From positions 1 to 64,000 of the forward strand of contig NZ_JADHEC010000002.1 in the NCBI RefSeq assembly GCF_015277675.1: a DNA stretch of 64,000 nucleotides, written 5' to 3'. Source of the stretch: Flavobacterium soyangense. Its GTDB lineage: Bacteria > Bacteroidota > Bacteroidia > Flavobacteriales > Flavobacteriaceae. Numbering within the stretch: position 1 is the first letter of the stretch; every line of letters begins with the position of its first letter. Of this stretch, positions 1 through 64,000 are shown one piece after another. The position numbers and the translations under genes were made by a program. Below the pieces are notes generated by a model. That model had not been told where the DNA came from, did no database searches, and worked only from the letters and a program-made list of their open reading frames with translations.

Positions 1-32
1 TTTATTATATCTTTGTCTAGTACACTGTACAT

Positions 33-85
33 AAGGGTTGATTTTGAAATGATTATGTTTTGCAACACAAATTTCGTCAACCCTT
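33..85. repeat. Inverted repeat AAGGGTTGA / TCAACCCTT near window edge
   Basis: A 9-bp perfect inverted repeat (33-41 with 77-85) separated by 35 bases lies just downstream of the minus-strand operon. The long loop makes a classical terminator unlikely, although a T run follows on the plus strand. No gene is visible in positions 1-103. A TATCTTTG at 8-15 resembles a Bacteroidetes -7 element, but its -33 partner would lie outside the window. Confidence 0.35.
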
Positions 86-103
86 TTTAATTTACAAATA
101 AGT

Positions 104-823
104 CTAAATCACTTCATTTTCTAGATTTCTACAACTCAAAAAAGGCTGGTGATTTCCAATTAATTCCTCATCTTTTGAACATATAAAGAAAAAGTGTTGT
201 TTTTGGATTTTTAACAATCTTTCGCCTTTAATTTGCTCGAGTAAATCGTGATTTAAATCCCGTATTTCATTGACTCTAAAATCAATCATTTCAATTTCAG
301 AAAATGCACTTTCTAAAATAGAATTTGTTGGAACACTTATAGTTGACAAGGAATTTATGAAATCTCCCTTAATTCTGAATCTAAAATAATTAGCTTTTTC
401 CTGTTGGGGAATACTAATGCTTATTATAGTTCCTTCGTGTTTTTGTTCAAATAATAAATCTGAAGTTGAAGTTTTATAAATATTAAAAACAAATTCGTTT
501 TTTGTATTTCTTATTTCAAAAGATTTACTAGTTGCAGTTGAAATAACCTTGTAGTTTTCATTAAAAATAGCACTTACTAAATTTACTTTATGAATAAATT
601 TTTCAACAATATCTTCAAAATCTTTTGTCTCTATTTTTACAGGAAAATAGATTTTTAATAATCCAATATTTTTAGTGTTGGATAACTTAATTCCAATGTC
701 TAAAAATTTATGCGATTTACTTATCCCATTAGGAATTTTCCAAAAATTAAAATGCAAATCTAATTTTTCATTAGATTCGACATTGCTATCTAAAGATTTG
801 TACCAAATTGCTATACTTTTCAT
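104..823 (-). CDS. Hypothetical protein, third gene of PIN-GNAT-EVE operon
   Basis: This 239-residue protein is not recognised. It has no signal peptide or membrane segment, and its composition (many K, E, N, I) fits a cytoplasmic protein. Residues 150-200 alternate hydrophobic and charged residues in a way that suggests beta strands followed by a helix. The ATG at 823 is one base after the stop of the upstream gene, so the two are almost certainly co-translated. By position it is the last gene of a three-gene operon with a P-loop kinase and a PIN-GNAT-EVE-like protein, so it may be a partner, sensor or neutralising subunit; that role is inference only. Confidence 0.75.
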   Translation of the reverse strand: MKSIAIWYKSLDSNVESNEKLDLHFNFWKIPNGISKSHKFLDIGIKLSNTKNIGLLKIYFPVKIETKDFEDIVEKFIHKVNLVSAIFNENYKVISTATSKSFEIRNTKNEFVFNIYKTSTSDLLFEQKHEGTIISISIPQQEKANYFRFRIKGDFINSLSTISVPTNSILESAFSEIEMIDFRVNEIRDLNHDLLEQIKGERLLKIQKQHFFFICSKDEELIGNHQPFLSCRNLENEVI

Positions 824-824
824 A

Positions 825-2318
825 TTAATAAGCGTATTTCAGAAGTTTATCAAATTGCTCAATACTAATTTTTGTAAAACCCCTTGGGACATTTTCGTAA
901 TTTAAAATAATTCCATTATCAACTAGCCATTCAAGATTAGGTCTTTTTCTAAAAGAATAGGTATAAAGAAAATTTACAATAAAAGGTCTATTTGCCGGAT
1001 TGTGATTCCAATGTTCAGACAACTCTTGATTAGTAAAAACGCTTCTTTTTCTACATAATGAAAGAAATTGTTCTTCAGTTTCAATATTTAGAACACACGA
1101 TTCAACTATCCCTAAAGTGGTAGCAACTCCTTTATATTTTCCTCCAGTCATATAAAAAACTAGTACATCGCCAGACTGCATTTTCTTTTCATATGAACGA
1201 GAAATATATACTTTACTTAATGCGTTTCTATGAGGAAAGCTTTCAATATAATCTTTTGGTGATTGGTTGTTTAGGATTGAATCAGGAAATAATTCTATAT
1301 GATAATCAGGGTATATTGGAACAATAAAGATATTTTGTTGTCGAGAAAAAAATGGAAATGTTAGTTTAGGGTTTTCAACGTTAATTATTTCTTTACTAAA
1401 GGTTCTAACATAAACCTGCTCATCACCATTATGAGTTGTTTTTGTTCCATAATGATTAAAACCCCAATTTTTAAGAAGTTCTATTAATCTTTCTTGTTCA
1501 TCTCTTTGGTCAAAAATAGTTACATATATTTCATCAACCCTAAATTGTAAAGCATTATCAAAAATTATTTTTAAAAATCTTTCTCCTATTTTGTAACCAT
1601 TTGCAGTTACTTTGAATGTGCCAATTTTCAATCTTTTTTTCTTCGCAAAAACAGGATTGATTTCATAATAATTCTCATTTTCATCTTCTTTTTTTATAAA
1701 CAAGAAAGCCGTTAATCTACCCTCGCTATAACAGACATAACAAATATCATCAGCTTTTTTATTAAACCACTTATCAAACTCCGCATAATCTTCTCTAAAA
1801 CTATCAAAAAAAACATCTCTAATGTTGACTTCAGCAAAATCAACTTTCTGAACAGATAAAACCTTATAATCAACTAATTCAGGATTTTCAGCTGTTACTT
1901 TTTCTAAAAAATTTTCAATTTTATAAACTTTATCTGCTATTCCAAGTAAATTTGCTTTAGTATGTATTTTTTTATCTTCTGAAATTAAAATATCAACTCT
2001 TCCTTCATAAACTTCGTTTAAAATTTGAGTATCATTTATATCATTGTCTAGATTGTCAATTTTTTTGCTGACTTTAAGGATCTCTTCGCCCAATGGAGCT
2101 TGATGTTTTAGTAAATTGTAGCTCTGAATCTTAATACTCATTGTGTCAAGAGCATTTGGGTCTTTATATCTTTCTAATTCTTCAACTGTTAAAGGATGAA
2201 TGTATTTGGAATATTTAAGATTGTCAATCCATTTGAAAAGTTGACCAATTTCTGGTTTGTATATTTTACTTGCTTCTCTATGAATAATGATATTGGTATC
2301 TAGTAAAATTTTCATCAT
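825..2318 (-). CDS. PIN domain - GNAT-like - EVE/PUA-like fusion protein
   Basis: This 497-residue protein appears to have three domains. Residues 1-125 look like a PIN nuclease: a hydrophobic strand ends in LLDTN, and a later acidic ISEDKKI fits the second part of the active site. Residues about 150-310 resemble a GNAT acetyltransferase, with the pattern KIGERFLKIIFDNA then VTIFDQRDEQERLIELLKNWGF. Residues about 325-497 resemble an EVE/ASCH (PUA-like) domain that binds modified nucleotides (GDVLVFYMTGG, VATTLGIVES). PIN domains are Mg-dependent RNases and often toxins. The start codon shares one base with the stop of the upstream kinase gene (TAATG). The fusion suggests an RNA or tRNA-modifying or cleaving effector; substrate and acetyl acceptor are unknown. 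Domain calls were made by eye. Confidence 0.7.
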   Translation of the reverse strand: MMKILLDTNIIIHREASKIYKPEIGQLFKWIDNLKYSKYIHPLTVEELERYKDPNALDTMSIKIQSYNLLKHQAPLGEEILKVSKKIDNLDNDINDTQILNEVYEGRVDILISEDKKIHTKANLLGIADKVYKIENFLEKVTAENPELVDYKVLSVQKVDFAEVNIRDVFFDSFREDYAEFDKWFNKKADDICYVCYSEGRLTAFLFIKKEDENENYYEINPVFAKKKRLKIGTFKVTANGYKIGERFLKIIFDNALQFRVDEIYVTIFDQRDEQERLIELLKNWGFNHYGTKTTHNGDEQVYVRTFSKEIINVENPKLTFPFFSRQQNIFIVPIYPDYHIELFPDSILNNQSPKDYIESFPHRNALSKVYISRSYEKKMQSGDVLVFYMTGGKYKGVATTLGIVESCVLNIETEEQFLSLCRKRSVFTNQELSEHWNHNPANRPFIVNFLYTYSFRKRPNLEWLVDNGIILNYENVPRGFTKISIEQFDKLLKYAY

Positions 2319-2827
2319 TAAATAATTTCCATTAGTTGAGTATAATTTCCGTCTTGTATTTCGATATAAGGAATTGAATATTTATTAGAAAGATATTTGG
2401 CATATTCTGTTTCCATTAGTTGTAATTGATTCAAGACTTTAGTTTCATAAATTCTTCTATCTCTTATTTCTAATCTTTTGGCAATTTTTTCAATATCATC
2501 AATTACAATTGCTATAACTTTTGGATTAATTAGGTCAAAAGTTTCTTCATCAATTCTACTTGGAACTTCATTTGAATTTAATAGGCAGAAATGCCCATCA
2601 AGAAGATATTTTTTGTCTTTTTTAATTAGATTTTTTAGACCTTTTATTAATCTGTCTTGTGTTGAAGTAATGTTTTTTACGAGTTTATTATCACTATCGC
2701 TAATCTCCTCCCATTTTAATATTTGACTTGCGCTAAGATGGATTAAGTTTGTTTTCAAAGCTATTTCATTACAAATTATACCTTTTCCAACACCGTGTAT
2801 TCCACCAATAAAGATTATGTTTTTCAT
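2318..2827 (-). CDS. P-loop kinase-like ATP-binding protein (AAA / adenylate-kinase-like)
   Basis: This 169-residue protein has an N-terminal Walker A loop, GGIHGVGKG at residues 8-16, directly after the first strand, as in adenylate-kinase-like P-loop proteins. A second hydrophobic strand ends in LLDGH (about 75-79), and a basic RDRR segment near residue 123 could form the lid. The length is that of small nucleoside, polynucleotide or RNA kinases. It is the first gene of the operon and overlaps the PIN-GNAT-EVE gene by one base, which implies translational coupling. It might phosphorylate a nucleotide or RNA end produced or sensed by that protein; this is inference. Confidence 0.75.
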   Translation of the reverse strand: MKNIIFIGGIHGVGKGIICNEIALKTNLIHLSASQILKWEEISDSDNKLVKNITSTQDRLIKGLKNLIKKDKKYLLDGHFCLLNSNEVPSRIDEETFDLINPKVIAIVIDDIEKIAKRLEIRDRRIYETKVLNQLQLMETEYAKYLSNKYSIPYIEIQDGNYTQLMEII

Positions 2828-2890
2828 AAATTACATTAGACAAATTAAATGCTTTTGTAATATTAATGAAAATAAATTTAATGTAGGTAT

Positions 2891-4237
2891 TTACTTCTTT
2901 ATATTTTTCACAATCCCACTCAACAACCCATTAAAATCAAACTCGGGATCTTCTGTTAATCCCATTCTTACTATAACTAAATCCTGACTTGGAAAAATCG
3001 CAACCATTTGGCCTTGATACCCGCTGCAGTAAAACATATCTTTTGGAACATCAGGGAATTTTCCGCCGGCATTGAGCCAAAAGTGAGCACCATAATTTCC
3101 GTTACAAGTGTTTGTTGGTGTTGCGGTGAATTTTACCCAACTTTCGTCCAAGATTTGTTCTCCGTTCCAATTCCCTTTGTGCAAATACAACAAACCAAAT
3201 TTTGCCCAATCGCGTGTCGTTGCCCAACTGTAAGACGAACCCACATAATTTCCCGCCATATCCGTTTCGACAAGCATCGAGTTCATCCCAATTTTATCAA
3301 TCAATGCCGAATACCAAAAATCTAAATATTCTTGATGTGTTTTGAATTGTCTTCTCAAAATTCCCGAAAGTAAATTGGTCGTTCCCGAGGAATAATTCCA
3401 ATGCGAATTAGGCTTGAATTGTGCCGGTTTTTTCAATTGCGCCATACTCATATCGGCATCGAGGAAAAGCATTTTAGTCACGTCGGAAATTTTGGTATAA
3501 TCCTCTTCCCATTCTAAGCCCGAATTCATGTGCAATAAATCATTGATGGTGATGGTTGCACGCTCATCATTTTTCCACTCGGCAATTGGAGCAGGTTTCG
3601 AAACATCTATTTTTCCTTGTTTTTGCAAAATCCCAAATAGCGCACTTGTAATGCTTTTTGTCATAGACCAACCCAATATTTTGGAATCTTTATTGAAACC
3701 GGTGTCATATTTTTCGGCAATAATTTTGTCTTTATAAATGACCAAAACCGCGCGTGTTCTTTTCTTTTTTTCTCCATTTGTGTCAAAGGCATTGGCGACT
3801 GCCGCATTTAATTTGGCGTAATCAACATTGGCAAAAACCGTGTCTTTTGGTTCTTTGTTTCCATAAGGGAAAGGTAAATTATTGTTGAGTTTTTTTCTTT
3901 TGGGTACTTCGTACGGTTTTGATACATCAAAATCATCGTTGATTAATGTCGCTCCTAAACCTTCTCGGTAAATAGCTTTTCGTTCTTTCAACCCATAAAC
4001 AGAAGAAATCGCAAATTTCCCGTTTTCATCAATTCTGTTTTTTGCCAAGGTTATCATTTCGATGTCATTGTCGCCTTTTTCAATTAAACCTTGGGAACGA
4101 TTATCAATAAAATGTGCCGAAGCCACACTTTTGGCTGAAAAGCCAGAAATTAAATCGAGTTTTGGATAAGTCGTGTACCCAAAATAAACGACAACCAGTA
4201 AAAAAACAAGACCAAGAAATTTGAATATTTTTTTCAT
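2891..4237 (-). CDS. Serine hydrolase, class C beta-lactamase / EstB-like family
   Basis: This 448-residue protein has an N-terminal hydrophobic anchor (residues about 5-22), so it should be exported to the periplasm or held at the membrane. The catalytic SxxK motif is S191-M-T-K194 in the segment GWSMTKS, and the tyrosine element is Y282 (WNYSSGT). This combination marks the penicillin-binding-protein-like serine hydrolases (beta-lactamase class C, esterase EstB, 6-aminohexanoate-dimer hydrolase); the substrate cannot be told from sequence. The roughly 150 residues before SxxK are longer than in beta-lactamases proper. It is transcribed divergently from sufS, with a 71-bp inverted repeat between the two starts. 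It appears monocistronic. Confidence 0.9.
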   Translation of the reverse strand: MKKIFKFLGLVFLLVVVYFGYTTYPKLDLISGFSAKSVASAHFIDNRSQGLIEKGDNDIEMITLAKNRIDENGKFAISSVYGLKERKAIYREGLGATLINDDFDVSKPYEVPKRKKLNNNLPFPYGNKEPKDTVFANVDYAKLNAAVANAFDTNGEKKKRTRAVLVIYKDKIIAEKYDTGFNKDSKILGWSMTKSITSALFGILQKQGKIDVSKPAPIAEWKNDERATITINDLLHMNSGLEWEEDYTKISDVTKMLFLDADMSMAQLKKPAQFKPNSHWNYSSGTTNLLSGILRRQFKTHQEYLDFWYSALIDKIGMNSMLVETDMAGNYVGSSYSWATTRDWAKFGLLYLHKGNWNGEQILDESWVKFTATPTNTCNGNYGAHFWLNAGGKFPDVPKDMFYCSGYQGQMVAIFPSQDLVIVRMGLTEDPEFDFNGLLSGIVKNIKK

Positions 4238-4274
4238 ACAGTAAAATTTTTAGTGAAAAACATTATACTTTTTT

Positions 4275-4345
4275 AAACCATTAAGAAATTAAGATAATTA
4301 AGTTTTCCGTACTTTTCTAAATGAAACTTAATTACTTAATGGTTT
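4275..4345. repeat. 71-bp two-tier inverted repeat between divergent genes
   Basis: AAACCATTAAG (4275-4285) pairs with CTTAATGGTTT (4335-4345), and inside it ATTAAGTTT (4297-4305) pairs with AAACTTAAT (4324-4332). It lies between the divergent starts of the serine hydrolase gene and sufS, upstream of the sufS promoter. It could form a cruciform or, if transcribed, a long hairpin. It resembles the dispersed non-coding palindromes common in Flavobacterium genomes. Confidence 0.7.
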
Positions 4346-4362
4346 AATTTTATTAACAAATG

Positions 4363-4397
4363 TTTGCTAAAAAGTCACTCCAAATATATTACTTTTG
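4363..4397 (+). promoter_or_regulatory. Candidate sigma-A promoter of sufS
   Basis: A TTTG at 4363-4366 and TACTTTTG at 4390-4397 fit the Bacteroidetes -33 and -7 boxes, with a somewhat long spacer of 23 bp. A transcript starting just after 4400 would exclude the upstream in-frame ATG at 4364, which supports 4424 as the sufS start. Confidence 0.5.
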
Positions 4398-4423
4398 TAT
4401 TTAGAATTTTTCTAAATAACAAA

Positions 4424-5638
4424 ATGCTAGACATAAATAAAATTAGAGCTGATTTTCCAATACTTTCAAGAACTGTAAACGGAAAACCATTGGTTTATTT
4501 TGACAACGGCGCAACCAATCAAAAGCCGCAAATCGTGATTGATGCAATTGCGGAATATTATCAGGAAATCAATGCCAATATTCATCGTGGCGTACATACT
4601 TTGAGTCAACTCGCGACTGATGCTTATGAAGTTTCGCGTGCCAAAATTCAAAATCATATCAATGCAAAATTCGCCCATGAAGTGATTTTTACTTCGGGAA
4701 CGACGCACGGAATTAATGCTGTTGCCAATGGTTTTGCTTCGCTGTTAAAACAAGGCGACGAAATTCTTGTTTCGGCAATGGAACATCACAGCAATATTGT
4801 GCCTTGGCAAATGCTGTGCGAGAAAACGGAAGCCATTTTGAGAGTGATTCCAATGGATGAAAACGGTGAATTGATTATGGCCGAATACAATAAATTATTG
4901 TCGGATAAAACGAAAATCGTGACGGTAAATCATATTTCGAATGCTTTGGGAACCGTCAATCCCATTAAATATATGATTGACAAAGCGCACGAATTTGGTG
5001 CGGCGATTTTGATTGACGGAGCGCAAGCCGTTGCACATTTAAAACCCGATGTTCAGGAATTAGACTGTGATTTTTATGTGTTTTCAGGCCATAAAATGTG
5101 TGGCCCGACGGGAACCGGAATTTTATACGGAAAAGAAGACTGGCTCAATAAATTACCGCCCTATCAGGGTGGCGGCGAAATGATCAAGGAAGTGACTTTC
5201 GAAAAAACCACTTATGCCGATTTGCCTCATAAATTCGAAGCGGGAACTCCCAACATTTCAGGAGGAATTGTGCTTGGAACAGCCGTTGACTATTTGAATT
5301 CTGTTGGCTTTGACAATATTCAACAACAAGAGTCAGAACTATTGGAATATGGCACCAAACGGCTATTAGAAATCGAAGGTTTGAAAATTTTTGGTACAGC
5401 TAAAGAGAAAGCTTCCGTGATTTCGTTTAATATTCAGGGAATTCATCCTTATGATATTGGCGCGATAATTGACAAATTAGGAATCGCTGTGAGAACGGGT
5501 CATCATTGCGCACAACCGGTCATGAATATCTTTTGTATTCCGGGAACCATTCGGGCTTCGTTTTCGTTTTATAATACCAAGGAAGAAATTGACCTTATGG
5601 TTGAAGCTGTCAAAAAGGCACAACTAATGTTATCTTAA
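4424..5638 (+). CDS. sufS: Cysteine desulfurase SufS
   Basis: This 404-residue PLP enzyme removes sulfur from cysteine for Fe-S cluster assembly and hands it to SufE. The PLP-binding lysine is K224 in SGHKMCGPTGTG, and the persulfide-forming cysteine is C362 in RTGHHCAQP. The TSGTT stretch near residue 90 and the EHHSN stretch near 120 also match class V aminotransferases. An in-frame ATG 60 bases upstream (4364) is unlikely because it lies in the putative promoter and would add a non-conserved extension. The gene heads a cluster with sufE and a sufT-like gene; sufBCD are not in this window. Confidence 0.96.
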   Translation: MLDINKIRADFPILSRTVNGKPLVYFDNGATNQKPQIVIDAIAEYYQEINANIHRGVHTLSQLATDAYEVSRAKIQNHINAKFAHEVIFTSGTTHGINAVANGFASLLKQGDEILVSAMEHHSNIVPWQMLCEKTEAILRVIPMDENGELIMAEYNKLLSDKTKIVTVNHISNALGTVNPIKYMIDKAHEFGAAILIDGAQAVAHLKPDVQELDCDFYVFSGHKMCGPTGTGILYGKEDWLNKLPPYQGGGEMIKEVTFEKTTYADLPHKFEAGTPNISGGIVLGTAVDYLNSVGFDNIQQQESELLEYGTKRLLEIEGLKIFGTAKEKASVISFNIQGIHPYDIGAIIDKLGIAVRTGHHCAQPVMNIFCIPGTIRASFSFYNTKEEIDLMVEAVKKAQLMLS

Positions 5639-5649
5639 AAGAAACAGAT

Positions 5650-6093
5650 ATGAAATTATTTGCTATGATTTTTTTGAGTGTTTTCCTTGGCAAAAGCTGT
5701 TCAAGTCAAACCAAAAATGATCTGAAAAATGCAATTGTAGAATATACTGCCAACACCAGAGGTTTTTATCAAAAAATAACTATCGAAAACCAAATCGTTT
5801 CTGTTTCTAAAGACAGAAGTGGTAACGAAAAACCGATAGCGACCAAAATTTCTGAGAAAGACTGGAAGGAATTGGTGACTTATTTTGAAAGCATAAATTT
5901 GGATAGTTTAGCCACTTTAAAAGCACCTACGGAAAAACGTTTTCACGATGGTGCGGCCATTGCTAATTTGAAAGTTGTTTATAAAGACAAAACTTATGAA
6001 ACCGCTGCTTTTGATCACGGCGTTCCGCCTGCTGAAATCAAGAAATTAGTTGATAAAATAAATACATTTGCTAAAAAAAATAATGACAATTAA
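5650..6093 (+). CDS. Putative lipoprotein in suf cluster
   Basis: This 147-residue protein starts with a hydrophobic leader followed by KSCSSQ, a lipoprotein-like N-terminus. The lipobox is not canonical (GKSC), so lipidation is uncertain. The remainder looks like a small beta-rich domain with a conserved-looking HDG segment (RFHDGAAIANLKV) and a second FDHGVPP segment. I do not recognise a named family. It begins 11 bases after sufS and its 3' end overlaps sufE by 11 bases, so it belongs to the operon; why an envelope protein sits within Fe-S assembly genes is not clear. Confidence 0.75.
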   Translation: MKLFAMIFLSVFLGKSCSSQTKNDLKNAIVEYTANTRGFYQKITIENQIVSVSKDRSGNEKPIATKISEKDWKELVTYFESINLDSLATLKAPTEKRFHDGAAIANLKVVYKDKTYETAAFDHGVPPAEIKKLVDKINTFAKKNNDN

Positions 6094-6502
6094 AGAAATA
6101 CAAAAAGAAATAGTAGACGAGTTTTCAATGTTTGACGATTGGATGCAACGCTACGAATACATTATCGATTTGGGTAAAAACTTGCCTCTAATCCAAGAAG
6201 AATTAAAAACCGAAGACAATATCATCAAAGGATGTCAGTCAAAAGTTTGGCTACATGGTGAACAAAAGGATGACAAAATTATTTTCACTGCCGAGAGCGA
6301 CGCCATTTTGACCAAAGGAATTATTGCCATATTGATACGGGTTTTTTCGAACCAAAAAGCTATTGATATTCTGAATGCCGACATGGATTTTATTGACGAA
6401 ATTGGTTTAAAAGAACATTTATCCCCCACTCGAGCCAATGGATTGGTATCGATGATAAAAAATATAAAAATGTACGCATTGGCATTCGATGCAAAAAAAT
6501 AA
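6083..6502 (+). CDS. sufE: Sulfur acceptor protein SufE
   Basis: This 139-residue SufE-family protein takes persulfide sulfur from SufS and activates the desulfurase. The catalytic cysteine is C51 in IIKGCQSKVWL, the position seen in the characterised family members. The start at 6083 (MTIKEIQ) fits the family length of about 140; the upstream in-frame start at 6068 would add five residues. It overlaps the preceding gene by 11 bases, suggesting translational coupling, and is followed after 5 bases by the sufT-like gene. Confidence 0.95.
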   Translation: MTIKEIQKEIVDEFSMFDDWMQRYEYIIDLGKNLPLIQEELKTEDNIIKGCQSKVWLHGEQKDDKIIFTAESDAILTKGIIAILIRVFSNQKAIDILNADMDFIDEIGLKEHLSPTRANGLVSMIKNIKMYALAFDAKK

Positions 6503-6507
6503 AAACT

Positions 6508-6831
6508 ATGGAACAAGTAATAGACACAAACACATTAGGGATCGAAATCGTAGCAAAATTAAAAACCATTTACGATCCGGAAATTCCCGTTGACATATAC
6601 GAATTAGGCTTAATTTATGACGTGATGGTCAGTACTGATTATGAGGTGAAAATCCTGATGACGCTTACTTCGCCTAACTGTCCCGTTGCCGAAAGTTTAC
6701 CAAGGGAAGTGGAAGAAAAAGTAAAGTCTATTGAACATATAAAAGACGCCGAAGTGGAAATTACTTTTGATCCGCCTTGGAGCAAGGATTTGATGAGCGA
6801 AGAAGCAAAACTGGAATTGGGAATGCTTTAA
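6508..6831 (+). CDS. MIP18/DUF59 family Fe-S assembly factor (SufT-like)
   Basis: This 107-residue protein is a stand-alone DUF59 (MIP18, PaaD-like) domain. Typical features are YDPEIPVDIYELGLIYDV near residues 22-39, and TLTSPNCPVAE near 52-62 with its single conserved cysteine. Members help mature Fe-S proteins; SufT is the name used when the gene lies in suf operons. It sits 5 bases after sufE, which supports that role. Confidence 0.92.
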   Translation: MEQVIDTNTLGIEIVAKLKTIYDPEIPVDIYELGLIYDVMVSTDYEVKILMTLTSPNCPVAESLPREVEEKVKSIEHIKDAEVEITFDPPWSKDLMSEEAKLELGML

Positions 6832-6835
6832 ATTT

Positions 6836-6896
6836 AGTCATAAAGTTGAAAGTCATAAAGTCATATCTTTATAACTTTTGACATTGGACTTTAAGA
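6836..6896. repeat. Short direct and inverted repeats between sufT-like and DUF2480 genes
   Basis: AGTCATAAAGT occurs at 6836-6846 and again at 6851-6861, followed by a partly complementary segment (CTTTATAACTTTTGACATTGGACTTT region). The spacer can fold into an imperfect hairpin. This kind of AAAGTC-rich filler is frequent in Flavobacterium intergenic DNA. It may separate expression of the two genes. Confidence 0.5.
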
Positions 6897-6903
6897 CCTA
6901 ATT

Positions 6904-7413
6904 ATGGAAGAAATTGTAAATAAAGTGGCCAACAGCGCCTTGGAAGTTTTTGATTTGGAAGATTATTATCCAAAGGGAATTCGGGCGCAAATTGATATTT
7001 CCAGATGGCTTCTTGAAGGTTTATTGTTGAAAGAAAAAGACTTTAGGGAGTCTCTTAAAAACTACGATTGGTCGCAATACCAAGACCAGTATGTTGCCAT
7101 TAATTGCAGTACCGATGCTATTTTTCCGGCTTGGGCTACTATTTTAATTGCCGTACAATTAGCTCCTTTTGCCAAGAAAATCGTGAACGGAACAATTGAA
7201 GATTTGGATTCATCTTTATATGAGGAAATACTATCTAAAATTGATTATTCAGCTTATGAAAATAAGTCTGTAATCATAAAAGGCTGTTCTAAAAAACCGG
7301 TTCCAATGCGCGCTTATATTTTGGCGGCTCACTATCTGCAACCTTTCGCACGAAGCATTATGTACGGTGAAGCTTGTTCGGCAGTTCCCTTATATAAATC
7401 GCCTAGAAAATAG
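6904..7413 (+). CDS. DUF2480 family protein
   Basis: This 169-residue cytoplasmic protein matches the DUF2480 family of Bacteroidetes. It shows the conserved core IDISRWLLEGLLLKEKDFR near residues 28-46 and two related halves, each ending in a cysteine-containing segment (INCSTDAIFPAWA and IKGCSKKPVPMRAYI). Function is unknown. Its place directly after sufS-sufE-sufT suggests a link to Fe-S assembly or sulfur transfer, but that is inference from position. Confidence 0.88.
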   Translation: MEEIVNKVANSALEVFDLEDYYPKGIRAQIDISRWLLEGLLLKEKDFRESLKNYDWSQYQDQYVAINCSTDAIFPAWATILIAVQLAPFAKKIVNGTIEDLDSSLYEEILSKIDYSAYENKSVIIKGCSKKPVPMRAYILAAHYLQPFARSIMYGEACSAVPLYKSPRK

Positions 7414-7458
7414 ATTTAATTTTTAATCAATTGACTTTTAGTGTTTTAATCTTTTTAT

Positions 7459-7466
7459 TATATTTG
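7459..7466 (+). promoter_or_regulatory. Candidate -7 element for DUF3078 gene
   Basis: TATATTTG matches TAnnTTTG and lies 23 bases before the ATG at 7489. A TTG at 7431-7433 is the nearest -33 candidate, with a longer than usual spacer (25 bp). This suggests the DUF3078 gene has its own promoter. Confidence 0.45.
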
Positions 7467-7488
7467 TATTATAACTAATACTCTTACA

Positions 7489-8418
7489 ATGAAAAGAATA
7501 ATCCTATCAATCTGTTTTCTGTTTCTTTCGGCTATAATTCACGCCCAATCTTCCGAAAAAGAATTAATAAAAAACACTGAAACTGCCATAAAAGCTATTG
7601 CAGATACTACTGAAAATGGCTGGACCAAAAAAGGAAACATTTCCTTATTGTTTAACCAAGCCAACTTTAATAACTGGGTTGCAGGAGGCGAAAGCAGTCT
7701 TTCTGGAACCGTGGGAATCAACTACGAATTCCATTATAAAAATGAGAAAATAACTTGGGACAACCGTATTCTGGCAAACTATGGAATAATTCATACCCAA
7801 AATGCCGAATTTGAAAAAAAATCAGACGACCGTTTTGAATTCAATTCTATCTACGGAAAAAAAGCATTTGGCGAATGGTATTATTCGTTGATTTTAAACT
7901 TTAAAACCCAATTTACAACCGGTTATATTTATGGTAAAGATGCTGATGGCGTAGAAACAAGAGTAGAAAACACTGGTTTTTTCTCTCCTGCTTATCTTAC
8001 TTTTGGACCAGGATTTTATTGGAAAAAAAGCGATAATCTAAAAGTAAACTTAGCGCCACTCACCTCAAAATTTACTTTTGTAAATAGCGATTATACTTCT
8101 AGTTTAGGCTACGTTGACGGAAGTTATTTTGGTGTAGATGCCAATAAAAGTATGCGTTATGAACTTGGGTTTTATGCTTCAGCCTACTATAAATTTATTT
8201 TGATGAAAAACGTTTCGGCAGAAAACTTCTTAAGTTTATATTCTAATTATTTAGACAAACCGATGAACATCGATATCGATTATCAAATTAATATTGTGAT
8301 GACCATCAATAAAACCTTGTCGGCCAATTTTACCTTTCAAACTATTTACGACGACAATGCTTTTCAAGGATTTCAAACCAGACAAGTCTTTGGTTTAGGC
8401 GTTAATTACGGTTTCTAA
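7489..8418 (+). CDS. DUF3078 outer-membrane beta-barrel-like protein
   Basis: This 309-residue protein begins with a clear signal peptide (residues 1-19, ending before QSSEKE) and continues with repeated amphipathic strands rich in aromatic residues, finishing in a beta-strand with a C-terminal phenylalanine (VFGLGVNYGF). That is the pattern of an outer-membrane barrel. It matches the DUF3078 family of Bacteroidetes, with the motif LLFNQANFNNWVAGGESS after the signal peptide. Function is unknown. It ends the suf-linked cluster and is followed by a strong terminator. Confidence 0.87.
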   Translation: MKRIILSICFLFLSAIIHAQSSEKELIKNTETAIKAIADTTENGWTKKGNISLLFNQANFNNWVAGGESSLSGTVGINYEFHYKNEKITWDNRILANYGIIHTQNAEFEKKSDDRFEFNSIYGKKAFGEWYYSLILNFKTQFTTGYIYGKDADGVETRVENTGFFSPAYLTFGPGFYWKKSDNLKVNLAPLTSKFTFVNSDYTSSLGYVDGSYFGVDANKSMRYELGFYASAYYKFILMKNVSAENFLSLYSNYLDKPMNIDIDYQINIVMTINKTLSANFTFQTIYDDNAFQGFQTRQVFGLGVNYGF

Positions 8419-8435
8419 AACTACCCAATTTATAC

Positions 8436-8480
8436 AAAAATCCCTTTTGAAGTTTTATTTCAGAAGGGATTTTTGTTTTT
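8436..8480 (+). terminator. Rho-independent terminator after DUF3078 gene
   Basis: AAAAATCCCTTTTGA (8436-8450) pairs with TCAGAAGGGATTTTT (8460-8474), with a 9-base loop and a T-rich tail. It ends the plus-strand suf-linked cluster. Confidence 0.85.
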
Positions 8481-8574
8481 TATAACGGTTTCGGGCTTTG
8501 CGAAGGTGGTGATTTACCAAAATGTTGATCCTAGCACTAAAGCCCCATTTTTGCAAACTCATTTTAGTGACAGT

Positions 8575-8937
8575 TTATTTTTGTGTCAAGTCTGGAATTT
8601 CGTCCAAACTATAATAAATTTTTAACCCCCATTCTTTGGCAATTCTTACGTCGTTATCTGCTCCTTTTGATGCTCCTTCAATGCGAAGAACTGCGTCACA
8701 CTTTTCAAGAAGTCGATGTGCAACAGGATATTGAATTTCGTCCCAAATAATATCACCAATTTCCTTTGAACCTGCCAAATTCATCAATGGTAAAGCAATC
8801 CATTCGCCAATCAAAGGAATATGTCCTTTGCGAAATAAAGGCAATGCAACTGATTCAAGATTTTCTAAATTTTTCTTTATTAAAATAGGGTCGTCGTTTG
8901 TTCCACCTCGATATGGACCTGCAATAAGAATCATCAT
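8575..8937 (-). CDS. DUF4406 protein (nucleoside deoxyribosyltransferase-like)
   Basis: This 120-residue protein has the Rossmann-like start MMILIAGPYRGG, an RLLEKCDAVLRIEGASKGADNDV segment and a following AKEWGLKIY. That is the layout of DUF4406, a family related to nucleoside 2-deoxyribosyltransferases. The activity of this branch is unproven. A GTG start at 8967 would overlap the nudK-like stop by 11 bases; I prefer the ATG at 8937 because the fold begins there. It follows the NudK-like gene on the same strand, so both probably act on nucleotide-sugar or nucleoside metabolites. Confidence 0.78.
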   Translation of the reverse strand: MMILIAGPYRGGTNDDPILIKKNLENLESVALPLFRKGHIPLIGEWIALPLMNLAGSKEIGDIIWDEIQYPVAHRLLEKCDAVLRIEGASKGADNDVRIAKEWGLKIYYSLDEIPDLTQK

Positions 8938-8956
8938 ATTTTTAAGTTTTTTTGTT

Positions 8957-9535
8957 TCAAAGGACACTGTTAAGTTTTATATATTGAAGAAGCATAATTG
9001 TTTTACCGTCTTTTATCTCTCCGTTTACTATCATTTTCATTGCTTTATCAATATCAAGTTCTAATACTTCAATATTTTCTTCTTCGTGCTCTAAGCCACC
9101 TCCTTCGCTTACTTTCATTTCTTTTGAGTATTCTGCAATGAAGAAGTATAAAATCTCTGTTACTGAACCTGGCGACATATAGGCTTCGAATATTTTTCGC
9201 AAATCTGTAATTTTATAACCCGTTTCTTCCTCAGTCTCTCGTCTTATGCAATCTTCTGCGTTGTCTTTGTCCAAAAGTCCTGCACAAGATTCAATTAACA
9301 TTCCTGTTTCATTTCCATTTACAAATGTCGGCAGGCGAAACTGTTTTGTGAGAATAATAGTTTTTTGGTTTTTGTTGTATAGTAAAATTGTTGCTCCGTT
9401 GCCTCTGTCGTAGGCTTCTCTACTTTGAATCAGTTTTGTACCGTCCTTTTTTGAATATTCGTAGGTAATTTTTCTAAGTACATACCAATTGTCGGAAAGA
9501 ACTTGGGTGTCTAATATTTTTATGTTGTCTATCAT
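8957..9535 (-). CDS. nudK: NUDIX hydrolase, GDP-mannose pyrophosphatase NudK-like
   Basis: This 192-residue protein has the NUDIX box AGLLDKDNAEDCIRRE followed by TEEETGY (about residues 83-105). The flanking text, ESCAGLLDKD before it and FEAYMSPGSVTEILYFFIAEY after it, is the signature of the NudK branch, whose E. coli member (191 residues) hydrolyses GDP-mannose. It should convert a nucleoside diphosphate sugar to NMP plus sugar phosphate in the cytoplasm. It is paired with the downstream DUF4406 gene. The exact substrate here is inferred from the subfamily. Confidence 0.88.
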   Translation of the reverse strand: MIDNIKILDTQVLSDNWYVLRKITYEYSKKDGTKLIQSREAYDRGNGATILLYNKNQKTIILTKQFRLPTFVNGNETGMLIESCAGLLDKDNAEDCIRRETEEETGYKITDLRKIFEAYMSPGSVTEILYFFIAEYSKEMKVSEGGGLEHEEENIEVLELDIDKAMKMIVNGEIKDGKTIMLLQYIKLNSVL

Positions 9536-9666
9536 AATTTACGTTGTCTTGTTAAATTACTGCTATGAGTTTGCCGCTACACCCTGCTAAGCATTTTTAG
9601 TACTTTCCTGACTTACATAGCACGAAACTTCTGCTTGTGTGTGGTGATGTTATAGGATTTTTTATT

Positions 9667-10460
9667 CTATTTTCTTGGTTTTGCTTCACTTCCTGCTAAT
9701 ATTCCACCGTCAATTGTCAACTCAGTTCCTGTCACATATTTGCTTTCATTACTTGCTAAATATAAAATTCCATAAACCACATCTATAGGTTCTCCAAAGT
9801 GACCGAGTGGTATGCCGAATTCAACATCTTCAATTATTTGTTGCCGCTGTTCACCTTCTCCAAGCATAGCGTCCCACATTGGTGTCATAATAGTAGCTGG
9901 ATGAACGCTGTTGAATCTAATCTTATAACCGTTTTCAGCACAATGAAGGGCAACACTTTTTGTATGATTTCTAATCGCTGCTTTACTCCAAGCATATGCT
10001 ACAGCCCCTGGAATACCTACAACCCCACTCCTAGAAGAAACATTTACAATACTGCCACCTTTCTCCTTCATAAGTTTGATAGCGTATTTACAACCAAACA
10101 TAACACCTGTTGAATTTAACCTATGAACTTCGTCCCAAGATTTCAAGTCTGAATTTTCAGCGTCTCATGGTCCTGTTGATTCTAAAAATCCTGTTATACC
10201 TGCGTTATTTATTAAAATGTCAATGCGTCCGTATTTTTTTTGATGTATTATGCTGCTGTCAGCCAATTTTCTTCATCGCCTACATCTAAATGTAAGTATT
10301 CAGCATTTATATTTAATTTCTTTGCAATAGATTTTCCTTCCTCATCCCCGATGTATGAAAGAATTACCATTACTCCTTCTTTGTGAAAGAATTCTGCCGT
10401 TGCCTATCCTATTCCAAGAGCCGAACCTGTTATTAATGCTATTTTGTCTTTTAATCTCAT
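9667..10460 (-). pseudogene. Broken short-chain dehydrogenase/reductase (SDR)
   Basis: Reading from ATG at 10460 gives MRLKDKIALITGSALGIG followed by an in-frame TAG, then ATAEFFHKEG, a classic SDR Rossmann start with the stop inside the cofactor loop. The frame continues to a TAA after ENWLTAA, then shifts at a run of eight A's (10234-10241). In the new frame YGRIDILINNAGITG (the NNAG motif) continues to another in-frame stop (TGA) before DAENSDLKSWDE. The last 159 codons (9667-10146) are intact, including the catalytic YAWSK (YxxxK) and the C-terminal DGG. Three nonsense codons plus a frameshift indicate a decayed gene, unless there are several sequencing errors. Confidence 0.9.
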
Positions 10461-10548
10461 TTTTGTTTTTTTAATTTTGTTTATTTTTAATGCCCTAAAG
10501 CGTTTAGCGAATAGGAGCCTGGCTTAGCTGGGCTTTGATATCATGCAG

Positions 10549-11103
10549 CTATCTGCCGAATACTTTTGTAGTTCTCATAACTAAAGGCCTGATAAATCTA
10601 TAAATGATAAATCCCAATGACGCAATTATTAATATAAAAATCATTGGCAGTATCGCTCCGAATGTGTATGTCATTCCAAGTATAAAACCTAAGATAAATT
10701 CTGAGTAAAATATAGGGATAATAAAGCTAAGTACAATTAAAATATAAGGAACATTGTCTAAGAATAATTTATACTCACTTGTAAAAGAAGTTGAAAGTAA
10801 AATTCCAAACACTAACCCTGTTAAAAAACTCCAAAAAACATTGCTAATAGGGTTATTAGTCTGTTTTGTCTGCAAAAATTGTTTATCAAGTCTCTTTTCT
10901 ATCCTACTTAAAAGAAACCAAGTAAGAATAGGTAATAGTAATCCACTCCACCAATTTGAGATTGAAGGAAGGTCTTGTTGGTTTAGAATATAATGACAAG
11001 TGACACCTCCATGAAAATGTTCCCAGAAAAGGAAGCCGAAAATTAAAAACGTCACAATACCCACAATATAGGCTTTTATTTTTTTCAATTTTTGTCTCTG
11101 CAT
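10549..11103 (-). CDS. Hypothetical integral membrane protein
   Basis: This 184-residue protein has about five hydrophobic segments (around residues 10-28, 47-63, 85-103, 115-133 and 138-170) and a basic C-terminus (RFIRPLVMRTTKVFGR). The loop after segment one contains one cysteine and a histidine (HGGVTCHYIL). I do not recognise a family. It stands alone between the SDR pseudogene and an alpha/beta hydrolase gene, in a stretch of unrelated accessory genes. Confidence 0.7.
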   Translation of the reverse strand: MQRQKLKKIKAYIVGIVTFLIFGFLFWEHFHGGVTCHYILNQQDLPSISNWWSGLLLPILTWFLLSRIEKRLDKQFLQTKQTNNPISNVFWSFLTGLVFGILLSTSFTSEYKLFLDNVPYILIVLSFIIPIFYSEFILGFILGMTYTFGAILPMIFILIIASLGFIIYRFIRPLVMRTTKVFGR

Positions 11104-11169
11104 AATTTTGATTTGCTATTCTTATTTTGATTGCATGACAGCCATACTGGTATTAGTGGCTGGGCTTAT

Positions 11170-12087
11170 TTAATTGTAATGCTTTCTTAATATTTCTTTA
11201 TAATCTGTCGGATTATGTAACCAAGGAATATGTCCGCAATTTTTAATTATACAAACATTCGCTGTGGGATAACGATTAATTACGAAGTCTTTGCTTGACT
11301 TATAGATGTCTTGGTCGCCATAAATTAGAGTGATTTTGTATTTTGGGTTTTCTTGTTTCTGTAGAATTGGATATTTTACAATTTCTGGTCTAGTTTTATT
11401 TATAGGTGCAGATTTTAAATTGTCGAAGTCTATTTCTAAATCTTGCGTTTTTACGAAGTCGTCATTGTAATTTTTCATTACTTGTTTGAAAAGTCTTTTG
11501 TAGGCATTGTCACTACCAAGCATACCTAATAAATTGTTCATTCCCATTTTCATCCATTGACAAGAAGTGCATTTTGATTTATTCAATTGCATCACTTCTT
11601 TTTCTGTTTGCTTCCATTCCGTCCCAGTTCCTGAACCCGGACAGCATAGAAACAAGCTCAATAAATTTTCAGGATGTTTGTCTGCATATATTTGGGCATA
11701 TAGTCCGCCCCACGAATGACCCCATAGATGAAATTTTTGGATTCCATAAAATTTAGCGATAGCATCAACATCGTTAATATAAGCATTCATTGAATAATCC
11801 CTGCTTTTACAAGGTGATTTTTTTGTTCCTCTTTGGTGAAAGGTAATAATCTGAAACCTATCTTTTAAGATTTCTGCAACCTCCAATAAGTCACTTGGAA
11901 AGCCAGGTCCACCGTGCAACAATATAATTGTTTCCTTGTTTGGGTTTAGATAGATAGTTGAAAAGAGTTTGTCACCTTGGTTGTCAATTAAATTTGTCAT
12001 TTTGGTTTGTTCTTTTAATTTGTTTGCTTGTGCAGTTGCATTGCTCCATAGAGCAAGCAAGAATAGTGCTGAAATTATTTGCTTCAT
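11170..12087 (-). CDS. Alpha/beta hydrolase, proline iminopeptidase-like
   Basis: This 305-residue protein has a signal peptide (residues 1-20, ending ATAQ) and an alpha/beta hydrolase fold. The oxyanion-hole segment is LLHGGPG (57-63), the nucleophile is S125 in GHSWGG, the acid is in IYGDQDIYKSS, and the histidine is in NCGHIPWLHNP. HGGPG plus GxSWGG is typical of the prolyl iminopeptidase group, though substrate range within the family is wide. The signal peptide suggests periplasmic action. A Crp-like regulator gene lies 71 bases upstream on the same strand and may control it. Confidence 0.88.
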   Translation of the reverse strand: MKQIISALFLLALWSNATAQANKLKEQTKMTNLIDNQGDKLFSTIYLNPNKETIILLHGGPGFPSDLLEVAEILKDRFQIITFHQRGTKKSPCKSRDYSMNAYINDVDAIAKFYGIQKFHLWGHSWGGLYAQIYADKHPENLLSLFLCCPGSGTGTEWKQTEKEVMQLNKSKCTSCQWMKMGMNNLLGMLGSDNAYKRLFKQVMKNYNDDFVKTQDLEIDFDNLKSAPINKTRPEIVKYPILQKQENPKYKITLIYGDQDIYKSSKDFVINRYPTANVCIIKNCGHIPWLHNPTDYKEILRKHYN

Positions 12088-12158
12088 TTTTAAAATTGTT
12101 TAATGATGCAAAAGTGGAGGTATTAAAAAACAAAGCTGTTATCATTTGATAAAATCGT

Positions 12159-12737
12159 CTAAGACTTGGTTAATTCTCTTCTTAACCTGCTAAAAGACAC
12201 ATTGGTGATGCCTAAATAAGATGCAATGATATTGTGAGGAATAAGGTTTTCTAAGTTTGGGTGTTGTTTACGGAGTTCGAGTAGTCTTTCTTTAGCACTA
12301 TAGGAACGAAAAACAACTTCGTTATAAAATGTTTTGGTTAGTTCTGCTTCAATTGTTTTTTGCCCAAATTCTTGAAACTCCCTGTTACTATTTCTTAAAT
12401 TATTTAATTCAATTACAGGAATTTCAGCTAACACAATATCTGTTAAAGTCTGTAAGCTGAAAATGCTTTTGCCCATGTTTGTTCTTGCAAAATGCGGAGT
12501 TATTACAGATTTTCCCATATAAAAGCCTGTAGTTACAATTTCTCCCTTATCTGAGATATTGTAACGATGAGTAACTCCCGAAATTAAAAAATATTCAAAT
12601 TCGTTTTTCTTTTGCTCTACAAATATGTTTATATTCTTGGGTAATTCTTTTATTACAGATTTGTCCTCAAATAATTTTTTTAAAGCTCTCGAACTAATAC
12701 CAAAGTGATTTAATATATCGTCTAAGTGGTTTGTCAT
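12159..12737 (-). CDS. Crp/Fnr family transcriptional regulator
   Basis: This 192-residue protein has an N-terminal cyclic-nucleotide-binding-like beta barrel (about residues 10-115: FLISGVTHRYNISDKGEIVTTGFY, then FSLQTLTDIVLAEI) and a C-terminal helix-turn-helix (about 155-192: PHNIIASYLGITNVSFSRLRREL). This is the architecture of the Bacteroidetes Crp/Fnr-like regulators. The PRAAR-type ligand residues of true CRP are not visible, so cAMP binding is doubtful. It probably regulates the downstream hydrolase gene or itself. Confidence 0.87.
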   Translation of the reverse strand: MTNHLDDILNHFGISSRALKKLFEDKSVIKELPKNINIFVEQKKNEFEYFLISGVTHRYNISDKGEIVTTGFYMGKSVITPHFARTNMGKSIFSLQTLTDIVLAEIPVIELNNLRNSNREFQEFGQKTIEAELTKTFYNEVVFRSYSAKERLLELRKQHPNLENLIPHNIIASYLGITNVSFSRLRRELTKS

Positions 12738-12913
12738 TTTTGTTGTTGAATGTTTGTTGTCTTAACCTGACCGTTAAACCTTAAATAGGCGAAACAAACA
12801 TTCGAATATAAACCCAAAATGGGGTAAATTGGCGAAGGTTTGTTTTCCTTTTATTGTTTTTCAAATATATTCATTTTTTCATACAAATTTCCTGGAAAAG
12901 CTCTGGTTTCTCC

Positions 12914-12944
12914 AAAAAAAACCCTCTTGAAAAATTCAAAAGGG
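12914..12944 (-). terminator. Terminator downstream of hflX
   Basis: On the minus strand CCCTTTTGA pairs with TCAAGAGGG (plus positions 12936-12944 and 12922-12930), followed by eight T's. It ends the hflX transcript. Confidence 0.8.
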
Positions 12945-12971
12945 ATTGTTGTGTTTTATGTCTTGGAAAAA

Positions 12972-14204
12972 TTATTCTTTTTCTTCTTTTTCTACAGCAT
13001 CCTTATAATCAGGATATAAAAACTTGTTGTACGGAAAACGCGTGATGTGAATTTGTCTCACGGCTTCATAAAGACGTTCCCTTAATTCCTCGAAATTTTC
13101 TTTTTCTGTAGCCGAAATAAACAAGGCGTTTTCTTCGCCCACACGATGCATCCAAGTGGTTTTCCATTCTTCGAGTGTGAAATGTCTTGGTGTTTTTTCG
13201 GTCATTAAATCATCCTCGTCAATAGTCAAATGTTTATAAGCATCAATTTTATTGAAAACCATAATTACTGGTTTGTTATTCGCTTTGATGTCCAATAAAG
13301 TTTGGTTTACCGATGCAATATGGTCTTCGAATTCCGGATGCGAAATATCAACAACGTGCAATAACAAATCGGCTTCACGAACCTCATCGAGTGTGCTTTT
13401 AAATGAATCAACCAATTGCGTTGGTAGTTTTCGAATAAAACCAACGGTGTCAGATAACAGAAAAGGCAAATTTTTGATAACTACTTTTCGAACGGTTGTG
13501 TCCAAGGTTGCAAAAAGTTTATTCTCTACAAAAACATCGCTTTTCCCAATGGCATTCATCAAGGTTGACTTTCCCACATTGGTATATCCTACCAAAGCCA
13601 CACGAACCATAGCGCCACGATTACCTCTTTGGGTTCCCATTTGCTTGTCAATAGCCTTTATTTTTTCTTTTAACAATGCAATTCTGTCCCGAACAATTCG
13701 TCTATCGGTTTCAATCTCGGTTTCACCGGGTCCACGCATCCCGATTCCCCCTTTTTGGCGTTCAAGGTGTGTCCATAAACCTGATAATCTGGGTAACAAA
13801 TAGATACATTGCGCCAATTCTACCTGCGTTCTAGCATAAGAAGTTTCGGCTCTTTGGGCAAAAATATCTAAAATAAGATTCGTTCTGTCCAAGATTTTAC
13901 AATCTATAATTTTGGAAATATTTTTTTGTTGGGAAGGTGTCAATTCATCATCAAATATCAAGGTAGAAATGTCATTTTCTTTTACAAAATGGTTTATTTC
14001 ATCTATTTTTCCGGTTCCAACAAAAGTCTTGGGATTGGGACGTTCCATTTTTTGGGAAAAACGCTTCACCACTTGACCACCGGCTGTATAAGTCAAAAAC
14101 TCCAATTCGTCGAGATATTCCTTGAGTTTATCTTCACTTTGATTTTGGGTGACAATACCGACGATTGCGGTTTTTTCGAAATTTATTATTTCTTTTTCTA
14201 ACAT
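12972..14204 (-). CDS. hflX: GTPase HflX
   Basis: This 410-residue protein is HflX, a ribosome-associated GTPase that splits stalled or hibernating 70S ribosomes, especially after heat stress. The N-terminal domain contains the family segment FVGTGKIDEI near residue 61 and the GGIGMRGPGETEIETDRR stretch at 152-169. The G domain has P-loop GYTNVGKS (206-213), DTVGFIRKLP for G3 and NKID for G4. The acidic and lysine-rich C-terminus (KDAVEKEEKE) is variable in the family. It is a single gene with a -7 element upstream and a terminator downstream. Confidence 0.97.
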   Translation of the reverse strand: MLEKEIINFEKTAIVGIVTQNQSEDKLKEYLDELEFLTYTAGGQVVKRFSQKMERPNPKTFVGTGKIDEINHFVKENDISTLIFDDELTPSQQKNISKIIDCKILDRTNLILDIFAQRAETSYARTQVELAQCIYLLPRLSGLWTHLERQKGGIGMRGPGETEIETDRRIVRDRIALLKEKIKAIDKQMGTQRGNRGAMVRVALVGYTNVGKSTLMNAIGKSDVFVENKLFATLDTTVRKVVIKNLPFLLSDTVGFIRKLPTQLVDSFKSTLDEVREADLLLHVVDISHPEFEDHIASVNQTLLDIKANNKPVIMVFNKIDAYKHLTIDEDDLMTEKTPRHFTLEEWKTTWMHRVGEENALFISATEKENFEELRERLYEAVRQIHITRFPYNKFLYPDYKDAVEKEEKE

Positions 14205-14220
14205 AACTTTTAATAAGCTA

Positions 14221-14228
14221 CAAATTTA
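14221..14228 (-). promoter_or_regulatory. Candidate -7 element of hflX
   Basis: On the minus strand TAAATTTG matches TAnnTTTG and lies 16 bases upstream of the hflX ATG at 14204. A clear -33 box is not seen. Confidence 0.4.
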
Positions 14229-14314
14229 GTGATTTGCTAGAGACTTATGGAGTTGCGGTGTTATAAAAATTAGCCAACTTTTTAGAACAACACAAAACCA
14301 TAACTGAAAAGAAA

Positions 14315-15571
14315 CTACTCAATCGCCTTAATTCTCGACACCATCAAAGCTATCATAAATCCAAAAATGCCAATAAAGGCAAATGAAAATCTCAAGCCAA
14401 AGAGTTCAGAAATATATCCAATGATTGGTGGTCCCATTAAAAATCCTAAGAAACTTATGCTCGAAACCGCTGTCAAAGCCTCTCCTGTTGGGATTGTTGA
14501 ATGTTTTCCCGCAATGCTGTAAAGCGTTGGCACAATAGTGGAAACACCCAGACCTACCACCATAAAAGCAATTGTTGAAGGAATTAGGAATGGAAAAATA
14601 ACTGCAGTAAACAAGCCTGACGAAATCATAACTCCGCTGATTTGCATCACTTTTTTTCGTCCAAATCTATTTATTAAAGCATCTCCAAAAAATCTACCGC
14701 TTGCCATCATAATCATAAAAGAAGTATATCCCAATATAACTAAGGAACCGGGAACTTTGACGACGTCTTTGAAATAAACTCCACTCCAATCGAACATAAT
14801 ACCTTCGCTCGCCATACTACAAAACCCAATTATCCCTAACAAAATTAAGGACTTGTCTCGTTTTCTGAATCCTTTTTTCTTTTCTAGTCGGGGAATTTCT
14901 TTGGCTTTAATCAAAAATTTGAAATTAAAAACAACAAACAAAAGCACGATTGCGGCAACAATTAAAAAATGAGTATACGTGGCGAGATTTAGCGATAACA
15001 TCCCCAGACCTACCAAAGCACCAGTAAATCCTGCCAAACTCCACACGCCATGAAAAGACGACATAATGGTTCTTTTGTACACTCCTTCAGCATAAACTCC
15101 TTGGGTATTTAAAGATATGTTTGACAGATTTCCAAAAATCCCAAAAGCATATAACCCAAGTCCCAGTTGCCAGGCGTTTTGAGCCAATCCGATATTAGTC
15201 AGACTAAAAGCATACATCAAAGTAGAAAAAGGAAGAATGCGGTGGCTGCCAAAACGAGTAACCAGTTTCCCCGAAAAAAGCATCATCGTTAACTGTCCTA
15301 ACGGTAATGCAAATAAAATCGTTCCTAGATGTCCGTCACTTAAGTGTAAATCCGTTTTAATATGTGGAATTCGGCTTGCCCAAGTGGCAAAACACAAACC
15401 CATTCCAAAATAAAACATCGAAACTGCCCAACGAATTCTGGTCAAATATGAAACTTTTGTATCTCGATACGTTTTCTTGTATTTTCCTTTTGCTTTGAAG
15501 TTGCCAATAAAATTTAAATCTATCAAACGAATGGTAATTAAAATTAAAAGTGTCAAAAATACAACAATCAA
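14315..15571 (-). CDS. MFS transporter, YbjJ-like
   Basis: This 418-residue protein has about twelve hydrophobic segments and is a major facilitator superfamily permease of the inner membrane. The first loop region, WASRIPHIKTDLHLSDGHLGTILFALPLG (split around residue 65), closely follows the pattern of the E. coli YbjJ subgroup, whose substrate is unsettled. A cytoplasmic GRKKVMQ loop follows a later helix. The first about 30 residues form an extra basic N-terminus with a hydrophobic segment; a shorter start cannot be excluded. It lies 51 bases downstream of the Gfo/Idh/MocA gene start and may be part of a loose operon. Confidence 0.87.
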   Translation of the reverse strand: MIVVFLTLLILITIRLIDLNFIGNFKAKGKYKKTYRDTKVSYLTRIRWAVSMFYFGMGLCFATWASRIPHIKTDLHLSDGHLGTILFALPLGQLTMMLFSGKLVTRFGSHRILPFSTLMYAFSLTNIGLAQNAWQLGLGLYAFGIFGNLSNISLNTQGVYAEGVYKRTIMSSFHGVWSLAGFTGALVGLGMLSLNLATYTHFLIVAAIVLLFVVFNFKFLIKAKEIPRLEKKKGFRKRDKSLILLGIIGFCSMASEGIMFDWSGVYFKDVVKVPGSLVILGYTSFMIMMASGRFFGDALINRFGRKKVMQISGVMISSGLFTAVIFPFLIPSTIAFMVVGLGVSTIVPTLYSIAGKHSTIPTGEALTAVSSISFLGFLMGPPIIGYISELFGLRFSFAFIGIFGFMIALMVSRIKAIE

Positions 15572-15622
15572 TGATAATCTGCTGTCATTAATGCTTTAAA
15601 ATGAGGATTATATCATTATTGT

Positions 15623-16666
15623 TTATAAATTTATAGCTTTCTTCCACTCGCTGCTTTGAATAGCCGCTTCAATAATTCGCATCACGTTTACACCGTCTTG
15701 GGCAGTTACAGGTTCAGTTTTGTCATTAGCAATAGATTGATATACTCCTTCAAAAAAGTCGTAATAATTTCCATGAAGCGTCGCAACTTTTTCTTTGCTG
15801 ATTTTACCCTTGATTTCCGTGTGCAAAAGCCCCTGATTTTCATCAGATTCTGCTCCCCAAGTAGTTAAATTTGGTTTCATTCCCAGTTTCAAATTGTCTT
15901 CCTGCACATCACCACGCGGTTTTAGAAAAGAACCCTTTTTTCCTTGAATGACATAAGAAGGAATTGCTTCGCGAACAAAAAAACCGGCTTTCAATCGCAC
16001 TCTAAAATCAGGATAATAAAGCAAAATATCGAGATAATCATCCACCAATGAATGTTCTCTCGTAATTTGGATATCGGCGAAAACGGCATTGGGCAAACCA
16101 AATAAAAACAAAGCTTGGTCAATTAAATGTGGTCCCAAATCCTTCAAAATTCCAGCGCCTGAATTAGCAGTTTCCTTGTGTTGTTTTGGACTCAAATTGG
16201 GATTATACCGGTCAAAATGAAACTCGGCTTCTACGGTTTCTCCCAACAAATTATCATCAATAATTTTTTTTACGGTTTTGAAATCGCTGTCCCATCTTCT
16301 GTTTTGAAAAACCGCCAATTTCAATCCTTTTTCTTTTGCCAAAGTTGACAATTCCTGCGCTTCGGCAACGGTGGTCGTAAATGCTTTTTCAACAACAGCG
16401 TGTTTTCCGGCAAGCAAGACTTTTTTTGCGTACTCAAAATGTGTTCCAACGGGTGTGTTTACAACAACCAAATTAATGGATTTGTCCTGTAAAATTGATT
16501 CCAATGTTGGATAACTTATGACTTCCGGATAATCTTGCTGTATCAATTTTTTACTTCTTTCCCACGAACCTAAAAGTTCAAAACCGGGATGAATTGTCAA
16601 AAACGGAGCGTGAAAAACTTTTCCGGACATTCCATAAGACAAGAGTACTGTTTTTATTTTTTGCAT
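15623..16666 (-). CDS. Gfo/Idh/MocA family oxidoreductase (YdgJ-like)
   Basis: This 347-residue NAD(P)-dependent oxidoreductase has the N-terminal Rossmann domain (VLLSYGMSGKVFHAPFL, residues 7-23; family YdgJ/YhhX has the same GxxGxxFHAPF text) and the EKAFTT motif at about 93-98 holding the conserved lysine. The C-terminal domain begins with WDSDFKTVKKII and contains DLGPHLIDQALFLFG. It likely acts on a sugar or inositol-type substrate. The start is 2 bases downstream of the Old Yellow Enzyme stop, so the two are one transcription unit. Confidence 0.9.
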   Translation of the reverse strand: MQKIKTVLLSYGMSGKVFHAPFLTIHPGFELLGSWERSKKLIQQDYPEVISYPTLESILQDKSINLVVVNTPVGTHFEYAKKVLLAGKHAVVEKAFTTTVAEAQELSTLAKEKGLKLAVFQNRRWDSDFKTVKKIIDDNLLGETVEAEFHFDRYNPNLSPKQHKETANSGAGILKDLGPHLIDQALFLFGLPNAVFADIQITREHSLVDDYLDILLYYPDFRVRLKAGFFVREAIPSYVIQGKKGSFLKPRGDVQEDNLKLGMKPNLTTWGAESDENQGLLHTEIKGKISKEKVATLHGNYYDFFEGVYQSIANDKTEPVTAQDGVNVMRIIEAAIQSSEWKKAINL

Positions 16667-16667
16667 A

Positions 16668-17738
16668 TTATTTTATTTTAGCTCTTTGATATTGTATCGG
16701 CCAAGGCACATCGACACCAAGTTCTTTGGCAAAATTCAAGGCCAAGTTTGGATCCCTCAAAGATTCTCTGGCAAACAAAACCAAATCAGATTTTCCGGTG
16801 GCTACAATTTCTTCCGCCTGAGTGGCTTCGGTGATTAAACCTACTGCTCCTGTCAAGATTCCGGCTTCTTTTTTAATTCTTTCGGCAAAAGGAACTTGAT
16901 AATTGGGTCCCAAAGGAATTTGTTGATTGGTTACCAGTCCACCCGAAGAAACGTCAATTAAATCAACTCCTTTTTCTTTCAATAGTTGAGAAAGCTGTAC
17001 AGATTCTTCGATATTCCAACCGCCGTCAGCCCAGTCTGTTGCCGAAATCCTGATGAATAATGGCAAATTTGCAGGCCATTCGGATTGAACCGCTTCGAGA
17101 ACTTCAAGTAGCAATCGGATTCGGTTTTCGAAACTTTCTCCATATTCGTCGGTTCTGAAATTAGACAAAGGCGAAAGAAATTCGTGCAACAAATAGCCGT
17201 GTGCAGCGTGAATTTCGACCGCTTTGAAACCCGCTTTCAAGGCTCTTTTGGTGGCTGATTTGAAATCGGAAATTACTTTCTGGATTCCGGTTTTATCTAA
17301 TGCTATTGGCGCTTTTTCATTGGAATGAAAAGGAACAGCAGATGGCGCAACTGGATCCCAACCTTCATTGGTTTCGTCCAATTTTTTGTTGCCGTTCCAC
17401 GGTTCTGAAACGCTCGCTTTTCTGCCCGCATGCGCCAGCTGAATTCCCGGAATCGCATTTTGGGACACAATAAACCGGTTGACGGATTGCAATTTTTCGA
17501 TATGTTCGTCTTTCCAAAGACCCAAATCTCCGCGAGAAATTCGGCCTTCAGGAGAAACTGCAGTTGCTTCCTGAATGATTAAAGCCGCTCCACCACTGGC
17601 TCGACTGCCTAGATGTACCAAATGCCAATCATTGGCAAAGCCGTCTTCTGCTGAATATTGACACATTGGCGAAATGGCAATTCTGTTTTTGAATGTGATA
17701 CTTTTTATTTGGATAGTAGAAAATAATTTGGAAGACAT
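16668..17738 (-). CDS. NADH:flavin oxidoreductase, Old Yellow Enzyme (YqjM-like)
   Basis: From the ATG at 17738 (MSSKLFSTIQIKSITFKNRIAISPMCQYSAEDG) this is a 356-residue FMN-dependent TIM-barrel ene-reductase. C in PMCQYS and the HLGSRASGGAALIIQEATAV segment mark the thermophilic-like YqjM class. The catalytic pair is in the AVEIHAAHGYLLHEFLSPLSN stretch, and a late LVLFARESLRDPN segment binds FMN phosphate. A longer reading from 17792 adds 18 non-conserved residues and is rejected. It reduces activated alkenes with NAD(P)H; its physiological substrate is unknown. It is co-transcribed with the downstream oxidoreductase gene. Confidence 0.93.
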   Translation of the reverse strand: MSSKLFSTIQIKSITFKNRIAISPMCQYSAEDGFANDWHLVHLGSRASGGAALIIQEATAVSPEGRISRGDLGLWKDEHIEKLQSVNRFIVSQNAIPGIQLAHAGRKASVSEPWNGNKKLDETNEGWDPVAPSAVPFHSNEKAPIALDKTGIQKVISDFKSATKRALKAGFKAVEIHAAHGYLLHEFLSPLSNFRTDEYGESFENRIRLLLEVLEAVQSEWPANLPLFIRISATDWADGGWNIEESVQLSQLLKEKGVDLIDVSSGGLVTNQQIPLGPNYQVPFAERIKKEAGILTGAVGLITEATQAEEIVATGKSDLVLFARESLRDPNLALNFAKELGVDVPWPIQYQRAKIK

Positions 17739-17880
17739 ATTTTTGATTTTTAAGAATAGAATAGTTCGGTACGGCACAAGATTTTGTAACAAAAAGTAAA
17801 GTTAAGGCACATATGGTAAAGTAAAAAAGGAAAAGTTGCAATTATTAACAAATTTTTATCGCCTTGGCTAAAACTAAACC

Positions 17881-17911
17881 TTTGCAACTAGAACAGAAAG
17901 CCTTACTTTTG
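17881..17911 (+). promoter_or_regulatory. Sigma-A promoter of rseP
   Basis: TTTG at 17881-17884 and TACTTTTG at 17904-17911 are separated by exactly 19 bases, a perfect Bacteroidetes promoter. The transcript would include the repeat at 17938-17969 in its leader before the rseP start at 17976. Confidence 0.8.
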
Positions 17912-17937
17912 TGCGCTATACAAATTAAATTAATAAA

Positions 17938-17969
17938 GAGGATGAGATTGCTTCGTTCCTCGCAATGAC
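17938..17969. repeat. Dispersed 32-nt repeat in rseP leader
   Basis: This 32-base repeat (ends GAGGATG and CGCAATGAC) contains the pairable arms ATTGC (17947-17951) and GCAAT (17962-17966). It ends 6 bases before the rseP ATG. An inverted copy with 31 of 32 matches lies at 48505-48536, also 6 bases before a start codon. The core CATTGCGAGGAACGAAG is a dispersed repeat known from several bacterial genomes. Confidence 0.9.
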
Positions 17970-17975
17970 AAAGAA

Positions 17976-19319
17976 ATGGAAATAGTTATCAAGCTTTCTC
18001 AATTTTTATTGAGCTTATCATTACTGATTATACTTCACGAGTTAGGACATTTTATTCCTTCCAAAATATTTAAAACACGAGTAGAAAAATTCTATTTGTT
18101 TTTTGACGTCAAATACTCTTTGTTTAAAAAGAAAATTGGCGAAACGGAGTACGGAATCGGCTGGCTGCCTCTTGGCGGCTATGTGAAAATATCCGGAATG
18201 ATTGATGAAAGTATGGACAAGGAACAAATGGCTTTGCCTCCACAACCTTGGGAATTTCGTTCAAAACCAGCTTGGCAGCGATTGATTATTATGCTTGGTG
18301 GAGTTATTGTGAACTTCATTCTGGCTTTTGTCATCTATATTGGGATGGCTTTTGCTTATGGTGACGTGTACCTGAACAATTCAGAATTGAAAGATGGAAT
18401 TGCAGTTACAAGTCCTGTGGGTGAAGAATTAGGGTTTAAAACGGGAGATAAAATTATTGCAATTGATGGCGAAAAAATAGCTCGTTTTGATGAAATTCCA
18501 CTTAAACTGTTGTTTTCAAAATCAGCATTGATAAACCGTAACGGAGCCGAACAAACCATCAATTTTCCGGTTGATTTGATTGATAAAGTCCTAAAAGGGG
18601 AAAAACGTCCTTTTATTGGATTGAGAGAACCATTTGTAATAGGAAAAGTTCCTGATTCATCAGCAAATATTAAAGTGCTTTTGCCAAAAGATATTATCAA
18701 ATCCCTTAATGGTGAGTCGACAAAATATTACGATCAGGTTGTTGGAATTTTAAAAAACAATAAAAACAAGACTGCTGATGCTGTTGTCTTAAGAGATGAA
18801 AAAGAAGTTTCTGTAAAAATCAACATCAACAAGGAGGGAAAATTAGGAATAATTCCCGCTTCTGTTGGAATTAAAAGTCTGGAAAAACTGGGTCTTTATA
18901 AATTCAGCACACAAGAATACAGTTTCTTTGAGGCTTTCCCTGTGGGAATCGAGAAAGGAAAAAACCAGTTAGTGGGTTATGGCAAACAACTAAAAGCGAT
19001 TTTCAATCCACACACAGGTGCATACAAAGGCGTAGGTGGTTTTAAAGCTATTTTTGATATTTTTCCTAGCACTTGGAGCTGGGAAGTATTCTGGAATATC
19101 ACCGCTTTATTGTCAATAATGCTAGGCGTAATGAATTTATTGCCTATTCCGGCACTTGATGGCGGTCATGTAATCTTTTTATTATACGAAATGATTAGCG
19201 GAAAAAAACCAAGCGATAAGTTCTTAGAGAACGCTCAAATGGTTGGTTTCTTTCTACTTATAACTTTGTTATTGTTTGCCAATGGGAACGATATTTACAA
19301 GGCAATTGTGAGACATTAA
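17976..19319 (+). CDS. rseP: Site-2 intramembrane metalloprotease RseP
   Basis: This 447-residue inner-membrane zinc protease cuts membrane-bound substrates such as anti-sigma factors. The zinc motif HELGH is at residues 21-25 in the first transmembrane helix. A second membrane segment (RLIIMLGGVIVNFILAFVIYIGMAF) precedes two PDZ-like regions (about 135-215 and 220-300), and the C-terminal helix carries NLLPIPALDGGHV with the third zinc ligand. The length fits the family. Its leader contains a dispersed repeat and it has its own promoter. Confidence 0.96.
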   Translation: MEIVIKLSQFLLSLSLLIILHELGHFIPSKIFKTRVEKFYLFFDVKYSLFKKKIGETEYGIGWLPLGGYVKISGMIDESMDKEQMALPPQPWEFRSKPAWQRLIIMLGGVIVNFILAFVIYIGMAFAYGDVYLNNSELKDGIAVTSPVGEELGFKTGDKIIAIDGEKIARFDEIPLKLLFSKSALINRNGAEQTINFPVDLIDKVLKGEKRPFIGLREPFVIGKVPDSSANIKVLLPKDIIKSLNGESTKYYDQVVGILKNNKNKTADAVVLRDEKEVSVKININKEGKLGIIPASVGIKSLEKLGLYKFSTQEYSFFEAFPVGIEKGKNQLVGYGKQLKAIFNPHTGAYKGVGGFKAIFDIFPSTWSWEVFWNITALLSIMLGVMNLLPIPALDGGHVIFLLYEMISGKKPSDKFLENAQMVGFFLLITLLLFANGNDIYKAIVRH

Positions 19320-19346
19320 AATAAATTAAAAATTTTACGGATTTTA

Positions 19347-19377
19347 TTTGCTTCAAAAAAATTAAGCCTTATATTTG
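19347..19377 (+). promoter_or_regulatory. Promoter of tRNA-Asn
   Basis: TTTG (19347-19350), a 19-base spacer and TATATTTG (19370-19377) form a perfect consensus promoter 26 bases before the tRNA. Confidence 0.8.
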
Positions 19378-19403
19378 CACCGCTTTAAAAGTGAAACACA
19401 CTT

Positions 19404-19477
19404 TCCTTCTTAGCTCAGTTGGTTAGAGCATCTGACTGTTAATCAGAGGGTCCTTGGTTCGAGCCCAAGAGAGGGAG
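19404..19477 (+). tRNA. tRNA-Asn (GTT)
   Basis: The 74-base gene folds as a cloverleaf. The acceptor arm TCCTTCT pairs with AGAGGGA, with G as discriminator base. The D arm is AGCTCAGTTGGTTAGAGC, the anticodon loop CTGTTAA gives anticodon GTT, and the T arm holds TTCGAGCCC. CCA is not encoded. Its 3' 18 bases are the left attachment core of the mobile island, so the gene was kept intact by the integration. Confidence 0.96.
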
Positions 19478-19478
19478 C
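19460..19478. repeat. attL core, left 19-bp direct repeat
   Basis: CGAGCCCAAGAGAGGGAGC, covering the T arm and acceptor 3' end of tRNA-Asn. An identical copy is at 37657-37675. This is the expected crossover region of a tyrosine recombinase that targets a tRNA 3' end. Confidence 0.92.
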
Positions 19479-19483
19479 TTTTT

Positions 19484-19516
19484 AAAAAGACTTTACAGCA
19501 ATGTAAGGTCTTTTTT
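19484..19516 (+). terminator. Terminator after tRNA-Asn
   Basis: AAAAAGACTTTAC (19484-19496) pairs with GTAAGGTCTTTTT (19503-19515), ending in a T run. It lies inside the island, so it replaced the native tRNA-Asn terminator, which now sits at 37684-37712. Confidence 0.8.
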
Positions 19517-19624
19517 GTTTTAAAGCGGTAGTGAAAGCGGGACTTCACGGGGATTCAGTAGAAAAGAGCAAATTCTAGATTTTGCCAACTTGCCAACTTA
19601 TTTTGCAAAAAAAGGCAACATATT

Positions 19625-19654
19625 AGGCATCATCTCTTTTTCTAAAAGGCATCA
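19625..19654. repeat. Direct repeats AGGCATCA, candidate integrase arm sites
   Basis: AGGCATCA occurs at 19625-19632 and 19647-19654, 22 bases apart (two helical turns), and again near the other end at 37581-37588. Repeats near both ends of an integrated element and close to the integrase gene are typical arm-type binding sites. Confidence 0.5.
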
Positions 19655-19700
19655 CTTTTTTTATCGTAACCAATTGCATGTCTGACTAAAACAAAAAGTT

Positions 19701-20906
19701 ATGACAACAGACAATTTCAAAATTCTATTTATTGAAGGAAAGAATAGAAAAAACAAGAAGAATCAATCTCCATTATTTTGCCGACTAACCCTAAATGGGA
19801 ACAGAAAACAGCTTAGCACAGGTATTAATATTGAGTCCGAGCATTGGGATACCAAGAACCAAGTAATTCTAAAATCCCATAAATCTGCAATTCTATACAA
19901 CTCTCAATTGGACAAGATAAAATCTAAGGTCAATAGCATCTACATGATTTTAAGATTACAAGAAAATCCTTTTTCTATTGAAGACATTCACGACAAATAC
20001 TTTGGCAAAGAACTAAAGAAAAGTGAATTCATTCTCTCCTACTACAAACAGTATCTAGCCAAAATTAAAAAACTAGTAGGACTAGAAATCAAAGATAACA
20101 CCTATAAGAAGTTCGTTTATGTAGGCAATCATTTAGAAGCATTCCTGAAATGGAAATACAAGAAAACAGATTACCCTCTAGAAGAATTAAACTTGCAGTT
20201 TCTAAGTGATTTTGACTACTATTTAAAGACCGAGAAGAAGCAAGAGCAAATTACTATCAACAAAACAATTCAAAGACTTAGAACACCCATTAAACAAGCT
20301 ATTTCAGAAGGCTATTTAGATAGAGATCCGTTTATACTTCACAAGTCCAAAACAGTCCGTAAAACGGTTATATTCCTTACTACAGAAGAACTCAAAACCC
20401 TTGAAGAAGCAGTATTGCAACAAAAGAGATTAAGCACCATTCAAGACTTATTTATTTTCTGTTGTTACACAGGATTAGCCTTTAATGAAATGGCGCACCT
20501 AGAGAGGCAGAATATCCAAATTGGATTTGATGACATTAATTGGATTCAAATGAAACGTGAAAAAACACAGCGTCAAATCTCAATTCCAATCCTACCAAAG
20601 GCACAAGAAATCATTGAGAAATACTCAACCGATAGTAACCGCATATTCCCTCCAATAAGTAATCAAAAATTCAATTCTTATCTCAAAGAAATTTCAGCTA
20701 TAACAGGAATCGAAAAAAGATTGACGCACCACATTGCTAGGAAAACATTTGCTTCTACAGTTTTACTGTACAATGATGTTCCAATGGAAATTGTATCAGA
20801 ACTACTTGGTCATTCTAACATGGTTATTACACAGGAAAGTTACGGGAAGGTAGTGCAGAAGAAAGTAAGTGAAGCGATGTCTAATCTAAAGGACAAATTG
20901 AAATAG
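19701..20906 (+). CDS. Tyrosine recombinase / integrase
   Basis: This 401-residue integrase has an N-terminal arm-binding domain (about 1-100), a SAM-like core-binding domain (about 108-210) and a C-terminal catalytic domain. Catalytic residues visible are H344-x-x-R347 (HHIAR), H371 (LLGHS) and the nucleophile Y381 (ESYGKV), plus a lysine near 286-289. The first conserved arginine is replaced by alanine (A260 in YTGLAFNEM), as is known for Bacteroidetes integrases related to IntDOT. It should catalyse integration and excision at the tRNA-Asn core. Confidence 0.95.
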   Translation: MTTDNFKILFIEGKNRKNKKNQSPLFCRLTLNGNRKQLSTGINIESEHWDTKNQVILKSHKSAILYNSQLDKIKSKVNSIYMILRLQENPFSIEDIHDKYFGKELKKSEFILSYYKQYLAKIKKLVGLEIKDNTYKKFVYVGNHLEAFLKWKYKKTDYPLEELNLQFLSDFDYYLKTEKKQEQITINKTIQRLRTPIKQAISEGYLDRDPFILHKSKTVRKTVIFLTTEELKTLEEAVLQQKRLSTIQDLFIFCCYTGLAFNEMAHLERQNIQIGFDDINWIQMKREKTQRQISIPILPKAQEIIEKYSTDSNRIFPPISNQKFNSYLKEISAITGIEKRLTHHIARKTFASTVLLYNDVPMEIVSELLGHSNMVITQESYGKVVQKKVSEAMSNLKDKLK

Positions 20907-20911
20907 TATAG

Positions 20912-20952
20912 AATGAGTCTAACGCATTTAACACGTTTTAGGCTCATTTTTC
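20912..20952. terminator. Bidirectional terminator between integrase and HTH gene
   Basis: AATGAGTCTAA (20912-20922) pairs with TTAGGCTCATT (20938-20948), followed by T's on the plus strand. It separates the convergent integrase and HTH genes and overlaps the HTH 3' end. Confidence 0.6.
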
Positions 20953-21189
20953 ATTTAAAATATTGATTCCTTCAAAAATTTCATTTACATCTATACCCAA
21001 AGCAAAACAAAATCTCAATAGTAAATCAACAGTCATTCTTTGTTCATTTCTAAACACTCTTCTTACGGTAGTTTCTGAACATAGTGCTGCTCTGGCAAAC
21101 TCAGATTTATTCCCATCGAATTTTACAAGGAACTCTTTGTATATCCTTTTGACTAACTCATGTTCTATCTGTTCTAGATGCTTCTGCAT
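20944..21189 (-). CDS. Small XRE-like HTH regulator
   Basis: This 81-residue protein has a helix-turn-helix at about residues 26-60: KFDGNKSEFARAALCSETTVRRVFRNEQRMTVDLLLRFCFALGIDVNEIFEG, the XRE/Cro layout with the final VNEIFE helix. The N-terminal 20 residues form an extra helix. It lies convergent to the integrase and faces a 16-bp perfect palindrome 45 bases upstream of its start, a likely autoregulatory operator. It may control excision or the island genes. Confidence 0.82.
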   Translation of the reverse strand: MQKHLEQIEHELVKRIYKEFLVKFDGNKSEFARAALCSETTVRRVFRNEQRMTVDLLLRFCFALGIDVNEIFEGINILNEK

Positions 21190-21233
21190 TGAACAAAGAA
21201 AACAAATGACTAAATCAAAATTCTCTTCACTTG

Positions 21234-21249
21234 TCGACTTATAAGTCGA
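21234..21249. promoter_or_regulatory. Perfect 16-bp palindrome, candidate operator
   Basis: TCGACTTATAAGTCGA is perfectly symmetric and lies 45 bases upstream of the 81-residue HTH gene. The size fits a dimeric XRE repressor site. Confidence 0.6.
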
Positions 21250-21517
21250 AATTAAATTAGATTTGTGTACTGATATAAAATCCGTGTATGATGTAATACA
21301 CTAATCTAAAAGTAAGGAAGAAAGTCCTTGTGAATAATCTAAATTAATAGCGGTTTATTTTACAGAATGAGGAAACCCGTAATCAAATGATTTTGAAAAC
21401 AAATTACTTTGCCAACAAATCACTAAAAGTGGGTATTGTGAACAGGAAGTAATACGTGTTCCTTTGTTAGCAAAGGAAACCCGTGAAAGTAGAATAGGTT
21501 TGTTTTGAATTTAAAAT
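21250..21517. other. Structured intergenic region between two HTH genes
   Basis: This non-coding stretch holds several structured motifs: GTGTA/TACAC arms near 21284-21301, the motif GGAAACCCGT twice (21371-21380 and 21475-21484), and a strong 8-bp hairpin TTCCTTTG-TTAG-CAAAGGAA (21459-21478). TGAGGAAACCCGTA (21368-21381) is repeated in inverse at 30335-30348. No open reading frame is convincing. It could hold promoters and operators for both regulators or a small RNA. Confidence 0.45.
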
Positions 21518-21751
21518 TTAAAGAGTGTCAAAAAGGAATAATTGAGCAACATCAATTTTTAAGGTTTTGGCAATTGCATATAAGGTCGTAACAGAAGTAT
21601 TAATGACACCTCTTTCAATTCTGCTGATTTGGGAAATCTCGACACCTAGTTCATTTGCAAGCTGTTCTTGAGTGAAGCCTTTTGCTAAACGAAGTTCTCG
21701 AAGTTTTCCACCAAAGCTAATTAATATTCTTATTTTTTCTTGATTATCCAC
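21518..21751 (-). CDS. XRE family HTH regulator
   Basis: This 77-residue protein is almost entirely a Cro/C1-type helix-turn-helix: LRELRLAKGFTQEQLANELGVEISQISRIERGVINTSVTTLYAIAKTLKIDVAQLF. Such single-domain proteins act as dimers and commonly repress excision or replication genes in integrative elements. It is transcribed away from the lipoprotein-led cluster starting at 21873, so the 121-bp gap between the two starts probably holds its operators. Confidence 0.93.
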   Translation of the reverse strand: MDNQEKIRILISFGGKLRELRLAKGFTQEQLANELGVEISQISRIERGVINTSVTTLYAIAKTLKIDVAQLFLFDTL

Positions 21752-21872
21752 GAAATAAAATTCGAGGAATTAAGTTATTATTCAGTAGGCATATTTGCCT
21801 ATATTTGAAACTTAGAAACAACAACAGGAATGCTGAAAACTGTATAGAGTAGGCAATATTTTTAAATAAATT

Positions 21873-22670
21873 ATGAAGAATCTAATTTTTATTTTATCAT
21901 TCGCATTTTTGTTTTCATGCTCTAAACCAGAAGACAACCAGCCTAGTAATTCAAATGTCAAATTATTAAAATCGGTAATAGAAACTGGGGAAACATACGG
22001 AAGTTTTAGTTCCTACCATTACGAGAACAATATTCTAACTAAAGTTAATTACGGAGAATTGAACAATTCCATGGCTATCCAACAGCTAGGTTATGAAAAT
22101 AACAAACTAATAAAAATTGCACATGATGATAATTATGCAGGTTTTGGTAGTAGTAATAATAAAGCTGTAAATCCAGAGGATTTCTCATACAACTATAATT
22201 TAAGTAGTTATCCTGTAGAAACAATATCGTACATGACTAGCAGTATTTTTTACAAATCAATTTACAGAGATTATACCTACAATTTAAACAGTCAAAAACA
22301 GATTACTAGTATTGTAGAAAACAAGGATTTAAGCGTCGAATTTGTGTACAATACTACTCAGGTTACAAAACAAAAACAATTCGACAATCCCCCATACGAA
22401 TATACATTTACTTATGATGATAAAATAAATCCCTTCAATGTTCTGTATACAAAATTCGGGTTACTTGACGATTACATTTGTCCCTTATTAGGTCAAAATC
22501 ACATTTACCACTTTTTATCTCCAAACAACATCAAAGAAGTTTATAAAAACGGAATTTTACGTTACAGTTTTATTTATCAATATAACGATGAGAATCAGCC
22601 TGTATCAGTCGTTGCGTATGATTACTCCACTAGTAAAACTCATCAATACATGTACACCTACACAAATTAA
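21873..22670 (+). CDS. Putative lipoprotein of the island
   Basis: This 265-residue protein starts with a signal peptide ending in the lipobox-like FLFSCSK (Cys 16), so it is probably a lipoprotein. The mature part has repeated Y-x-Y/N segments (YHYENNILTKVNY, YENNKLIKI, YNTTQVTKQ, YTFTYDDKINPF) similar to the degenerate RHS/YD-like beta repeats of many Bacteroidetes lipoproteins. No specific family is recognised. It is the first gene of a short unknown cluster on the island and could be a surface protein. Confidence 0.8.
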   Translation: MKNLIFILSFAFLFSCSKPEDNQPSNSNVKLLKSVIETGETYGSFSSYHYENNILTKVNYGELNNSMAIQQLGYENNKLIKIAHDDNYAGFGSSNNKAVNPEDFSYNYNLSSYPVETISYMTSSIFYKSIYRDYTYNLNSQKQITSIVENKDLSVEFVYNTTQVTKQKQFDNPPYEYTFTYDDKINPFNVLYTKFGLLDDYICPLLGQNHIYHFLSPNNIKEVYKNGILRYSFIYQYNDENQPVSVVAYDYSTSKTHQYMYTYTN

Positions 22671-22706
22671 TTTTAAAATTAAAGAATAACTTAAACAAAG
22701 GTAAAA

Positions 22707-23048
22707 GTGATTTGGCAACAAACATCAATAGAAAAAATTAAGGCTGAATTGATTTTATCATGTGCCAATAATAATCCCGAATCATTTTTACCTTTTCTAA
22801 TGTCAGCGGAGGTAGAAACAGAAGCACCTAACAAAAAGGATTTTTATCAATTTCTTAAAGGAATGCTTAATCATGCTCATGAGAGTTCGGAAGGACAACT
22901 TACATTGAAAATAGAACAGCCAACATGGAACACAGATAAAGAAGTACTTCATTACAACTTTTATGACAATACCCATATATACCCCCTCCTTTCAATCGTA
23001 GTTAAAGAAAACAACAATCTAATCTGTTTAGGTATAATGCCCTTTTAA
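22707..23048 (+). CDS. Hypothetical protein
   Basis: This 113-residue protein probably starts with GTG at 22707 (no ATG nearby fits). It has no signal or membrane segment. The sequence looks alpha/beta, ending in LSIVVKENNNLICLGIMPF. No family is recognised. It sits 36 bases after the lipoprotein gene and 11 bases before the next gene, so it is in the same transcription unit. Confidence 0.6.
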   Translation: MIWQQTSIEKIKAELILSCANNNPESFLPFLMSAEVETEAPNKKDFYQFLKGMLNHAHESSEGQLTLKIEQPTWNTDKEVLHYNFYDNTHIYPLLSIVVKENNNLICLGIMPF

Positions 23049-23059
23049 AATAAAAAAAT

Positions 23060-23770
23060 ATGATAATTACATTATTAGTTATAGCAGTAATAGGACTTTA
23101 CATTTATAAATCGTCTATAAAAGATGGAGATATTGAAAATGAAGAATCTGAGCAAAGAGGTTCGCTAATAACAAAACGAAAAAAAACTAACTTTCAAGAA
23201 AGGAATGAAAGTATGGTAAGAATGGCAAATAACATGGGTATTTCTGTTGAGGAAGTTAAAGAGGATTATATCTCAGACTTAGAGAAGAATAATATTGGAA
23301 CTGATTTTAAAGCTCAAATAATAGAAGATTTAGAGTTTGGAAAAATAGAAGAATCTAAAGTTTTCGGTATTAAACCTGAAAACACTGGTTCAGCATTAAT
23401 GAGGGAATGGTTTATTGAGTACATCAGTGCAAAAGAAAATCAAAAAATCGACGAAGAAGTGGAAGAAATTCTTAAAGAAAGGAATTTGATTCCATGCTCA
23501 GCACACGATAAAAAAAAGTACGAAATGAGAATGCAATTAGAAGAAAGAATGGAAAATAGCGTCATAGAAGTTTGTAAAACCAACCCTATGATAAATACTC
23601 CTTTAGCAGTAATAGCTATAACCGAAGCGATAGGTATTGTATCTGAAAACTATAAAAAAAACCTTATTGAGGGAAAGGATGAAATTGGTCTAAATGAATT
23701 TGAAATCACTGTTTTAATAGAAGAGGCAAAAAAGAAAATTTTTAACAATTTAATAGAACACAAAATTTAA
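23060..23770 (+). CDS. Hypothetical membrane-anchored protein
   Basis: This 236-residue protein has one N-terminal membrane segment (residues 1-16, MIITLLVIAVIGLYIY) followed by a long, charged, mostly helical cytoplasmic or periplasmic part rich in E and K. A helical region around 55-100 (ERNESMVRMANNMGISVEEVKEDYISDLE) may be coiled. No family is recognised. It is followed after 4 bases by another protein of the same type, so the two probably form a membrane complex. Confidence 0.65.
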   Translation: MIITLLVIAVIGLYIYKSSIKDGDIENEESEQRGSLITKRKKTNFQERNESMVRMANNMGISVEEVKEDYISDLEKNNIGTDFKAQIIEDLEFGKIEESKVFGIKPENTGSALMREWFIEYISAKENQKIDEEVEEILKERNLIPCSAHDKKKYEMRMQLEERMENSVIEVCKTNPMINTPLAVIAITEAIGIVSENYKKNLIEGKDEIGLNEFEITVLIEEAKKKIFNNLIEHKI

Positions 23771-23774
23771 AATC

Positions 23775-24191
23775 ATGATTTGGATAATAATAGGAATTGT
23801 AGTAATTAGTCTAGTTGTTCATGGTTTTAAATTCAACAAAGACAACGAAGATTTAAATGGTCGTCCATTGCACGCGAAATTTAAATTTATATTAGAGATC
23901 TTGAACAGCGAAATATTTGACGGAGAAGGAGAAGTTTACGAGCTCCATAAAAGAAGTTTTAATCTTGGAGCGACCGGTCAAAATCAAATGATAAATTTTG
24001 AATATGGCGCTGGTAATTTAACCATTACGTGGAAATTTAAGTACCTTCAAAAAGAAATAATTAATAAAAAGGTATTTTTAGATGTTAGAAATTTAAGCGT
24101 TTTTGAACAAGAAAAGATTGCTCAAACAATGATGGAGCGTATGGTTAAAATTGTAAATGACCATAAAAACGAAGTCCATTCTAATTTTTAA
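23775..24191 (+). CDS. Hypothetical membrane-anchored protein
   Basis: This 138-residue protein begins with a single hydrophobic segment (MIWIIIGIVVISLVVHGF) and then a soluble domain with beta strands (GAGNLTITWKFKYLQKE) and a C-terminal helix (FEQEKIAQTMMERMVKIVNDH). No family is recognised. It is the last gene of the 21873-24191 cluster, which is followed by 173 bases without a gene. Confidence 0.65.
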   Translation: MIWIIIGIVVISLVVHGFKFNKDNEDLNGRPLHAKFKFILEILNSEIFDGEGEVYELHKRSFNLGATGQNQMINFEYGAGNLTITWKFKYLQKEIINKKVFLDVRNLSVFEQEKIAQTMMERMVKIVNDHKNEVHSNF

Positions 24192-24364
24192 TCTAAAAAA
24201 CTACTGTTACAAATTTTTATTGTAGTCTTAATTTAGAAATATATCCTTCCAAAAATTTTAATTTTTTTTTGAAGTCATACACTACATAAACCACACTTCA
24301 CCCCCTACTCTTTTTATAATTTGGGATATGCCCGTCAATGTTTAATCTTAAAATTATAAAAACT

Positions 24365-24709
24365 ATGGTTACAATTGTAGATTACAAAAAATATCAAAGA
24401 GAGAATGGGGAAAGCTTCTATGCTCTTGAAGTACAAGGAGGAATCGAATCTGTTAAAAGTAAAGAAACCGGAAAGACTTACTTTACAGCGCGAACAACTA
24501 AAGTACCATGTACGTTTACTGAGCCAACCTGTAAGGCACTAATTGGCACTCAAATGCCCGGAACTATAAAAAAGGTAACAGTAGACCCTTATGAATTTAC
24601 CATCAAGGAAACGGGCGAAATCATCAAAATGTCGCACCGTTACGAATACCTTTCGGAAGAAGAAAGCATCGTAGAAAGCAACGTGCTGAAAAATGAAATG
24701 GTATACTAA
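24365..24709 (+). CDS. Hypothetical protein preceding RecA-like ATPase
   Basis: From ATG 24365 this is a 114-residue protein (the ATG at 24338 would add nine residues with no support). It is basic to neutral with several beta strands (SFYALEVQGGIESV, KTYFTARTTKVPCTF, GTIKKVTVDPYEFTIK), compatible with a small beta-barrel. By position before a RecA-like ATPase it might be a single-strand DNA-binding protein, which is inference. A terminator follows at 24731. Confidence 0.65.
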   Translation: MVTIVDYKKYQRENGESFYALEVQGGIESVKSKETGKTYFTARTTKVPCTFTEPTCKALIGTQMPGTIKKVTVDPYEFTIKETGEIIKMSHRYEYLSEEESIVESNVLKNEMVY

Positions 24710-24730
24710 AACACCTCACTATAAGTAATT

Positions 24731-24762
24731 AAGGAACTCTCAAAAGGAGTTCCTTTTTTTTT
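24731..24762 (+). terminator. Rho-independent terminator
   Basis: AAGGAACTC (24731-24739) pairs with GAGTTCCTT (24747-24755), 7-base loop, followed by a run of T's. It isolates the 24365 gene from the ATPase gene. Confidence 0.85.
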
Positions 24763-24819
24763 ATAACAATAATTTATTATGTCGAATAACGACCAATAAC
24801 AACATCAAATAACATCAGT

Positions 24820-25710
24820 ATGAAACTACAAAAAGCACAAAGGAACCAAGTGAAATTAAGGCTGGGTTTAAGCGGAGCAAGTGGCTTTGGTAAGTCTTAT
24901 TCAGCATTACTATTAGCTTACGGAATCACTAACGATTGGACTAAAATAGCTATAATTGACACTGAAAATAACAGTGCCAGCCTCTACTCCCACTTAGGAG
25001 ATTTTAACGTATTGTCGTTAAATGAGCCATACGCTCCAGAGCGTTATATTCAAGCCATTGAGGTTTGTGAAAAAGAAGAAATCGAAGTAGTTATAATTGA
25101 CAGCATTACACACGAATGGTCTGGCAAAGGTGGATGCTTGGAACTACATGAACAACTTGGAGGAAGATTCCAAGATTGGGCTAAAATAACTCCGCGTCAT
25201 CAAGCCTTTATCGATAAAATTCTTAATTCAAACTGCCACGTAATTACTACTGTACGACGCAAAACGGATTACAGTCTTGATAAAGACGGCAACGGTAAGA
25301 CTAAAGTAATGAAGCTAGGTACGAAGGAAATAACAAGAGACGGCTTCGAATATGAGCTGACAGTCAATTTTGAGCTTATAAATGACAATCATCTTGTTAC
25401 CGCTTCTAAAGATAGAACTGGTTTATTTTCTGGGAAACCTGAATTCGTAATTAATTCATCCACCGGAAAGAAACTTATTGAATGGTGTAATCTGGGGATT
25501 TCAGTTGAAATAGCGATGTCTGAAATCAATGCTTGTGAGAATCTTGAGGGATTGAAGCATGTGTATTCAAAATATCCTTCGCTTCAAAAGCAGATTCACA
25601 ATGCCATTATGAATAGAAAAAACCAGATAGAAAACATCGCTAGTCACCTAGTCGACGAAAAAGAAATTGTAAAACCATTAATTGAAGAGAACCATGGAAT
25701 TAGTACTTAA
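24820..25710 (+). CDS. RecA-like AAA ATPase (AAA_24, phage Sak4-like)
   Basis: This 296-residue protein has Walker A GASGFGKS (19-26) preceded by GLS, and Walker B VVIIDSITHEW near residue 90. The RRKTDYSLDKDGNGKTKV loop and AASKDRTGLF-like stretch (TASKDRTGLF) match the AAA_24/Sak4 group of phage recombination ATPases. These are thought to act in single-strand annealing or replication-linked recombination. The 3' end overlaps the DUF3871 gene by 17 bases, so the two are coupled. Residues after about 240 are a poorly conserved helical tail. Confidence 0.85.
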   Translation: MKLQKAQRNQVKLRLGLSGASGFGKSYSALLLAYGITNDWTKIAIIDTENNSASLYSHLGDFNVLSLNEPYAPERYIQAIEVCEKEEIEVVIIDSITHEWSGKGGCLELHEQLGGRFQDWAKITPRHQAFIDKILNSNCHVITTVRRKTDYSLDKDGNGKTKVMKLGTKEITRDGFEYELTVNFELINDNHLVTASKDRTGLFSGKPEFVINSSTGKKLIEWCNLGISVEIAMSEINACENLEGLKHVYSKYPSLQKQIHNAIMNRKNQIENIASHLVDEKEIVKPLIEENHGIST

Positions 25711-26677
25711 TAGTAGCATCAACGAGCATCTAGTAGATGAGAACGAGATAATAAACAAACCATCAAGTAGTTTTATTGAAGCCAATACTGAAATAGTGAG
25801 CTTAGAGCATCTGGAAAAAGATTGTATAATCCCTGTATTCTCAAAGGATAACGAGTCAACAATTAGCCATTTCCAGTTTGTAGATAAATGCCAACAAATA
25901 ATTCAAAAATTACTGCCTGGGGTACTTCAGAAAACACCTGATATTAGAGTAAGCCACGTAGTAAAAGGAAGAATTCCATCAGCAATAGGAAAACCTGCAA
26001 AGGATCTTGAAGAACACGAAAAAACCATTTATTACGAACGATGTGCCTTCATTATAGATTTACCCTCGACAAAGCAAATTGTTAACGGAAATGAGCTTAC
26101 ATTGAGCATTGGCGGAGTACGAGCGTATAATCAGGAGAACCTTTATAGCAAGAAATCGATGGAAAAATTCAAAGTTTTTATTGGTTTCAAGAATAAGGTG
26201 TGTACTAACTTATGTATTAGTACAGATGGCTTTTCGAATGAAATAAGGATATCTTCTATACATGAGTTAGAAGACAAAATGATTGAGCTATTCTCTAATT
26301 ACAAGAGAGACAATCACCTAAAAATGATGGAGCGAATGATTGAACACAAGTTGTCTGAAACGCAATTTGCGCATCTAATTGGAAAATTCAAAATGTTTAC
26401 GCACTTAGACAAGCACACACAGAAATCAATCTTCCCAATTTCACTGAATGACAGTCAGATAAACAATATTGTGAAAGACTATTACCAGTGTCCCAACTTC
26501 TCAAGAAGTCCAGATGGTTCGATAAGTTTCTGGAATTTATACAACTTATTTACGGAAACCAACAAATCCTCCTACATCGATAACAACCTAGAACGGAATG
26601 TCAACGCATACGAACTAATCAACAACCTAGGTAAATCCATCCAAAACAATATTCCCAATTGGTTCCTGCATTATTAA
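25694..26677 (+). CDS. DUF3871 family protein
   Basis: This 327-residue protein matches the DUF3871 family of Bacteroidetes mobile elements by its core SIGGVRAYNQENLYSKKSMEK then FKVFIGFKNKVCTNLCISTDGF. Function is unknown; family members usually occur in integrative elements next to DNA-metabolism genes. The ATG at 25694 is preferred over a TTG four codons earlier. It overlaps the RecA-like ATPase gene by 17 bases. Confidence 0.85.
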   Translation: MELVLNSSINEHLVDENEIINKPSSSFIEANTEIVSLEHLEKDCIIPVFSKDNESTISHFQFVDKCQQIIQKLLPGVLQKTPDIRVSHVVKGRIPSAIGKPAKDLEEHEKTIYYERCAFIIDLPSTKQIVNGNELTLSIGGVRAYNQENLYSKKSMEKFKVFIGFKNKVCTNLCISTDGFSNEIRISSIHELEDKMIELFSNYKRDNHLKMMERMIEHKLSETQFAHLIGKFKMFTHLDKHTQKSIFPISLNDSQINNIVKDYYQCPNFSRSPDGSISFWNLYNLFTETNKSSYIDNNLERNVNAYELINNLGKSIQNNIPNWFLHY

Positions 26678-26732
26678 TCATAGCTATTTTGTTAGGTAAG
26701 GAATACTTAACGGGAGGTAGAGAAAGAAGAAG

Positions 26733-26996
26733 ATGGAAGATCATGAATTAGCAGATGTGCTTCAATATAGCTCGCCTAAAGAGCTTTATATAGTTACCTA
26801 CTACAATGTACTCAAATTACTTTTTTGCCCTTTTAGAGTCAAGGTATTGTCCGACGTTGGACTGCTAAGGAAAGAGCAATTAGTTTGGGTTAGCGAGGTT
26901 AAAGTGACAACAGAATTAAAAACAATTTTTATAATAAACGGCAATGCTTACCATTACCACTCTTTTGAAATCCTTATTGAGGAATTTACGGAGTAG
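26733..26996 (+). CDS. Hypothetical small protein
   Basis: This 87-residue protein has a short hydrophobic central stretch (YIVTYYNVLKLLFCPFRVKVLSD) but no clear signal or full membrane helix. The remainder is beta-rich. No family is recognised. It lies 55 bases after DUF3871 on the same strand and before a terminator at 27104, so it may be the last gene of that unit. Confidence 0.55.
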   Translation: MEDHELADVLQYSSPKELYIVTYYNVLKLLFCPFRVKVLSDVGLLRKEQLVWVSEVKVTTELKTIFIINGNAYHYHSFEILIEEFTE

Positions 26997-27103
26997 CTGT
27001 TATAAAACAAGGAGTTATGCTGAATTTCGATAACCAACTTTTGAGACGGTTTCTCCTTTATCAATAAAACCACTGAAAAAGCTTTTTTGTACAAATTGAA
27101 AAC

Positions 27104-27130
27104 GGAGAGATTATGTCTCTCCATTTTTTA
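27104..27130 (+). terminator. Rho-independent terminator
   Basis: GGAGAGA (27104-27110) pairs with TCTCTCC (27116-27122), with loop TTATG and then ATTTTTT. It ends the ATPase/DUF3871 unit. Confidence 0.85.
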
Positions 27131-27171
27131 TCTCGTTAAAAAACGATTAATATTGTAAAACTAAAACTTTA

Positions 27172-28011
27172 ATGCTACAAGCCAATATGCAACTAATAGA
27201 CTTAATCAACGATCTTAAGGAATTTAAAAAGCCGGATTATTTAGTGGAGGAATTCTATAGAGAGTATTGTCATTTAAATGATTTGGAGTACAGTGGTAAT
27301 TTTGAAAAATTAGAGAAATTCACATTTTATTACACCATAAATATTTACGGAGAAAAAAAAGGAGAAAAGGAAACTATCTTTTTTGATAATTTCAAATTAA
27401 AAATATTTAAAGATAGATTAATTGAAACTTTAGAGAAATTCAAAAACGAACATAACCTACTTTTTAGTTTACAGGAACAAATTTCGTTTAGTAATAATGT
27501 TCAGAAACTATTAAGAAAAGAACTTACACTTTTTAAATCAGATACCCTATTTAAAACCTACTACAAAATTCTAAATGACTTTATTTCTTTATTTTCAGAA
27601 AAGTATGTAACTGTTAACGATAGGAAAACCAATTACAATTCTTTTAGATACAGCAAACCAAATGCTTATGCTAAAATTAAACTTTTACATGAAACATTAA
27701 TCAATAAATCTTTTATTGGAAGCGAAACTAAATTGATTGATTTTGAAAAAATACTTCAAGACACAGAAGTCAAAACTAAAGTAAGATGGATTGGTCAAAC
27801 AGATGACCTAATCACTTTTATTAAACTTATAAATTCAACAGAAGGCTTTATTGACACTCAAACTGAAAAGTGGCGTATTGCTGAAAAGTGTTTCGTTAAA
27901 ATTGGAGAAAAATCGATGCGATTTCTTACATCCAAAGATTTCAGTAACTACAAAGAGTCTCCTCTTTCAAAATCAAAAATGACATTACTAATAAATACCG
28001 TCTTTAATTAG
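27172..28011 (+). CDS. Hypothetical protein, possibly RteC-like
   Basis: This 279-residue protein is helical and lysine-rich. The C-terminal part (KVRWIGQTDDLITFIKLINSTEGFIDTQTEKWRIAEKCF near residues 205-245) recalls the C-terminus of RteC-like regulators of Bacteroidetes conjugative elements, which have a KWxGxxxxLxELI pattern followed by a helical end. The match is by eye and weak. It sits alone between a terminator and the repeat-rich gap before the RepA-like gene, which would suit a regulator of excision or replication. Confidence 0.55.
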   Translation: MLQANMQLIDLINDLKEFKKPDYLVEEFYREYCHLNDLEYSGNFEKLEKFTFYYTINIYGEKKGEKETIFFDNFKLKIFKDRLIETLEKFKNEHNLLFSLQEQISFSNNVQKLLRKELTLFKSDTLFKTYYKILNDFISLFSEKYVTVNDRKTNYNSFRYSKPNAYAKIKLLHETLINKSFIGSETKLIDFEKILQDTEVKTKVRWIGQTDDLITFIKLINSTEGFIDTQTEKWRIAEKCFVKIGEKSMRFLTSKDFSNYKESPLSKSKMTLLINTVFN

Positions 28012-28205
28012 TTTTTTTAATGAGTTATCTTTAAAGCTTTTAAAATCAACCAATTAACATTTTATTATTCATTATTTACTATACTCTTCCATACTGAGCA
28101 ATAAATTAAATAATTAAAAATCTACTTTCCCATTCTCCCATTTTTCAATACATAATTGAGTTTCATACTGCGGTCATACTGAACTATGTTTTAACACCTC
28201 TTTTA

Positions 28206-28263
28206 ATCATTTGCTTTGCATCAGCCTACTGAAAGAAAAGTAGGATTTGCAAACTAAAATGAT
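28206..28263. repeat. Three-tier imperfect hairpin
   Basis: Nested arms: ATCATTT (28206-28212) with AAATGAT (28257-28263), TTTGC (28215-28219) with GCAAA (28249-28253), and CCTACT (28225-28230) with AGTAGG (28239-28244). The loop is GAAAGAAA. All 18 base pairs are exact. Asymmetric internal loops (2/3 and 5/4) suggest an RNA fold or a cruciform site. Confidence 0.7.
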
Positions 28264-28335
28264 AAAAAATATGAGATAGCTAAATTAATAAAAAAACGAC
28301 ATGTAAGTACGATAGATTTATATGTCCACTCAGAG

Positions 28336-28355
28336 TAGTCGGACTAGTCCGACTA
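28336..28355. repeat. 20-bp perfect palindrome
   Basis: TAGTCGGACTAGTCCGACTA is perfectly symmetric and lies 32 bases upstream of the RepA-like ATG. AGAGTAGTC before it (28332-28340) recurs inside the gene at about 29281-29289. It is a candidate operator or initiator site. Confidence 0.65.
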
Positions 28356-28387
28356 AATAAATTAATAACTCAAAAAGAAAAAGAACA

Positions 28388-29485
28388 ATGGAAAATAAAA
28401 TTAATGATCCATTAAATGGAGGGACAAAATTAGTAGTTAAAGCAATCGATTTAATTAAAAGATTCGAAAATGATCCAGAGCCAATAGAATTATGGAATGG
28501 AGTAATAGAAGGTTCAAAAGGATTGTTTGTAGGGGTCAGTAAAACAGGGAAGACAACTTTCGGAGAGAATCTAGCAATTTCACTCGCCGTGGGAAGCCCT
28601 TCCTTTTATGGTAAAGAAATTAAGGGTGGACCAAAAAAAATACTCTTTATAAATTTGGAGGAAAGCCCAAGAATGAGGTCTTTAAGACTGAAAAAACAGA
28701 TATCTAGATTAAACCCTCAAGAAATGGTGTTGTTTAGTGAAAATTTTTTAACACCCCAAAAAGATTTCATTGAATCTGTTAACTCCGATAAAGACTGGGA
28801 AAAAATGAGAGATTGTATAGAAGAATCCGGTGCGGAAATAATTTTCATTGATAGTCTTACCCATTTGTTTCAAGGACAAATTGAAGCTAGTGAGGCGTGT
28901 AGGAAATTTATTGAAAAATTCAGAAAATATGTGACAAGTTCCCTTAAAACTATAATTGTAATACATCATAACACTAAAGGAAACGATAGACCTATCGAAC
29001 AGGATAGCATTGCAGGAAGCAGAGTAATTCTTCAAGAGTTTGAGTATGCACTAGGCTTTGCTAATATCCCTAATAGTAAGGACAAGTATTCTTGTATGCT
29101 TTTTAATAAATATGTTGAAGTCGATAGCTCGTTGGCGACAATTTACAAGATCGATAAGGATAGATGGATTGAGGGTTTTGGCGAGGTAGAAAAAAGTGTT
29201 TTATACGACATTAAAGTTAAAATTGATTACAGGGAAGACTCGACAAACAAAGATTTAATATACAACTATATTCAAAGTCAGAGTAGTCTGGGTAGTCAGA
29301 TTATACCGACTGGCGACTTAATGAAAACATTTGTACTGAATGACCCAAAAACGATGGCTAAAGACACACTTTTCAGATCTTTAGAGAAATTGAGGAATGA
29401 TGGCAAAATCGAAAATCAAGGAATGGGTAAATATCAACTAAAAATGAAAAAGGATGATGCAGAAGAAGAAACACCTAGTTTATAA
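28388..29485 (+). CDS. RepA-like AAA ATPase (hexameric helicase family, AAA_25)
   Basis: This 365-residue protein has Walker A GVSKTGKTT (49-57), Walker B EIIFIDSLTHLF near residue 158, and an HHNTKG segment near residue 200. These fit the RepA/AAA_25 family, the RSF1010 RepA-type replicative helicase fold. A C-terminal extension after about 280 (winged-helix-like, DTLFRSLEKLRNDGKIENQGMGKYQL) looks like a DNA-binding domain. It probably drives replication of the excised island. Its 3' end overlaps the GIY-YIG gene start by 32 bases. Confidence 0.85.
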   Translation: MENKINDPLNGGTKLVVKAIDLIKRFENDPEPIELWNGVIEGSKGLFVGVSKTGKTTFGENLAISLAVGSPSFYGKEIKGGPKKILFINLEESPRMRSLRLKKQISRLNPQEMVLFSENFLTPQKDFIESVNSDKDWEKMRDCIEESGAEIIFIDSLTHLFQGQIEASEACRKFIEKFRKYVTSSLKTIIVIHHNTKGNDRPIEQDSIAGSRVILQEFEYALGFANIPNSKDKYSCMLFNKYVEVDSSLATIYKIDKDRWIEGFGEVEKSVLYDIKVKIDYREDSTNKDLIYNYIQSQSSLGSQIIPTGDLMKTFVLNDPKTMAKDTLFRSLEKLRNDGKIENQGMGKYQLKMKKDDAEEETPSL

Positions 29486-30110
29486 AGCAACTAACCAAGA
29501 GACAGGAAAAGCTTACATAGGAGTAACAACAAGGACAATGGAAGAGCGTAAGGCAGACCATATTAAAAAAGCCACTAAGGGTACGGGAAGTTATTTCCAA
29601 TCAGCTATAGCTACTTTTGGTCCTGCTGCTTTCCAGTTCGAGCAGATCGACACTGCAACTTCCTCTAATGAGCTAGCTGAAAAAGAAAAAAAATACATTT
29701 TACAGTATGATAGCAAAGAGAATGGTTATAATTCAGATTCTGGTGGGGGATTCAATAAGGTTGTCTACCAGTTTGATTTAGAAGGTAATTTAATAGCTTC
29801 TTTCGATGGTTTAAAAGAAATTCAATTAACACTAGGGCATGACAAACGGAGGGTGTCCAACGCTTGTTTAACAGCTACTGTTTGGAAAGCAAGCTATTGG
29901 TCATATTCCCAAAACAACACCTTTAATCCTGATACAGATAGTAGGAAAAAGAAAGTTTTCCAGTACTCTTTAAATGGTGAAATTTTAGCTCTTTACAATT
30001 CCGTTGCAGAAGCATCACTAGAAACTGGAATATCCAAAACCAGTATCTCACGTTGCTGTAGAGGAGAAAGAAAGAGTTCGTCAGGATTTCTTTGGAAATA
30101 TCTAGATTAA
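29454..30110 (+). CDS. GIY-YIG endonuclease with NUMOD1-like repeats
   Basis: This 218-residue protein starts with a GIY-YIG nuclease domain: LVYKATN (residues 8-14) and AYIGVT (20-25) form the two-strand motif, followed by RTMEERKADH with the conserved arginine and a downstream E in LAEKEKKYI. Two NUMOD1-like DNA-binding repeats follow (VYQFDLEGNLIASFDGLKEIQ and VFQYSLNGEILALYNSVAEAS, about 103-145 and 162-205), ending in a SxFLWKYL segment. This is the layout of a free-standing homing endonuclease. It may spread the island or edit its neighbours. The gene overlaps repA-like in another frame. Confidence 0.88.
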   Translation: MMQKKKHLVYKATNQETGKAYIGVTTRTMEERKADHIKKATKGTGSYFQSAIATFGPAAFQFEQIDTATSSNELAEKEKKYILQYDSKENGYNSDSGGGFNKVVYQFDLEGNLIASFDGLKEIQLTLGHDKRRVSNACLTATVWKASYWSYSQNNTFNPDTDSRKKKVFQYSLNGEILALYNSVAEASLETGISKTSISRCCRGERKSSSGFLWKYLD

Positions 30111-30124
30111 TCAGGGAGAAAGAG

Positions 30125-30150
30125 AGAGACAGTTTAACAGCTGTCTCTTT
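30125..30150 (+). terminator. Terminator after GIY-YIG gene
   Basis: AGAGACAG (30125-30132) pairs with CTGTCTCT (30141-30148) and is followed by TT and an AT-rich tail; the T run is short. It ends the replication/nuclease unit before the hsd locus. Confidence 0.7.
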
Positions 30151-30334
30151 CATTTTAAACCAAATCTGTATAATGAATATGGCGATACTATACACCTTGA
30201 TAGCGAAACCGTTATTCTTTCCTACCTTCTCAATAATTTATCCTTACAACCAAATTGTCAATATCACTGGAATTTGCACTCTCACTAAGATAAACCAACT
30301 TATGGCTTAGAAATCTGTAAAAATCCCATTCTTA

Positions 30335-30348
30335 TACGGGTTTCCTCA
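30335..30348. repeat. Inverted copy of TGAGGAAACCCGTA
   Basis: The reverse complement of this 14-mer is perfectly matched at 21368-21381. It lies in the 294-bp gap before hsdM and after a terminator. Function is unknown. Confidence 0.5.
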
Positions 30349-30404
30349 ATAGTACTAATTAATTTTTCAATACTTTAGCGGATAAAATAATAGAACCTCA
30401 TAGA

Positions 30405-31976
30405 ATGTCAGAAGACCAGAAAAAACAGTTAGAACAACAACTTTGGAATATTGCCAATACCCTTCGTGGGAAAATGAATGCAGATGAATTCAGGGATTAC
30501 ATATTAGGATTTATTTTCTTTAAGTATCTCGCTGAGAAAATGGAGCTTTACGCCAATTCTATTCTGGAACAAGACGGATTAAAATTCAGAACTATTGACG
30601 ATACCACTCCCGAAGGAAAGGAATACATTGAAGCTATTAGAGAAGAATCATTAGACAAATTAGGCTACTTCCTGAAACCCAATGAACTCTTTAGCGAAAT
30701 TGCCAAGCGTGGAAATAGCGATATGGAAGGTGTGAGCAGTTTTATTATAGAAGACCTGCAAAAAATCCTGATTAATATCCAACAAAGTACGATGGGTACA
30801 GAGAGTGAAGATGATTTTGACAATCTCTTCGAGGATATGGATTTGAATAGCACCAAACTTGGAAAGACACCCGAAGCGAGAAATGACATTATCTCAAAAG
30901 TCCTTTTTCATTTAGACCAAATTGACTTTAAACTCGAAAACACAGAACTCGACGTCTTGGGTGATGCCTATGAATACCTCATTGGACAGTTTGCCAGTGG
31001 AGCAGGTAAAAAAGCAGGTGAATTCTATACGCCACAAGAAGTCAGTAAAATATTAGCTAAGATTGTAACCACGGGAAAAAGCAAACTAAAATCTGTTTAT
31101 GATCCTACCTGTGGTTCTGGTTCATTGTTATTACGTGTTGCCAAAGAAGTAAGTGAAGTGTCTAACTTTTACGGACAAGAAATGAACCGTACCACCTATA
31201 ACTTGGCGCGAATGAATATGATTTTGCACGATGTGCATTATCGCAAATTCGACATTAAGCAAGAAGATACTTTAGAACACCCACAACATTTAGACAAACA
31301 GTTTGAAGCTATTGTGGCTAATCCTCCTTTCTCTGCTAATTGGAGCGCAAACCCTTTGTTTACGAGTGATGACCGCTTTAGCCAGTACGGTAAGCTAGCA
31401 CCAAGCAGTAAAGCTGACTTTGCTTTTGTACAACACATGATTCACCATTTGGCTGAAAACGGAACTATGGCATTAGTCTTGCCACACGGAGCTTTGTTTC
31501 GTGGTGGAGCAGAACAACACATTCGTAAATACTTGATTGAAGACCGCAACTATCTGGATGCCGTGATTGGGTTGCCTGCTAATATTTTTTATGGCACAAG
31601 CATTCCTACGTGTATTATGGTGTATAAAAAATGCCGTGAAAACCCGGAAGATGTTTTGTTTATAGATGCCAGCCAACATTTTGACAAGGTAAAAACCCAA
31701 AACGTATTGCGTGAGGAACACATTGATAAAATCATTGAAACCTACCGCAATCGTACCGAGGAAGATAAATACAGCAAACGTGCTACATTGGCAGAAATTG
31801 CCACTAACGATTACAACCTGAACATTCCTCGTTATGTAGATACCTTTGAAGCGGAAGACAGCATTGACATTGACGCTATTGCGAATGATATTAAAGAATT
31901 TGACACAAAAATTGCCGATACCGATAAAATCCTTGCTGATTTCTGTAAACAATTGAATATTGTAACCCCTTTTTAA
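30405..31976 (+). CDS. hsdM: Type I restriction-modification, methyltransferase subunit HsdM
   Basis: This 523-residue N6-adenine methyltransferase has the HsdM N-terminal helical domain (about 1-170: LRGKMNADEFRDYILGFIFFKYL), the SAM-binding motif DPTCGSGSLL (233-242) and the catalytic NPPF (306-309). With HsdS it modifies the recognition sequence to protect self DNA, and the M2S core binds HsdR for restriction. It starts the defence locus of the island, and hsdS follows after 1 base. Confidence 0.96.
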   Translation: MSEDQKKQLEQQLWNIANTLRGKMNADEFRDYILGFIFFKYLAEKMELYANSILEQDGLKFRTIDDTTPEGKEYIEAIREESLDKLGYFLKPNELFSEIAKRGNSDMEGVSSFIIEDLQKILINIQQSTMGTESEDDFDNLFEDMDLNSTKLGKTPEARNDIISKVLFHLDQIDFKLENTELDVLGDAYEYLIGQFASGAGKKAGEFYTPQEVSKILAKIVTTGKSKLKSVYDPTCGSGSLLLRVAKEVSEVSNFYGQEMNRTTYNLARMNMILHDVHYRKFDIKQEDTLEHPQHLDKQFEAIVANPPFSANWSANPLFTSDDRFSQYGKLAPSSKADFAFVQHMIHHLAENGTMALVLPHGALFRGGAEQHIRKYLIEDRNYLDAVIGLPANIFYGTSIPTCIMVYKKCRENPEDVLFIDASQHFDKVKTQNVLREEHIDKIIETYRNRTEEDKYSKRATLAEIATNDYNLNIPRYVDTFEAEDSIDIDAIANDIKEFDTKIADTDKILADFCKQLNIVTPF

Positions 31977-31977
31977 G

Positions 31978-33201
31978 ATGGAAAAACTAATGAACATACC
32001 TAGCTTGCGCTTTCCTGAATTTAAAGGAGAATGGGAAAATACCAAGTTAGGAAAAGTAGCAAAATTTTCGAAAGGTAAAGGAATATCAAAAAGTGAAATT
32101 TCTGAAGATGGTATTAACGAATGCATTAGATATGGAGAACTTTATACTCGTTATGGAGAAGTAATTGAAGATGTTTTTTCTAAAACGAATTTTGATATAA
32201 ATAAATCTGTAGTTAGCGAAGCCAATGATGTTATTATTCCTGCATCAGGAGAAACCCAAATAGATATTGCAACCGCTTCTTGTGTAATGAAATCGGGCGT
32301 TATACTTGGTGGTGATCTGAATATTATTAAAACCAATAAAAACGGTGTTTTCCTTTCTTATTATTTGAATAGTAAAAGAAAATTAGATATTGCCAATCTT
32401 GCACAAGGCATTTCAGTGGTTCATTTATATTCAAGTCAATTAGCTTTATTAAATTTAAATTTCCCCACCCTCCCAGAACAACAAAAAATCGCCACCTTCC
32501 TCACAACAGTAGATGAAAAACTACAAGCTTTAAAGCAAAAGAAAAGCCTTTTAGAGCAATACAAAAAAGGCGTGATGCAAAAGATCTTTTCGCAAGAACT
32601 ACGATTTGCAGCCGATAATGGGAATGCGTTTGCGGATTGGGAGGAGAAGAAGTTGGGGGATGTTTGTAAAACCACAAAGAGTGGAGGGACACCAACATCT
32701 ACAAAAAGGGAATATTATAATGGAGATATCCCTTTTTTATCCATTAGTGATATGACTTCTCAAGGCAAGTATTTAAATTACACCTCAAATCATATTTCAA
32801 AACTAGGATTAGACAATTCAGCTTCTTGGGTTGTACCTGCTCACTCTATAATATATTCAATGTACGCATCTGTTGGTTTTGTTGCGATAAACAACATTCC
32901 ATTAGCAACATCGCAAGCTGTTTTGAATTTAATTTTGAAAGAAGGAATTAATACAGATTACATATATTACACATTAGTAGATTTTCAGAAAAAAATAGCT
33001 CAATTTGTTACAACTGGCACACAAGGTAATTTAAATGCTCAAAGTGTTAAAGGGTTTGAAATCCAAATTCCGTGCCTCGAAGAACAAACCAAAATCGCTT
33101 CTTTTCTATCTACCATTGATGAAAAAATCAATCATTGTAAGGCACAGATAACCAATACTGAGGTTTGGAAAAGAGGATTATTACAACAATTATTTGTTTA
33201 A
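31978..33201 (+). CDS. hsdS: Type I restriction-modification, specificity subunit HsdS
   Basis: This 407-residue protein has two target-recognition domains (about 10-155 and 210-360), each followed by a related helical spacer: LPEQQKIATFLTTVDEKL (near 163-180) and LEEQTKIASFLSTIDEKI (near 367-384). This duplicated layout defines HsdS and sets the two half-sites of the DNA target. The two spacers share the EQ-KIA-FL-T-DEK pattern. The specificity cannot be read from sequence. Confidence 0.95.
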   Translation: MEKLMNIPSLRFPEFKGEWENTKLGKVAKFSKGKGISKSEISEDGINECIRYGELYTRYGEVIEDVFSKTNFDINKSVVSEANDVIIPASGETQIDIATASCVMKSGVILGGDLNIIKTNKNGVFLSYYLNSKRKLDIANLAQGISVVHLYSSQLALLNLNFPTLPEQQKIATFLTTVDEKLQALKQKKSLLEQYKKGVMQKIFSQELRFAADNGNAFADWEEKKLGDVCKTTKSGGTPTSTKREYYNGDIPFLSISDMTSQGKYLNYTSNHISKLGLDNSASWVVPAHSIIYSMYASVGFVAINNIPLATSQAVLNLILKEGINTDYIYYTLVDFQKKIAQFVTTGTQGNLNAQSVKGFEIQIPCLEEQTKIASFLSTIDEKINHCKAQITNTEVWKRGLLQQLFV

Positions 33202-33204
33202 ATT

Positions 33205-33873
33205 ATGAATAAAACATTCAATATTTATTGTGACGAAAGTTGTCACATCGAAAACGACCATAAAAAGTATATGTTTTTAGGCTCTACTAGTGTTGCCTAT
33301 AATCAGGTCAAATTACATACTGAAAAAATTAAAGAGATAAAAAAGAAGCACCATTTTTATGCTGAAATAAAATGGTCTAATGTTTCCAAATCAAAAATAC
33401 GTTTCTATCTAGAATTGGTCGATTATTTTTTTGCCACAGACTTACAATTTAGAACCGTAGGTATTGAAAAAGCAAAAATTAATAATGATGCTTTCAAACA
33501 ATCCTACGATGACTTTTATTATAAAATGTACTATTACCTTTTAAACCACAACATTAACAGTTTGTATAATTATAATGTCTATTTAGACATTAAAGATACG
33601 TTGAGTGCATACAAAGTGAATAAACTAAAAGATGTTTTAAATACCAAATTTGGTGTTTTTAGAAACGTACAAAACATACGCTCCCATGAAAGTATTATTA
33701 TGCAAGTAACCGATTTTATGATGGGTGCGATATCTTATCTTCACAACGAAGAGGATAAAAAAAATATTGCTAAAATTCAGATAATTGACAAAATAAAGCA
33801 CCATTGCAATGATGCGTTAATGAAGACCAATTATTCAAATAAATTAAATTTATTTTTCATTGAATTAAGATAG
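33205..33873 (+). CDS. DUF3800 family protein within hsd locus
   Basis: This 222-residue protein begins NKTFNIYCDESCHIE, the DES motif of DUF3800, followed by a KYMFLGSTSV strand. Later acidic residues are in YLDIKDTLSAYKV and QVTDFMMGAI. DUF3800 is thought to adopt an RNase H-like fold and often occurs in defence islands; its activity is unproven. It lies 3 bases after hsdS and 2 bases before the next gene, so it is an integral part of this hsd operon rather than a chance neighbour. Confidence 0.85.
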   Translation: MNKTFNIYCDESCHIENDHKKYMFLGSTSVAYNQVKLHTEKIKEIKKKHHFYAEIKWSNVSKSKIRFYLELVDYFFATDLQFRTVGIEKAKINNDAFKQSYDDFYYKMYYYLLNHNINSLYNYNVYLDIKDTLSAYKVNKLKDVLNTKFGVFRNVQNIRSHESIIMQVTDFMMGAISYLHNEEDKKNIAKIQIIDKIKHHCNDALMKTNYSNKLNLFFIELR

Positions 33874-33875
33874 TT

Positions 33876-34382
33876 ATGCCATTAAATTTACTAAAAAGAT
33901 ACAATGACCTTCTTGATTTGGCTTCGCTTAATGAATCACAAAGGCTAGATTCACTAAAAAGAGTGTTTGGTGAAGCTTTCGTAAACAGACAACCTATACA
34001 CTTTAATAACAAGATAGTAATTCCTTGTCCAAAAGATGGTGTGATTGGAATGGATACTTTGTTTAGGCACCTGACAACTGTAATTACGGATAGAGCTACA
34101 AATAAACGAGAATTTGAAATGAGTAGGTCAAAAAGACTTCATTGGGTTCGTTTCCATATTGATTGCAAAAAGAAAGAAAACATGATGTTTTTTTCAGTGA
34201 AAGAGCCAGAAGGATTGAGAACTTATTTGTACGATGTTGATGAAAAATATGTTATCGTATTTGAACCTAAGTTAGACCAAAATGTTTATTTTCTGCTTAC
34301 TGCTTACTATCTAGAAGGGAAAGATGCACAAAGAGATAAAATTGTAAAAAAATACAAAAGGAAATTAGACGAAGTATTATAA
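33876..34382 (+). CDS. Hypothetical protein, possible BECR-fold nuclease, within hsd locus
   Basis: This 168-residue protein has a C-terminal half (about 85-168) that resembles the barnase/EndoU/ColicinE5-D/RelE (BECR) style domains found in phage and toxin proteins: RLHWVRFHID, MMFFSVKEPEGLRTYLYDVDEKYVIVFEP, then FLLTAYYLEGKDAQRDKIVKKYKRKL. Here the late tyrosine and the basic KKYKRK tail fit that fold. The N-terminal part is helical. The match is by eye. If correct, this would be a nuclease or toxin tied to DUF3800 and the restriction enzyme. Confidence 0.6.
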   Translation: MPLNLLKRYNDLLDLASLNESQRLDSLKRVFGEAFVNRQPIHFNNKIVIPCPKDGVIGMDTLFRHLTTVITDRATNKREFEMSRSKRLHWVRFHIDCKKKENMMFFSVKEPEGLRTYLYDVDEKYVIVFEPKLDQNVYFLLTAYYLEGKDAQRDKIVKKYKRKLDEVL

Positions 34383-34389
34383 AAGCAAA

Positions 34390-34416
34390 AAACGCAGAGC
34401 ATCTAGGCTTGCGTTT
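34390..34416 (+). terminator. Possible weak terminator before hsdR
   Basis: AAACGCA (34390-34396) pairs with TGCGTTT (34410-34416), with a 13-base loop and only a short T run. The remaining spacer to hsdR is AT-rich and holds no gene. hsdR may have its own promoter here. Confidence 0.35.
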
Positions 34417-34603
34417 CTCGATTTCCTTTTCTCGAGTGAGAAATGAACTCGGTGCAAATATAAGAAATATTTTCCTTACTTATCAACAATTAATAATAGT
34501 TATTAACAAATTTAACAAAAATTTTACTGTTTGTACAATCTTAGAGATTAATTGATTACGAGATAAATAAAGAGTAAATCATCAAGTATATTTTCAATAA
34601 ATA

Positions 34604-37465
34604 ATGGCAAAACAACCTGAACAAATTCTGGAAGAACAATTAGTCGCCCAATTGCAAAATATGGGGTATGGTTTAGTAACTATTATTGATGAAAAAGACC
34701 TGCTTACCAATCTAAAAGTGCAACTTGAGAAGCATAACAAGAAAGAGTTTACTGCCAAAGAGTTTGATCGTGTGCTTAATATTTTAAACAAAGGATCTGT
34801 TTTTGAAAAAGCAAAAACACTAAGGGAAAGACAACACATCCTGAAAGATAACGGAGAGGATTTATACTTTGAATTTATCAATACAGATCATTGGTGTCAA
34901 AACCAATTTCAGGTTACTCACCAAGTATCCATAGATGGTGTTTACAAAAACAGATACGATGTAACGCTACTTATCAATGGATTGCCATTGGTACAAATAG
35001 AACTCAAACGCCGTGGACTGGAACTCAAGGAAGCGTTTAACCAAATCAATCGCTACCAACGTCATTCATTTGGAGCCAATTCAGCCTTATTCCAGTACGT
35101 TCAGATTTTTGTAATCAGTAATGGTGTAAATACAAAATACTACGCTAACAACCGCAATCAGTCGTTCAAACAAACCTTCTACTGGACTGATGTAGCCAAC
35201 AATCGTTTGACTAATATATTGAATGGTTTTACTTCGGACTTTTTAGATCCGTGCCATATCTCTAAAATGATATGCAAATACATTGTGTTGAGTGAAGCCT
35301 ACAAAATACTAATGGTGCTTCGCCCCTACCAATACTATGCGGTAGAAGCATTGGTTGAGACGGTAAAGAACACCAATAAAAATGCCTATATCTGGCATAC
35401 TACTGGTTCCGGAAAAACCTTGACTTCGTTTAAAGCCAGTCAGATTTTAATGAATTTACCACAAGTCAAAAAAGTGGTTTTTGTGGTAGACCGAAAAGAT
35501 TTGGATTACCAAACCACAAAAGAATTCAATAGTTTCAGCAAAGGAAGCATCGATGGAACAGACAATACCAAAGCATTGGTAAATCAGTTCTCGGATGATA
35601 CTAAACTGATTGTAACCACCATTCAAAAACTAAATACCGCCATAAGTAAAAAGCAGTATTTGAGTAAAATGGATAAACTGAAAGACGAACGCATTGTATT
35701 CATTTTCGATGAATGCCACCGTTCTCAGTTTGGGGAAACACATACTCGTATAAAATCTTTTTTCAATAATATTCAATTATTTGGCTTTACCGGTACGCCC
35801 ATTTTTGCTGATAATGCGGTAAAGAATGAATTAGGGAAGCGTACCACCAAAGAGTTGTTTGGCGAATGTTTGCATAAATATGTGATTACAGATGCTATTA
35901 AAGACGAGAACGTTTTAAAGTTCTCCGTGGAATATGTGGGTCGTTACAAACAAAAAGACGACAGCAAAACTAACATAGACATTGAAGTAGAAGACATCGA
36001 TACCAAGGAATTAATGGAATCTCCTTTGCGTTTAAACAAAATTGCTGATTACATCATAGACAATCACAATCGTAAAACCCACAGCAGGGAATTCACCGCA
36101 ATGTTTTGTGTGAGTAGCGTGGAAACCCTGATTAAATATTATGAAATCCTTCAAGCCAAAAAGGAAGAAGGAAAACACAATTTAAAAATTGCTACTATTT
36201 TTAGTTATGCTACCAATGAAGATGATAAAGATGCCAATGGTTTCATCCCTGAAGAATTAGATATAGCAGCAGAACCAACTGAAAAGTATGGTTTAAACTC
36301 GCATTCCAGAGAAAAGCTAGATGCGTTTATTGTGGATTATAACACCATGTTTGGCACTAAATTCTCTACCAAAGACAGCGTTTTATTCTATAATTACTAC
36401 AATGATATTTCTAAAAACGTAAAAAATAAAAAGATTGATATTCTCCTAGTAGTCAATATGTTTTTAACTGGTTTTGATAGTCCAAACCTGAATACGATGT
36501 ATGTGGATAAGAACTTGAAACATCACGGATTGATTCAAGCCTATTCCAGAACAAATAGAATCCTGAACGAACAGAAATCACAGGGAAACATCATAGTGTT
36601 CCGTAACCTCAAAAAAGCAACCGATGACGCTATTGCACTCTTTTCTAATAAAGACGCAATAGACGTGATTATAATGCAACCTTACGAGGATTACGTGCAA
36701 CAATTTGGTGAGGCTGTCACTGAACTATTAAAAATTGTTCCAACAGTAAACAGCGTAAATGATTTACAAAGTGAAAAGGAGGAATTAGAATTCATCAAAG
36801 CGTTCCGGGAACTAATGCGTATCAAAAATGTACTGACTACTTTTTCAGATTTCAATGGTGAAGATTTGGATATGGACGAGCAACTTTTTGAAGATTACAA
36901 AAGCAAGTATCTCGATTTATACGATAAAGTCAAAAATGACCATAGCAAAGAAAAAGTTTCCATATTGGAAGACGTAGATTTTGAATTGGAATTAATACAC
37001 CGTGATGAAATCAACGTTACATACATTCTAAAACTATTGGCAAGCTTGAAAAATGCCGACCCAAAAGAGAAATCCAAGAAGCAAAAAGAAATCATTGATT
37101 TACTGACAGGAGAAGCAAACCTGAGAAGTAAACGTGAACTAATAGAACGTTTCATTCTAGAAAACCTTCCCGCAATAGAAGACACAGAAGACCTACCGGA
37201 CCAATTTGAAAAATACTGGAATGAAGAACAGATAAAAGCCTTCAAACTACTGGTACAGGAAGAAAACTTGTCAGAAGAAAAAACAGAACAGCTAATAGAA
37301 AATTACCTCTTTGCCGAACGTGAACCTTTAAGAGATGAACTCTTGGACTTAATAGAAGGCGAAAAACCTAAAGTATTGGAACGTAAGAAAACAGGTGACA
37401 GGATTTTGAGTAAGATTATTGGATTTGTGGAAACTTTTGTGAGTGGGTTTGCGAAGGTGGGGTAG
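34604..37465 (+). CDS. hsdR: Type I restriction-modification, restriction subunit HsdR
   Basis: This 953-residue protein has an N-terminal PD-(D/E)xK nuclease domain with D119 and E133-L-K135 (YDVTLLINGLPLVQIELKR). It also has an SF2 translocase: Walker A TTGSGKT near 266-272, DECH at 369-372, FGFTGTPIF (motif III), and MFLTGFDSPNLNTMYVDK with the later motifs. A C-terminal helical region of about 220 residues binds the methyltransferase core. It cuts unmodified DNA after ATP-driven translocation. It is separated from the first hsd genes by a 221-bp gap. Confidence 0.95.
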   Translation: MAKQPEQILEEQLVAQLQNMGYGLVTIIDEKDLLTNLKVQLEKHNKKEFTAKEFDRVLNILNKGSVFEKAKTLRERQHILKDNGEDLYFEFINTDHWCQNQFQVTHQVSIDGVYKNRYDVTLLINGLPLVQIELKRRGLELKEAFNQINRYQRHSFGANSALFQYVQIFVISNGVNTKYYANNRNQSFKQTFYWTDVANNRLTNILNGFTSDFLDPCHISKMICKYIVLSEAYKILMVLRPYQYYAVEALVETVKNTNKNAYIWHTTGSGKTLTSFKASQILMNLPQVKKVVFVVDRKDLDYQTTKEFNSFSKGSIDGTDNTKALVNQFSDDTKLIVTTIQKLNTAISKKQYLSKMDKLKDERIVFIFDECHRSQFGETHTRIKSFFNNIQLFGFTGTPIFADNAVKNELGKRTTKELFGECLHKYVITDAIKDENVLKFSVEYVGRYKQKDDSKTNIDIEVEDIDTKELMESPLRLNKIADYIIDNHNRKTHSREFTAMFCVSSVETLIKYYEILQAKKEEGKHNLKIATIFSYATNEDDKDANGFIPEELDIAAEPTEKYGLNSHSREKLDAFIVDYNTMFGTKFSTKDSVLFYNYYNDISKNVKNKKIDILLVVNMFLTGFDSPNLNTMYVDKNLKHHGLIQAYSRTNRILNEQKSQGNIIVFRNLKKATDDAIALFSNKDAIDVIIMQPYEDYVQQFGEAVTELLKIVPTVNSVNDLQSEKEELEFIKAFRELMRIKNVLTTFSDFNGEDLDMDEQLFEDYKSKYLDLYDKVKNDHSKEKVSILEDVDFELELIHRDEINVTYILKLLASLKNADPKEKSKKQKEIIDLLTGEANLRSKRELIERFILENLPAIEDTEDLPDQFEKYWNEEQIKAFKLLVQEENLSEEKTEQLIENYLFAEREPLRDELLDLIEGEKPKVLERKKTGDRILSKIIGFVETFVSGFAKVG

Positions 37466-37580
37466 GATTTTGGAAGAGATTAAGAAAAACTAGTTCGCTA
37501 AAAAATAATCTTCATTTAATAAATCAGAATTAAGATTCATTATTATCTTTGTATACAAACAAACATTAAATTAATACAAT

Positions 37581-37600
37581 AGGCATCAAATTGGCCATCA
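37581..37600. repeat. Right-end AGGCATCA arm-like sites
   Basis: AGGCATCA (37581-37588) and the variant GGCCATCA (37593-37600) lie 57-76 bases inside the right core. The same motif occurs twice at the left end, so these are candidate integrase arm sites. Confidence 0.45.
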
Positions 37601-37656
37601 TAATAGAAGTAAAACAACGTCAAGTCTTGATTTAACTGCTAATCTGTCCCGAGGGG

Positions 37657-37675
37657 CGAGCCCAAGAGAGGGAGC
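37657..37675. repeat. attR core, right 19-bp direct repeat
   Basis: CGAGCCCAAGAGAGGGAGC is identical to the left copy within tRNA-Asn. The bases just inside (ACTGCTAATC at 37636-37645) also resemble the anticodon arm of tRNA-Asn (ACTGTTAATC), so the element carries a partial tRNA 3'-half mimic. Confidence 0.92.
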
Positions 37676-37683
37676 AAAAGCAG

Positions 37684-37712
37684 AAAGGCTATCAGAAATG
37701 ATAGCCTTTTTT
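37684..37712 (+). terminator. Original terminator of tRNA-Asn, now outside the island
   Basis: AAAGGCTATCA (37684-37694) pairs with TGATAGCCTTT (37699-37709), GAAA-type loop, then T's. In the uninterrupted chromosome it would directly follow tRNA-Asn. Confidence 0.9.
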
Positions 37713-37718
37713 GGTTTC

Positions 37719-37790
37719 AGCCCCGTAGTTCAACGGATAGAATGGGAGTTTCCTAAACTTTTGATCCGAGTTCGATTCTCGGCGGGGCTA
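37719..37790 (+). tRNA. tRNA-Arg (CCT)
   Basis: The acceptor AGCCCCG pairs perfectly with CGGGGCT and the discriminator is A. Anticodon loop TTCCTAA gives anticodon CCT (arginine, AGG codons). The T arm has GTTCGATTC. The anticodon stem has two G-T pairs. No CCA is encoded. A terminator follows at once. Confidence 0.93.
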
Positions 37791-37791
37791 C

Positions 37792-37822
37792 AAAAAGACT
37801 ATTAGAAATGATGGTCTTTTTT
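37792..37822 (+). terminator. Terminator after tRNA-Arg
   Basis: AAAAAGACTATTA (37792-37804) pairs with TGATGGTCTTTTTT (37809-37822), loop GAAA. Confidence 0.85.
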
Positions 37823-38148
37823 AGTTAAATTATTTCTTCAATACCTGTAAAATATGCCCGCCAACACTTTGTAACCAATCGCCAAATACTCATAAGAAGA
37901 ATATTCTAATGGGTTGTAACTGATTCTGCCTTTGCATCACTTGAAAATCCTTCCATATTCGCAACCCTAGGAAAAAGTCAGGGCATTGGCATCGTGATTA
38001 GGATTGATTATTATTTTAAGTCTATTATTGAATGTGATTTCATGTTTACAATTGAATTCTTACTTTATAAAATACTAAAGTCATCCTAATGGTTTAGATA
38101 AAAGCAGGTATTTAGCCTATCTTTACATCATACTTTAATTAGTTTTTT
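37823..38148. other. Gap with a possible gene remnant
   Basis: No intact gene. On the minus strand VANMEGFSSDAKAESVTT can be read around 37915-37970, and after a frameshift NPLEYSSYEYLAIGYKVLAGIF around 37852-37916. This looks like the decayed C-terminus of a gene, but I cannot name it. Confidence 0.25.
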
Positions 38149-39186
38149 ATGAAACTGTATTTGAATACATTTTTTCTAAATATATTTTTCTTTTCCTCTT
38201 TACTTTTTGTGAGCAGTTGCAATAATAGTAAAGCAAGAGACATAAAAATTGAAAGAAACGTCAAAAAATCTGTAATTGATACGTCAAAACCTGGAATCGC
38301 AAACCTCAAAATTGACACAACTGACTATAACAAAAGAATTGCAGCATTGTGTAATAATGATACTAGCGGAAAATGGCCTGTAAAAGCACCGTACCCATTG
38401 CCCGGAGCTATCTTGCCCTATCACAGAATCATTGCTTTTTACGGCAATATGTATTCCAAAAGAATGGGAGTTTTAGGGGAGTTGCCTAAAAGTGAAATGC
38501 TGAAAAAACTGCAATCTGAAGTAACGAGATGGCAAAAAGTAGATTCCACTGTAAAGACAATTCCTGCCTTACATTATATAGCCATTACCGCTCAAGGTTC
38601 TCCGGGTAAAGCAAATTTACACCGTATGCGAATGCCTTTTAAACAAATTGATACAATTATGAATTGGGCAAAATCAATTAACGCACTAGTGTTTCTGGAT
38701 ATTCAGGTTGGTCATAGCACCGTAAAAGAAGAAGCAGCCACACTGGAACATTATCTCAAACTGCCCAATGTTCATTTAGGTATTGACCCCGAGTTTTCGT
38801 TGAAAAATGGAGAAATCCCCGGAACAAAAATTGGCACATTTACGGCAGATGATATCAATGATGCCATTGACATTTTAGTGAAAATAGTGCGTGAAAATAA
38901 GCTAGCTCCCAAGGTTTTGATTGTACATCGTTTTACTCAAGGAATGGTAACTAATTATAAAAAAATTAAAAAAGTTCCCGAAGTCCAGATTGTAATGGAT
39001 ATGGATGGATTTGGTTCGAAAGTTTTAAAAAAATCTACATATCTTAGTTATATCTATAAGGAACCTGTGCAATTTACCGGCTTTAAATTATTTTATAAAA
39101 ATGATAATAAAAACGGATGGCAAATGTACACCCCCCAAGAATTACTAAAATTTACCCCTAAACCCATATACATCCAATACCAGTAA
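38149..39186 (+). CDS. Putative lipoprotein, possible TIM-barrel hydrolase
   Basis: This 345-residue protein has a signal peptide ending in LFVSSCNN (Cys 24), consistent with a lipoprotein. The body has LPYHRIIAFYGNMYSKRMGVLGE near residue 85, ALHYIAITAQGSPGK near 143, LVFLDIQVGHS near 181, LGIDPEFSL near 207 and VLIVHRF near 258. Hydrophobic strands ending in acidic or histidine residues at regular spacing suggest a TIM-barrel glycoside-hydrolase-like fold. No family name is certain. It is 23 bases upstream of a polysaccharide deacetylase lipoprotein gene, so both likely act on a cell-surface polymer. Confidence 0.7.
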   Translation: MKLYLNTFFLNIFFFSSLLFVSSCNNSKARDIKIERNVKKSVIDTSKPGIANLKIDTTDYNKRIAALCNNDTSGKWPVKAPYPLPGAILPYHRIIAFYGNMYSKRMGVLGELPKSEMLKKLQSEVTRWQKVDSTVKTIPALHYIAITAQGSPGKANLHRMRMPFKQIDTIMNWAKSINALVFLDIQVGHSTVKEEAATLEHYLKLPNVHLGIDPEFSLKNGEIPGTKIGTFTADDINDAIDILVKIVRENKLAPKVLIVHRFTQGMVTNYKKIKKVPEVQIVMDMDGFGSKVLKKSTYLSYIYKEPVQFTGFKLFYKNDNKNGWQMYTPQELLKFTPKPIYIQYQ

Positions 39187-39209
39187 TTTTTGGTAATCCT
39201 TTTTGAATA

Positions 39210-40052
39210 ATGAAAAATATTTTGTTCCCATTTCTTGTTGGACTTTTGATTTTGACAGGATGTCAATCTAAACCAGATACGGTAAAAAAAGACGTGGCTT
39301 TCGCCAAAAAAGAAGTTAAAATAGAAATCCAAAAAAAGAAAGAAGCCAGCCCTGAACAAATAGTTAAAAAACCCGAAGTCCCAATTTTATGTTACCATCG
39401 CATTCGTAATATCCTCCCTGACGACGGGCCAAATATGAAAGTATATTCGGTTACTCCTTCAGCTTTTGCAGAGCAAATAAAAGCATTATCAGAAAATGGA
39501 TTTCACACTATTTTACCTGCTCAACTAGATGAATATTTAACTCACAACGGAAAATTACCTTCTAAACCCATAATGATTACTTTTGATGATACCCGTGAAG
39601 AACAATTTAATATTGGTGCTGCCGAAATGAATAAATATGGTTTCAAAGGCGTATTTTTTATTATGACAATTTCTATCAACCGCCCTAAATATATGACTAA
39701 TGAGCAATTAAAAAAATTATCAGATGACGGAAATGTTATTGGTGCTCATTCTTGGGATCACCATATGGTAACAAAATATAAAGGAGAAGATTGGGAAATC
39801 CAACTTACAAAACCCAAAAAGAAACTCGAAGCCATTATTGGCAAACCCGTAAATTATTTTGCCTATCCTGATGGTATATGGAATCAGGAAGCAATTACTC
39901 AAATACAAAAAAATGGGTATAAACTTGCTTTTATCTTGTCTACCAAAAGAGATTCAACACAACCTCTTTTCACCATCCGACGAATAATTGTTCCCGGAAC
40001 TTGGTCAACTCCAGAATTTCTAAAAGCAATACAATCCAGTTTTAATAAATAA
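39210..40052 (+). CDS. Polysaccharide deacetylase (NodB-type) lipoprotein
   Basis: This 280-residue protein has a lipoprotein signal (LTGC, Cys 18) and a carbohydrate esterase family 4 domain. TFDD (D126, D127) and HSWDH (H180, H184) are the catalytic base and metal ligands, and YFAYPDGIW supplies the next motif. It should remove N- or O-acetyl groups from a polysaccharide such as peptidoglycan or a biofilm glucan at the outer membrane or periplasm. It is coupled to the preceding lipoprotein gene. Confidence 0.92.
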   Translation: MKNILFPFLVGLLILTGCQSKPDTVKKDVAFAKKEVKIEIQKKKEASPEQIVKKPEVPILCYHRIRNILPDDGPNMKVYSVTPSAFAEQIKALSENGFHTILPAQLDEYLTHNGKLPSKPIMITFDDTREEQFNIGAAEMNKYGFKGVFFIMTISINRPKYMTNEQLKKLSDDGNVIGAHSWDHHMVTKYKGEDWEIQLTKPKKKLEAIIGKPVNYFAYPDGIWNQEAITQIQKNGYKLAFILSTKRDSTQPLFTIRRIIVPGTWSTPEFLKAIQSSFNK

Positions 40053-40505
40053 TTTATCTTACAATTACTTTAATTAATTCTTTTTATATCAGAACTCAAA
40101 TGTTAATCGACATCATAAAGATGGTAACAGATTTAAAAATTTTTAATAAATCGAAAATTGTTTTATAAAATTGTTTTATAAAATTGTTTAAAAAACAAAT
40201 AAAATATTTTTACCCCAATAAAACACCCCCCTTATTGCATTATTTATTCATATTTTAAACATTACACCCTGTAATGTATTAGGGTATAATTCTATTGTTA
40301 TTTTTTTAAGATTGCGAAATTGAAAAAATGAGATTGAAAAAAAAACACAATTGTTAAAAATAATTATCCAAATAACGGATTTGGCAATAGTTGTAGAATA
40401 TTCAATAAAACAAACGTTTTGACGAAAATAAATTAATAAATTTGTGTAAATCAGTTGTTTTTTTAACGGAAAACTTTAAAGTTTGAATATTTAATAATAG
40501 ATGCT
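40053..40505. other. 453-bp AT-rich gap upstream of ATP-grasp operon
   Basis: No gene is seen. ATTGTTTTATAAA is tandemly repeated at 40157-40169 and 40170-40182, with a partial third copy. A short ACCCT/AGGGT pair lies near 40267-40285, and a -7 element is at 40437. The size and AT content suggest a regulated promoter region. Confidence 0.5.
40437..40444 (+). promoter_or_regulatory. Candidate -7 element of ATP-grasp operon
   Basis: TAAATTTG matches TAnnTTTG. A TTTG at 40418-40421 is the nearest -33 but with only 15 bases of spacer. The leader to the first ATG is about 55 bases. Confidence 0.4.
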
Positions 40506-41942
40506 ATGATAGATTTGATACCTAAATTAAATCCAAACGGTTGGGATGAAATGTTTTCAAATAAAGGGGTCAGGAGCTCTTACCGCAAAGTGCTTCAAAC
40601 ATTAGAAAATCTAAATCCTGAAAATCTAAATCAAAAACAAAAGCAAGCAAGTGATTTGTTTATGAATCAAGGCATCACTTTTACGGTTTATAGCGATGAC
40701 AATCAAGGAATTGAAAGAATTTTTCCATTTGATATTATCCCGAGAATTATTGCCCAAAAAGAATGGCTTGGAGTAGAATCTGGAATAAAACAAAGGTTAA
40801 AAGCACTCAACTTATTTTTAGAAGATATCTACAATGAACAGCTAATTATAAAAGAAGGAGTTATTCCCGCAGCATTAATAGCATCTTGCCCACATTATAT
40901 TCAGGAAGTTCACGGAATAAAAGTGCCTCATAACATTCACATACACATTGCCGGAATTGATTTAATCAGGGGCGCTAAGGGTGAATTTTATGTCTTGGAA
41001 GACAATTTAAGATGTCCGAGCGGAGTTAGCTACATGCTGGAAAACAGGGAGATTACTAAACGTATATTTCCCGAGATGCTTTCTGCTAATCAAGTAAGCA
41101 TGGTAGGGAATTATCCGATGATTTTTCATAACATACTTGTTTCTTTATCTCCAAGAAATACATCAAATCCAAATGTCGTTTTGCTTACACCCGGTATTTA
41201 TAATTCGGCTTATTATGAGCATACTTTTTTGGCAAGGCAAATGGGGATTCCATTAGTAGAAGGACGGGATTTAGTTGTAAGCAACAACAAAGTGTATATG
41301 AAAACCACTTCGGGACTTCACCAAGTAGATGTGATATACAGACGCCTTGACGATGAATACCTTGACCCTTTAGTTTTTAAACCCGACAGCGCTTTAGGCG
41401 TTCCGGGACTTATAAGCGCTTATAAACAAGGAAATGTAGCCTTGGTTAATGCAGTGGGAAATGGAGTTGCTGATGATAAAGCAGTCTATGCTTATGTTCC
41501 GGATATGATACGATATTATCTCAACGAAGAGCCCATTCTTAACAATGTTCCAACCTATCAAATGGAAAATAAGGAAGAACGAGAAATGGTATTTGCCAAT
41601 ATGGAAAATATGGTCATTAAGGAGACTAACGGAAGTGGTGGCTATGGAATGATTATGGGCAATAAAGCCTCCGAAAAAGAACTTAAAAACGGAAAGGTTG
41701 CAATACTTGAAAATCCTCGAAATTTTATCGCACAACCTATTATTCAACTCAGCACAGTTCCTTGTTTTATAAATGGCGAACTTAAATTACGACACGTAGA
41801 TTTAAGACCTTATGCTTTATGTGGTCCAAATGGTGTTGAAATAGTTCCCGGCGGACTTACTCGGGTAGCATTAACAGAAGGTTCTTTGGTAGTCAACTCT
41901 TCTCAAGGAGGAGGTAGCAAGGACACATGGATTATTGGATAA
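40506..41942 (+). CDS. Circularly permuted ATP-grasp type 2 protein
   Basis: This 478-residue protein matches the circularly permuted ATP-grasp family (DUF404/407). Near residue 75 is FDIIPRIIAQKEWLGVESGIKQRLKALNLFLEDIYNEQ, then FYVLEDNLRCPSGVSYMLENR near 165, and VIKETNGSGGYGMIMG near 372, which is the glycine-rich ATP loop. Comparative work links it to alpha-E and transglutaminase genes in a predicted peptide-synthesising system. Its two partners follow immediately, so the three likely form one pathway. The product is unknown. Confidence 0.92.
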   Translation: MIDLIPKLNPNGWDEMFSNKGVRSSYRKVLQTLENLNPENLNQKQKQASDLFMNQGITFTVYSDDNQGIERIFPFDIIPRIIAQKEWLGVESGIKQRLKALNLFLEDIYNEQLIIKEGVIPAALIASCPHYIQEVHGIKVPHNIHIHIAGIDLIRGAKGEFYVLEDNLRCPSGVSYMLENREITKRIFPEMLSANQVSMVGNYPMIFHNILVSLSPRNTSNPNVVLLTPGIYNSAYYEHTFLARQMGIPLVEGRDLVVSNNKVYMKTTSGLHQVDVIYRRLDDEYLDPLVFKPDSALGVPGLISAYKQGNVALVNAVGNGVADDKAVYAYVPDMIRYYLNEEPILNNVPTYQMENKEEREMVFANMENMVIKETNGSGGYGMIMGNKASEKELKNGKVAILENPRNFIAQPIIQLSTVPCFINGELKLRHVDLRPYALCGPNGVEIVPGGLTRVALTEGSLVVNSSQGGGSKDTWIIG

Positions 41943-41984
41943 ATTAAAAAAAAGGCTTTTATTTTTTTAAAAAAACACAATAAA

Positions 41985-42938
41985 ATGAAAACAAATATGC
42001 TCAGCCGCGTGGCGGATGGAATGTTTTGGCTTAATAGATATATGGAGAGAGCTGATGGAATGCTGCTTACCCTAAACACATTCTACATCTTGTCTTTTGA
42101 CAAAGAGATGAATGATTCTCAAGGATATAAACCACTATTGGAACACTACACCAATTTGTCAAAAAATCAAATGATTCAGTCCCAATACGACACTAATTTT
42201 GTGTTGAAGTATATCATTTGTGATAATCAAAATACTAATTCCGTAAAAAATCTTGTCATTAAAGCGCGCGAAAATGCAAGAGGTTCCCAAGACAAGATAA
42301 CCAAAGAACTTTGGGAACACATCAATTCTCTGTATCATTTCATGAATTCTCCAGATTTGCCTAAAAAGTTAGAAACCCATGAAGCACTAAACATTATTAC
42401 CAAACTCAACAAAGACCTTTTACTATATAATGGGATACTTCAAGTTACAATGCCAAGAGGAATGGGTTGGTGTTTTTCTTGTGTTGGTAAACATATCGAA
42501 CGCTGCTTACAAACTATTTCGGTAACACAAGCTTACTACAAGCCCATTAATTATAATCTTGACGGAGAGGAAGACTTATTGTATTGGAGAAGATTATTAT
42601 TGTCACTGTCGGGTTACGAACAATATTTAAAAAGTTACAGTAACATTTCACACAATCGTAAAGTTGTACAACATGTGATTTTCAACAGAGATTTTGCACA
42701 TTCTGTAATTTACACATTAGGGTATATCGATAAATATTTAGACTACCTTTTTAAAGACAATAACTTGAGCGAAGCAAGAACATTGAAGAATCAATTTGGC
42801 AGATTAAAAAGTTATGTAGAATATACAGACTATCATCACTTGACTGGACAGCAACTAGAGGAAATGCTAAATAACACAAGAACTCAACTGATCCAGTTTT
42901 CGACAGATTTCTCAAAATTATTCTTCTCCTATACTTAA
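41985..42938 (+). CDS. Alpha-E domain protein (DUF403)
   Basis: This 317-residue all-helical protein starts MLSRVADGMFWLNRYMERADGMLLTLN, the hallmark N-terminus of the alpha-E (DUF403) family. It contains the MPRGMGWCFSCVGKHIERCLQTISV and LLYWRRLLLSLSGYEQYLK segments. It is always found with circularly permuted ATP-grasp proteins, sometimes fused to them. A role as helical scaffold or acceptor in peptide ligation has been proposed. It lies between its two partners. Confidence 0.92.
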   Translation: MKTNMLSRVADGMFWLNRYMERADGMLLTLNTFYILSFDKEMNDSQGYKPLLEHYTNLSKNQMIQSQYDTNFVLKYIICDNQNTNSVKNLVIKARENARGSQDKITKELWEHINSLYHFMNSPDLPKKLETHEALNIITKLNKDLLLYNGILQVTMPRGMGWCFSCVGKHIERCLQTISVTQAYYKPINYNLDGEEDLLYWRRLLLSLSGYEQYLKSYSNISHNRKVVQHVIFNRDFAHSVIYTLGYIDKYLDYLFKDNNLSEARTLKNQFGRLKSYVEYTDYHHLTGQQLEEMLNNTRTQLIQFSTDFSKLFFSYT

Positions 42939-42942
42939 AAAA

Positions 42943-43893
42943 ATGGCGGTTTTCAAAATAGTTCACATTACAAAATACCAATACAATTGGCCAATTAAGG
43001 AGAGTATCAACGAAATTCGTTTATTCCCTCACAATTTTGACAATCAGGACGTGTTGCAACACCAACTCTTGATAACCAATAATCCAGATGTTCAAATTTC
43101 GAAAGATTATTATGGTAATAGGGTTGGAAATTTCGATAATTTAGAGGTTCATGAAGAAATGACCATCGAATCAAGAATGCTTGTACGGGTAAATCATTCA
43201 CTCAAAATACCAGAAATTGATACTGCCACAGTTCAAGATTTGGAAAAAGAAAAAGGAAAAAGCATTGCACTGCTTCGGCTTTCTTATCCGGAGACCATTA
43301 CTAAACAAAAGAAAATTATTGCCATCTTAAAAAAGATAAATTGTGTTGGCAAACCAATTATAGAAATTGCCCAACAATGTAATTATTATGTGTTTAAAAC
43401 CTTTATCTACACTAAAGGAATTACAAATATAGAAACTACCATAGATGAAATTTTAGAGATTAAAAAGGGCGTTTGCCAAGACTTTGCCCACATATTACTA
43501 CAACTCTTACGCACAGCCGGTATTCCTGCTAGATATGTGAGTGGCTATATTTGTCCTAACGAAAATGGTCTTAGAGGAGAAGGCGCAACGCATGCTTGGG
43601 TAGAATTTTATAGTCCAACACAAGGTTGGCTTGGGCTTGATCCAACCAATAACATTTGGACAATGGATAATCATGTAAAACTTTCTGTTGGACGAAATTT
43701 TAATGATTGTACTCCCGTAAAAGGAACTTTCAAAGGTCTTTCCAAACAAACACTTTCTGTGTGTGTTTCCATTGGTTACGAAGATGGAAGGCAATTTGAG
43801 GAAATAAATGATGTGAAACTTCAGGAAGTTTCGATAGAAGAACAAAAGCAGCTTAACTACAAAGAACAACAACAACAACAACAACAACAATAA
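42943..43893 (+). CDS. Transglutaminase-like cysteine protease family protein
   Basis: This 316-residue protein has the N-terminal beta domain and a transglutaminase-like core with C178 (GVCQDFAHI), H217 (THAWVEF) and D233 (GLDPTNN). It likely acts as a peptidase or amide transferase on the product of the ATP-grasp partner. The C-terminus is odd: KEQ followed by eight glutamines encoded by a CAA run (43867-43890) just before two stop codons. It begins 4 bases after the alpha-E stop. Confidence 0.93.
   Translation: MAVFKIVHITKYQYNWPIKESINEIRLFPHNFDNQDVLQHQLLITNNPDVQISKDYYGNRVGNFDNLEVHEEMTIESRMLVRVNHSLKIPEIDTATVQDLEKEKGKSIALLRLSYPETITKQKKIIAILKKINCVGKPIIEIAQQCNYYVFKTFIYTKGITNIETTIDEILEIKKGVCQDFAHILLQLLRTAGIPARYVSGYICPNENGLRGEGATHAWVEFYSPTQGWLGLDPTNNIWTMDNHVKLSVGRNFNDCTPVKGTFKGLSKQTLSVCVSIGYEDGRQFEEINDVKLQEVSIEEQKQLNYKEQQQQQQQQ
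43867..43890 (+). repeat. (CAA)8 microsatellite at 3' end of transglutaminase gene
   Basis: Eight perfect CAA units encode the C-terminal polyglutamine. Slipped-strand changes in units of three would only alter tail length; a single-base change would alter the end only slightly. Confidence 0.9.
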
Positions 43894-43909
43894 TAAATCC
43901 TTAATGCTG

Positions 43910-43948
43910 CAGCGCCATTTTATTTAGAGATAAAATGGCGCTGTTTTT
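43910..43948. terminator. Strong bidirectional terminator
   Basis: CAGCGCCATTTTAT (43910-43923) pairs perfectly with ATAAAATGGCGCTG (43930-43943) and is followed by TTTTTG. It separates the convergent transglutaminase and EnvC-like genes. Confidence 0.9.
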
Positions 43949-43968
43949 GTATAATACTAACTGAAATA

Positions 43969-45273
43969 TCACATATTATACAACCAACTTGCCGGATTGT
44001 TGTAAGTTGTATTTTGTGAAATAGTAAACTTAAGTATTGTTTTTCCTGTTTCACCATTAGTTCTTACTTTACCAATGCTTTGTTTTATACTTACTTTATC
44101 GCCTTTACTCACGTACACGGAACTTAAGTTTTGATATACCGTGAAATAATCCCCGTGTTGTATCACCACTGCTTTATTTACCGGAGATAAAACAATAACA
44201 CTCGTTACTTCGCCACCAAATACAGCTCTAGCGGCAGCGCCTTGATCTGTTGTTATTTCTACGCCGCTATTGTGAATTGTTAAGGAAGCAAATTGTGGAT
44301 GTGGCTGATCACCAAAAGGCAATGAAACAAATCCTTTTTCTACAGGCCAAGGTAATTTTCCTCTATTAGCTCTGAAATTATCAGCAAGTATTTTTGATTC
44401 TGCAGTCAATATTATTCTCGATGAAGATACTGCGGCTGAAGAAGAAACAATGGCTTTGGCACGTGTTTTTATTTCTTCATTTGTTTCTCCCTTGGATTCT
44501 GCTTTTGCTTTTTCCAATGCTTTTTCCAATGCTGCTTTTCTGTTGGCTTCAGCAATGGCTTCACGTATCAATCTGTCTATTTGTCTGTCAATAGCTTTTG
44601 ATTCCTGTTGTTTTTTCTTGATTTCGGCAGCAATTTTTTTCTTGTCTTTTTTGATGGAATCAACCAGTACCTGTTGTTCCTGTTTTTCTTTCAATAGTGA
44701 CAATCTTTCTTTTTCATTTTCAGCAATCAGTTTTTGCTTGGCCGTTTTTTGAACATCCAATTTTCCGTTGTAAACAATAAGTTGGTCTGATTTAGATTTA
44801 ATTTCCTCTCCTTGCAATTTTCGGTAGTTGGTATATTGTTTCATATACTGAGCTCTTTTATAGGCCTGCAGGAAACTATTGGACGATAGAATGAACATCG
44901 CACGGCTTTGCTCAGAACGACTTTTATATGATTTTACAATCATTCTGGCATAATCTTCTTTGAGTATGACAAGTTCCTTTTTTAATTTGTTGATTTGGAC
45001 TTGGTTTATATACATATCATTGCTCAACAACCTGGTTTGCTTTTCAGTAGTATTTATCAACTTTTCTTTAAGCTTTATTTTATTGCCTTGAATGACAATC
45101 ACATTTACGGCTGATTTTTCTTTTTTCTTTACCGTTTGCAAAAGCCTTTCATTATCCCTTATTTCTTGTTGTATTTGGGCTTTTCGTTCTTCTAATTTTT
45201 CTTGTTGGGTTGATTGGCTCCACATTAGTGAAGTCATACACATAAAAATCAGGCTTAGGAGAAATTTTGGCAT
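43969..45273 (-). CDS. EnvC-like murein hydrolase activator (degenerate M23/LytM)
   Basis: From ATG 45273 (the longer frame starts with TTG) this is a 434-residue protein with a signal peptide (ends MWSQ), a long coiled coil (about 25-260) and a C-terminal LytM/M23 domain (about 305-434). The zinc ligands look degenerate: IHNSGVEI replaces HxxxD, and FTIS replaces the HxH strand. As in EnvC, it probably activates amidases instead of cutting murein itself. It is followed by DUF4292 and TPR genes on the same strand, a known neighbourhood in Flavobacteria. Confidence 0.9.
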   Translation of the reverse strand: MPKFLLSLIFMCMTSLMWSQSTQQEKLEERKAQIQQEIRDNERLLQTVKKKEKSAVNVIVIQGNKIKLKEKLINTTEKQTRLLSNDMYINQVQINKLKKELVILKEDYARMIVKSYKSRSEQSRAMFILSSNSFLQAYKRAQYMKQYTNYRKLQGEEIKSKSDQLIVYNGKLDVQKTAKQKLIAENEKERLSLLKEKQEQQVLVDSIKKDKKKIAAEIKKKQQESKAIDRQIDRLIREAIAEANRKAALEKALEKAKAESKGETNEEIKTRAKAIVSSSAAVSSSRIILTAESKILADNFRANRGKLPWPVEKGFVSLPFGDQPHPQFASLTIHNSGVEITTDQGAAARAVFGGEVTSVIVLSPVNKAVVIQHGDYFTVYQNLSSVYVSKGDKVSIKQSIGKVRTNGETGKTILKFTISQNTTYNNPASWLYNM

Positions 45274-45296
45274 CTTAAAAATATATTTATGCAAAC

Positions 45297-46094
45297 TTAC
45301 TTAATTATAATTCTTTTGTAATCATTTGGAACACTATAAGGAAAAGAAAGTTTTTCATTAAAGGTTACCGTGTTGTATTCCAAATTAATTTCGGTTTTGC
45401 CTTTCTTTTGATAAGTGTCTATATTAATGGCCAAAGGCAAAATCATTTCATTGAATTCTTTTTGGTTTGAATACACAACCTGAATCATTCTTCCCTCGTT
45501 AGTTTGTGTGATTTCCTGTTTATTCACCAAAAATTTATCGGCATCAAAATAAAAGGATTTCTTGGTGTTATCATCAGATGTGTCATCCAATCTATAGACT
45601 TGGTCGGCAGACGACTCCGTGTATTTTCCTTTTTTTAAATCATCGATCACTCTTCCCAATAACATATTTTGAACTTTATCGAAATTTAAATCGGTTCCCA
45701 ATAATTGGCTTAGTGCACTGAAATCGCCTTCATAATAATCGCCGTTTATCTTTTCATAATAGCTTACTGATGTTGGCGTGATTGATGCTTTTGCCATTGT
45801 GATTCCCAAAAATCGAATGCTAATCAAAATTTGTTCGTCTTTCTTTATTTTTATTTCGGCTGTAACATTCTGTGTTTGTTTCTCGTTAGCAAAATGTGCA
45901 TTCGCTTTTATATATAATGTCGAAAATTCATTTTTATTGTTGTAGTAGTTTTCTATTATTTTATAGGAACTCATTCGGATTTCATTTTTGGTCACCCCTA
46001 CCACTGCCGCTTTCGATTTGCACGACACGAGTGCCAACGAACTTAAAAAGCAAACCATAAAAACAGCTACTGTTTTTGTCAAAAATTTATTCAT
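45297..46094 (-). CDS. DUF4292 lipoprotein
   Basis: This 265-residue protein has a lipobox-like end of signal peptide (LVSCKSK, Cys 25). It matches DUF4292 with segments MSSYKIIENYYNNKNEFSTLYIKANAHF and VSYYEKINGDYYEGDFSALSQLLGTDLNFDKVQNMLLGR. The fold recalls outer-membrane lipoprotein carriers of the LolA/LppX type, with long antiparallel strands, but this is inference. It lies between the TPR and EnvC-like genes. Confidence 0.88.
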   Translation of the reverse strand: MNKFLTKTVAVFMVCFLSSLALVSCKSKAAVVGVTKNEIRMSSYKIIENYYNNKNEFSTLYIKANAHFANEKQTQNVTAEIKIKKDEQILISIRFLGITMAKASITPTSVSYYEKINGDYYEGDFSALSQLLGTDLNFDKVQNMLLGRVIDDLKKGKYTESSADQVYRLDDTSDDNTKKSFYFDADKFLVNKQEITQTNEGRMIQVVYSNQKEFNEMILPLAINIDTYQKKGKTEINLEYNTVTFNEKLSFPYSVPNDYKRIIIK

Positions 46095-46102
46095 TTTAAT
46101 TC

Positions 46103-47452
46103 TTATTTTTTATCTTTTAATAATTGATTGGCTTTATAAAAATACAATTCCTTTTTCTTGAAATCGCCCAAACCATTGTAGGCTTCACCCAATTGAATAT
46201 TGAAATTGACTTCCAAAACCACATCGTCAACCACAAAATCCATACCCATTTCCAATATTTCTCTGGCTTTTTTGAATTGCTTCAATTGATTGTTTGCCAA
46301 ACCGGAAAAATAATAAAACTGGGGTTGACTTGGGTAAATTTCTACCAATGCTGTTGCTTTTTTGGCCACCAATTCAAATTGTTTCGTTTCGACATAAGAC
46401 TGGAGCAAGAGCAAATTAGTTTCAATGTCTTCGCCTGAATTATTTTTTAAAGCAAGTTCATAATATTGAATGGCTTTGCCCCATTGCTTTTTATTGTGAT
46501 AATATTTCCCAATTTCCTTTGCTACATTGACATCTGGATCTTTATCAAAATAAGAAATTGCTTTCTCCAAATCCGTTGCATACTGTGGATTTGTATTCAC
46601 AAAAATCAAAAATTCATTCAGTATCCGATGTTTTATTTTGGAATCTATTTTCGTGCTTGCCAAAACTACATTCATCGAAGCTATTGCTTTCTGTCCTTCA
46701 TTATTATCCAGATAATACTTAAACAAACTCACTTGTGCCCATTCTGAAGTTGGAATTTCCGCTTCTAGTTTTTTAGTAATATCAAGTGCTTTTTCGTTTT
46801 CATTATTCTCCGAATACAGTTTAATTAAATCAATATAATTAGATTCTAACTTTGGATATTTATTGATTTGGTCGATTAGATTGGTAATCTCGGCATTTTG
46901 ATATTTCCCTTGAGACAAAATCTGCATTTTGTAGGATTCTCTTCTTTCTGTTTTTCCAACTTTATCGTTCAACTCATTAATGAGATCGAGCGCTTTGTCA
47001 AATTGTTGCGTGTTCATATAAAGCGAAACCAAATCTTCCTTATACACCTCGTTAAACTCAATCAATTTATTGACCGCAATTATAGCTTGGTTGTAATTCT
47101 TGGTTTGATAATTTACATCATAGATTCCAAGCCAAAACCATTTGTTTTTTGGGTCAATTTGGGTAGCTTTTTCGAATGATTTATAGGCGTTTTCATAATC
47201 TTTCGATGCTAAATAATTTTTTCCCAATTCAAAATAAACAGTGGCATTATTGGGTTTAATTTTCGAACATTCTTCCAATGCCTCTATGGCTTTGTCATAA
47301 TTCTCGATTCCTTTTTGCTTCAAAGACTCATAGAAATAATCCTCGAATTTGTCCGTTTCTGGCACAATTGATTCTGGTTCCGTTTGTGCCAATAGCAGAG
47401 TCGGATTGCAAAGCAAAACTATGAATAAAAAGAATAAAACCGCTTTTTTCAT
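46103..47452 (-). CDS. Tetratricopeptide repeat protein
   Basis: This 449-residue protein has a signal peptide (residues 1-22, ending LLAQTE) and about ten TPR units, for example AIEALEECSKIKPNNATVYFELGKNYLASKDYENAYKSFEKATQIDP (around 59-105). TPR proteins act as scaffolds; this one should be periplasmic or outer-membrane linked. It lies 8 bases upstream of the DUF4292 gene and forms an operon with it and the EnvC-like gene. Its precise partner is not known. Confidence 0.9.
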   Translation of the reverse strand: MKKAVLFFLFIVLLCNPTLLLAQTEPESIVPETDKFEDYFYESLKQKGIENYDKAIEALEECSKIKPNNATVYFELGKNYLASKDYENAYKSFEKATQIDPKNKWFWLGIYDVNYQTKNYNQAIIAVNKLIEFNEVYKEDLVSLYMNTQQFDKALDLINELNDKVGKTERRESYKMQILSQGKYQNAEITNLIDQINKYPKLESNYIDLIKLYSENNENEKALDITKKLEAEIPTSEWAQVSLFKYYLDNNEGQKAIASMNVVLASTKIDSKIKHRILNEFLIFVNTNPQYATDLEKAISYFDKDPDVNVAKEIGKYYHNKKQWGKAIQYYELALKNNSGEDIETNLLLLQSYVETKQFELVAKKATALVEIYPSQPQFYYFSGLANNQLKQFKKAREILEMGMDFVVDDVVLEVNFNIQLGEAYNGLGDFKKKELYFYKANQLLKDKK

Positions 47453-47487
47453 TTAATCGTTTTTACCAATGAGCGCAATGGTTTTTA

Positions 47488-48498
47488 TTATTCCAACACC
47501 GAATAATCTCCTATACTAATGCTTGTAAAATTACCGTCAAAACTAGCATGGCTTCCTATCATTGCATTGTCTAAATTGGCGTTTTTTATGTGAGTATGGG
47601 TTTGCACCAAACTATTTTTTATCGAACTGTTACTCACGTGACATCCTTTCCCTAAAGACACATTTGGACCCACTGTTGCATTAATCAAGACCACATCTTC
47701 ACCAATATAACAAGGTGGAATAATGGTTGAATTCTCTAATTTCACATCATAATCTACCAAATGCTCTCCATCGTTGTGTAAGAAACCTAGCATTCTGGAA
47801 TTGGTTTCAACCGTAACGTTTTTATTTCCGCAATCCATCCATTCAGCGACTTCTCCAGGTACAAAAACCATACCTTTTGCCATCATTTGCTTTATTCCGT
47901 CATTAATTTGATATTCTCCACCGTTAATAATGTTGTTATCCAACACGTATTGAAGTTCATTTTTCAAAACTGCAACATCTTTAAAATAGTAAATTCCGAT
48001 AACGGCAAGGTCTGAAACAAATTCCTTAGGTTTTTCAACCAATTCAATAATTTGATTGGCTTCATTTAAGTTGACCACACCAAAAGCTTCCGGTTGATCT
48101 ACTTGTTTTACCCAAATCACACTATCAGCATTTTGATCTAAATCGAAATCGGCGCGAATTAAAGTGTCTGCATAAGCAATAACGGCTGGTCCGCTCAGCG
48201 ACTCTTTGGCACACATAATGGCGTGACCTGTTCCAAGTGCTTCGTTTTGGTAATAAATAGTTCCTTTTGAACCCAATTTTTCAGCAATGGCGATTAAATC
48301 TTCTTCCACTTTTTTCCCAAAACTTTCGTGAATGATAAAGGCTATTTCTTCAATATCTTGATTCAAAACTCCTGCAATATCTTCAACCAAACGGTGTACG
48401 ATAGGTTTTCCGGCAATTGGAATTAAGGGTTTAGGAATGGTTAATGTGTGTGGTCTTAATCTGGAACCTCGTCCAGCCATTGGTACTATTATTTTCAT
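47488..48498 (-). CDS. Sugar-phosphate nucleotidyltransferase
   Basis: From ATG 48498 this is a 336-residue protein starting KIIVPMAGRGSRLRPHTLTIPKPLIPIAGKP, the nucleotide-binding GxGxRLRPxT-KP motif of RmlA/GlmU-like pyrophosphorylases. It also has a left-handed beta-helix C-terminus (IPPCYIGEDVVLINATVGPNVSLGKGCHV, about 246-275). It makes an NDP-sugar from sugar-1-phosphate for surface polysaccharide; the sugar is not known. A longer frame from 48561 runs through a dispersed repeat and is rejected. The repeat ends 6 bases before this ATG. Confidence 0.9.
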   Translation of the reverse strand: MKIIVPMAGRGSRLRPHTLTIPKPLIPIAGKPIVHRLVEDIAGVLNQDIEEIAFIIHESFGKKVEEDLIAIAEKLGSKGTIYYQNEALGTGHAIMCAKESLSGPAVIAYADTLIRADFDLDQNADSVIWVKQVDQPEAFGVVNLNEANQIIELVEKPKEFVSDLAVIGIYYFKDVAVLKNELQYVLDNNIINGGEYQINDGIKQMMAKGMVFVPGEVAEWMDCGNKNVTVETNSRMLGFLHNDGEHLVDYDVKLENSTIIPPCYIGEDVVLINATVGPNVSLGKGCHVSNSSIKNSLVQTHTHIKNANLDNAMIGSHASFDGNFTSISIGDYSVLE

Positions 48499-48504
48499 GT
48501 TTTT

Positions 48505-48536
48505 GTCATTGCGAGGAACGAAGCAATCCCATCCTC
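48505..48536. repeat. Dispersed 32-nt repeat, inverted copy of 17938-17969
   Basis: It matches the left copy at 31 of 32 bases in reverse orientation and lies exactly 6 bases upstream of the nucleotidyltransferase ATG, as the other copy does for rseP. Confidence 0.9.
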
Positions 48537-48546
48537 TTATTAATTT

Positions 48547-48655
48547 ATTATTTAACCGCAAAGTTGCGAAGGTTTCGCAAAGTTCACGAAGTTTGTTTTA
48601 TTAATTTTTGGCCACAGATTAAACGGATTAAACCGATTTCCACGGGTTTTTATTT
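48547..48655. repeat. Cluster of further dispersed-type repeats
   Basis: Next to the 32-nt repeat are an AACCGCAAAGTTGCG... CGCAAAGTTCACGAAG block (CGCAAAGTT twice, around 48557 and 48575) and a CACAGATTAAACGGATTAAA block (48614-48633). Both resemble non-coding repeats common in Bacteroidetes genomes. Three repeat types abut here, making a repeat nest upstream of the nucleotidyltransferase. Confidence 0.55.
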
Positions 48656-48705
48656 GGAATAAAAGCCCAATTCTCAGCTGCTCACTGCGACTGAACACTT
48701 AATAC

Positions 48706-49140
48706 TTACTTCACTCCCGTACTTCCAAAACCGCCCTCACCTCTTGAAGTTTCGGATAATTCTTGAACTTCAATCCATTCGGCTCTTTCGTGTTTTGCGA
48801 TGATGAGTTGGGCAATGCGTTCGCCGTTTTCGATAACGAAAACTTCATTTGATAAATTTACTAAAATCACACCAATTTCTCCACGATAATCTGCATCTAC
48901 AGTTCCGGGGGAATTGAGGACTGTTATTCCTTTTTTGGCTGCCAAGCCACTTCTGGGACGAACTTGAGCTTCGTAACCTATGGGCAATTCGATGAAAAGT
49001 CCCGTTTTTACGATGGCTCTTTCTAATGGTTTTAAGGTTATGGATTCGGTTAGATTGGCTCTTAAATCCATTCCTGCCGAAGCTATGGTTTCGTAGTTGG
49101 GCAAGTTGTGTTGTGATTTGTTGATGATTTTGATGGTCAT
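48706..49140 (-). CDS. dut: dUTP diphosphatase
   Basis: This 144-residue trimeric dUTPase removes dUTP and makes dUMP. Motifs are AGMDLRA (1), [12 protein letters not shown] (2), [17 protein letters not shown] (3), RIAQLII (4) and the C-terminal [10 protein letters not shown] (5), all in place. The length is typical. It is on the same strand as the nucleotidyltransferase and flippase genes. Confidence 0.97.
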
Positions 49141-49262
49141 TTTGATATTTTTTGATTTAGTTTATTAGTGTTTTTAGCCCTGATAGAAGTGAAAATCCTT
49201 TTCTTTTTTGGCAGCAAAAAAGAAAATATTGTAACGGATAGCAGGAAATAGCTCCAAAAAAT

Positions 49263-50729
49263 CTAACTCGCTTTTCTTCTCAACATTCTTTTTAATGTTT
49301 CTTTTTCGTTGTGATATACAAAATACATAAACCCGATTAATAATGGAATTCCGACGAAATAATTTTCTCTAAATCCGTAGAAAGAAATCGCTGAAAAGAG
49401 GATTGACAATCCTAAATAACCACCTATCTTCTCCATATCATAAGGAATTGGGTAATATTTATTTCCGAGTACGTAGGAAATAATCATCATGCTTCCGTAA
49501 GCTGCAATGGTGGCGATTGCCGAGCCATAATAACTGTATTTTGGAATTAAAAAATAGTTTAAAACCAAAGTAAGTACTGCGCCCACAATTGAAATATAAG
49601 CGCCTATTTTGGTCTTATCAGTCAATTTGTACCAAACGGAAAGGTTGTTGTAAATACCCAGACAAAAGTTAGCCAAAATGATTAACGGGACCACTTTCAT
49701 TGCTTCCCAATAGGATTTGTTATCGAGCAACAAGAATTTTAAAACATCGGCAAAAACGATTACTGCAAGGAGAATTAGTGACCCCATTATCACGAAATAC
49801 TTGGTGATGACTGCATAAGTTTCCGGCGCTTTTTCGTTACCGGAATGACTGAAAAAGAAAGGCTCAATTCCCAAACGAAAGGCTGTCGCAAACAAAACCA
49901 TAAACAAACCGAGTTTGTAACAAGCGGAATACGCTCCAACTTCGGATTTTGCAATGTTCTCCGGAAGCAAATAACCCAATAGTATTTTATCGAAATGCTC
50001 GTTAACTGCAAAAGCGATTCCAGCCACGAGAATTGGCAAACCGTATTGCATCATTTTTTTCCAAAGTAGAGTGTCGAATTTTCGGTTTAAGGAAAGGTAA
50101 TTTGGCGAAAGCACGACTAATGTCAGTAAACTTGCTAATAAATTGGCAACGAAAATATATCCTATTTCGAAGTGTTCGATGTATAAATTATCGATGAATG
50201 AATTGGGATTGGCTGCTGCTAATTTTGGTAAAAACAGCAAAAAGAAAATGTTGAGAATCAAGTTGACCATCACGTTTCCTATCTTGATTGCGGCATACAT
50301 TATTGGACGTTGATTCGCACGAAGTTTCGAAAACGGAACGATTACCAAAGCATCCAACGCTAAAATCCAAATGGAATACGTGATATATTGTACGTCGACA
50401 TTTGCCAATGTTGCTAAAGAATTCCTGAAAATCAAGGCTCCAAAAAGGAAGAAAATCGTTGACCAAAATATAGAAATTGTTGTGGTTGCAATTACGTTTT
50501 GCTTGTCTTTTTCGGAATTATAAAATCGGAAAAAAGCGGTTTCCATTCCGTAAGACAAAATCACGTTGAAGAATACCATCCAAGAAAGCAGAATGGAAAC
50601 TTCACCGTATTCGGCGGTCGGTAATATTCCTGTGTATAATCGCACCAACAAAAAACTCAACATACGCGGTAAAACCGTTGCAAGTCCGTAAATGGCTGTT
50701 TGTTTGAAAAGATTTTTATATAATCCCAA
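49263..50729 (-). CDS. Polysaccharide flippase (MOP / Wzx-like)
   Basis: This 488-residue integral membrane protein has about 13-14 transmembrane helices and the N-terminal GLYKNLFKQTAIYGLATVLPRMLSFLLVRLYTGILPTAEYG of the polysaccharide-biosynthesis (RfbX/Wzx) branch of the MOP superfamily. It likely flips lipid-linked oligosaccharides across the inner membrane. Its link to the nucleotidyltransferase gene further down suggests a shared surface-glycan role. The last residues are basic (KETLKRMLRRKAS). Confidence 0.9.
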   Translation of the reverse strand: MGLYKNLFKQTAIYGLATVLPRMLSFLLVRLYTGILPTAEYGEVSILLSWMVFFNVILSYGMETAFFRFYNSEKDKQNVIATTTISIFWSTIFFLFGALIFRNSLATLANVDVQYITYSIWILALDALVIVPFSKLRANQRPIMYAAIKIGNVMVNLILNIFFLLFLPKLAAANPNSFIDNLYIEHFEIGYIFVANLLASLLTLVVLSPNYLSLNRKFDTLLWKKMMQYGLPILVAGIAFAVNEHFDKILLGYLLPENIAKSEVGAYSACYKLGLFMVLFATAFRLGIEPFFFSHSGNEKAPETYAVITKYFVIMGSLILLAVIVFADVLKFLLLDNKSYWEAMKVVPLIILANFCLGIYNNLSVWYKLTDKTKIGAYISIVGAVLTLVLNYFLIPKYSYYGSAIATIAAYGSMMIISYVLGNKYYPIPYDMEKIGGYLGLSILFSAISFYGFRENYFVGIPLLIGFMYFVYHNEKETLKRMLRRKAS

Positions 50730-50826
50730 GGGTTTCTTTTTAAATTTTTATGCAACAAAAATAACCATTTCTTTGGTTTAAAACTGAATTTATTGATTCA
50801 AACCAAATAGTTTATAAAGCTTCGGG

Positions 50827-51264
50827 CTATGTCAATCCATCTTCATTCAACGTTTTGATAAAGTGAAAGCCTCTGGGATTATAACCTTGATTGTAATAGA
50901 AACGATGAGCGGTGAAATTTCCGGTAAAAGCGTCAAGAACAATCATCGTGCAGCCCAAATCTATTGCTTTTTGATTGACATAATCGGTTAGCATTTTTCC
51001 AATTCCCTTAGAACGATGATCGGGATGAACGATGAAATTATCGATTTCCATATATTTTCCTGACCAAAGTTTGATTCCATACCATAAACCTGTAAGTCCA
51101 ATGCATTCATCGCCTTCAAAAACGGCAACCTGAGTGTAATTGTGAGGAATCATTGCTTCAAGATAGAATTTGTATTTTTCATCGGAAATATTAGGGTACA
51201 AATGACGGATTATTTCTATTTGGGCATACATTTCGTCGAATGTAGTAATTTCTATTGTTTTCAA
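50827..51264 (-). CDS. GNAT family acetyltransferase
   Basis: This 145-residue protein is a single GNAT domain: the acetyl-CoA loop is HPDHRSKGIGKML (about 93-105), preceded by MEIDNFIVHP and followed by VLDAFTGNFTAHRFYYNQGYNPRGFHF. The substrate is not known. It stands alone between the atp terminator and the flippase gene. Confidence 0.92.
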   Translation of the reverse strand: MKTIEITTFDEMYAQIEIIRHLYPNISDEKYKFYLEAMIPHNYTQVAVFEGDECIGLTGLWYGIKLWSGKYMEIDNFIVHPDHRSKGIGKMLTDYVNQKAIDLGCTMIVLDAFTGNFTAHRFYYNQGYNPRGFHFIKTLNEDGLT

Positions 51265-51300
51265 AGTTTAGAATGTTATTATTATGGTATAAAATTAAGC

Positions 51301-51329
51301 AAAAAAAAGTCCTGCAATTGCAGAACTTT
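51301..51329 (-). terminator. Terminator of the atp operon
   Basis: On the minus strand AGTTCTGCA pairs with TGCAGGACT and eight T's follow. It lies about 75 bases after atpG and ends the atpB-atpG transcript. Confidence 0.85.
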
Positions 51330-51403
51330 ATAAATTTTAGAATAAAAATCTTATCTTTTCAAAGCTTCGCATTTTGAAGATTTGAAAAATTAAAAAATTT
51401 TTC

Positions 51404-52264
51404 TTATCCTTTCAAAGCTTCCGCTCCACCAACGATCTCAAGAATCTCATTAGTAATTGCGGCTTGACGTGCTTTGTTATAAGTTAATTTCAATTGGTCT
51501 CTCAATTCCGTTGCGTTGTCTGTTGCTTTGTGCATTGCAGTCATACGCGCTCCGTGTTCAGAGGCAAATGAATCTCTAATTCCTTTATATAATTGAGTTT
51601 TCAATGATTTTGGAATCAAAGTCAACACAATTTCTTCTTTGGATGGTTCAAAAATGTAATCACCAGTTGAAGCCGGTTTATCTGATTTTATTGGAGCTAA
51701 AGGCAAAAACTGTTCTGTTTGAACGATTTGAGTCGCTGCATTTTTAAATTGGTTGTAAACCAATTCGATTTTGTCATATTCTCCGGAAACAAATTTCTGT
51801 GTCAATGTTTCAGCAATAACGGTAACATTATCAAAAGTCAAATGATCAAAAACGTGACTTTGATTGTCTACCACAGAAAGTGTTTTGGTCAGAATGTCGT
51901 TTCCTTTTTTACCAATGGCAAAAACATCTACTTGTTTTCCTACGTAATAATCAGCACGGTTTTTAACTTCCTTAATTACATTACTGTTGAAAGCTCCACA
52001 CAAACCTCTGTTTGAAGTGATGGCAACAACCAGTACTTTTTTTACTTCACGTTGTGTTGTGAATTCTCCTCCAACATCTCCATCAAGAGTAGCTGAAAGA
52101 TTTTGCAATAATTCCGTTAATTTTTCGGCATAAGGGCGCATCGCTGTAATAGCGTCTTGCGCTTTCTTTAGCTTTGCTGCAGAAACCATTTTCATCGCAG
52201 CAGTAATCTGCATCGTCGATGAAACGGAAGTAATTCTATTACGGATTTCCTTTAAATTTGCCAT
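51404..52264 (-). CDS. atpG: ATP synthase subunit gamma
   Basis: This 286-residue subunit is the central rotor shaft of F1. The N-terminus MANLKEIRNRITSVSSTMQITAAMKMVSAAKLKKAQ and C-terminus YNKARQAAITNEILEIVGGAEAL match the two long conserved helices. SNRGLCGAFNSNV (around 89) is typical. It is the last gene of the operon, 70 bases after atpA. Confidence 0.97.
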   Translation of the reverse strand: MANLKEIRNRITSVSSTMQITAAMKMVSAAKLKKAQDAITAMRPYAEKLTELLQNLSATLDGDVGGEFTTQREVKKVLVVAITSNRGLCGAFNSNVIKEVKNRADYYVGKQVDVFAIGKKGNDILTKTLSVVDNQSHVFDHLTFDNVTVIAETLTQKFVSGEYDKIELVYNQFKNAATQIVQTEQFLPLAPIKSDKPASTGDYIFEPSKEEIVLTLIPKSLKTQLYKGIRDSFASEHGARMTAMHKATDNATELRDQLKLTYNKARQAAITNEILEIVGGAEALKG

Positions 52265-52288
52265 TTTATTTATAGTGAAGAGTGAGTC

Positions 52289-52324
52289 GTGAAAAGTGAA
52301 TAGTATAAACTACTCACTTTTCAC
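52289..52324 (-). other. Strong hairpin between atpA and atpG
   Basis: GTGAAAAGTGA (52289-52299) pairs with TCACTTTTCAC (52314-52324), plus four more pairs inside. It lies in the 70-bp gap between atpA and atpG. There is no T tract, so it more likely stabilises or processes mRNA than terminates. It belongs to the AGTGAAAAGTGA-type dispersed palindromes. Confidence 0.75.
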
Positions 52325-52334
52325 TATTCACTAA

Positions 52335-53912
52335 TTAGTTATATTTCGCTGAAATTTCTTTTGCAACTGATTCAAGTACATCTGTAATTTCGTCAGTTAA
52401 TTTTCCTGCTTTCAAAGCATCAAGAATATCTCTGTGTTTGTTGTTCAAGTATTCTAAATAATCCTTCTCGAATTCTTTCACTTTATTAACAGGAACATTA
52501 CGCAACAAGTTTTTTGAACCCGCATAGATAATGGCAGTTTGATTTTCAACAGTATAAGGGTCATTAAGATTTTGTTTCAAGATCTCAACGTTTCTTTTTC
52601 CTTTTTCGATTACGTTTAAAGTAACCGCATCCAAATCAGAACCAAATTTAGCAAACGCTTCTAATTCACGGTATTGTGCTTGGTCAAGTTTCAAAGTACC
52701 TGCTACTTTTTTCATTGATTTAATTTGAGCATTTCCACCCACACGTGATACCGAAATACCTACGTTAATCGCCGGACGAACTCCTGAATTAAACAAATCA
52801 CCATCAAGGAAAATCTGACCATCAGTAATCGAAATTACGTTAGTTGGAATATAAGCAGAAACGTCACCAGCTTGAGTTTCGATAATTGGTAAAGCAGTCA
52901 AAGAACCACCACCTTTTACGATACCTTTCAAAGAATCTGGTAAATCGTTCATGTTTTTTGCAATTCCGTCATCGGCAATTACTTTACAAGCTCTTTCTAA
53001 TAAACGAGAGTGCAAGTAAAAAACGTCTCCAGGATATGCTTCACGTCCTGGTGGTCTTCTCAACAAAAGAGAAACCTCACGATATGCAACAGCTTGTTTA
53101 GATAAATCATCATAAACAATCAAAGCTGGACGACCTGAATCTCTAAAATATTCTCCAATTGCAGCACCCGCCATTGGAGCATAAACTTGCATTGGAGCAG
53201 GATCAGAAGCATTAGCAGCCACAATTACTGTGTAAGCCATTGCGCCTCTTTCTTCCAACATTTTTGCTATTCCTGCTACCGTTGACGCTTTTTGTCCAAT
53301 GGCAACGTATATACAAAATACAGGTTTTCCTGCATCGTAAAATTCTTTTTGATTCAAAATGGTATCCAAACAAACGGTAGATTTACCTGTTTGACGGTCG
53401 CCAATAACTAGCTCACGTTGTCCACGACCTACTGGAATCATTGCATCTACTGCTTTGATACCGGTTTGTAATGGCTCAGTAACTGGCTGACGGAAGATAA
53501 CTCCAGGAGCTTTTCTTTCTAAAGGCATTTCGAATAATTCACCTGTAATTGGTCCTTTACCATCTATTGGAAAACCAAGCGTGTTTACTACACGACCTAC
53601 CATTCCTTCTCCTGTTTTAAGAGAGGCAATACGTTGTGTTCTTTTTACAGTTGAACCTTCTTTGATTCCTGTTGATGGTCCTAAAAGTACCACGCCAACA
53701 TTGTCTTCTTCAAGATTCAGAACAATAGCCTCAAGACCATTGTCAAATTCTACAAGTTCACCATATTGAACATTAGAAAGTCCGTAAACACGAGCAATTC
53801 CATCTCCTACATTTAGTACTGATCCAACTTCTTCAAGTGTAGCTCCAGTTTCGAATGCTTCGACTTGTTTTCTTAATATTGCTGAAATCTCAGCAGGTTT
53901 AATTTCCGCCAT
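52335..53912 (-). CDS. atpA: ATP synthase subunit alpha
   Basis: This 525-residue F1 alpha subunit has the P-loop GDRQTGKST (about 169-177), DDLSKQA and the [26 protein letters not shown] stretch. It forms the non-catalytic nucleotide sites with beta. Length and order fit the family. It lies 16 bases after atpH. Confidence 0.98.
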
Positions 53913-53928
53913 AATTATTTATAAATAA

Positions 53929-54462
53929 CTAGTTATTCAATTCTCTTTTTAAAACTTGTAATCTGTTAGCGACTGAACCATTGTATTGTTTGTCGCCTAT
54001 TCTTAAAATAAATCCTCCAATGATAGATGGATCTACTGTGTTTTCAATCGTAATTTTCTTGTCTGAAAATGTTGCGATTTTAGCTGAAACTTTAGCTTCC
54101 AAAGCTGCATCCATAGGAATGGCTGTTGTAACTTTCGCCACTTCAACACCGTTCATAATATCAAACAATTTGTTGTATTCTGATGCAATGACATCCAAAA
54201 TTTCAAATCTTTTGTTTTCCAATAACAGATGAAAAAGACTTTTTGTTACTGCATTTGCATTCGCAAAAACTTCTAAAAGTGCATTTTCTTTTTGCTCTAC
54301 TTTAATGGTTGGACTTTGAATAAAAATATTCAATTCCGCATTGCTATCTATGGTAGAAGAAATCAATGCCATATCAGCACTAACTTCAGAAGCTACTTTT
54401 TTGGAGTCTGCGATTTCCAGAATGGCTTTTGCGTAACGTATTGCTGCTCTTGTACCTGACAT
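53929..54462 (-). CDS. atpH: ATP synthase subunit delta
   Basis: This 177-residue protein is the F1 delta subunit linking the stator to the alpha3-beta3 head. It has the N-terminal helical bundle (RAAIRYAKAILEIADSK) and the C-terminal DPSIIGGFILRIGDKQYNGSVANRLQVLKREL signature. It starts 1 base after atpF. Confidence 0.95.
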   Translation of the reverse strand: MSGTRAAIRYAKAILEIADSKKVASEVSADMALISSTIDSNAELNIFIQSPTIKVEQKENALLEVFANANAVTKSLFHLLLENKRFEILDVIASEYNKLFDIMNGVEVAKVTTAIPMDAALEAKVSAKIATFSDKKITIENTVDPSIIGGFILRIGDKQYNGSVANRLQVLKRELNN

Positions 54463-54463
54463 A

Positions 54464-54964
54464 TTAGCTTAATTTAGCGTCGCCTAACATTTTTTCCACT
54501 AATTTTACTTGAGTAGCTTTGTTAGATAATTCGTCTTCTAATAATTTCTCGGCAATTTCAATAGACAAGGTAGAAACCTGAAGTTTCAATTCTGCCAAAG
54601 CGGCATTTTTTTCACTTTCGATTGCAGCTTTCGCTTGTTCGATCATTTTTAGACCTTGGGCTTGCGCTTCGTTTTTGGCATCTGAAACCATTTTTTCTTT
54701 GATCTCACGAGCATCTTTTAACATTGCATCGCGTTCTAATCTTGCTTCTTGTAAAATACGTTGATTATCCGCTTGAAGATTTTGCATTTCTTTTCTGGCA
54801 TTATCAGCAGAAAGCAAGGCATTTTTTATACCTTCTTCTCTTTCGTTAACGGCATCTAAAATAGGTTTCCAAGCAAATTTTTTCAATAGGAAAATTAATC
54901 CCACAAAAATTATTGTTTGCCAGATAAATAATCCAAACGAAAAATCATTTATTAACTTTTCCAT
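54464..54964 (-). CDS. atpF: ATP synthase subunit b
   Basis: This 166-residue stator subunit has one N-terminal membrane helix (residues about 9-28, FGLFIWQTIIFVGLIFLL), followed by KKFAWKPILDAVNEREEGI and a long charged helix rich in A, E and K. It anchors the stator stalk. The end (KLVEKMLGDAKLS) is typical. It follows the atpE attenuator-like hairpin. Confidence 0.96.
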   Translation of the reverse strand: MEKLINDFSFGLFIWQTIIFVGLIFLLKKFAWKPILDAVNEREEGIKNALLSADNARKEMQNLQADNQRILQEARLERDAMLKDAREIKEKMVSDAKNEAQAQGLKMIEQAKAAIESEKNAALAELKLQVSTLSIEIAEKLLEDELSNKATQVKLVEKMLGDAKLS

Positions 54965-54999
54965 AATATGTCTTTAATTGTATTCTTTTAATTTAATTT

Positions 55000-55036
55000 T
55001 AAAAACAAAAGCTGCAACCAACCGTTACAGCTTTTT
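55000..55036 (-). terminator. Attenuator-like hairpin between atpE and atpF
   Basis: On the minus strand AAGCTGTAAC pairs with GTTGCAGCTT, with one G-T pair, then TTGTTTTT. It lies right after the atpE stop. It could stop part of the transcripts, raising atpE mRNA relative to atpF-G, matching the need for many c subunits. Confidence 0.6.
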
Positions 55037-55047
55037 GTCTTGAAGAA

Positions 55048-55239
55048 TTATACAGCGAATAAAGCTGCAAATCCAATACCTTCAATAAGCGCAGCTGCAA
55101 TAAGCATTGCTGTTTGAATTTTTCCAGTAGCTTCTGGTTGACGAGCGATTGCATCCATTGCTGAACCACCGATTCTACCAATACCAATACCTGCTCCAAT
55201 AACTACTAATCCTGCTCCAACGATTTTAGGAATTTCCAT
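55048..55239 (-). CDS. atpE: ATP synthase subunit c
   Basis: This 63-residue proteolipid has two membrane helices with a polar loop (ARQPEATGK). The ion-binding carboxylate is E53 in AALIEGIGF, and helix one carries the GAGIGIGRIGG glycine zipper. No glutamine/serine-threonine set typical of sodium-binding rings is evident, so proton use is likely. It is followed by an attenuator-like hairpin. Confidence 0.97.
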   Translation of the reverse strand: MEIPKIVGAGLVVIGAGIGIGRIGGSAMDAIARQPEATGKIQTAMLIAAALIEGIGFAALFAV

Positions 55240-55340
55240 AAAAATATGTATTAAAAATTAAACATTCTCTTTTAATGGCTATACGTTATTCGTTAAATGT
55301 TGAAAAATTCTCGACAAATAACTTCTAACTTTTAACCTTT

Positions 55341-56480
55341 TTAGTGCGCTTCTTCGTGATGATGCTCCTCAACTGCCGATCCAAAATACAATGCCGATAA
55401 CATTGTAAAAATGTAAGCTTGTAACAACGCAACTAATATTTCGATGATTGAAATAGCAAATGACAACATAAATGACAAGCTGCTTCCCAACCAACTTTTG
55501 AAAATAAATATCAATCCTATCAAACTCATCAATACAATATGTCCAGCAAAAATATTTGCGTACAAACGTATCATTAATGCGAATGGTTTGATAAATACTC
55601 CCAACAATTCTATTGGAGCTAAAATAATTTTCATTGGTGTCGGAACACCTGGCATCCAGAAAATGTGTCCCCAATAATTCTTGTTCGCTGTAAGATTTGT
55701 GATTATAAATGTGATTACCGCTAATCCAAAAGTAATGGCGATATTTCCTGTAACGTTGATTCCTAGTGGTGTTAAACCAAAGATATTTAAGAACCATACA
55801 AAGAAAAAGATGGTCAATAAATAACTCATATATTTTTTATAGTGCTTTTCACCAATGTTTGGAATCGCAATTTCATCACGAACATACAATACGATTGGTT
55901 CGAAAAAACGTCCGGCACCCGCAGAAATACCACCATTTTTAGTATATGATTTTGCTAAGCTTGTAAATAATAAAAACATCAACAAAGCAACAACCATAAT
56001 TGTTAAAACTCCTTTTGTAATAGATAGATCAATAGGTTTTGCGTTTGTTGGATTGTGCTCGTCTCCTGTTAATGTCCCCGCAGCATCCGTTTTGTATATC
56101 TTTTCGTGGTGTAGTTTGTAGAAATTTCCGTTTGATTCCGCAACTGCTTCTCCGTGATTGAATTTTGAAGAAGAAAAAAATTGAACCCCATTATCCCAAA
56201 GAATTATCGGCAAAGGAAATCCATAATGTTCTCCGGTTGCTGCGTCAGCAAAAAGTGAGAATTCGTGACCGTCAAGAACGTGATGTCCAATTACTTCTTT
56301 AATTTGTTCTTTAATTTCCGATGTTTCGCCTTCTGCTTTAGGAGCAGCTTCGTTCGCAACAGCGGTTGTTTCAGTTTGTACTGGTGTGACTTCCGATGGG
56401 GTATTGGCAAAACCAAATAGTGGAAGACAGGCTATTAAAAATGCTATTATAAATTGAAGTGGTTTGTTTGAAATCACCAT
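55341..56480 (-). CDS. atpB: ATP synthase subunit a, with N-terminal extension
   Basis: This 379-residue subunit is longer than the usual 230-270. The first about 150 residues hold a signal-like segment (LQFIIAFLIACLPLFGFAN) and a soluble domain (HHVLDGHEFSLFADAATGEHYGFPLPIILWDNG) typical of Bacteroidetes AtpB. The membrane part has the essential arginine in MIRLYANIFAGHIVLMSL. The C-terminus EEHHHEEAH is rich in histidine. It heads the operon from a consensus promoter. Confidence 0.96.
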   Translation of the reverse strand: MVISNKPLQFIIAFLIACLPLFGFANTPSEVTPVQTETTAVANEAAPKAEGETSEIKEQIKEVIGHHVLDGHEFSLFADAATGEHYGFPLPIILWDNGVQFFSSSKFNHGEAVAESNGNFYKLHHEKIYKTDAAGTLTGDEHNPTNAKPIDLSITKGVLTIMVVALLMFLLFTSLAKSYTKNGGISAGAGRFFEPIVLYVRDEIAIPNIGEKHYKKYMSYLLTIFFFVWFLNIFGLTPLGINVTGNIAITFGLAVITFIITNLTANKNYWGHIFWMPGVPTPMKIILAPIELLGVFIKPFALMIRLYANIFAGHIVLMSLIGLIFIFKSWLGSSLSFMLSFAISIIEILVALLQAYIFTMLSALYFGSAVEEHHHEEAH

Positions 56481-56521
56481 AACTGTAAATTATCTTAATT
56501 TTTACTTTCTGAAATTGGGTG

Positions 56522-56551
56522 CAAAGGTACATTTTAAATTAATATGCCAAA
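56522..56551 (-). promoter_or_regulatory. Promoter of atp operon
   Basis: On the minus strand TTTG, 18 bases and TACCTTTG form a near-perfect Bacteroidetes promoter 42 bases before the atpB ATG at 56480. Confidence 0.8.
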
Positions 56552-56596
56552 AGCAATAAATAAAAAAAATGGCATAAATCTCTTTTTAAAAATAAT

Positions 56597-56995
56597 CTAT
56601 TGCTTTTTATTTAAAATTCTGGCTGTTACAATGGTTTCTATCGTTAAAAACAAGGCGAAAATGAAGAAAAAATCAATTTTTTCGATTCTTACATTTGGAT
56701 TTCCAGAATGTAGTATGGGAGACAAAACAGCATAAGAGAAGCCCATCTTGATACAAGTTACCAATAAAAAAGTGTAACCTACATTGTCAATGTTTTTTTC
56801 TTTAACCTTAATAAGCACAAGAATTATTAGAATGGAACAAATGAAGAAAAATCCATAGATGGTTTCTATTGGAAAATGAAATCCCTGAAAATTTGGATTG
56901 TTGTTGTTTAGGAAAAAAAATAGTTTATGTGCAAGATAAACCAGAATTGAAAGGAGTAAAACTTCAATAATGGGTTTGTATTTTTTAAAATTCAT
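56597..56995 (-). CDS. AtpI-like small membrane protein
   Basis: This 132-residue protein has four hydrophobic segments (about residues 10-29, 43-62, 72-92 and 107-124) and lies directly before atpB. Small four-helix proteins in this position are usually AtpI-like factors that help assemble the c ring. The sequence itself is poorly conserved, so the call rests mainly on position. It starts 10 bases after the AtpZ-like gene stop. Confidence 0.7.
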   Translation of the reverse strand: MNFKKYKPIIEVLLLSILVYLAHKLFFFLNNNNPNFQGFHFPIETIYGFFFICSILIILVLIKVKEKNIDNVGYTFLLVTCIKMGFSYAVLSPILHSGNPNVRIEKIDFFFIFALFLTIETIVTARILNKKQ

Positions 56996-57005
56996 TTCGA
57001 TTTTA

Positions 57006-57242
57006 TTACGATTTGTTGATGTCTTTTAATTGACGGTTAATGTTGTAAAATGCAATGGCTACCCCTACCAACACCAAGATTTTGACATAAATATTATGAG
57101 AATTTGGGTATTTCTCGTCCAGCCAGTTTCCAAAATACGCAAACAAAAAAATGATTGTTCCCATTTGAATGGGAATATTAATAAGAGCGAGCCATTTATT
57201 GTTGGTTTGCTTCTTCGGGTCTTGATTGTCCGTCATTTGCAA
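57006..57242 (-). CDS. AtpZ/AtpI family small protein
   Basis: This 78-residue protein has two membrane helices (residues about 19-41 and 52-68) and the segment GTIIFLFAYFGNWLDEKYPNS, which fits the AtpZ/AtpI family (F0F1-ATPase subunit, often GxxLDxK). It overlaps the 3' end of the bactofilin gene by 47 bases in another frame. The start could also be the ATG at 57236. It probably helps ATP synthase assembly or Mg transport. Confidence 0.82.
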   Translation of the reverse strand: MQMTDNQDPKKQTNNKWLALINIPIQMGTIIFLFAYFGNWLDEKYPNSHNIYVKILVLVGVAIAFYNINRQLKDINKS

Positions 57243-57609
57243 TGAGATTTTTTGAATTGGTTTTCATCATACAGGAAGCGCTAAAGTCAGCGCCTGGCTC
57301 AACTGATAATTTTTCGCAAATTACTTCTCCGTGAATGCTGGCTTTATGTTTCACATTCAGTATTTCGGCAACGTGAATTTTTCCATTAAATTTTCCTTCA
57401 ATATCGGCATTTTTACAAACAATATCGCCGGTAACACTTCCTGCCGGACCAATAACAATTTTTCCTTTCGATTTAAAATTTCCTGTTAATTCTCCATCAA
57501 GTCTAAAGTCGGCGTGAGAAATAATATCTCCTTTAATTATTGTTCCTTCAACAATTCTATTTGTTTTTCCAAGAAGTTCAGTATATGATTTTGGTTTTTT
57601 ATCAAACAT
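57196..57609 (-). CDS. Bactofilin
   Basis: This 137-residue protein is a DUF583/bactofilin: residues about 20-115 form a right-handed beta helix with repeats such as RLDGELTGNFKSKGKIVIGPAGSVTGDIVCKNADIEGKFNGKI. Bactofilins polymerise without nucleotide and organise cell shape, stalks or surface machinery. Its 3' end overlaps the AtpZ-like gene by 47 bases, and its start is 3 bases after the sprE stop, so it is coupled to both. Confidence 0.95.
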   Translation of the reverse strand: MFDKKPKSYTELLGKTNRIVEGTIIKGDIISHADFRLDGELTGNFKSKGKIVIGPAGSVTGDIVCKNADIEGKFNGKIHVAEILNVKHKASIHGEVICEKLSVEPGADFSASCMMKTNSKNLIANDGQSRPEEANQQ

Positions 57610-57612
57610 AAT

Positions 57613-60444
57613 TTACGGCTTTGGAGGTGAATTAGGATTCGGATTGTCTTTGTCATCAGTAGTCGGAATTTCAGTTGGAGGTCTTGTTACTTGGGGCATT
57701 CCTTGTTTTGATGTTCTTTGTTTTGGAGCTGCTTGGTCTGGATTTACAGGCTGAGGAACTGTTTGTTGAGGAACTACTGCCTGTTGAACAGAAACAGGAG
57801 TAACTTTTGGCGATGCCAAATATTCTGCTAGATTTTTCTTGATTTGAACTACTTTATAGTTTTCATCTGAAATTACAATCGCCGGTTCCGTAATTTTATA
57901 TTTTTTATCGTCTTTCATTATTGAGGCAATATTTTTCGCATACGCTTCTGATGTTATGCCCTGAACTGTTATGAAATTCTCTTTTTCGGTATAAATATCA
58001 TATGTATAGGATAGCTTATTGATGTTTTCGCCTGCTATGAATTTCTTGATGTTTTCTTCTAATGCTTTTGTGCTTTTATCTTCAAGTTTACCAACATTAT
58101 AAAGTATTTTCCAATTTTTAGTATCCCTTGTTGTGAAATTCAGTTTCTCCAATAACGGAATTTGGGTAGTCAAAATATCCTGAGCGTTCTTGCCTTCTTC
58201 ACTATTTGGATAATTATCAGCAACAAATTGCATTGCTTTTTTATAGGCTTCTAATCCTTGGAGTTTCCCAATGGTATTTGCCTTAAGCAATTCAAATTTT
58301 GGCACAATCTCATCTCCAAAAAATTGAATAATTAATCCGTCTATTTTTTCTAAAACAAAGACAAATTGCTCTTCCTGATATAATTTATACCATTTATTAT
58401 ATTCATTTTCAGATGTTTCTGTTTCAGATATTGAATTAGAATTTGTATTGTTAATGATTTGTGCATAGCGAGAATCCGGATATTGGCTGGAAATTCGGTT
58501 TTTCATCTCTTCTGCCTTTGCACTATTTGTAATTTGATAAATTTTATACAAATTATACATCGTCGGAAGTACTAATTTTTCTTCTGGATTATGCTGTAAC
58601 AATAGGTCAAGCTTGTTGCTCGCCAATTGATATTCCTTGAATTTTTCTTTGTAAATAACTCCAAGTTGATAATACGCAAAGTTTCTTTCTTTAGCAATAC
58701 TGTCTATTTCTGCTTGTGTTTTTGGAAGCTGGTCTAAATAAAAAGCGGTAGTGTATTGAGGTGTTTCTGCTTCGGCGGCTTTCCCTTCCGAAGTTGGGCT
58801 TTTTGCATCTGTCACGTCTTCTTCAACAGCGTTTGTTGTATTGGAAGGCAATCTCCAATTGCCACTTAATGCTCTGTTTCCCCATCTTTTTTGGAATTCT
58901 ACTTTTCCAAAAGCTACTGTTGATGGATTGTAAAAATAAAAAGTGTTAGCTGTATTATTCGCTGAAGTATTTGTAATTGAAGGTGGCGCAAGTCCTGGTT
59001 TTTTTATTGATTTCCCTGCTTGCTGAACTCCAGTTGCAGGATCATCAGCAGTGGTTAAACTGTTTCTTTGAATGTTTTCAAGTTTGGCTTTCTGTTTTTC
59101 TTCCAAGATTTTTTTGTTCTCATCTGACTTTTTTAATTTGCCGATGTAATCTTCAAAGTATAAATTCCTGTCTTTATCTGACATAGCAACTACATTTAAT
59201 ATGCTATCATTCCTTTTGGCAACAGATTCATATTCAATTACTTCATCTAAATCTTTTCTTACTTTTTTAATATGAATGTATTCTCTGGTTTTAACATCCA
59301 TTTTAACTAAAGTGCTGTCATAATATTTAGCAGCTATTGAATATTCCGTATTTTTAAAATGCATATTCCCCAAATCCCTATAATTTGAAGCCACTAAATA
59401 GGCGTCTTTAGAATTTGTTTTAAGAGAAGCATTGTAAAATTTTTTGGCTAATTTCTGATTGTTTTGTTTATCATAAAAAACACCCATTTCATAATAGATA
59501 ATATCTAAAAATGGTCGGTTTTCTCTGTCTGCAACCAGTCTGTTATAGGTTTTTACAAAGGCGTTTGCATCTCCGTTTTCAAAATCAAATAATTGGGCTT
59601 TCTTAGCATACGCTTGAATAATATATTCTCTTTCCGCTTTTCTATTCATATTTATTACGGATTGATAGCTAATAATAGCGCTGTCTCTTTTGCTTAATTC
59701 TTGATATAGTTGTCCAAGGATAAAGTGATATCTTGCTTTTTCGTAGTTTACTTTGGTGAAATTTACAGCGATTTTTAATTTGGCAATAGCGCTGTCTTTT
59801 TCTTCAACATTTAAAAATGTTTCGGCTAAAAGTGCGTTGGCGTCAGCAATATTCTGTTTTTTAAGCTTTTTTTCATCCAGAAGTTTGGATATGTTTTTTA
59901 TGACCTGTATGTCATTTCCTAAACGCATATTGGCTTTTTCTCTCCAAATTTTAGCCTGATATATATTGCTGCTGTTGGTATATTTGTATAAAATATAATT
60001 GAAAGCGTCTAATGCAGGAATAAATCGTTGGTCATAATAACGGGCTTTGCCAAGGAGTAAATACGCCTCGTCAATTTGATAATTTTTTTCTTGACCTCCA
60101 ATATTCATGGAGTGTTTTTGAATTGCTTTGGTGGCTTTAGCTTCGGCTAGTTCAAAATTGGCGTTTTTCGATTTTCCATCGGGAGTATTGTCTTCTTTAA
60201 TTTGCATTCTTTCGACAGGCAATCGTTTCCAAAAATTGTCTTTACCTTCTGCTTTTATACCTTCAATTCCTTTGTTTAAGCCTATTTGACCGTTATATAA
60301 AATATTGTCTCTTGTGCTTAAAGCATGAGAATTTCTGGCCAAAAATGTGTCTTTCTTGGTAGAACAAGCTACTAAGATAATTAAAAATGCTATAGAGAAG
60401 GTGTGTTTAAGTGTCTTGGTTTTCAATGGGAAACAGTTTATCAT
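57613..60444 (-). CDS. sprE: SprE/PorW-like TPR lipoprotein
   Basis: This 943-residue lipoprotein (lipobox LVAC, Cys 27) has the family N-terminus DNILYNGQIGLNKGIEGIKAEGKDNFWKRLPVERM and then many TPR units. This is the pattern of SprE of Flavobacterium johnsoniae and PorW of Porphyromonas gingivalis, needed for gliding and type IX secretion. The C-terminal third holds extra TPRs and a P/Q-rich tail (about 880-943). It is slightly longer than the known SprE. It lies upstream of bactofilin and the atp genes. Confidence 0.9.
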   Translation of the reverse strand: MINCFPLKTKTLKHTFSIAFLIILVACSTKKDTFLARNSHALSTRDNILYNGQIGLNKGIEGIKAEGKDNFWKRLPVERMQIKEDNTPDGKSKNANFELAEAKATKAIQKHSMNIGGQEKNYQIDEAYLLLGKARYYDQRFIPALDAFNYILYKYTNSSNIYQAKIWREKANMRLGNDIQVIKNISKLLDEKKLKKQNIADANALLAETFLNVEEKDSAIAKLKIAVNFTKVNYEKARYHFILGQLYQELSKRDSAIISYQSVINMNRKAEREYIIQAYAKKAQLFDFENGDANAFVKTYNRLVADRENRPFLDIIYYEMGVFYDKQNNQKLAKKFYNASLKTNSKDAYLVASNYRDLGNMHFKNTEYSIAAKYYDSTLVKMDVKTREYIHIKKVRKDLDEVIEYESVAKRNDSILNVVAMSDKDRNLYFEDYIGKLKKSDENKKILEEKQKAKLENIQRNSLTTADDPATGVQQAGKSIKKPGLAPPSITNTSANNTANTFYFYNPSTVAFGKVEFQKRWGNRALSGNWRLPSNTTNAVEEDVTDAKSPTSEGKAAEAETPQYTTAFYLDQLPKTQAEIDSIAKERNFAYYQLGVIYKEKFKEYQLASNKLDLLLQHNPEEKLVLPTMYNLYKIYQITNSAKAEEMKNRISSQYPDSRYAQIINNTNSNSISETETSENEYNKWYKLYQEEQFVFVLEKIDGLIIQFFGDEIVPKFELLKANTIGKLQGLEAYKKAMQFVADNYPNSEEGKNAQDILTTQIPLLEKLNFTTRDTKNWKILYNVGKLEDKSTKALEENIKKFIAGENINKLSYTYDIYTEKENFITVQGITSEAYAKNIASIMKDDKKYKITEPAIVISDENYKVVQIKKNLAEYLASPKVTPVSVQQAVVPQQTVPQPVNPDQAAPKQRTSKQGMPQVTRPPTEIPTTDDKDNPNPNSPPKP

Positions 60445-60512
60445 TTAACTTTTAAAAGAGCATTTTAGTATAATGACTGGTAAAAATACGTTTCTTTTTG
60501 AAATATCGAAAT

Positions 60513-61208
60513 TTAAACGGCAAAAAACGTTTCAAGCTCTTGCAATGTTTCTGGAGATTTTTGAATGTCTTTTACAATTTCGCCTCTATTTAGCACAACA
60601 ATTCTATCGCAAACCTCAACTGTATGCTGCAAATCGTGGCTTGAAACCAAAACAGTAACGTTTGGGTTTTCGGCAAGTTCTTTGATTATTTTTTTTAATC
60701 TGCTAACGGTTGTTGGATCCAAATTTGCAAACGGTTCGTCGAGAATTACCACTTCCGGATTGCCAATGAGTGTGGCAATTATTCCCACTTTTTTTTGGTT
60801 TCCTTTGGATAAATCCCGCAAATATTTTTTGTTTTTCAGGATTTCACCATTAAAAAACTCATCGTGTTTGACTAATAAAGCATCCACATCGGCTTTGTTT
60901 TGATTGCGCAAATCTCCAATGAAATAAAAATATTCTTCAGGTGTCAAATAGCCAATCAGGAAGCTTTCATCCAAAAAAGAAGACGTAAATGGTTTCCAAT
61001 TTTCGCTAACATTTACCAGAACATCGTTGTTAATTATATTTCCTGTCGAAGGTTGGATTAAATCCAAAAGCAAACTAAAAAAAGTAGTTTTTCCGGCGCC
61101 GTTGTTGCCTACAAGACCAAAACTTTGTCCTCTTGGAATTTCTAAAGCATTTATTTTTAATACAGCAGTTCCGTTATATGATTTTGAAAGATTTTGTACT
61201 TGTATCAT
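60513..61208 (-). CDS. ABC transporter ATP-binding protein
   Basis: This 231-residue ATPase has Walker A GNNGAGKTT (about 33-41), the signature LSKGNQKKVGI (LSGGQ variant) and Walker B EVVILDEPFANLDP, then a DRIVVLNRG segment. The gene lies 13 bases after a DUF5687 permease on the same strand, so the two form an exporter. Substrate is unknown. Confidence 0.95.
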   Translation of the reverse strand: MIQVQNLSKSYNGTAVLKINALEIPRGQSFGLVGNNGAGKTTFFSLLLDLIQPSTGNIINNDVLVNVSENWKPFTSSFLDESFLIGYLTPEEYFYFIGDLRNQNKADVDALLVKHDEFFNGEILKNKKYLRDLSKGNQKKVGIIATLIGNPEVVILDEPFANLDPTTVSRLKKIIKELAENPNVTVLVSSHDLQHTVEVCDRIVVLNRGEIVKDIQKSPETLQELETFFAV

Positions 61209-61221
61209 TTTGGTTTACGAA

Positions 61222-62685
61222 TTACGATTTTTGTTTGTAAGCATTAATAGTTTTATATTTTTCGGTTCTGTAGATTTTTTCAATTAATGAGAAAACTTTA
61301 TCTCTTAAACTAAAACCCAAAACTCCTGCAATGGCAACAAATACAAGTCCTAAATTAGGATTCATTAATGAAGATCCTGCCCAATAAAGTAATAATGGCA
61401 AGACTAATTTTGGTAAAGAAAGTAACATTGTGTTTGTATTAAATGCTTTTTTGTCGCCAAAAGCACCTTTGCTCATTGCCAAATCGATTGGGGTTTTAGT
61501 GTAAGCGCCACCAAGCAAAACCAAGTGCGAATTGACGCCAATATTATAAATCGCTCCAACGACAATCGTCAGGTAAACCTGCCAACCATAAAATAAATAA
61601 AAGGAAGCCAAAATGGTCGAAATAAATGTCGCAATCACTACAAGCCACCATTTTGAACTCAAATAGCCTTTATAGGAAATATTTTGTGTCATCATCAGCG
61701 GATAATAAGAACTGTCCCAGCTAGGCACAAATTGTCCAAAAGTGAATAAAAATCCTCCCGAAACAAAAATTCCGGCAAAAATGCGCATCACTTCCGGTTG
61801 ATGTGAATTTTCTCTGAAAAAGATTAATCCGTAAAATAAAAACAGAAGACTCATTACAACCGTAGTTCTAGAACGTTTGTTTCTTTTGATGAGTTTAATG
61901 TCGTTCTTTAAAAAAGTTCCCAAAGTTCCAAATTGGTTCAGCCAAGTCAGATTCTCGGTTTTGGCAATCTCGTGTTTGCTTGATAATCCTGCATCGAGAT
62001 ATAAATTGTTTTTGAGATAAACATAAGTGTAATAATATAATCCCATCAAAGCCAAAACCGGAAATAAAAACATCCATTTTGTATTGAATAATCCATCGAA
62101 AAACACGGAAGTATAAGTAGTAATATCAAAATAGTGATAGTATTGAAAACCTCCCAACACTAAAACAATTGCTGTAAAAACAGCAAATACATTGTCTTTG
62201 TTTGTCAAAATAATATTCAGAAAATTATTGCTGTAAACCAATGCAAACATCGCCAAATGCCAAAGAATCAAGCTCACAACATCATAACCTTCAATCAGCA
62301 AAACAATAGTAAAAGGCAGAAAGAAAAAAACGTGTAGAAAATTAAAAAAGGACAAAAGTGTTTTTCCAATGGAGAAGTTAACAATTGTTGGTCTTTTGAA
62401 TGGCAAAGCTAATAACGGCCGAATATTCATTACCGGGATTTTTTGCAATAATAATCGAATGCCCAGATCTATTAAAAAATAATAAATCAAGAATTTATTT
62501 ACCTCGTGCAATGGATCAAGATTCATTTTTTTCAATCCATAAAAAGCCCCAATTCCAACCATTAGCAAAATAAAAGCATACAAAATGGCTATAAAACCCA
62601 AAAGGATTTTCAAAGCCAAATTAGTTCCGAACGAAGCCGATCGTATAAAAGCTTTCCATTCGAGATACAGGAATTTTTGAATCAT
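61222..62685 (-). CDS. DUF5687 family ABC transporter permease
   Basis: This 487-residue protein has about twelve membrane helices and matches the DUF5687 family of Bacteroidetes membrane proteins: PLLALPFKRPTIVNFSIGKTLLSFFNF near residue 95, and FGQFVPSWDSSYYPLMMTQNI near 320. It is the membrane partner of the ATPase encoded 13 bases downstream. The pair could export lipid, drug or envelope components. Confidence 0.85.
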   Translation of the reverse strand: MIQKFLYLEWKAFIRSASFGTNLALKILLGFIAILYAFILLMVGIGAFYGLKKMNLDPLHEVNKFLIYYFLIDLGIRLLLQKIPVMNIRPLLALPFKRPTIVNFSIGKTLLSFFNFLHVFFFLPFTIVLLIEGYDVVSLILWHLAMFALVYSNNFLNIILTNKDNVFAVFTAIVLVLGGFQYYHYFDITTYTSVFFDGLFNTKWMFLFPVLALMGLYYYTYVYLKNNLYLDAGLSSKHEIAKTENLTWLNQFGTLGTFLKNDIKLIKRNKRSRTTVVMSLLFLFYGLIFFRENSHQPEVMRIFAGIFVSGGFLFTFGQFVPSWDSSYYPLMMTQNISYKGYLSSKWWLVVIATFISTILASFYLFYGWQVYLTIVVGAIYNIGVNSHLVLLGGAYTKTPIDLAMSKGAFGDKKAFNTNTMLLSLPKLVLPLLLYWAGSSLMNPNLGLVFVAIAGVLGFSLRDKVFSLIEKIYRTEKYKTINAYKQKS

Positions 62686-62785
62686 AATTTTGACTTTTAT
62701 TTTTTATTTGTTGATAAAAGTAGGGAAATGTTACAAAAAACTAAACTTCTAAACCCATAAACTTCTTTACTTTTTTTGGGTTTGC

Positions 62786-62793
62786 TATCTTTG
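62786..62793 (+). promoter_or_regulatory. Candidate -7 element of ferredoxin reductase gene
   Basis: TATCTTTG matches TAnnTTTG, 16 bases before the ATG at 62809. No -33 box at normal spacing is seen. Confidence 0.4.
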
Positions 62794-62808
62794 TAAAAAA
62801 TTAATCGT

Positions 62809-63861
62809 ATGCCATCATTCAAAAAACTTGTCATAAAAGAAATAAAGCGCGAAACGGCGGCAGCAGTTTCCATACTTTTTAATGTTCCCGAGGAATTAAA
62901 ACCAAATTATACTTTTATTGCCGGACAATATGTCAATTTGAGATTAACGCTGGACGGACAAGAAATTCGTCGTGCTTATTCTATTTGTTCTTCTCCTGAA
63001 AGTGGAGAATTGAGAATTGCGGTGAAAGCAGTGAAAAACGGTGCATTTTCACAATTTGCCAATACAAAATTAAAAGTAGGTGATCTTATCGAAGTAGGAA
63101 AACCAGAAGGAAAATTTACCTTCGAACCACACACAGACAAACAAAAAAACTATGCTGCATTTGTGGCAGGAAGCGGAATTACACCCGTAATTTCTATTCT
63201 GAAATCGGCTTTGAAGGGCGAACCACAAAGTTCGTTTGTATTGGTTTACGGAAATAAATCTCACGAGGAAACCATCTTTCATCAGGAATTACACGATTTG
63301 CAATCTAAATATACAGGTCGATTATTTGTTCATTATGTTTTCAGTCAGGCGAAAGCCGAAGGGGAACTTTTTGGCAGAATCGATAAATCTGTGGTGAATT
63401 TTGTGTTGAATAATAAACACAAGGAAATAGAATTTGACAAGTTCTATCTGTGTGGTCCGGAAGAAATGATCAATACAGTTTCGGCGGTTTTGGCAGCGCA
63501 TAATATTTCGGAAAAGAATATCAAGTTCGAATTATTCTCAACATCAATTACCGAAGATAAAATTGCAAAATCTCTCGAAGGACACACAAAGATCACCATT
63601 CTTGTTGATGATGATGAAACAACTTTCGAAATGTCACAAAAACAAACTATCCTAGAGGCCGCTTTAAAACAAGGCGTTGACGCTCCCTACTCTTGCCAAG
63701 GCGGAATTTGCAGCAGTTGTCTCGCTCGTATTACCTCCGGAACTGCCGTGATGAAGAAAAACTCCATTCTAACCGATAGCGAAATCGCCGAAGGTTTGGT
63801 TTTAACATGCCAAGCGCATCCTACTTCTGCAGAAATTTTTGTGAATTATGACGATGTTTAA
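62809..63861 (+). CDS. Ferredoxin-type NAD(P)H reductase (PaaE-like)
   Basis: This 350-residue enzyme has an N-terminal FAD domain (QEIRRAYSICSSPE near 57), a nucleotide domain (VAGSGITPVISIL near 117) and a C-terminal plant-type 2Fe-2S domain with CQGGICSSCLA (four-cysteine cluster completed by LTCQ near 337). This is the PaaE/Hcr layout: it passes electrons from NAD(P)H through FAD to the cluster for an oxygenase or desaturase partner. No partner gene is visible here. Confidence 0.93.
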   Translation: MPSFKKLVIKEIKRETAAAVSILFNVPEELKPNYTFIAGQYVNLRLTLDGQEIRRAYSICSSPESGELRIAVKAVKNGAFSQFANTKLKVGDLIEVGKPEGKFTFEPHTDKQKNYAAFVAGSGITPVISILKSALKGEPQSSFVLVYGNKSHEETIFHQELHDLQSKYTGRLFVHYVFSQAKAEGELFGRIDKSVVNFVLNNKHKEIEFDKFYLCGPEEMINTVSAVLAAHNISEKNIKFELFSTSITEDKIAKSLEGHTKITILVDDDETTFEMSQKQTILEAALKQGVDAPYSCQGGICSSCLARITSGTAVMKKNSILTDSEIAEGLVLTCQAHPTSAEIFVNYDDV

Positions 63862-63870
63862 AAAATCTAA

Positions 63871-64000
63871 ATGATGAATTATCACTTTAGACAAGCTGAA
63901 TTTTCTGATGCCTCTCGAATATGGATCATTTTGCAAAAAGCCATACTACGAAGAAAAGAAGACGGTAGCAATCAATGGCAAGACGGGTATCCAAATTCAG
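63871..64000 (+). CDS. GNAT acetyltransferase, truncated by window end
   Basis: The 43 codons visible start MMNYHFRQAEFSDASRIWIILQ and reach QWQDGYPNS, the N-terminal strand and helix of a GNAT domain. The acetyl-CoA loop would be beyond the window. The start could also be the second ATG (63874). It begins 9 bases after the reductase gene. Confidence 0.75.
   Translation, partial: MMNYHFRQAEFSDASRIWIILQKAILRRKEDGSNQWQDGYPNS

Follow-up and report, generated by a model that had tools for sequence, protein, structure and literature searches.

Organization of the island and of the gap before repA

The window, by which we mean the whole stretch of 64,000 nucleotides of Flavobacterium soyangense DNA analysed here, carries an 18.2-kb Flavobacterium island integrated at tRNA-Asn, whose limits were set by paired 18-bp direct repeats together with an integrase gene (Table 1). 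Within the island, a gene for a RepA-like helicase of the AAA_25 ATPase family (repA) is preceded by a conserved non-coding block, hereafter the gap, and by a fast-diverging gene for a 279-aa protein, while its end is overlapped by a gene for a GIY-YIG endonuclease with NUMOD1 modules. The island cargo between 30405 and 37465 resembles a type I restriction-modification system when its ORFs are read by eye, and the specificity genes of this system vary among related islands. An Rfam match to the DUF805b RNA lies at 21823-21855, before an ORF at 21873, with 36.1 bits compared with a gathering score of 35.6. The 279-aa protein was considered as a known regulator and set aside, as it had no family match and its structural model was unusable (pLDDT 48); none of five members of its group matched Pfam RteC at E up to 10. 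Its gene is missing between an 83-87-aa gene and repA in loci L007, L078 and L079.

Table 1. Features of the island and of the repA region (positions in the window).
Feature	Position	Strand	Remarks
Left island end, 18-bp direct repeat	19460..19477	+	tRNA-Asn 3' end
Integrase gene of the island	19701-20906
279-aa protein gene	27172..28011	+	no family assigned; 35-39% identity in L004-L006
Gap between 279-aa gene and repA	28012..28387	+	conserved, non-coding; 73% A+T
CATACTG copy 1	28090..28096	+
CATACTG copies 2 and 3	28164..28181	+	at 28164 and 28175, spacing 11 bp
Three-tier hairpin H1	28201..28268	+	tiers of 11, 6 and 6 pairs
Weak -7-like element at inner-stem foot	28211..28218	+	AATCTTTG in L004-L006, TTGCTTTG in the window
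Hairpin H2	28298..28326	+	11/12 pairs standard in all four islands
Upstream 9-bp array, candidate iterons	28334..28355	+	two units, AGTCGGACT AGTCCGACT; includes 20-bp palindrome
repA, RepA-like helicase (AAA_25)	28388..29485	+	modelled winged helix, residues 285-351 (29240-29440)
Coding 9-bp array, candidate second cis site	29276..29302	+	AGTCAGAGT AGTCTGGGT AGTCAGATT; codes SQSSLGSQI
GIY-YIG endonuclease gene, NUMOD1 modules	29454..30110	+	overlaps repA end
Right island end, 18-bp direct repeat	37657..37674	+

The gap is shared by three other Flavobacterium islands, L004, L005 and L006, whose RepA proteins are 98, 83 and 79% identical to that of the window, respectively. Together with the window, these form part of a class of ten loci (class A), which further comprises L002, L028, L063 and L078 (the last three being contigs of viral collections), L007 (an Aequorivita MAG) and L079 (from a different genus). 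L002 is a second island of the source genome itself (G000:C20), with a related repA/GIY-YIG module, a RepA 58% identical and a shorter gap of its own. Seven further loci (L087, L088, L089, L090, L091, L094 and L095) constitute class B. At the thresholds used, RepA relatives were found in 2, 5, 8 and 2 genomes in searches of 199, 398, 397 and 296 genomes, these samples overlapping and each including the source genome. None was found in the plasmid records searched, and 20 phage records contained relatives of 24-29% identity.

The original prediction placed a candidate replication origin in the gap, as a gene-free stretch directly before a RepA-like helicase gene with three CATACTG copies, an 18-pair three-tier hairpin and a 20-bp palindrome. 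Indeed, no ORF of at least 60 aa was found in the gap, and all three CATACTG copies are present. This heptamer occurs nine times on both strands of the window as compared with 3.97 copies expected, a count reached in none of 100 shuffles, so that the gap holds three of nine copies of a motif in mild window-wide excess. Owing to this mild excess, and because the gaps of L002, L028 and L063 each have just one copy-like site, CATACTG was set aside as the main iteron. Pairs of the YATACTR type in L004, L005 and L006 show the same 11-bp spacing as copies 2 and 3, TACACT being one member of an L005 pair; copies 2 and 3 could possibly serve as activator or secondary sites.

The three tiers of hairpin H1 were recovered and the predicted pair count was roughly right. 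Its inner stem is kept in three close relatives, L004 using another register, and its outer tier has lost some of its pairs at aligned positions in the relatives; hairpin H2 is nearly invariant, this structural evidence being drawn from few sequences, namely the four islands with this gap. Folded as RNA, the gap surpassed all 100 shuffles (z -4.2), and folded as DNA it was equalled by two of 100 (z -2.0). The 3' half of the gap is strongly conserved across the four islands, compared with only 35-39% identity for the 279-aa gene just 5' of it. Conservation, which had been proposed as a check of the prediction, thus held for the gap as a whole; the palindrome as such was not kept and the outer hairpin tier only in part. 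The weak -7-like element at the foot of the inner stem, judged by the Flavobacterium promoter consensus, is a possible repA promoter; no -33 element belonging to it was seen by eye. Rfam gave no match in the gap at E up to 1, and no plasmid record matched it. The 11 phage records that did so covered only the A+T-rich piece 28014-28079, and neither of two conserved gap motifs was found in viral contigs.

Paired 9-bp arrays of the class A loci

The palindrome, TAGTCGGACTAGTCCGACTA, is exact at 28336-28355, in agreement with the original prediction, and occurs only once in the window, where its expectation is 0.00 for a pattern with N at the two centres. It represents two units of a 9-bp array, AGTCNGACT, of which L004, L005 and L006 carry three units instead of a palindrome. 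Tandem short repeats adjoin the presumed initiator gene, in numbers (two or three units) that are few for iterons. With up to two mismatches, the upstream-array pattern was found in four of 398 Flavobacterium genomes, always at this locus and, in one case, within repA as well. As the reversed pattern, used as a control, matched five of 398 genomes, the fixed place of the pattern matters more than its rarity.

A second array, overlooked in the original prediction, was found inside repA in the window, 0.9 kb downstream of the first and in the part coding for the stretch that separates helices 1 and 2 of the modelled winged helix; the relatives carry theirs at the equivalent position. A strict three-unit pattern matched the upstream array in five and the coding array in seven of the ten class A loci, and also matched outside the module in L006 (at 15472 and 15481) and L007 (at 1460). 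Fifty-one viral stretches (one shared) contained the coding-type pattern, of which L028 and L063 were taken as repA relatives.

When the leader was paired with windows along repA, its best predicted partner was the coding-array region in all ten class A loci (rank 1 of 93-97), with duplexes of -25.6 to -39.6 kcal/mol; this region makes up about one in nine of the ranked windows, a single rank 1 being weak evidence by itself, and rank 1 was also reached by L081, a locus lacking a TAGTC array. Compared with 60 shuffled leaders, z-scores ranged from -6.8 (L005) to -2.4 (window), with -1.5 in L079, and the leader energies of the window and L079 failed to beat every one of the shuffles. In a separate duplex scan the top duplex fell at the array in each of the eight class A loci scanned; in L008 it did not. 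In the most demanding test, with all upstream non-coding DNA compared against repA and the GIY-YIG gene, the coding array was the best match in nine of ten class A loci (not in L078), which beat all 50 shuffles in only four of them (L004, L006, L007 and L079). Among seven distant loci, this whole-upstream test beat the shuffles in L008 and L081, tied in L084 and failed in L080, L082, L083 and L085.

These predicted duplexes could be read as long-range pairing within the mRNA, in which the leader would pair with the coding sequence of repA (or of the GIY-YIG gene), in its 3' part, and control translation or decay. The reverse-complement match between the two arrays is indeed the better one in L002, L028, L063, L007, L079 and L078 (weakly, p 0.03) and slightly so in L006, and the arrays of all five class B pairs identified by the strict pattern (see below) lie on opposite strands. 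In the window, L004 and L005, however, where the units are palindromic, the arrays match better in direct orientation, as they do in the class B locus L081 (42 versus 30). Moreover, matches between lineages were as good as or better than those within lineages, with L007 as a clear exception, so compensatory change is not general, and general compensatory RNA coevolution of leader and coding array was found unsupported by this comparison. These points make mRNA pairing less likely, and we consider it very unlikely. An invertible switch was set aside as well, since the two arrays are presumably too dissimilar.

The codons of the coding array are biased. All 24 Gln codons in the class A arrays are CAG, whereas the rest of repA uses CAG for 17 of 89 (Fisher 7e-14); counting a single locus per lineage gives 13 of 13 against nine of 45 (1.6e-7). 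These tests are partly circular as the array bounds were drawn from the motif itself. In the other island genes tested, 43 of 147 Gln codons are CAG, and the Gln directly before the array is encoded by CAA in the window and L078.

A second array class and the winged helix of RepA

None of the seven class B loci contains a TAGTC array. Instead, these loci share the unit RTGCAGNTA, detected by the pattern RTGCA-N4-RTGCA-N4-RTGCA, which was absent from 200 shuffles of each locus; the pattern was drawn after inspection from some of the loci tested, L095 being independent of its drawing. The coding copy lies in the GIY-YIG gene in six of the seven loci, the contig of L088 ending early. An upstream copy on the opposite strand is found in five loci, among them L095, whereas L088 has its upstream copy on the plus strand and L087 has none. 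The two arrays are 1.6-2.5 kb apart, and in L089 and L095 the upstream array precedes another gene instead of repA. Ala codons within the class B arrays are GCA in 18 of 22 cases against 37 of 83 outside (p 0.002), with bounds defined by the motif and hence the same partial circularity. A third type of unit, seen in L092 (class C), was tried and rejected, as its best partner, at the repA end, lacked significance (equalled by 29 of 300 shuffles).

The conserved hairpins near the start codon and the strong RNA fold of the gap would suit an ordinary promoter with a structured 5' leader of repA, any likeness between the arrays being a by-product of repeat-rich sequence. The recurrence of arrays in two sequence classes with paired placement argues against such an explanation, which we regard as unlikely.

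In order to relate array type to protein sequence, identities were compared over 17 loci. The C-terminal winged helix of RepA is 60% identical within class A, 37% within class B and 22% between the classes, and the RepA core 62, 58 and 40%, respectively. Corresponding values are 62, 52 and 51% for the GIY-YIG nuclease domain, 45, 54 and 46% for its module 1 and 64, 47 and 52% for module 2. Array type thus follows the winged helix of RepA and not the GIY-YIG modules. The RepA core also divides the classes, so this tracking may be plain phylogeny; on the sequences compared, array and RepA type co-vary along a single tree, which does not prove recognition.

In all 17 tabulated loci the end of repA is overlapped by the GIY-YIG-NUMOD1 gene. 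So constant an association suggests that the gene takes part in the module and is not a passing homing gene. As the protein is I-TevI-like and its two modules could span two 9-bp units, it might itself bind the upstream array in autorepression, with the coding array as its cleavage site or former homing target. According to PMC2988022, I-TevI recognises its homing site as well as an operator that resembles it, and free-standing GIY-YIG enzymes cleave nearby genes at distances of hundreds of bp. The present loci resemble that system in their similar sites upstream and in coding sequence and in the I-TevI-like gene itself, but differ in that no intron was identified in them and in that the site type does not follow the nuclease modules. 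In particular, module 1 of L005 and L006 is clearly different while their upstream arrays are nearly identical, and a self-target would need protection. Such binding becomes less likely on these grounds, and we give it little credence.

RepA as candidate initiator and comparison with known systems

The predicted gene directly downstream of the gap fits a RepA-like helicase as far as its structural model (mean pLDDT 63) can tell. The model comprises a RecA fold followed by a C-terminal helix-helix-helix-strand-strand arrangement typical of winged helices. Its top PDB match was RSF1010 RepA (1g8y; Foldseek E 3.9e-9, TM 0.62 on target, rmsd 7.1), closely followed by T7 gp4, Twinkle and KaiC. By sequence alone only Twinkle reached E 0.01 and RSF1010 RepA gave no match. 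RSF1010 RepA is the closest solved fold of the modelled ATPase core; no family match to its RepC initiator or RepB' primase partners was recognised among the island proteins searched (part of the ORFs). Iteron binding is not known for RSF1010 RepA.

The paired arrays suggest a candidate two-part replication-origin or control site. As the best explanation of both arrays, their pairing across lineages, the biased codons of the coding array and the co-segregation of array and RepA type, we tentatively favour binding of candidate iterons by the RepA winged helix, with part of the origin before repA and a second cis site in coding DNA. The gap would then be the upstream cis-acting part of the replication-control module of the island. 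The C-terminal winged helix of RepA would bind 9-bp iterons, of the TAGTC type in class A, and the array just before repA, beside A+T-rich, hairpin-forming DNA, would mark the presumed origin. Through looping, the coding array downstream could either cooperate with the first or restrain it. The iteron or initiator region of the original prediction is partly supported in that the array tracks the RepA winged helix, with two amendments: the better iteron candidate is the 9-bp array and not CATACTG, and an operator fits the same facts.

Autoregulation through operators is the main rival of the iteron reading. The gap would in that case consist of promoter, operator and leader and have no part in replication. 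The upstream array would act as the operator of the repA operon and the coding array as an auxiliary one within the gene, and RepA or another island protein would bridge the two and loop the DNA. Intragenic operators are known, e.g. lacO2. The class A array lies close before the repA start, downstream of the hairpins and the -7-like element, and CATACTG-like site pairs are found 30-60 bp further up. Against this, the class B coding copy is far off and in the next gene, and the -7-like element is weak and appears to have no -33 partner. We judge autoregulation alone somewhat unlikely.

For RepA-bound iterons, several known layouts provide comparisons. In P4, ori and crr form a two-site layout of 9-10-bp repeats read by a winged helix; iterons flank rep in P1 and F, and the lambda origin lies inside gene O. 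Our loci are similar to P4 in having a helicase with a C-terminal winged helix and, presumably, short repeats at two separated cis sites, but no primase domain was recognised, the helicase core is of the RecA and not of the SF3 type, and the second site is in coding DNA. P4 alpha and its cognate ori site are mentioned in PMC6092414. PICI origins, as far as the relevant passages of PMC6092414 and PMC7145576 describe them, consist of two iteron sets beside a helicase-type initiator gene, and by that description they share with our loci an integrated island (as do SaPIs), a helicase-type initiator and two repeat sets. In the same passages, however, the PICI repeats flank a single A+T-rich stretch 3' of rep, whereas the two sets of our loci enclose most of repA or more, the second set being located in repA for class A and in the GIY-YIG gene for class B; furthermore, no phage induction or packaging genes, as in PICIs and SaPIs, were identified here. 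The minimal replicon of pRN1 needs cis DNA on both sides of the replication operon, as stated in PMC4234260.

Extended to a family of Flavobacteriaceae islands, this would mean bipartite origin or copy control, with RepA winged helices reading 9-bp iterons both upstream and in coding DNA, often with the coding array on the opposite strand. Branches would have switched iteron and winged helix together, and the coding array would have moved between repA and the GIY-YIG gene. Such a generalization is possible, though we hold it on the doubtful side. If true, a coding array relocated from gene to gene would give a clear example of a DNA signal superimposed on protein code. The predicted iteron set and its co-segregating recognition domain offer a directly testable initiator-origin pair. 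No paper on this paired-array layout was found in the literature searched, and replication of integrative islands in Bacteroidota is, in our impression, little studied.

Outside the gap, a second conserved non-coding element was observed at 27010-27085, right after an 87-aa gene and at the same place in 11 of 11 aligned sequences. No Rfam match was obtained for this element. RNAalifold predicted 11 pairs in it, two of which have both partners exchanged (GGAG/CTCC becoming GCAG/CTGC in L008 and L078). A terminator-like hairpin with a T run lies beside it at 27104-27129, and the element is a candidate for a new structured RNA of these islands.
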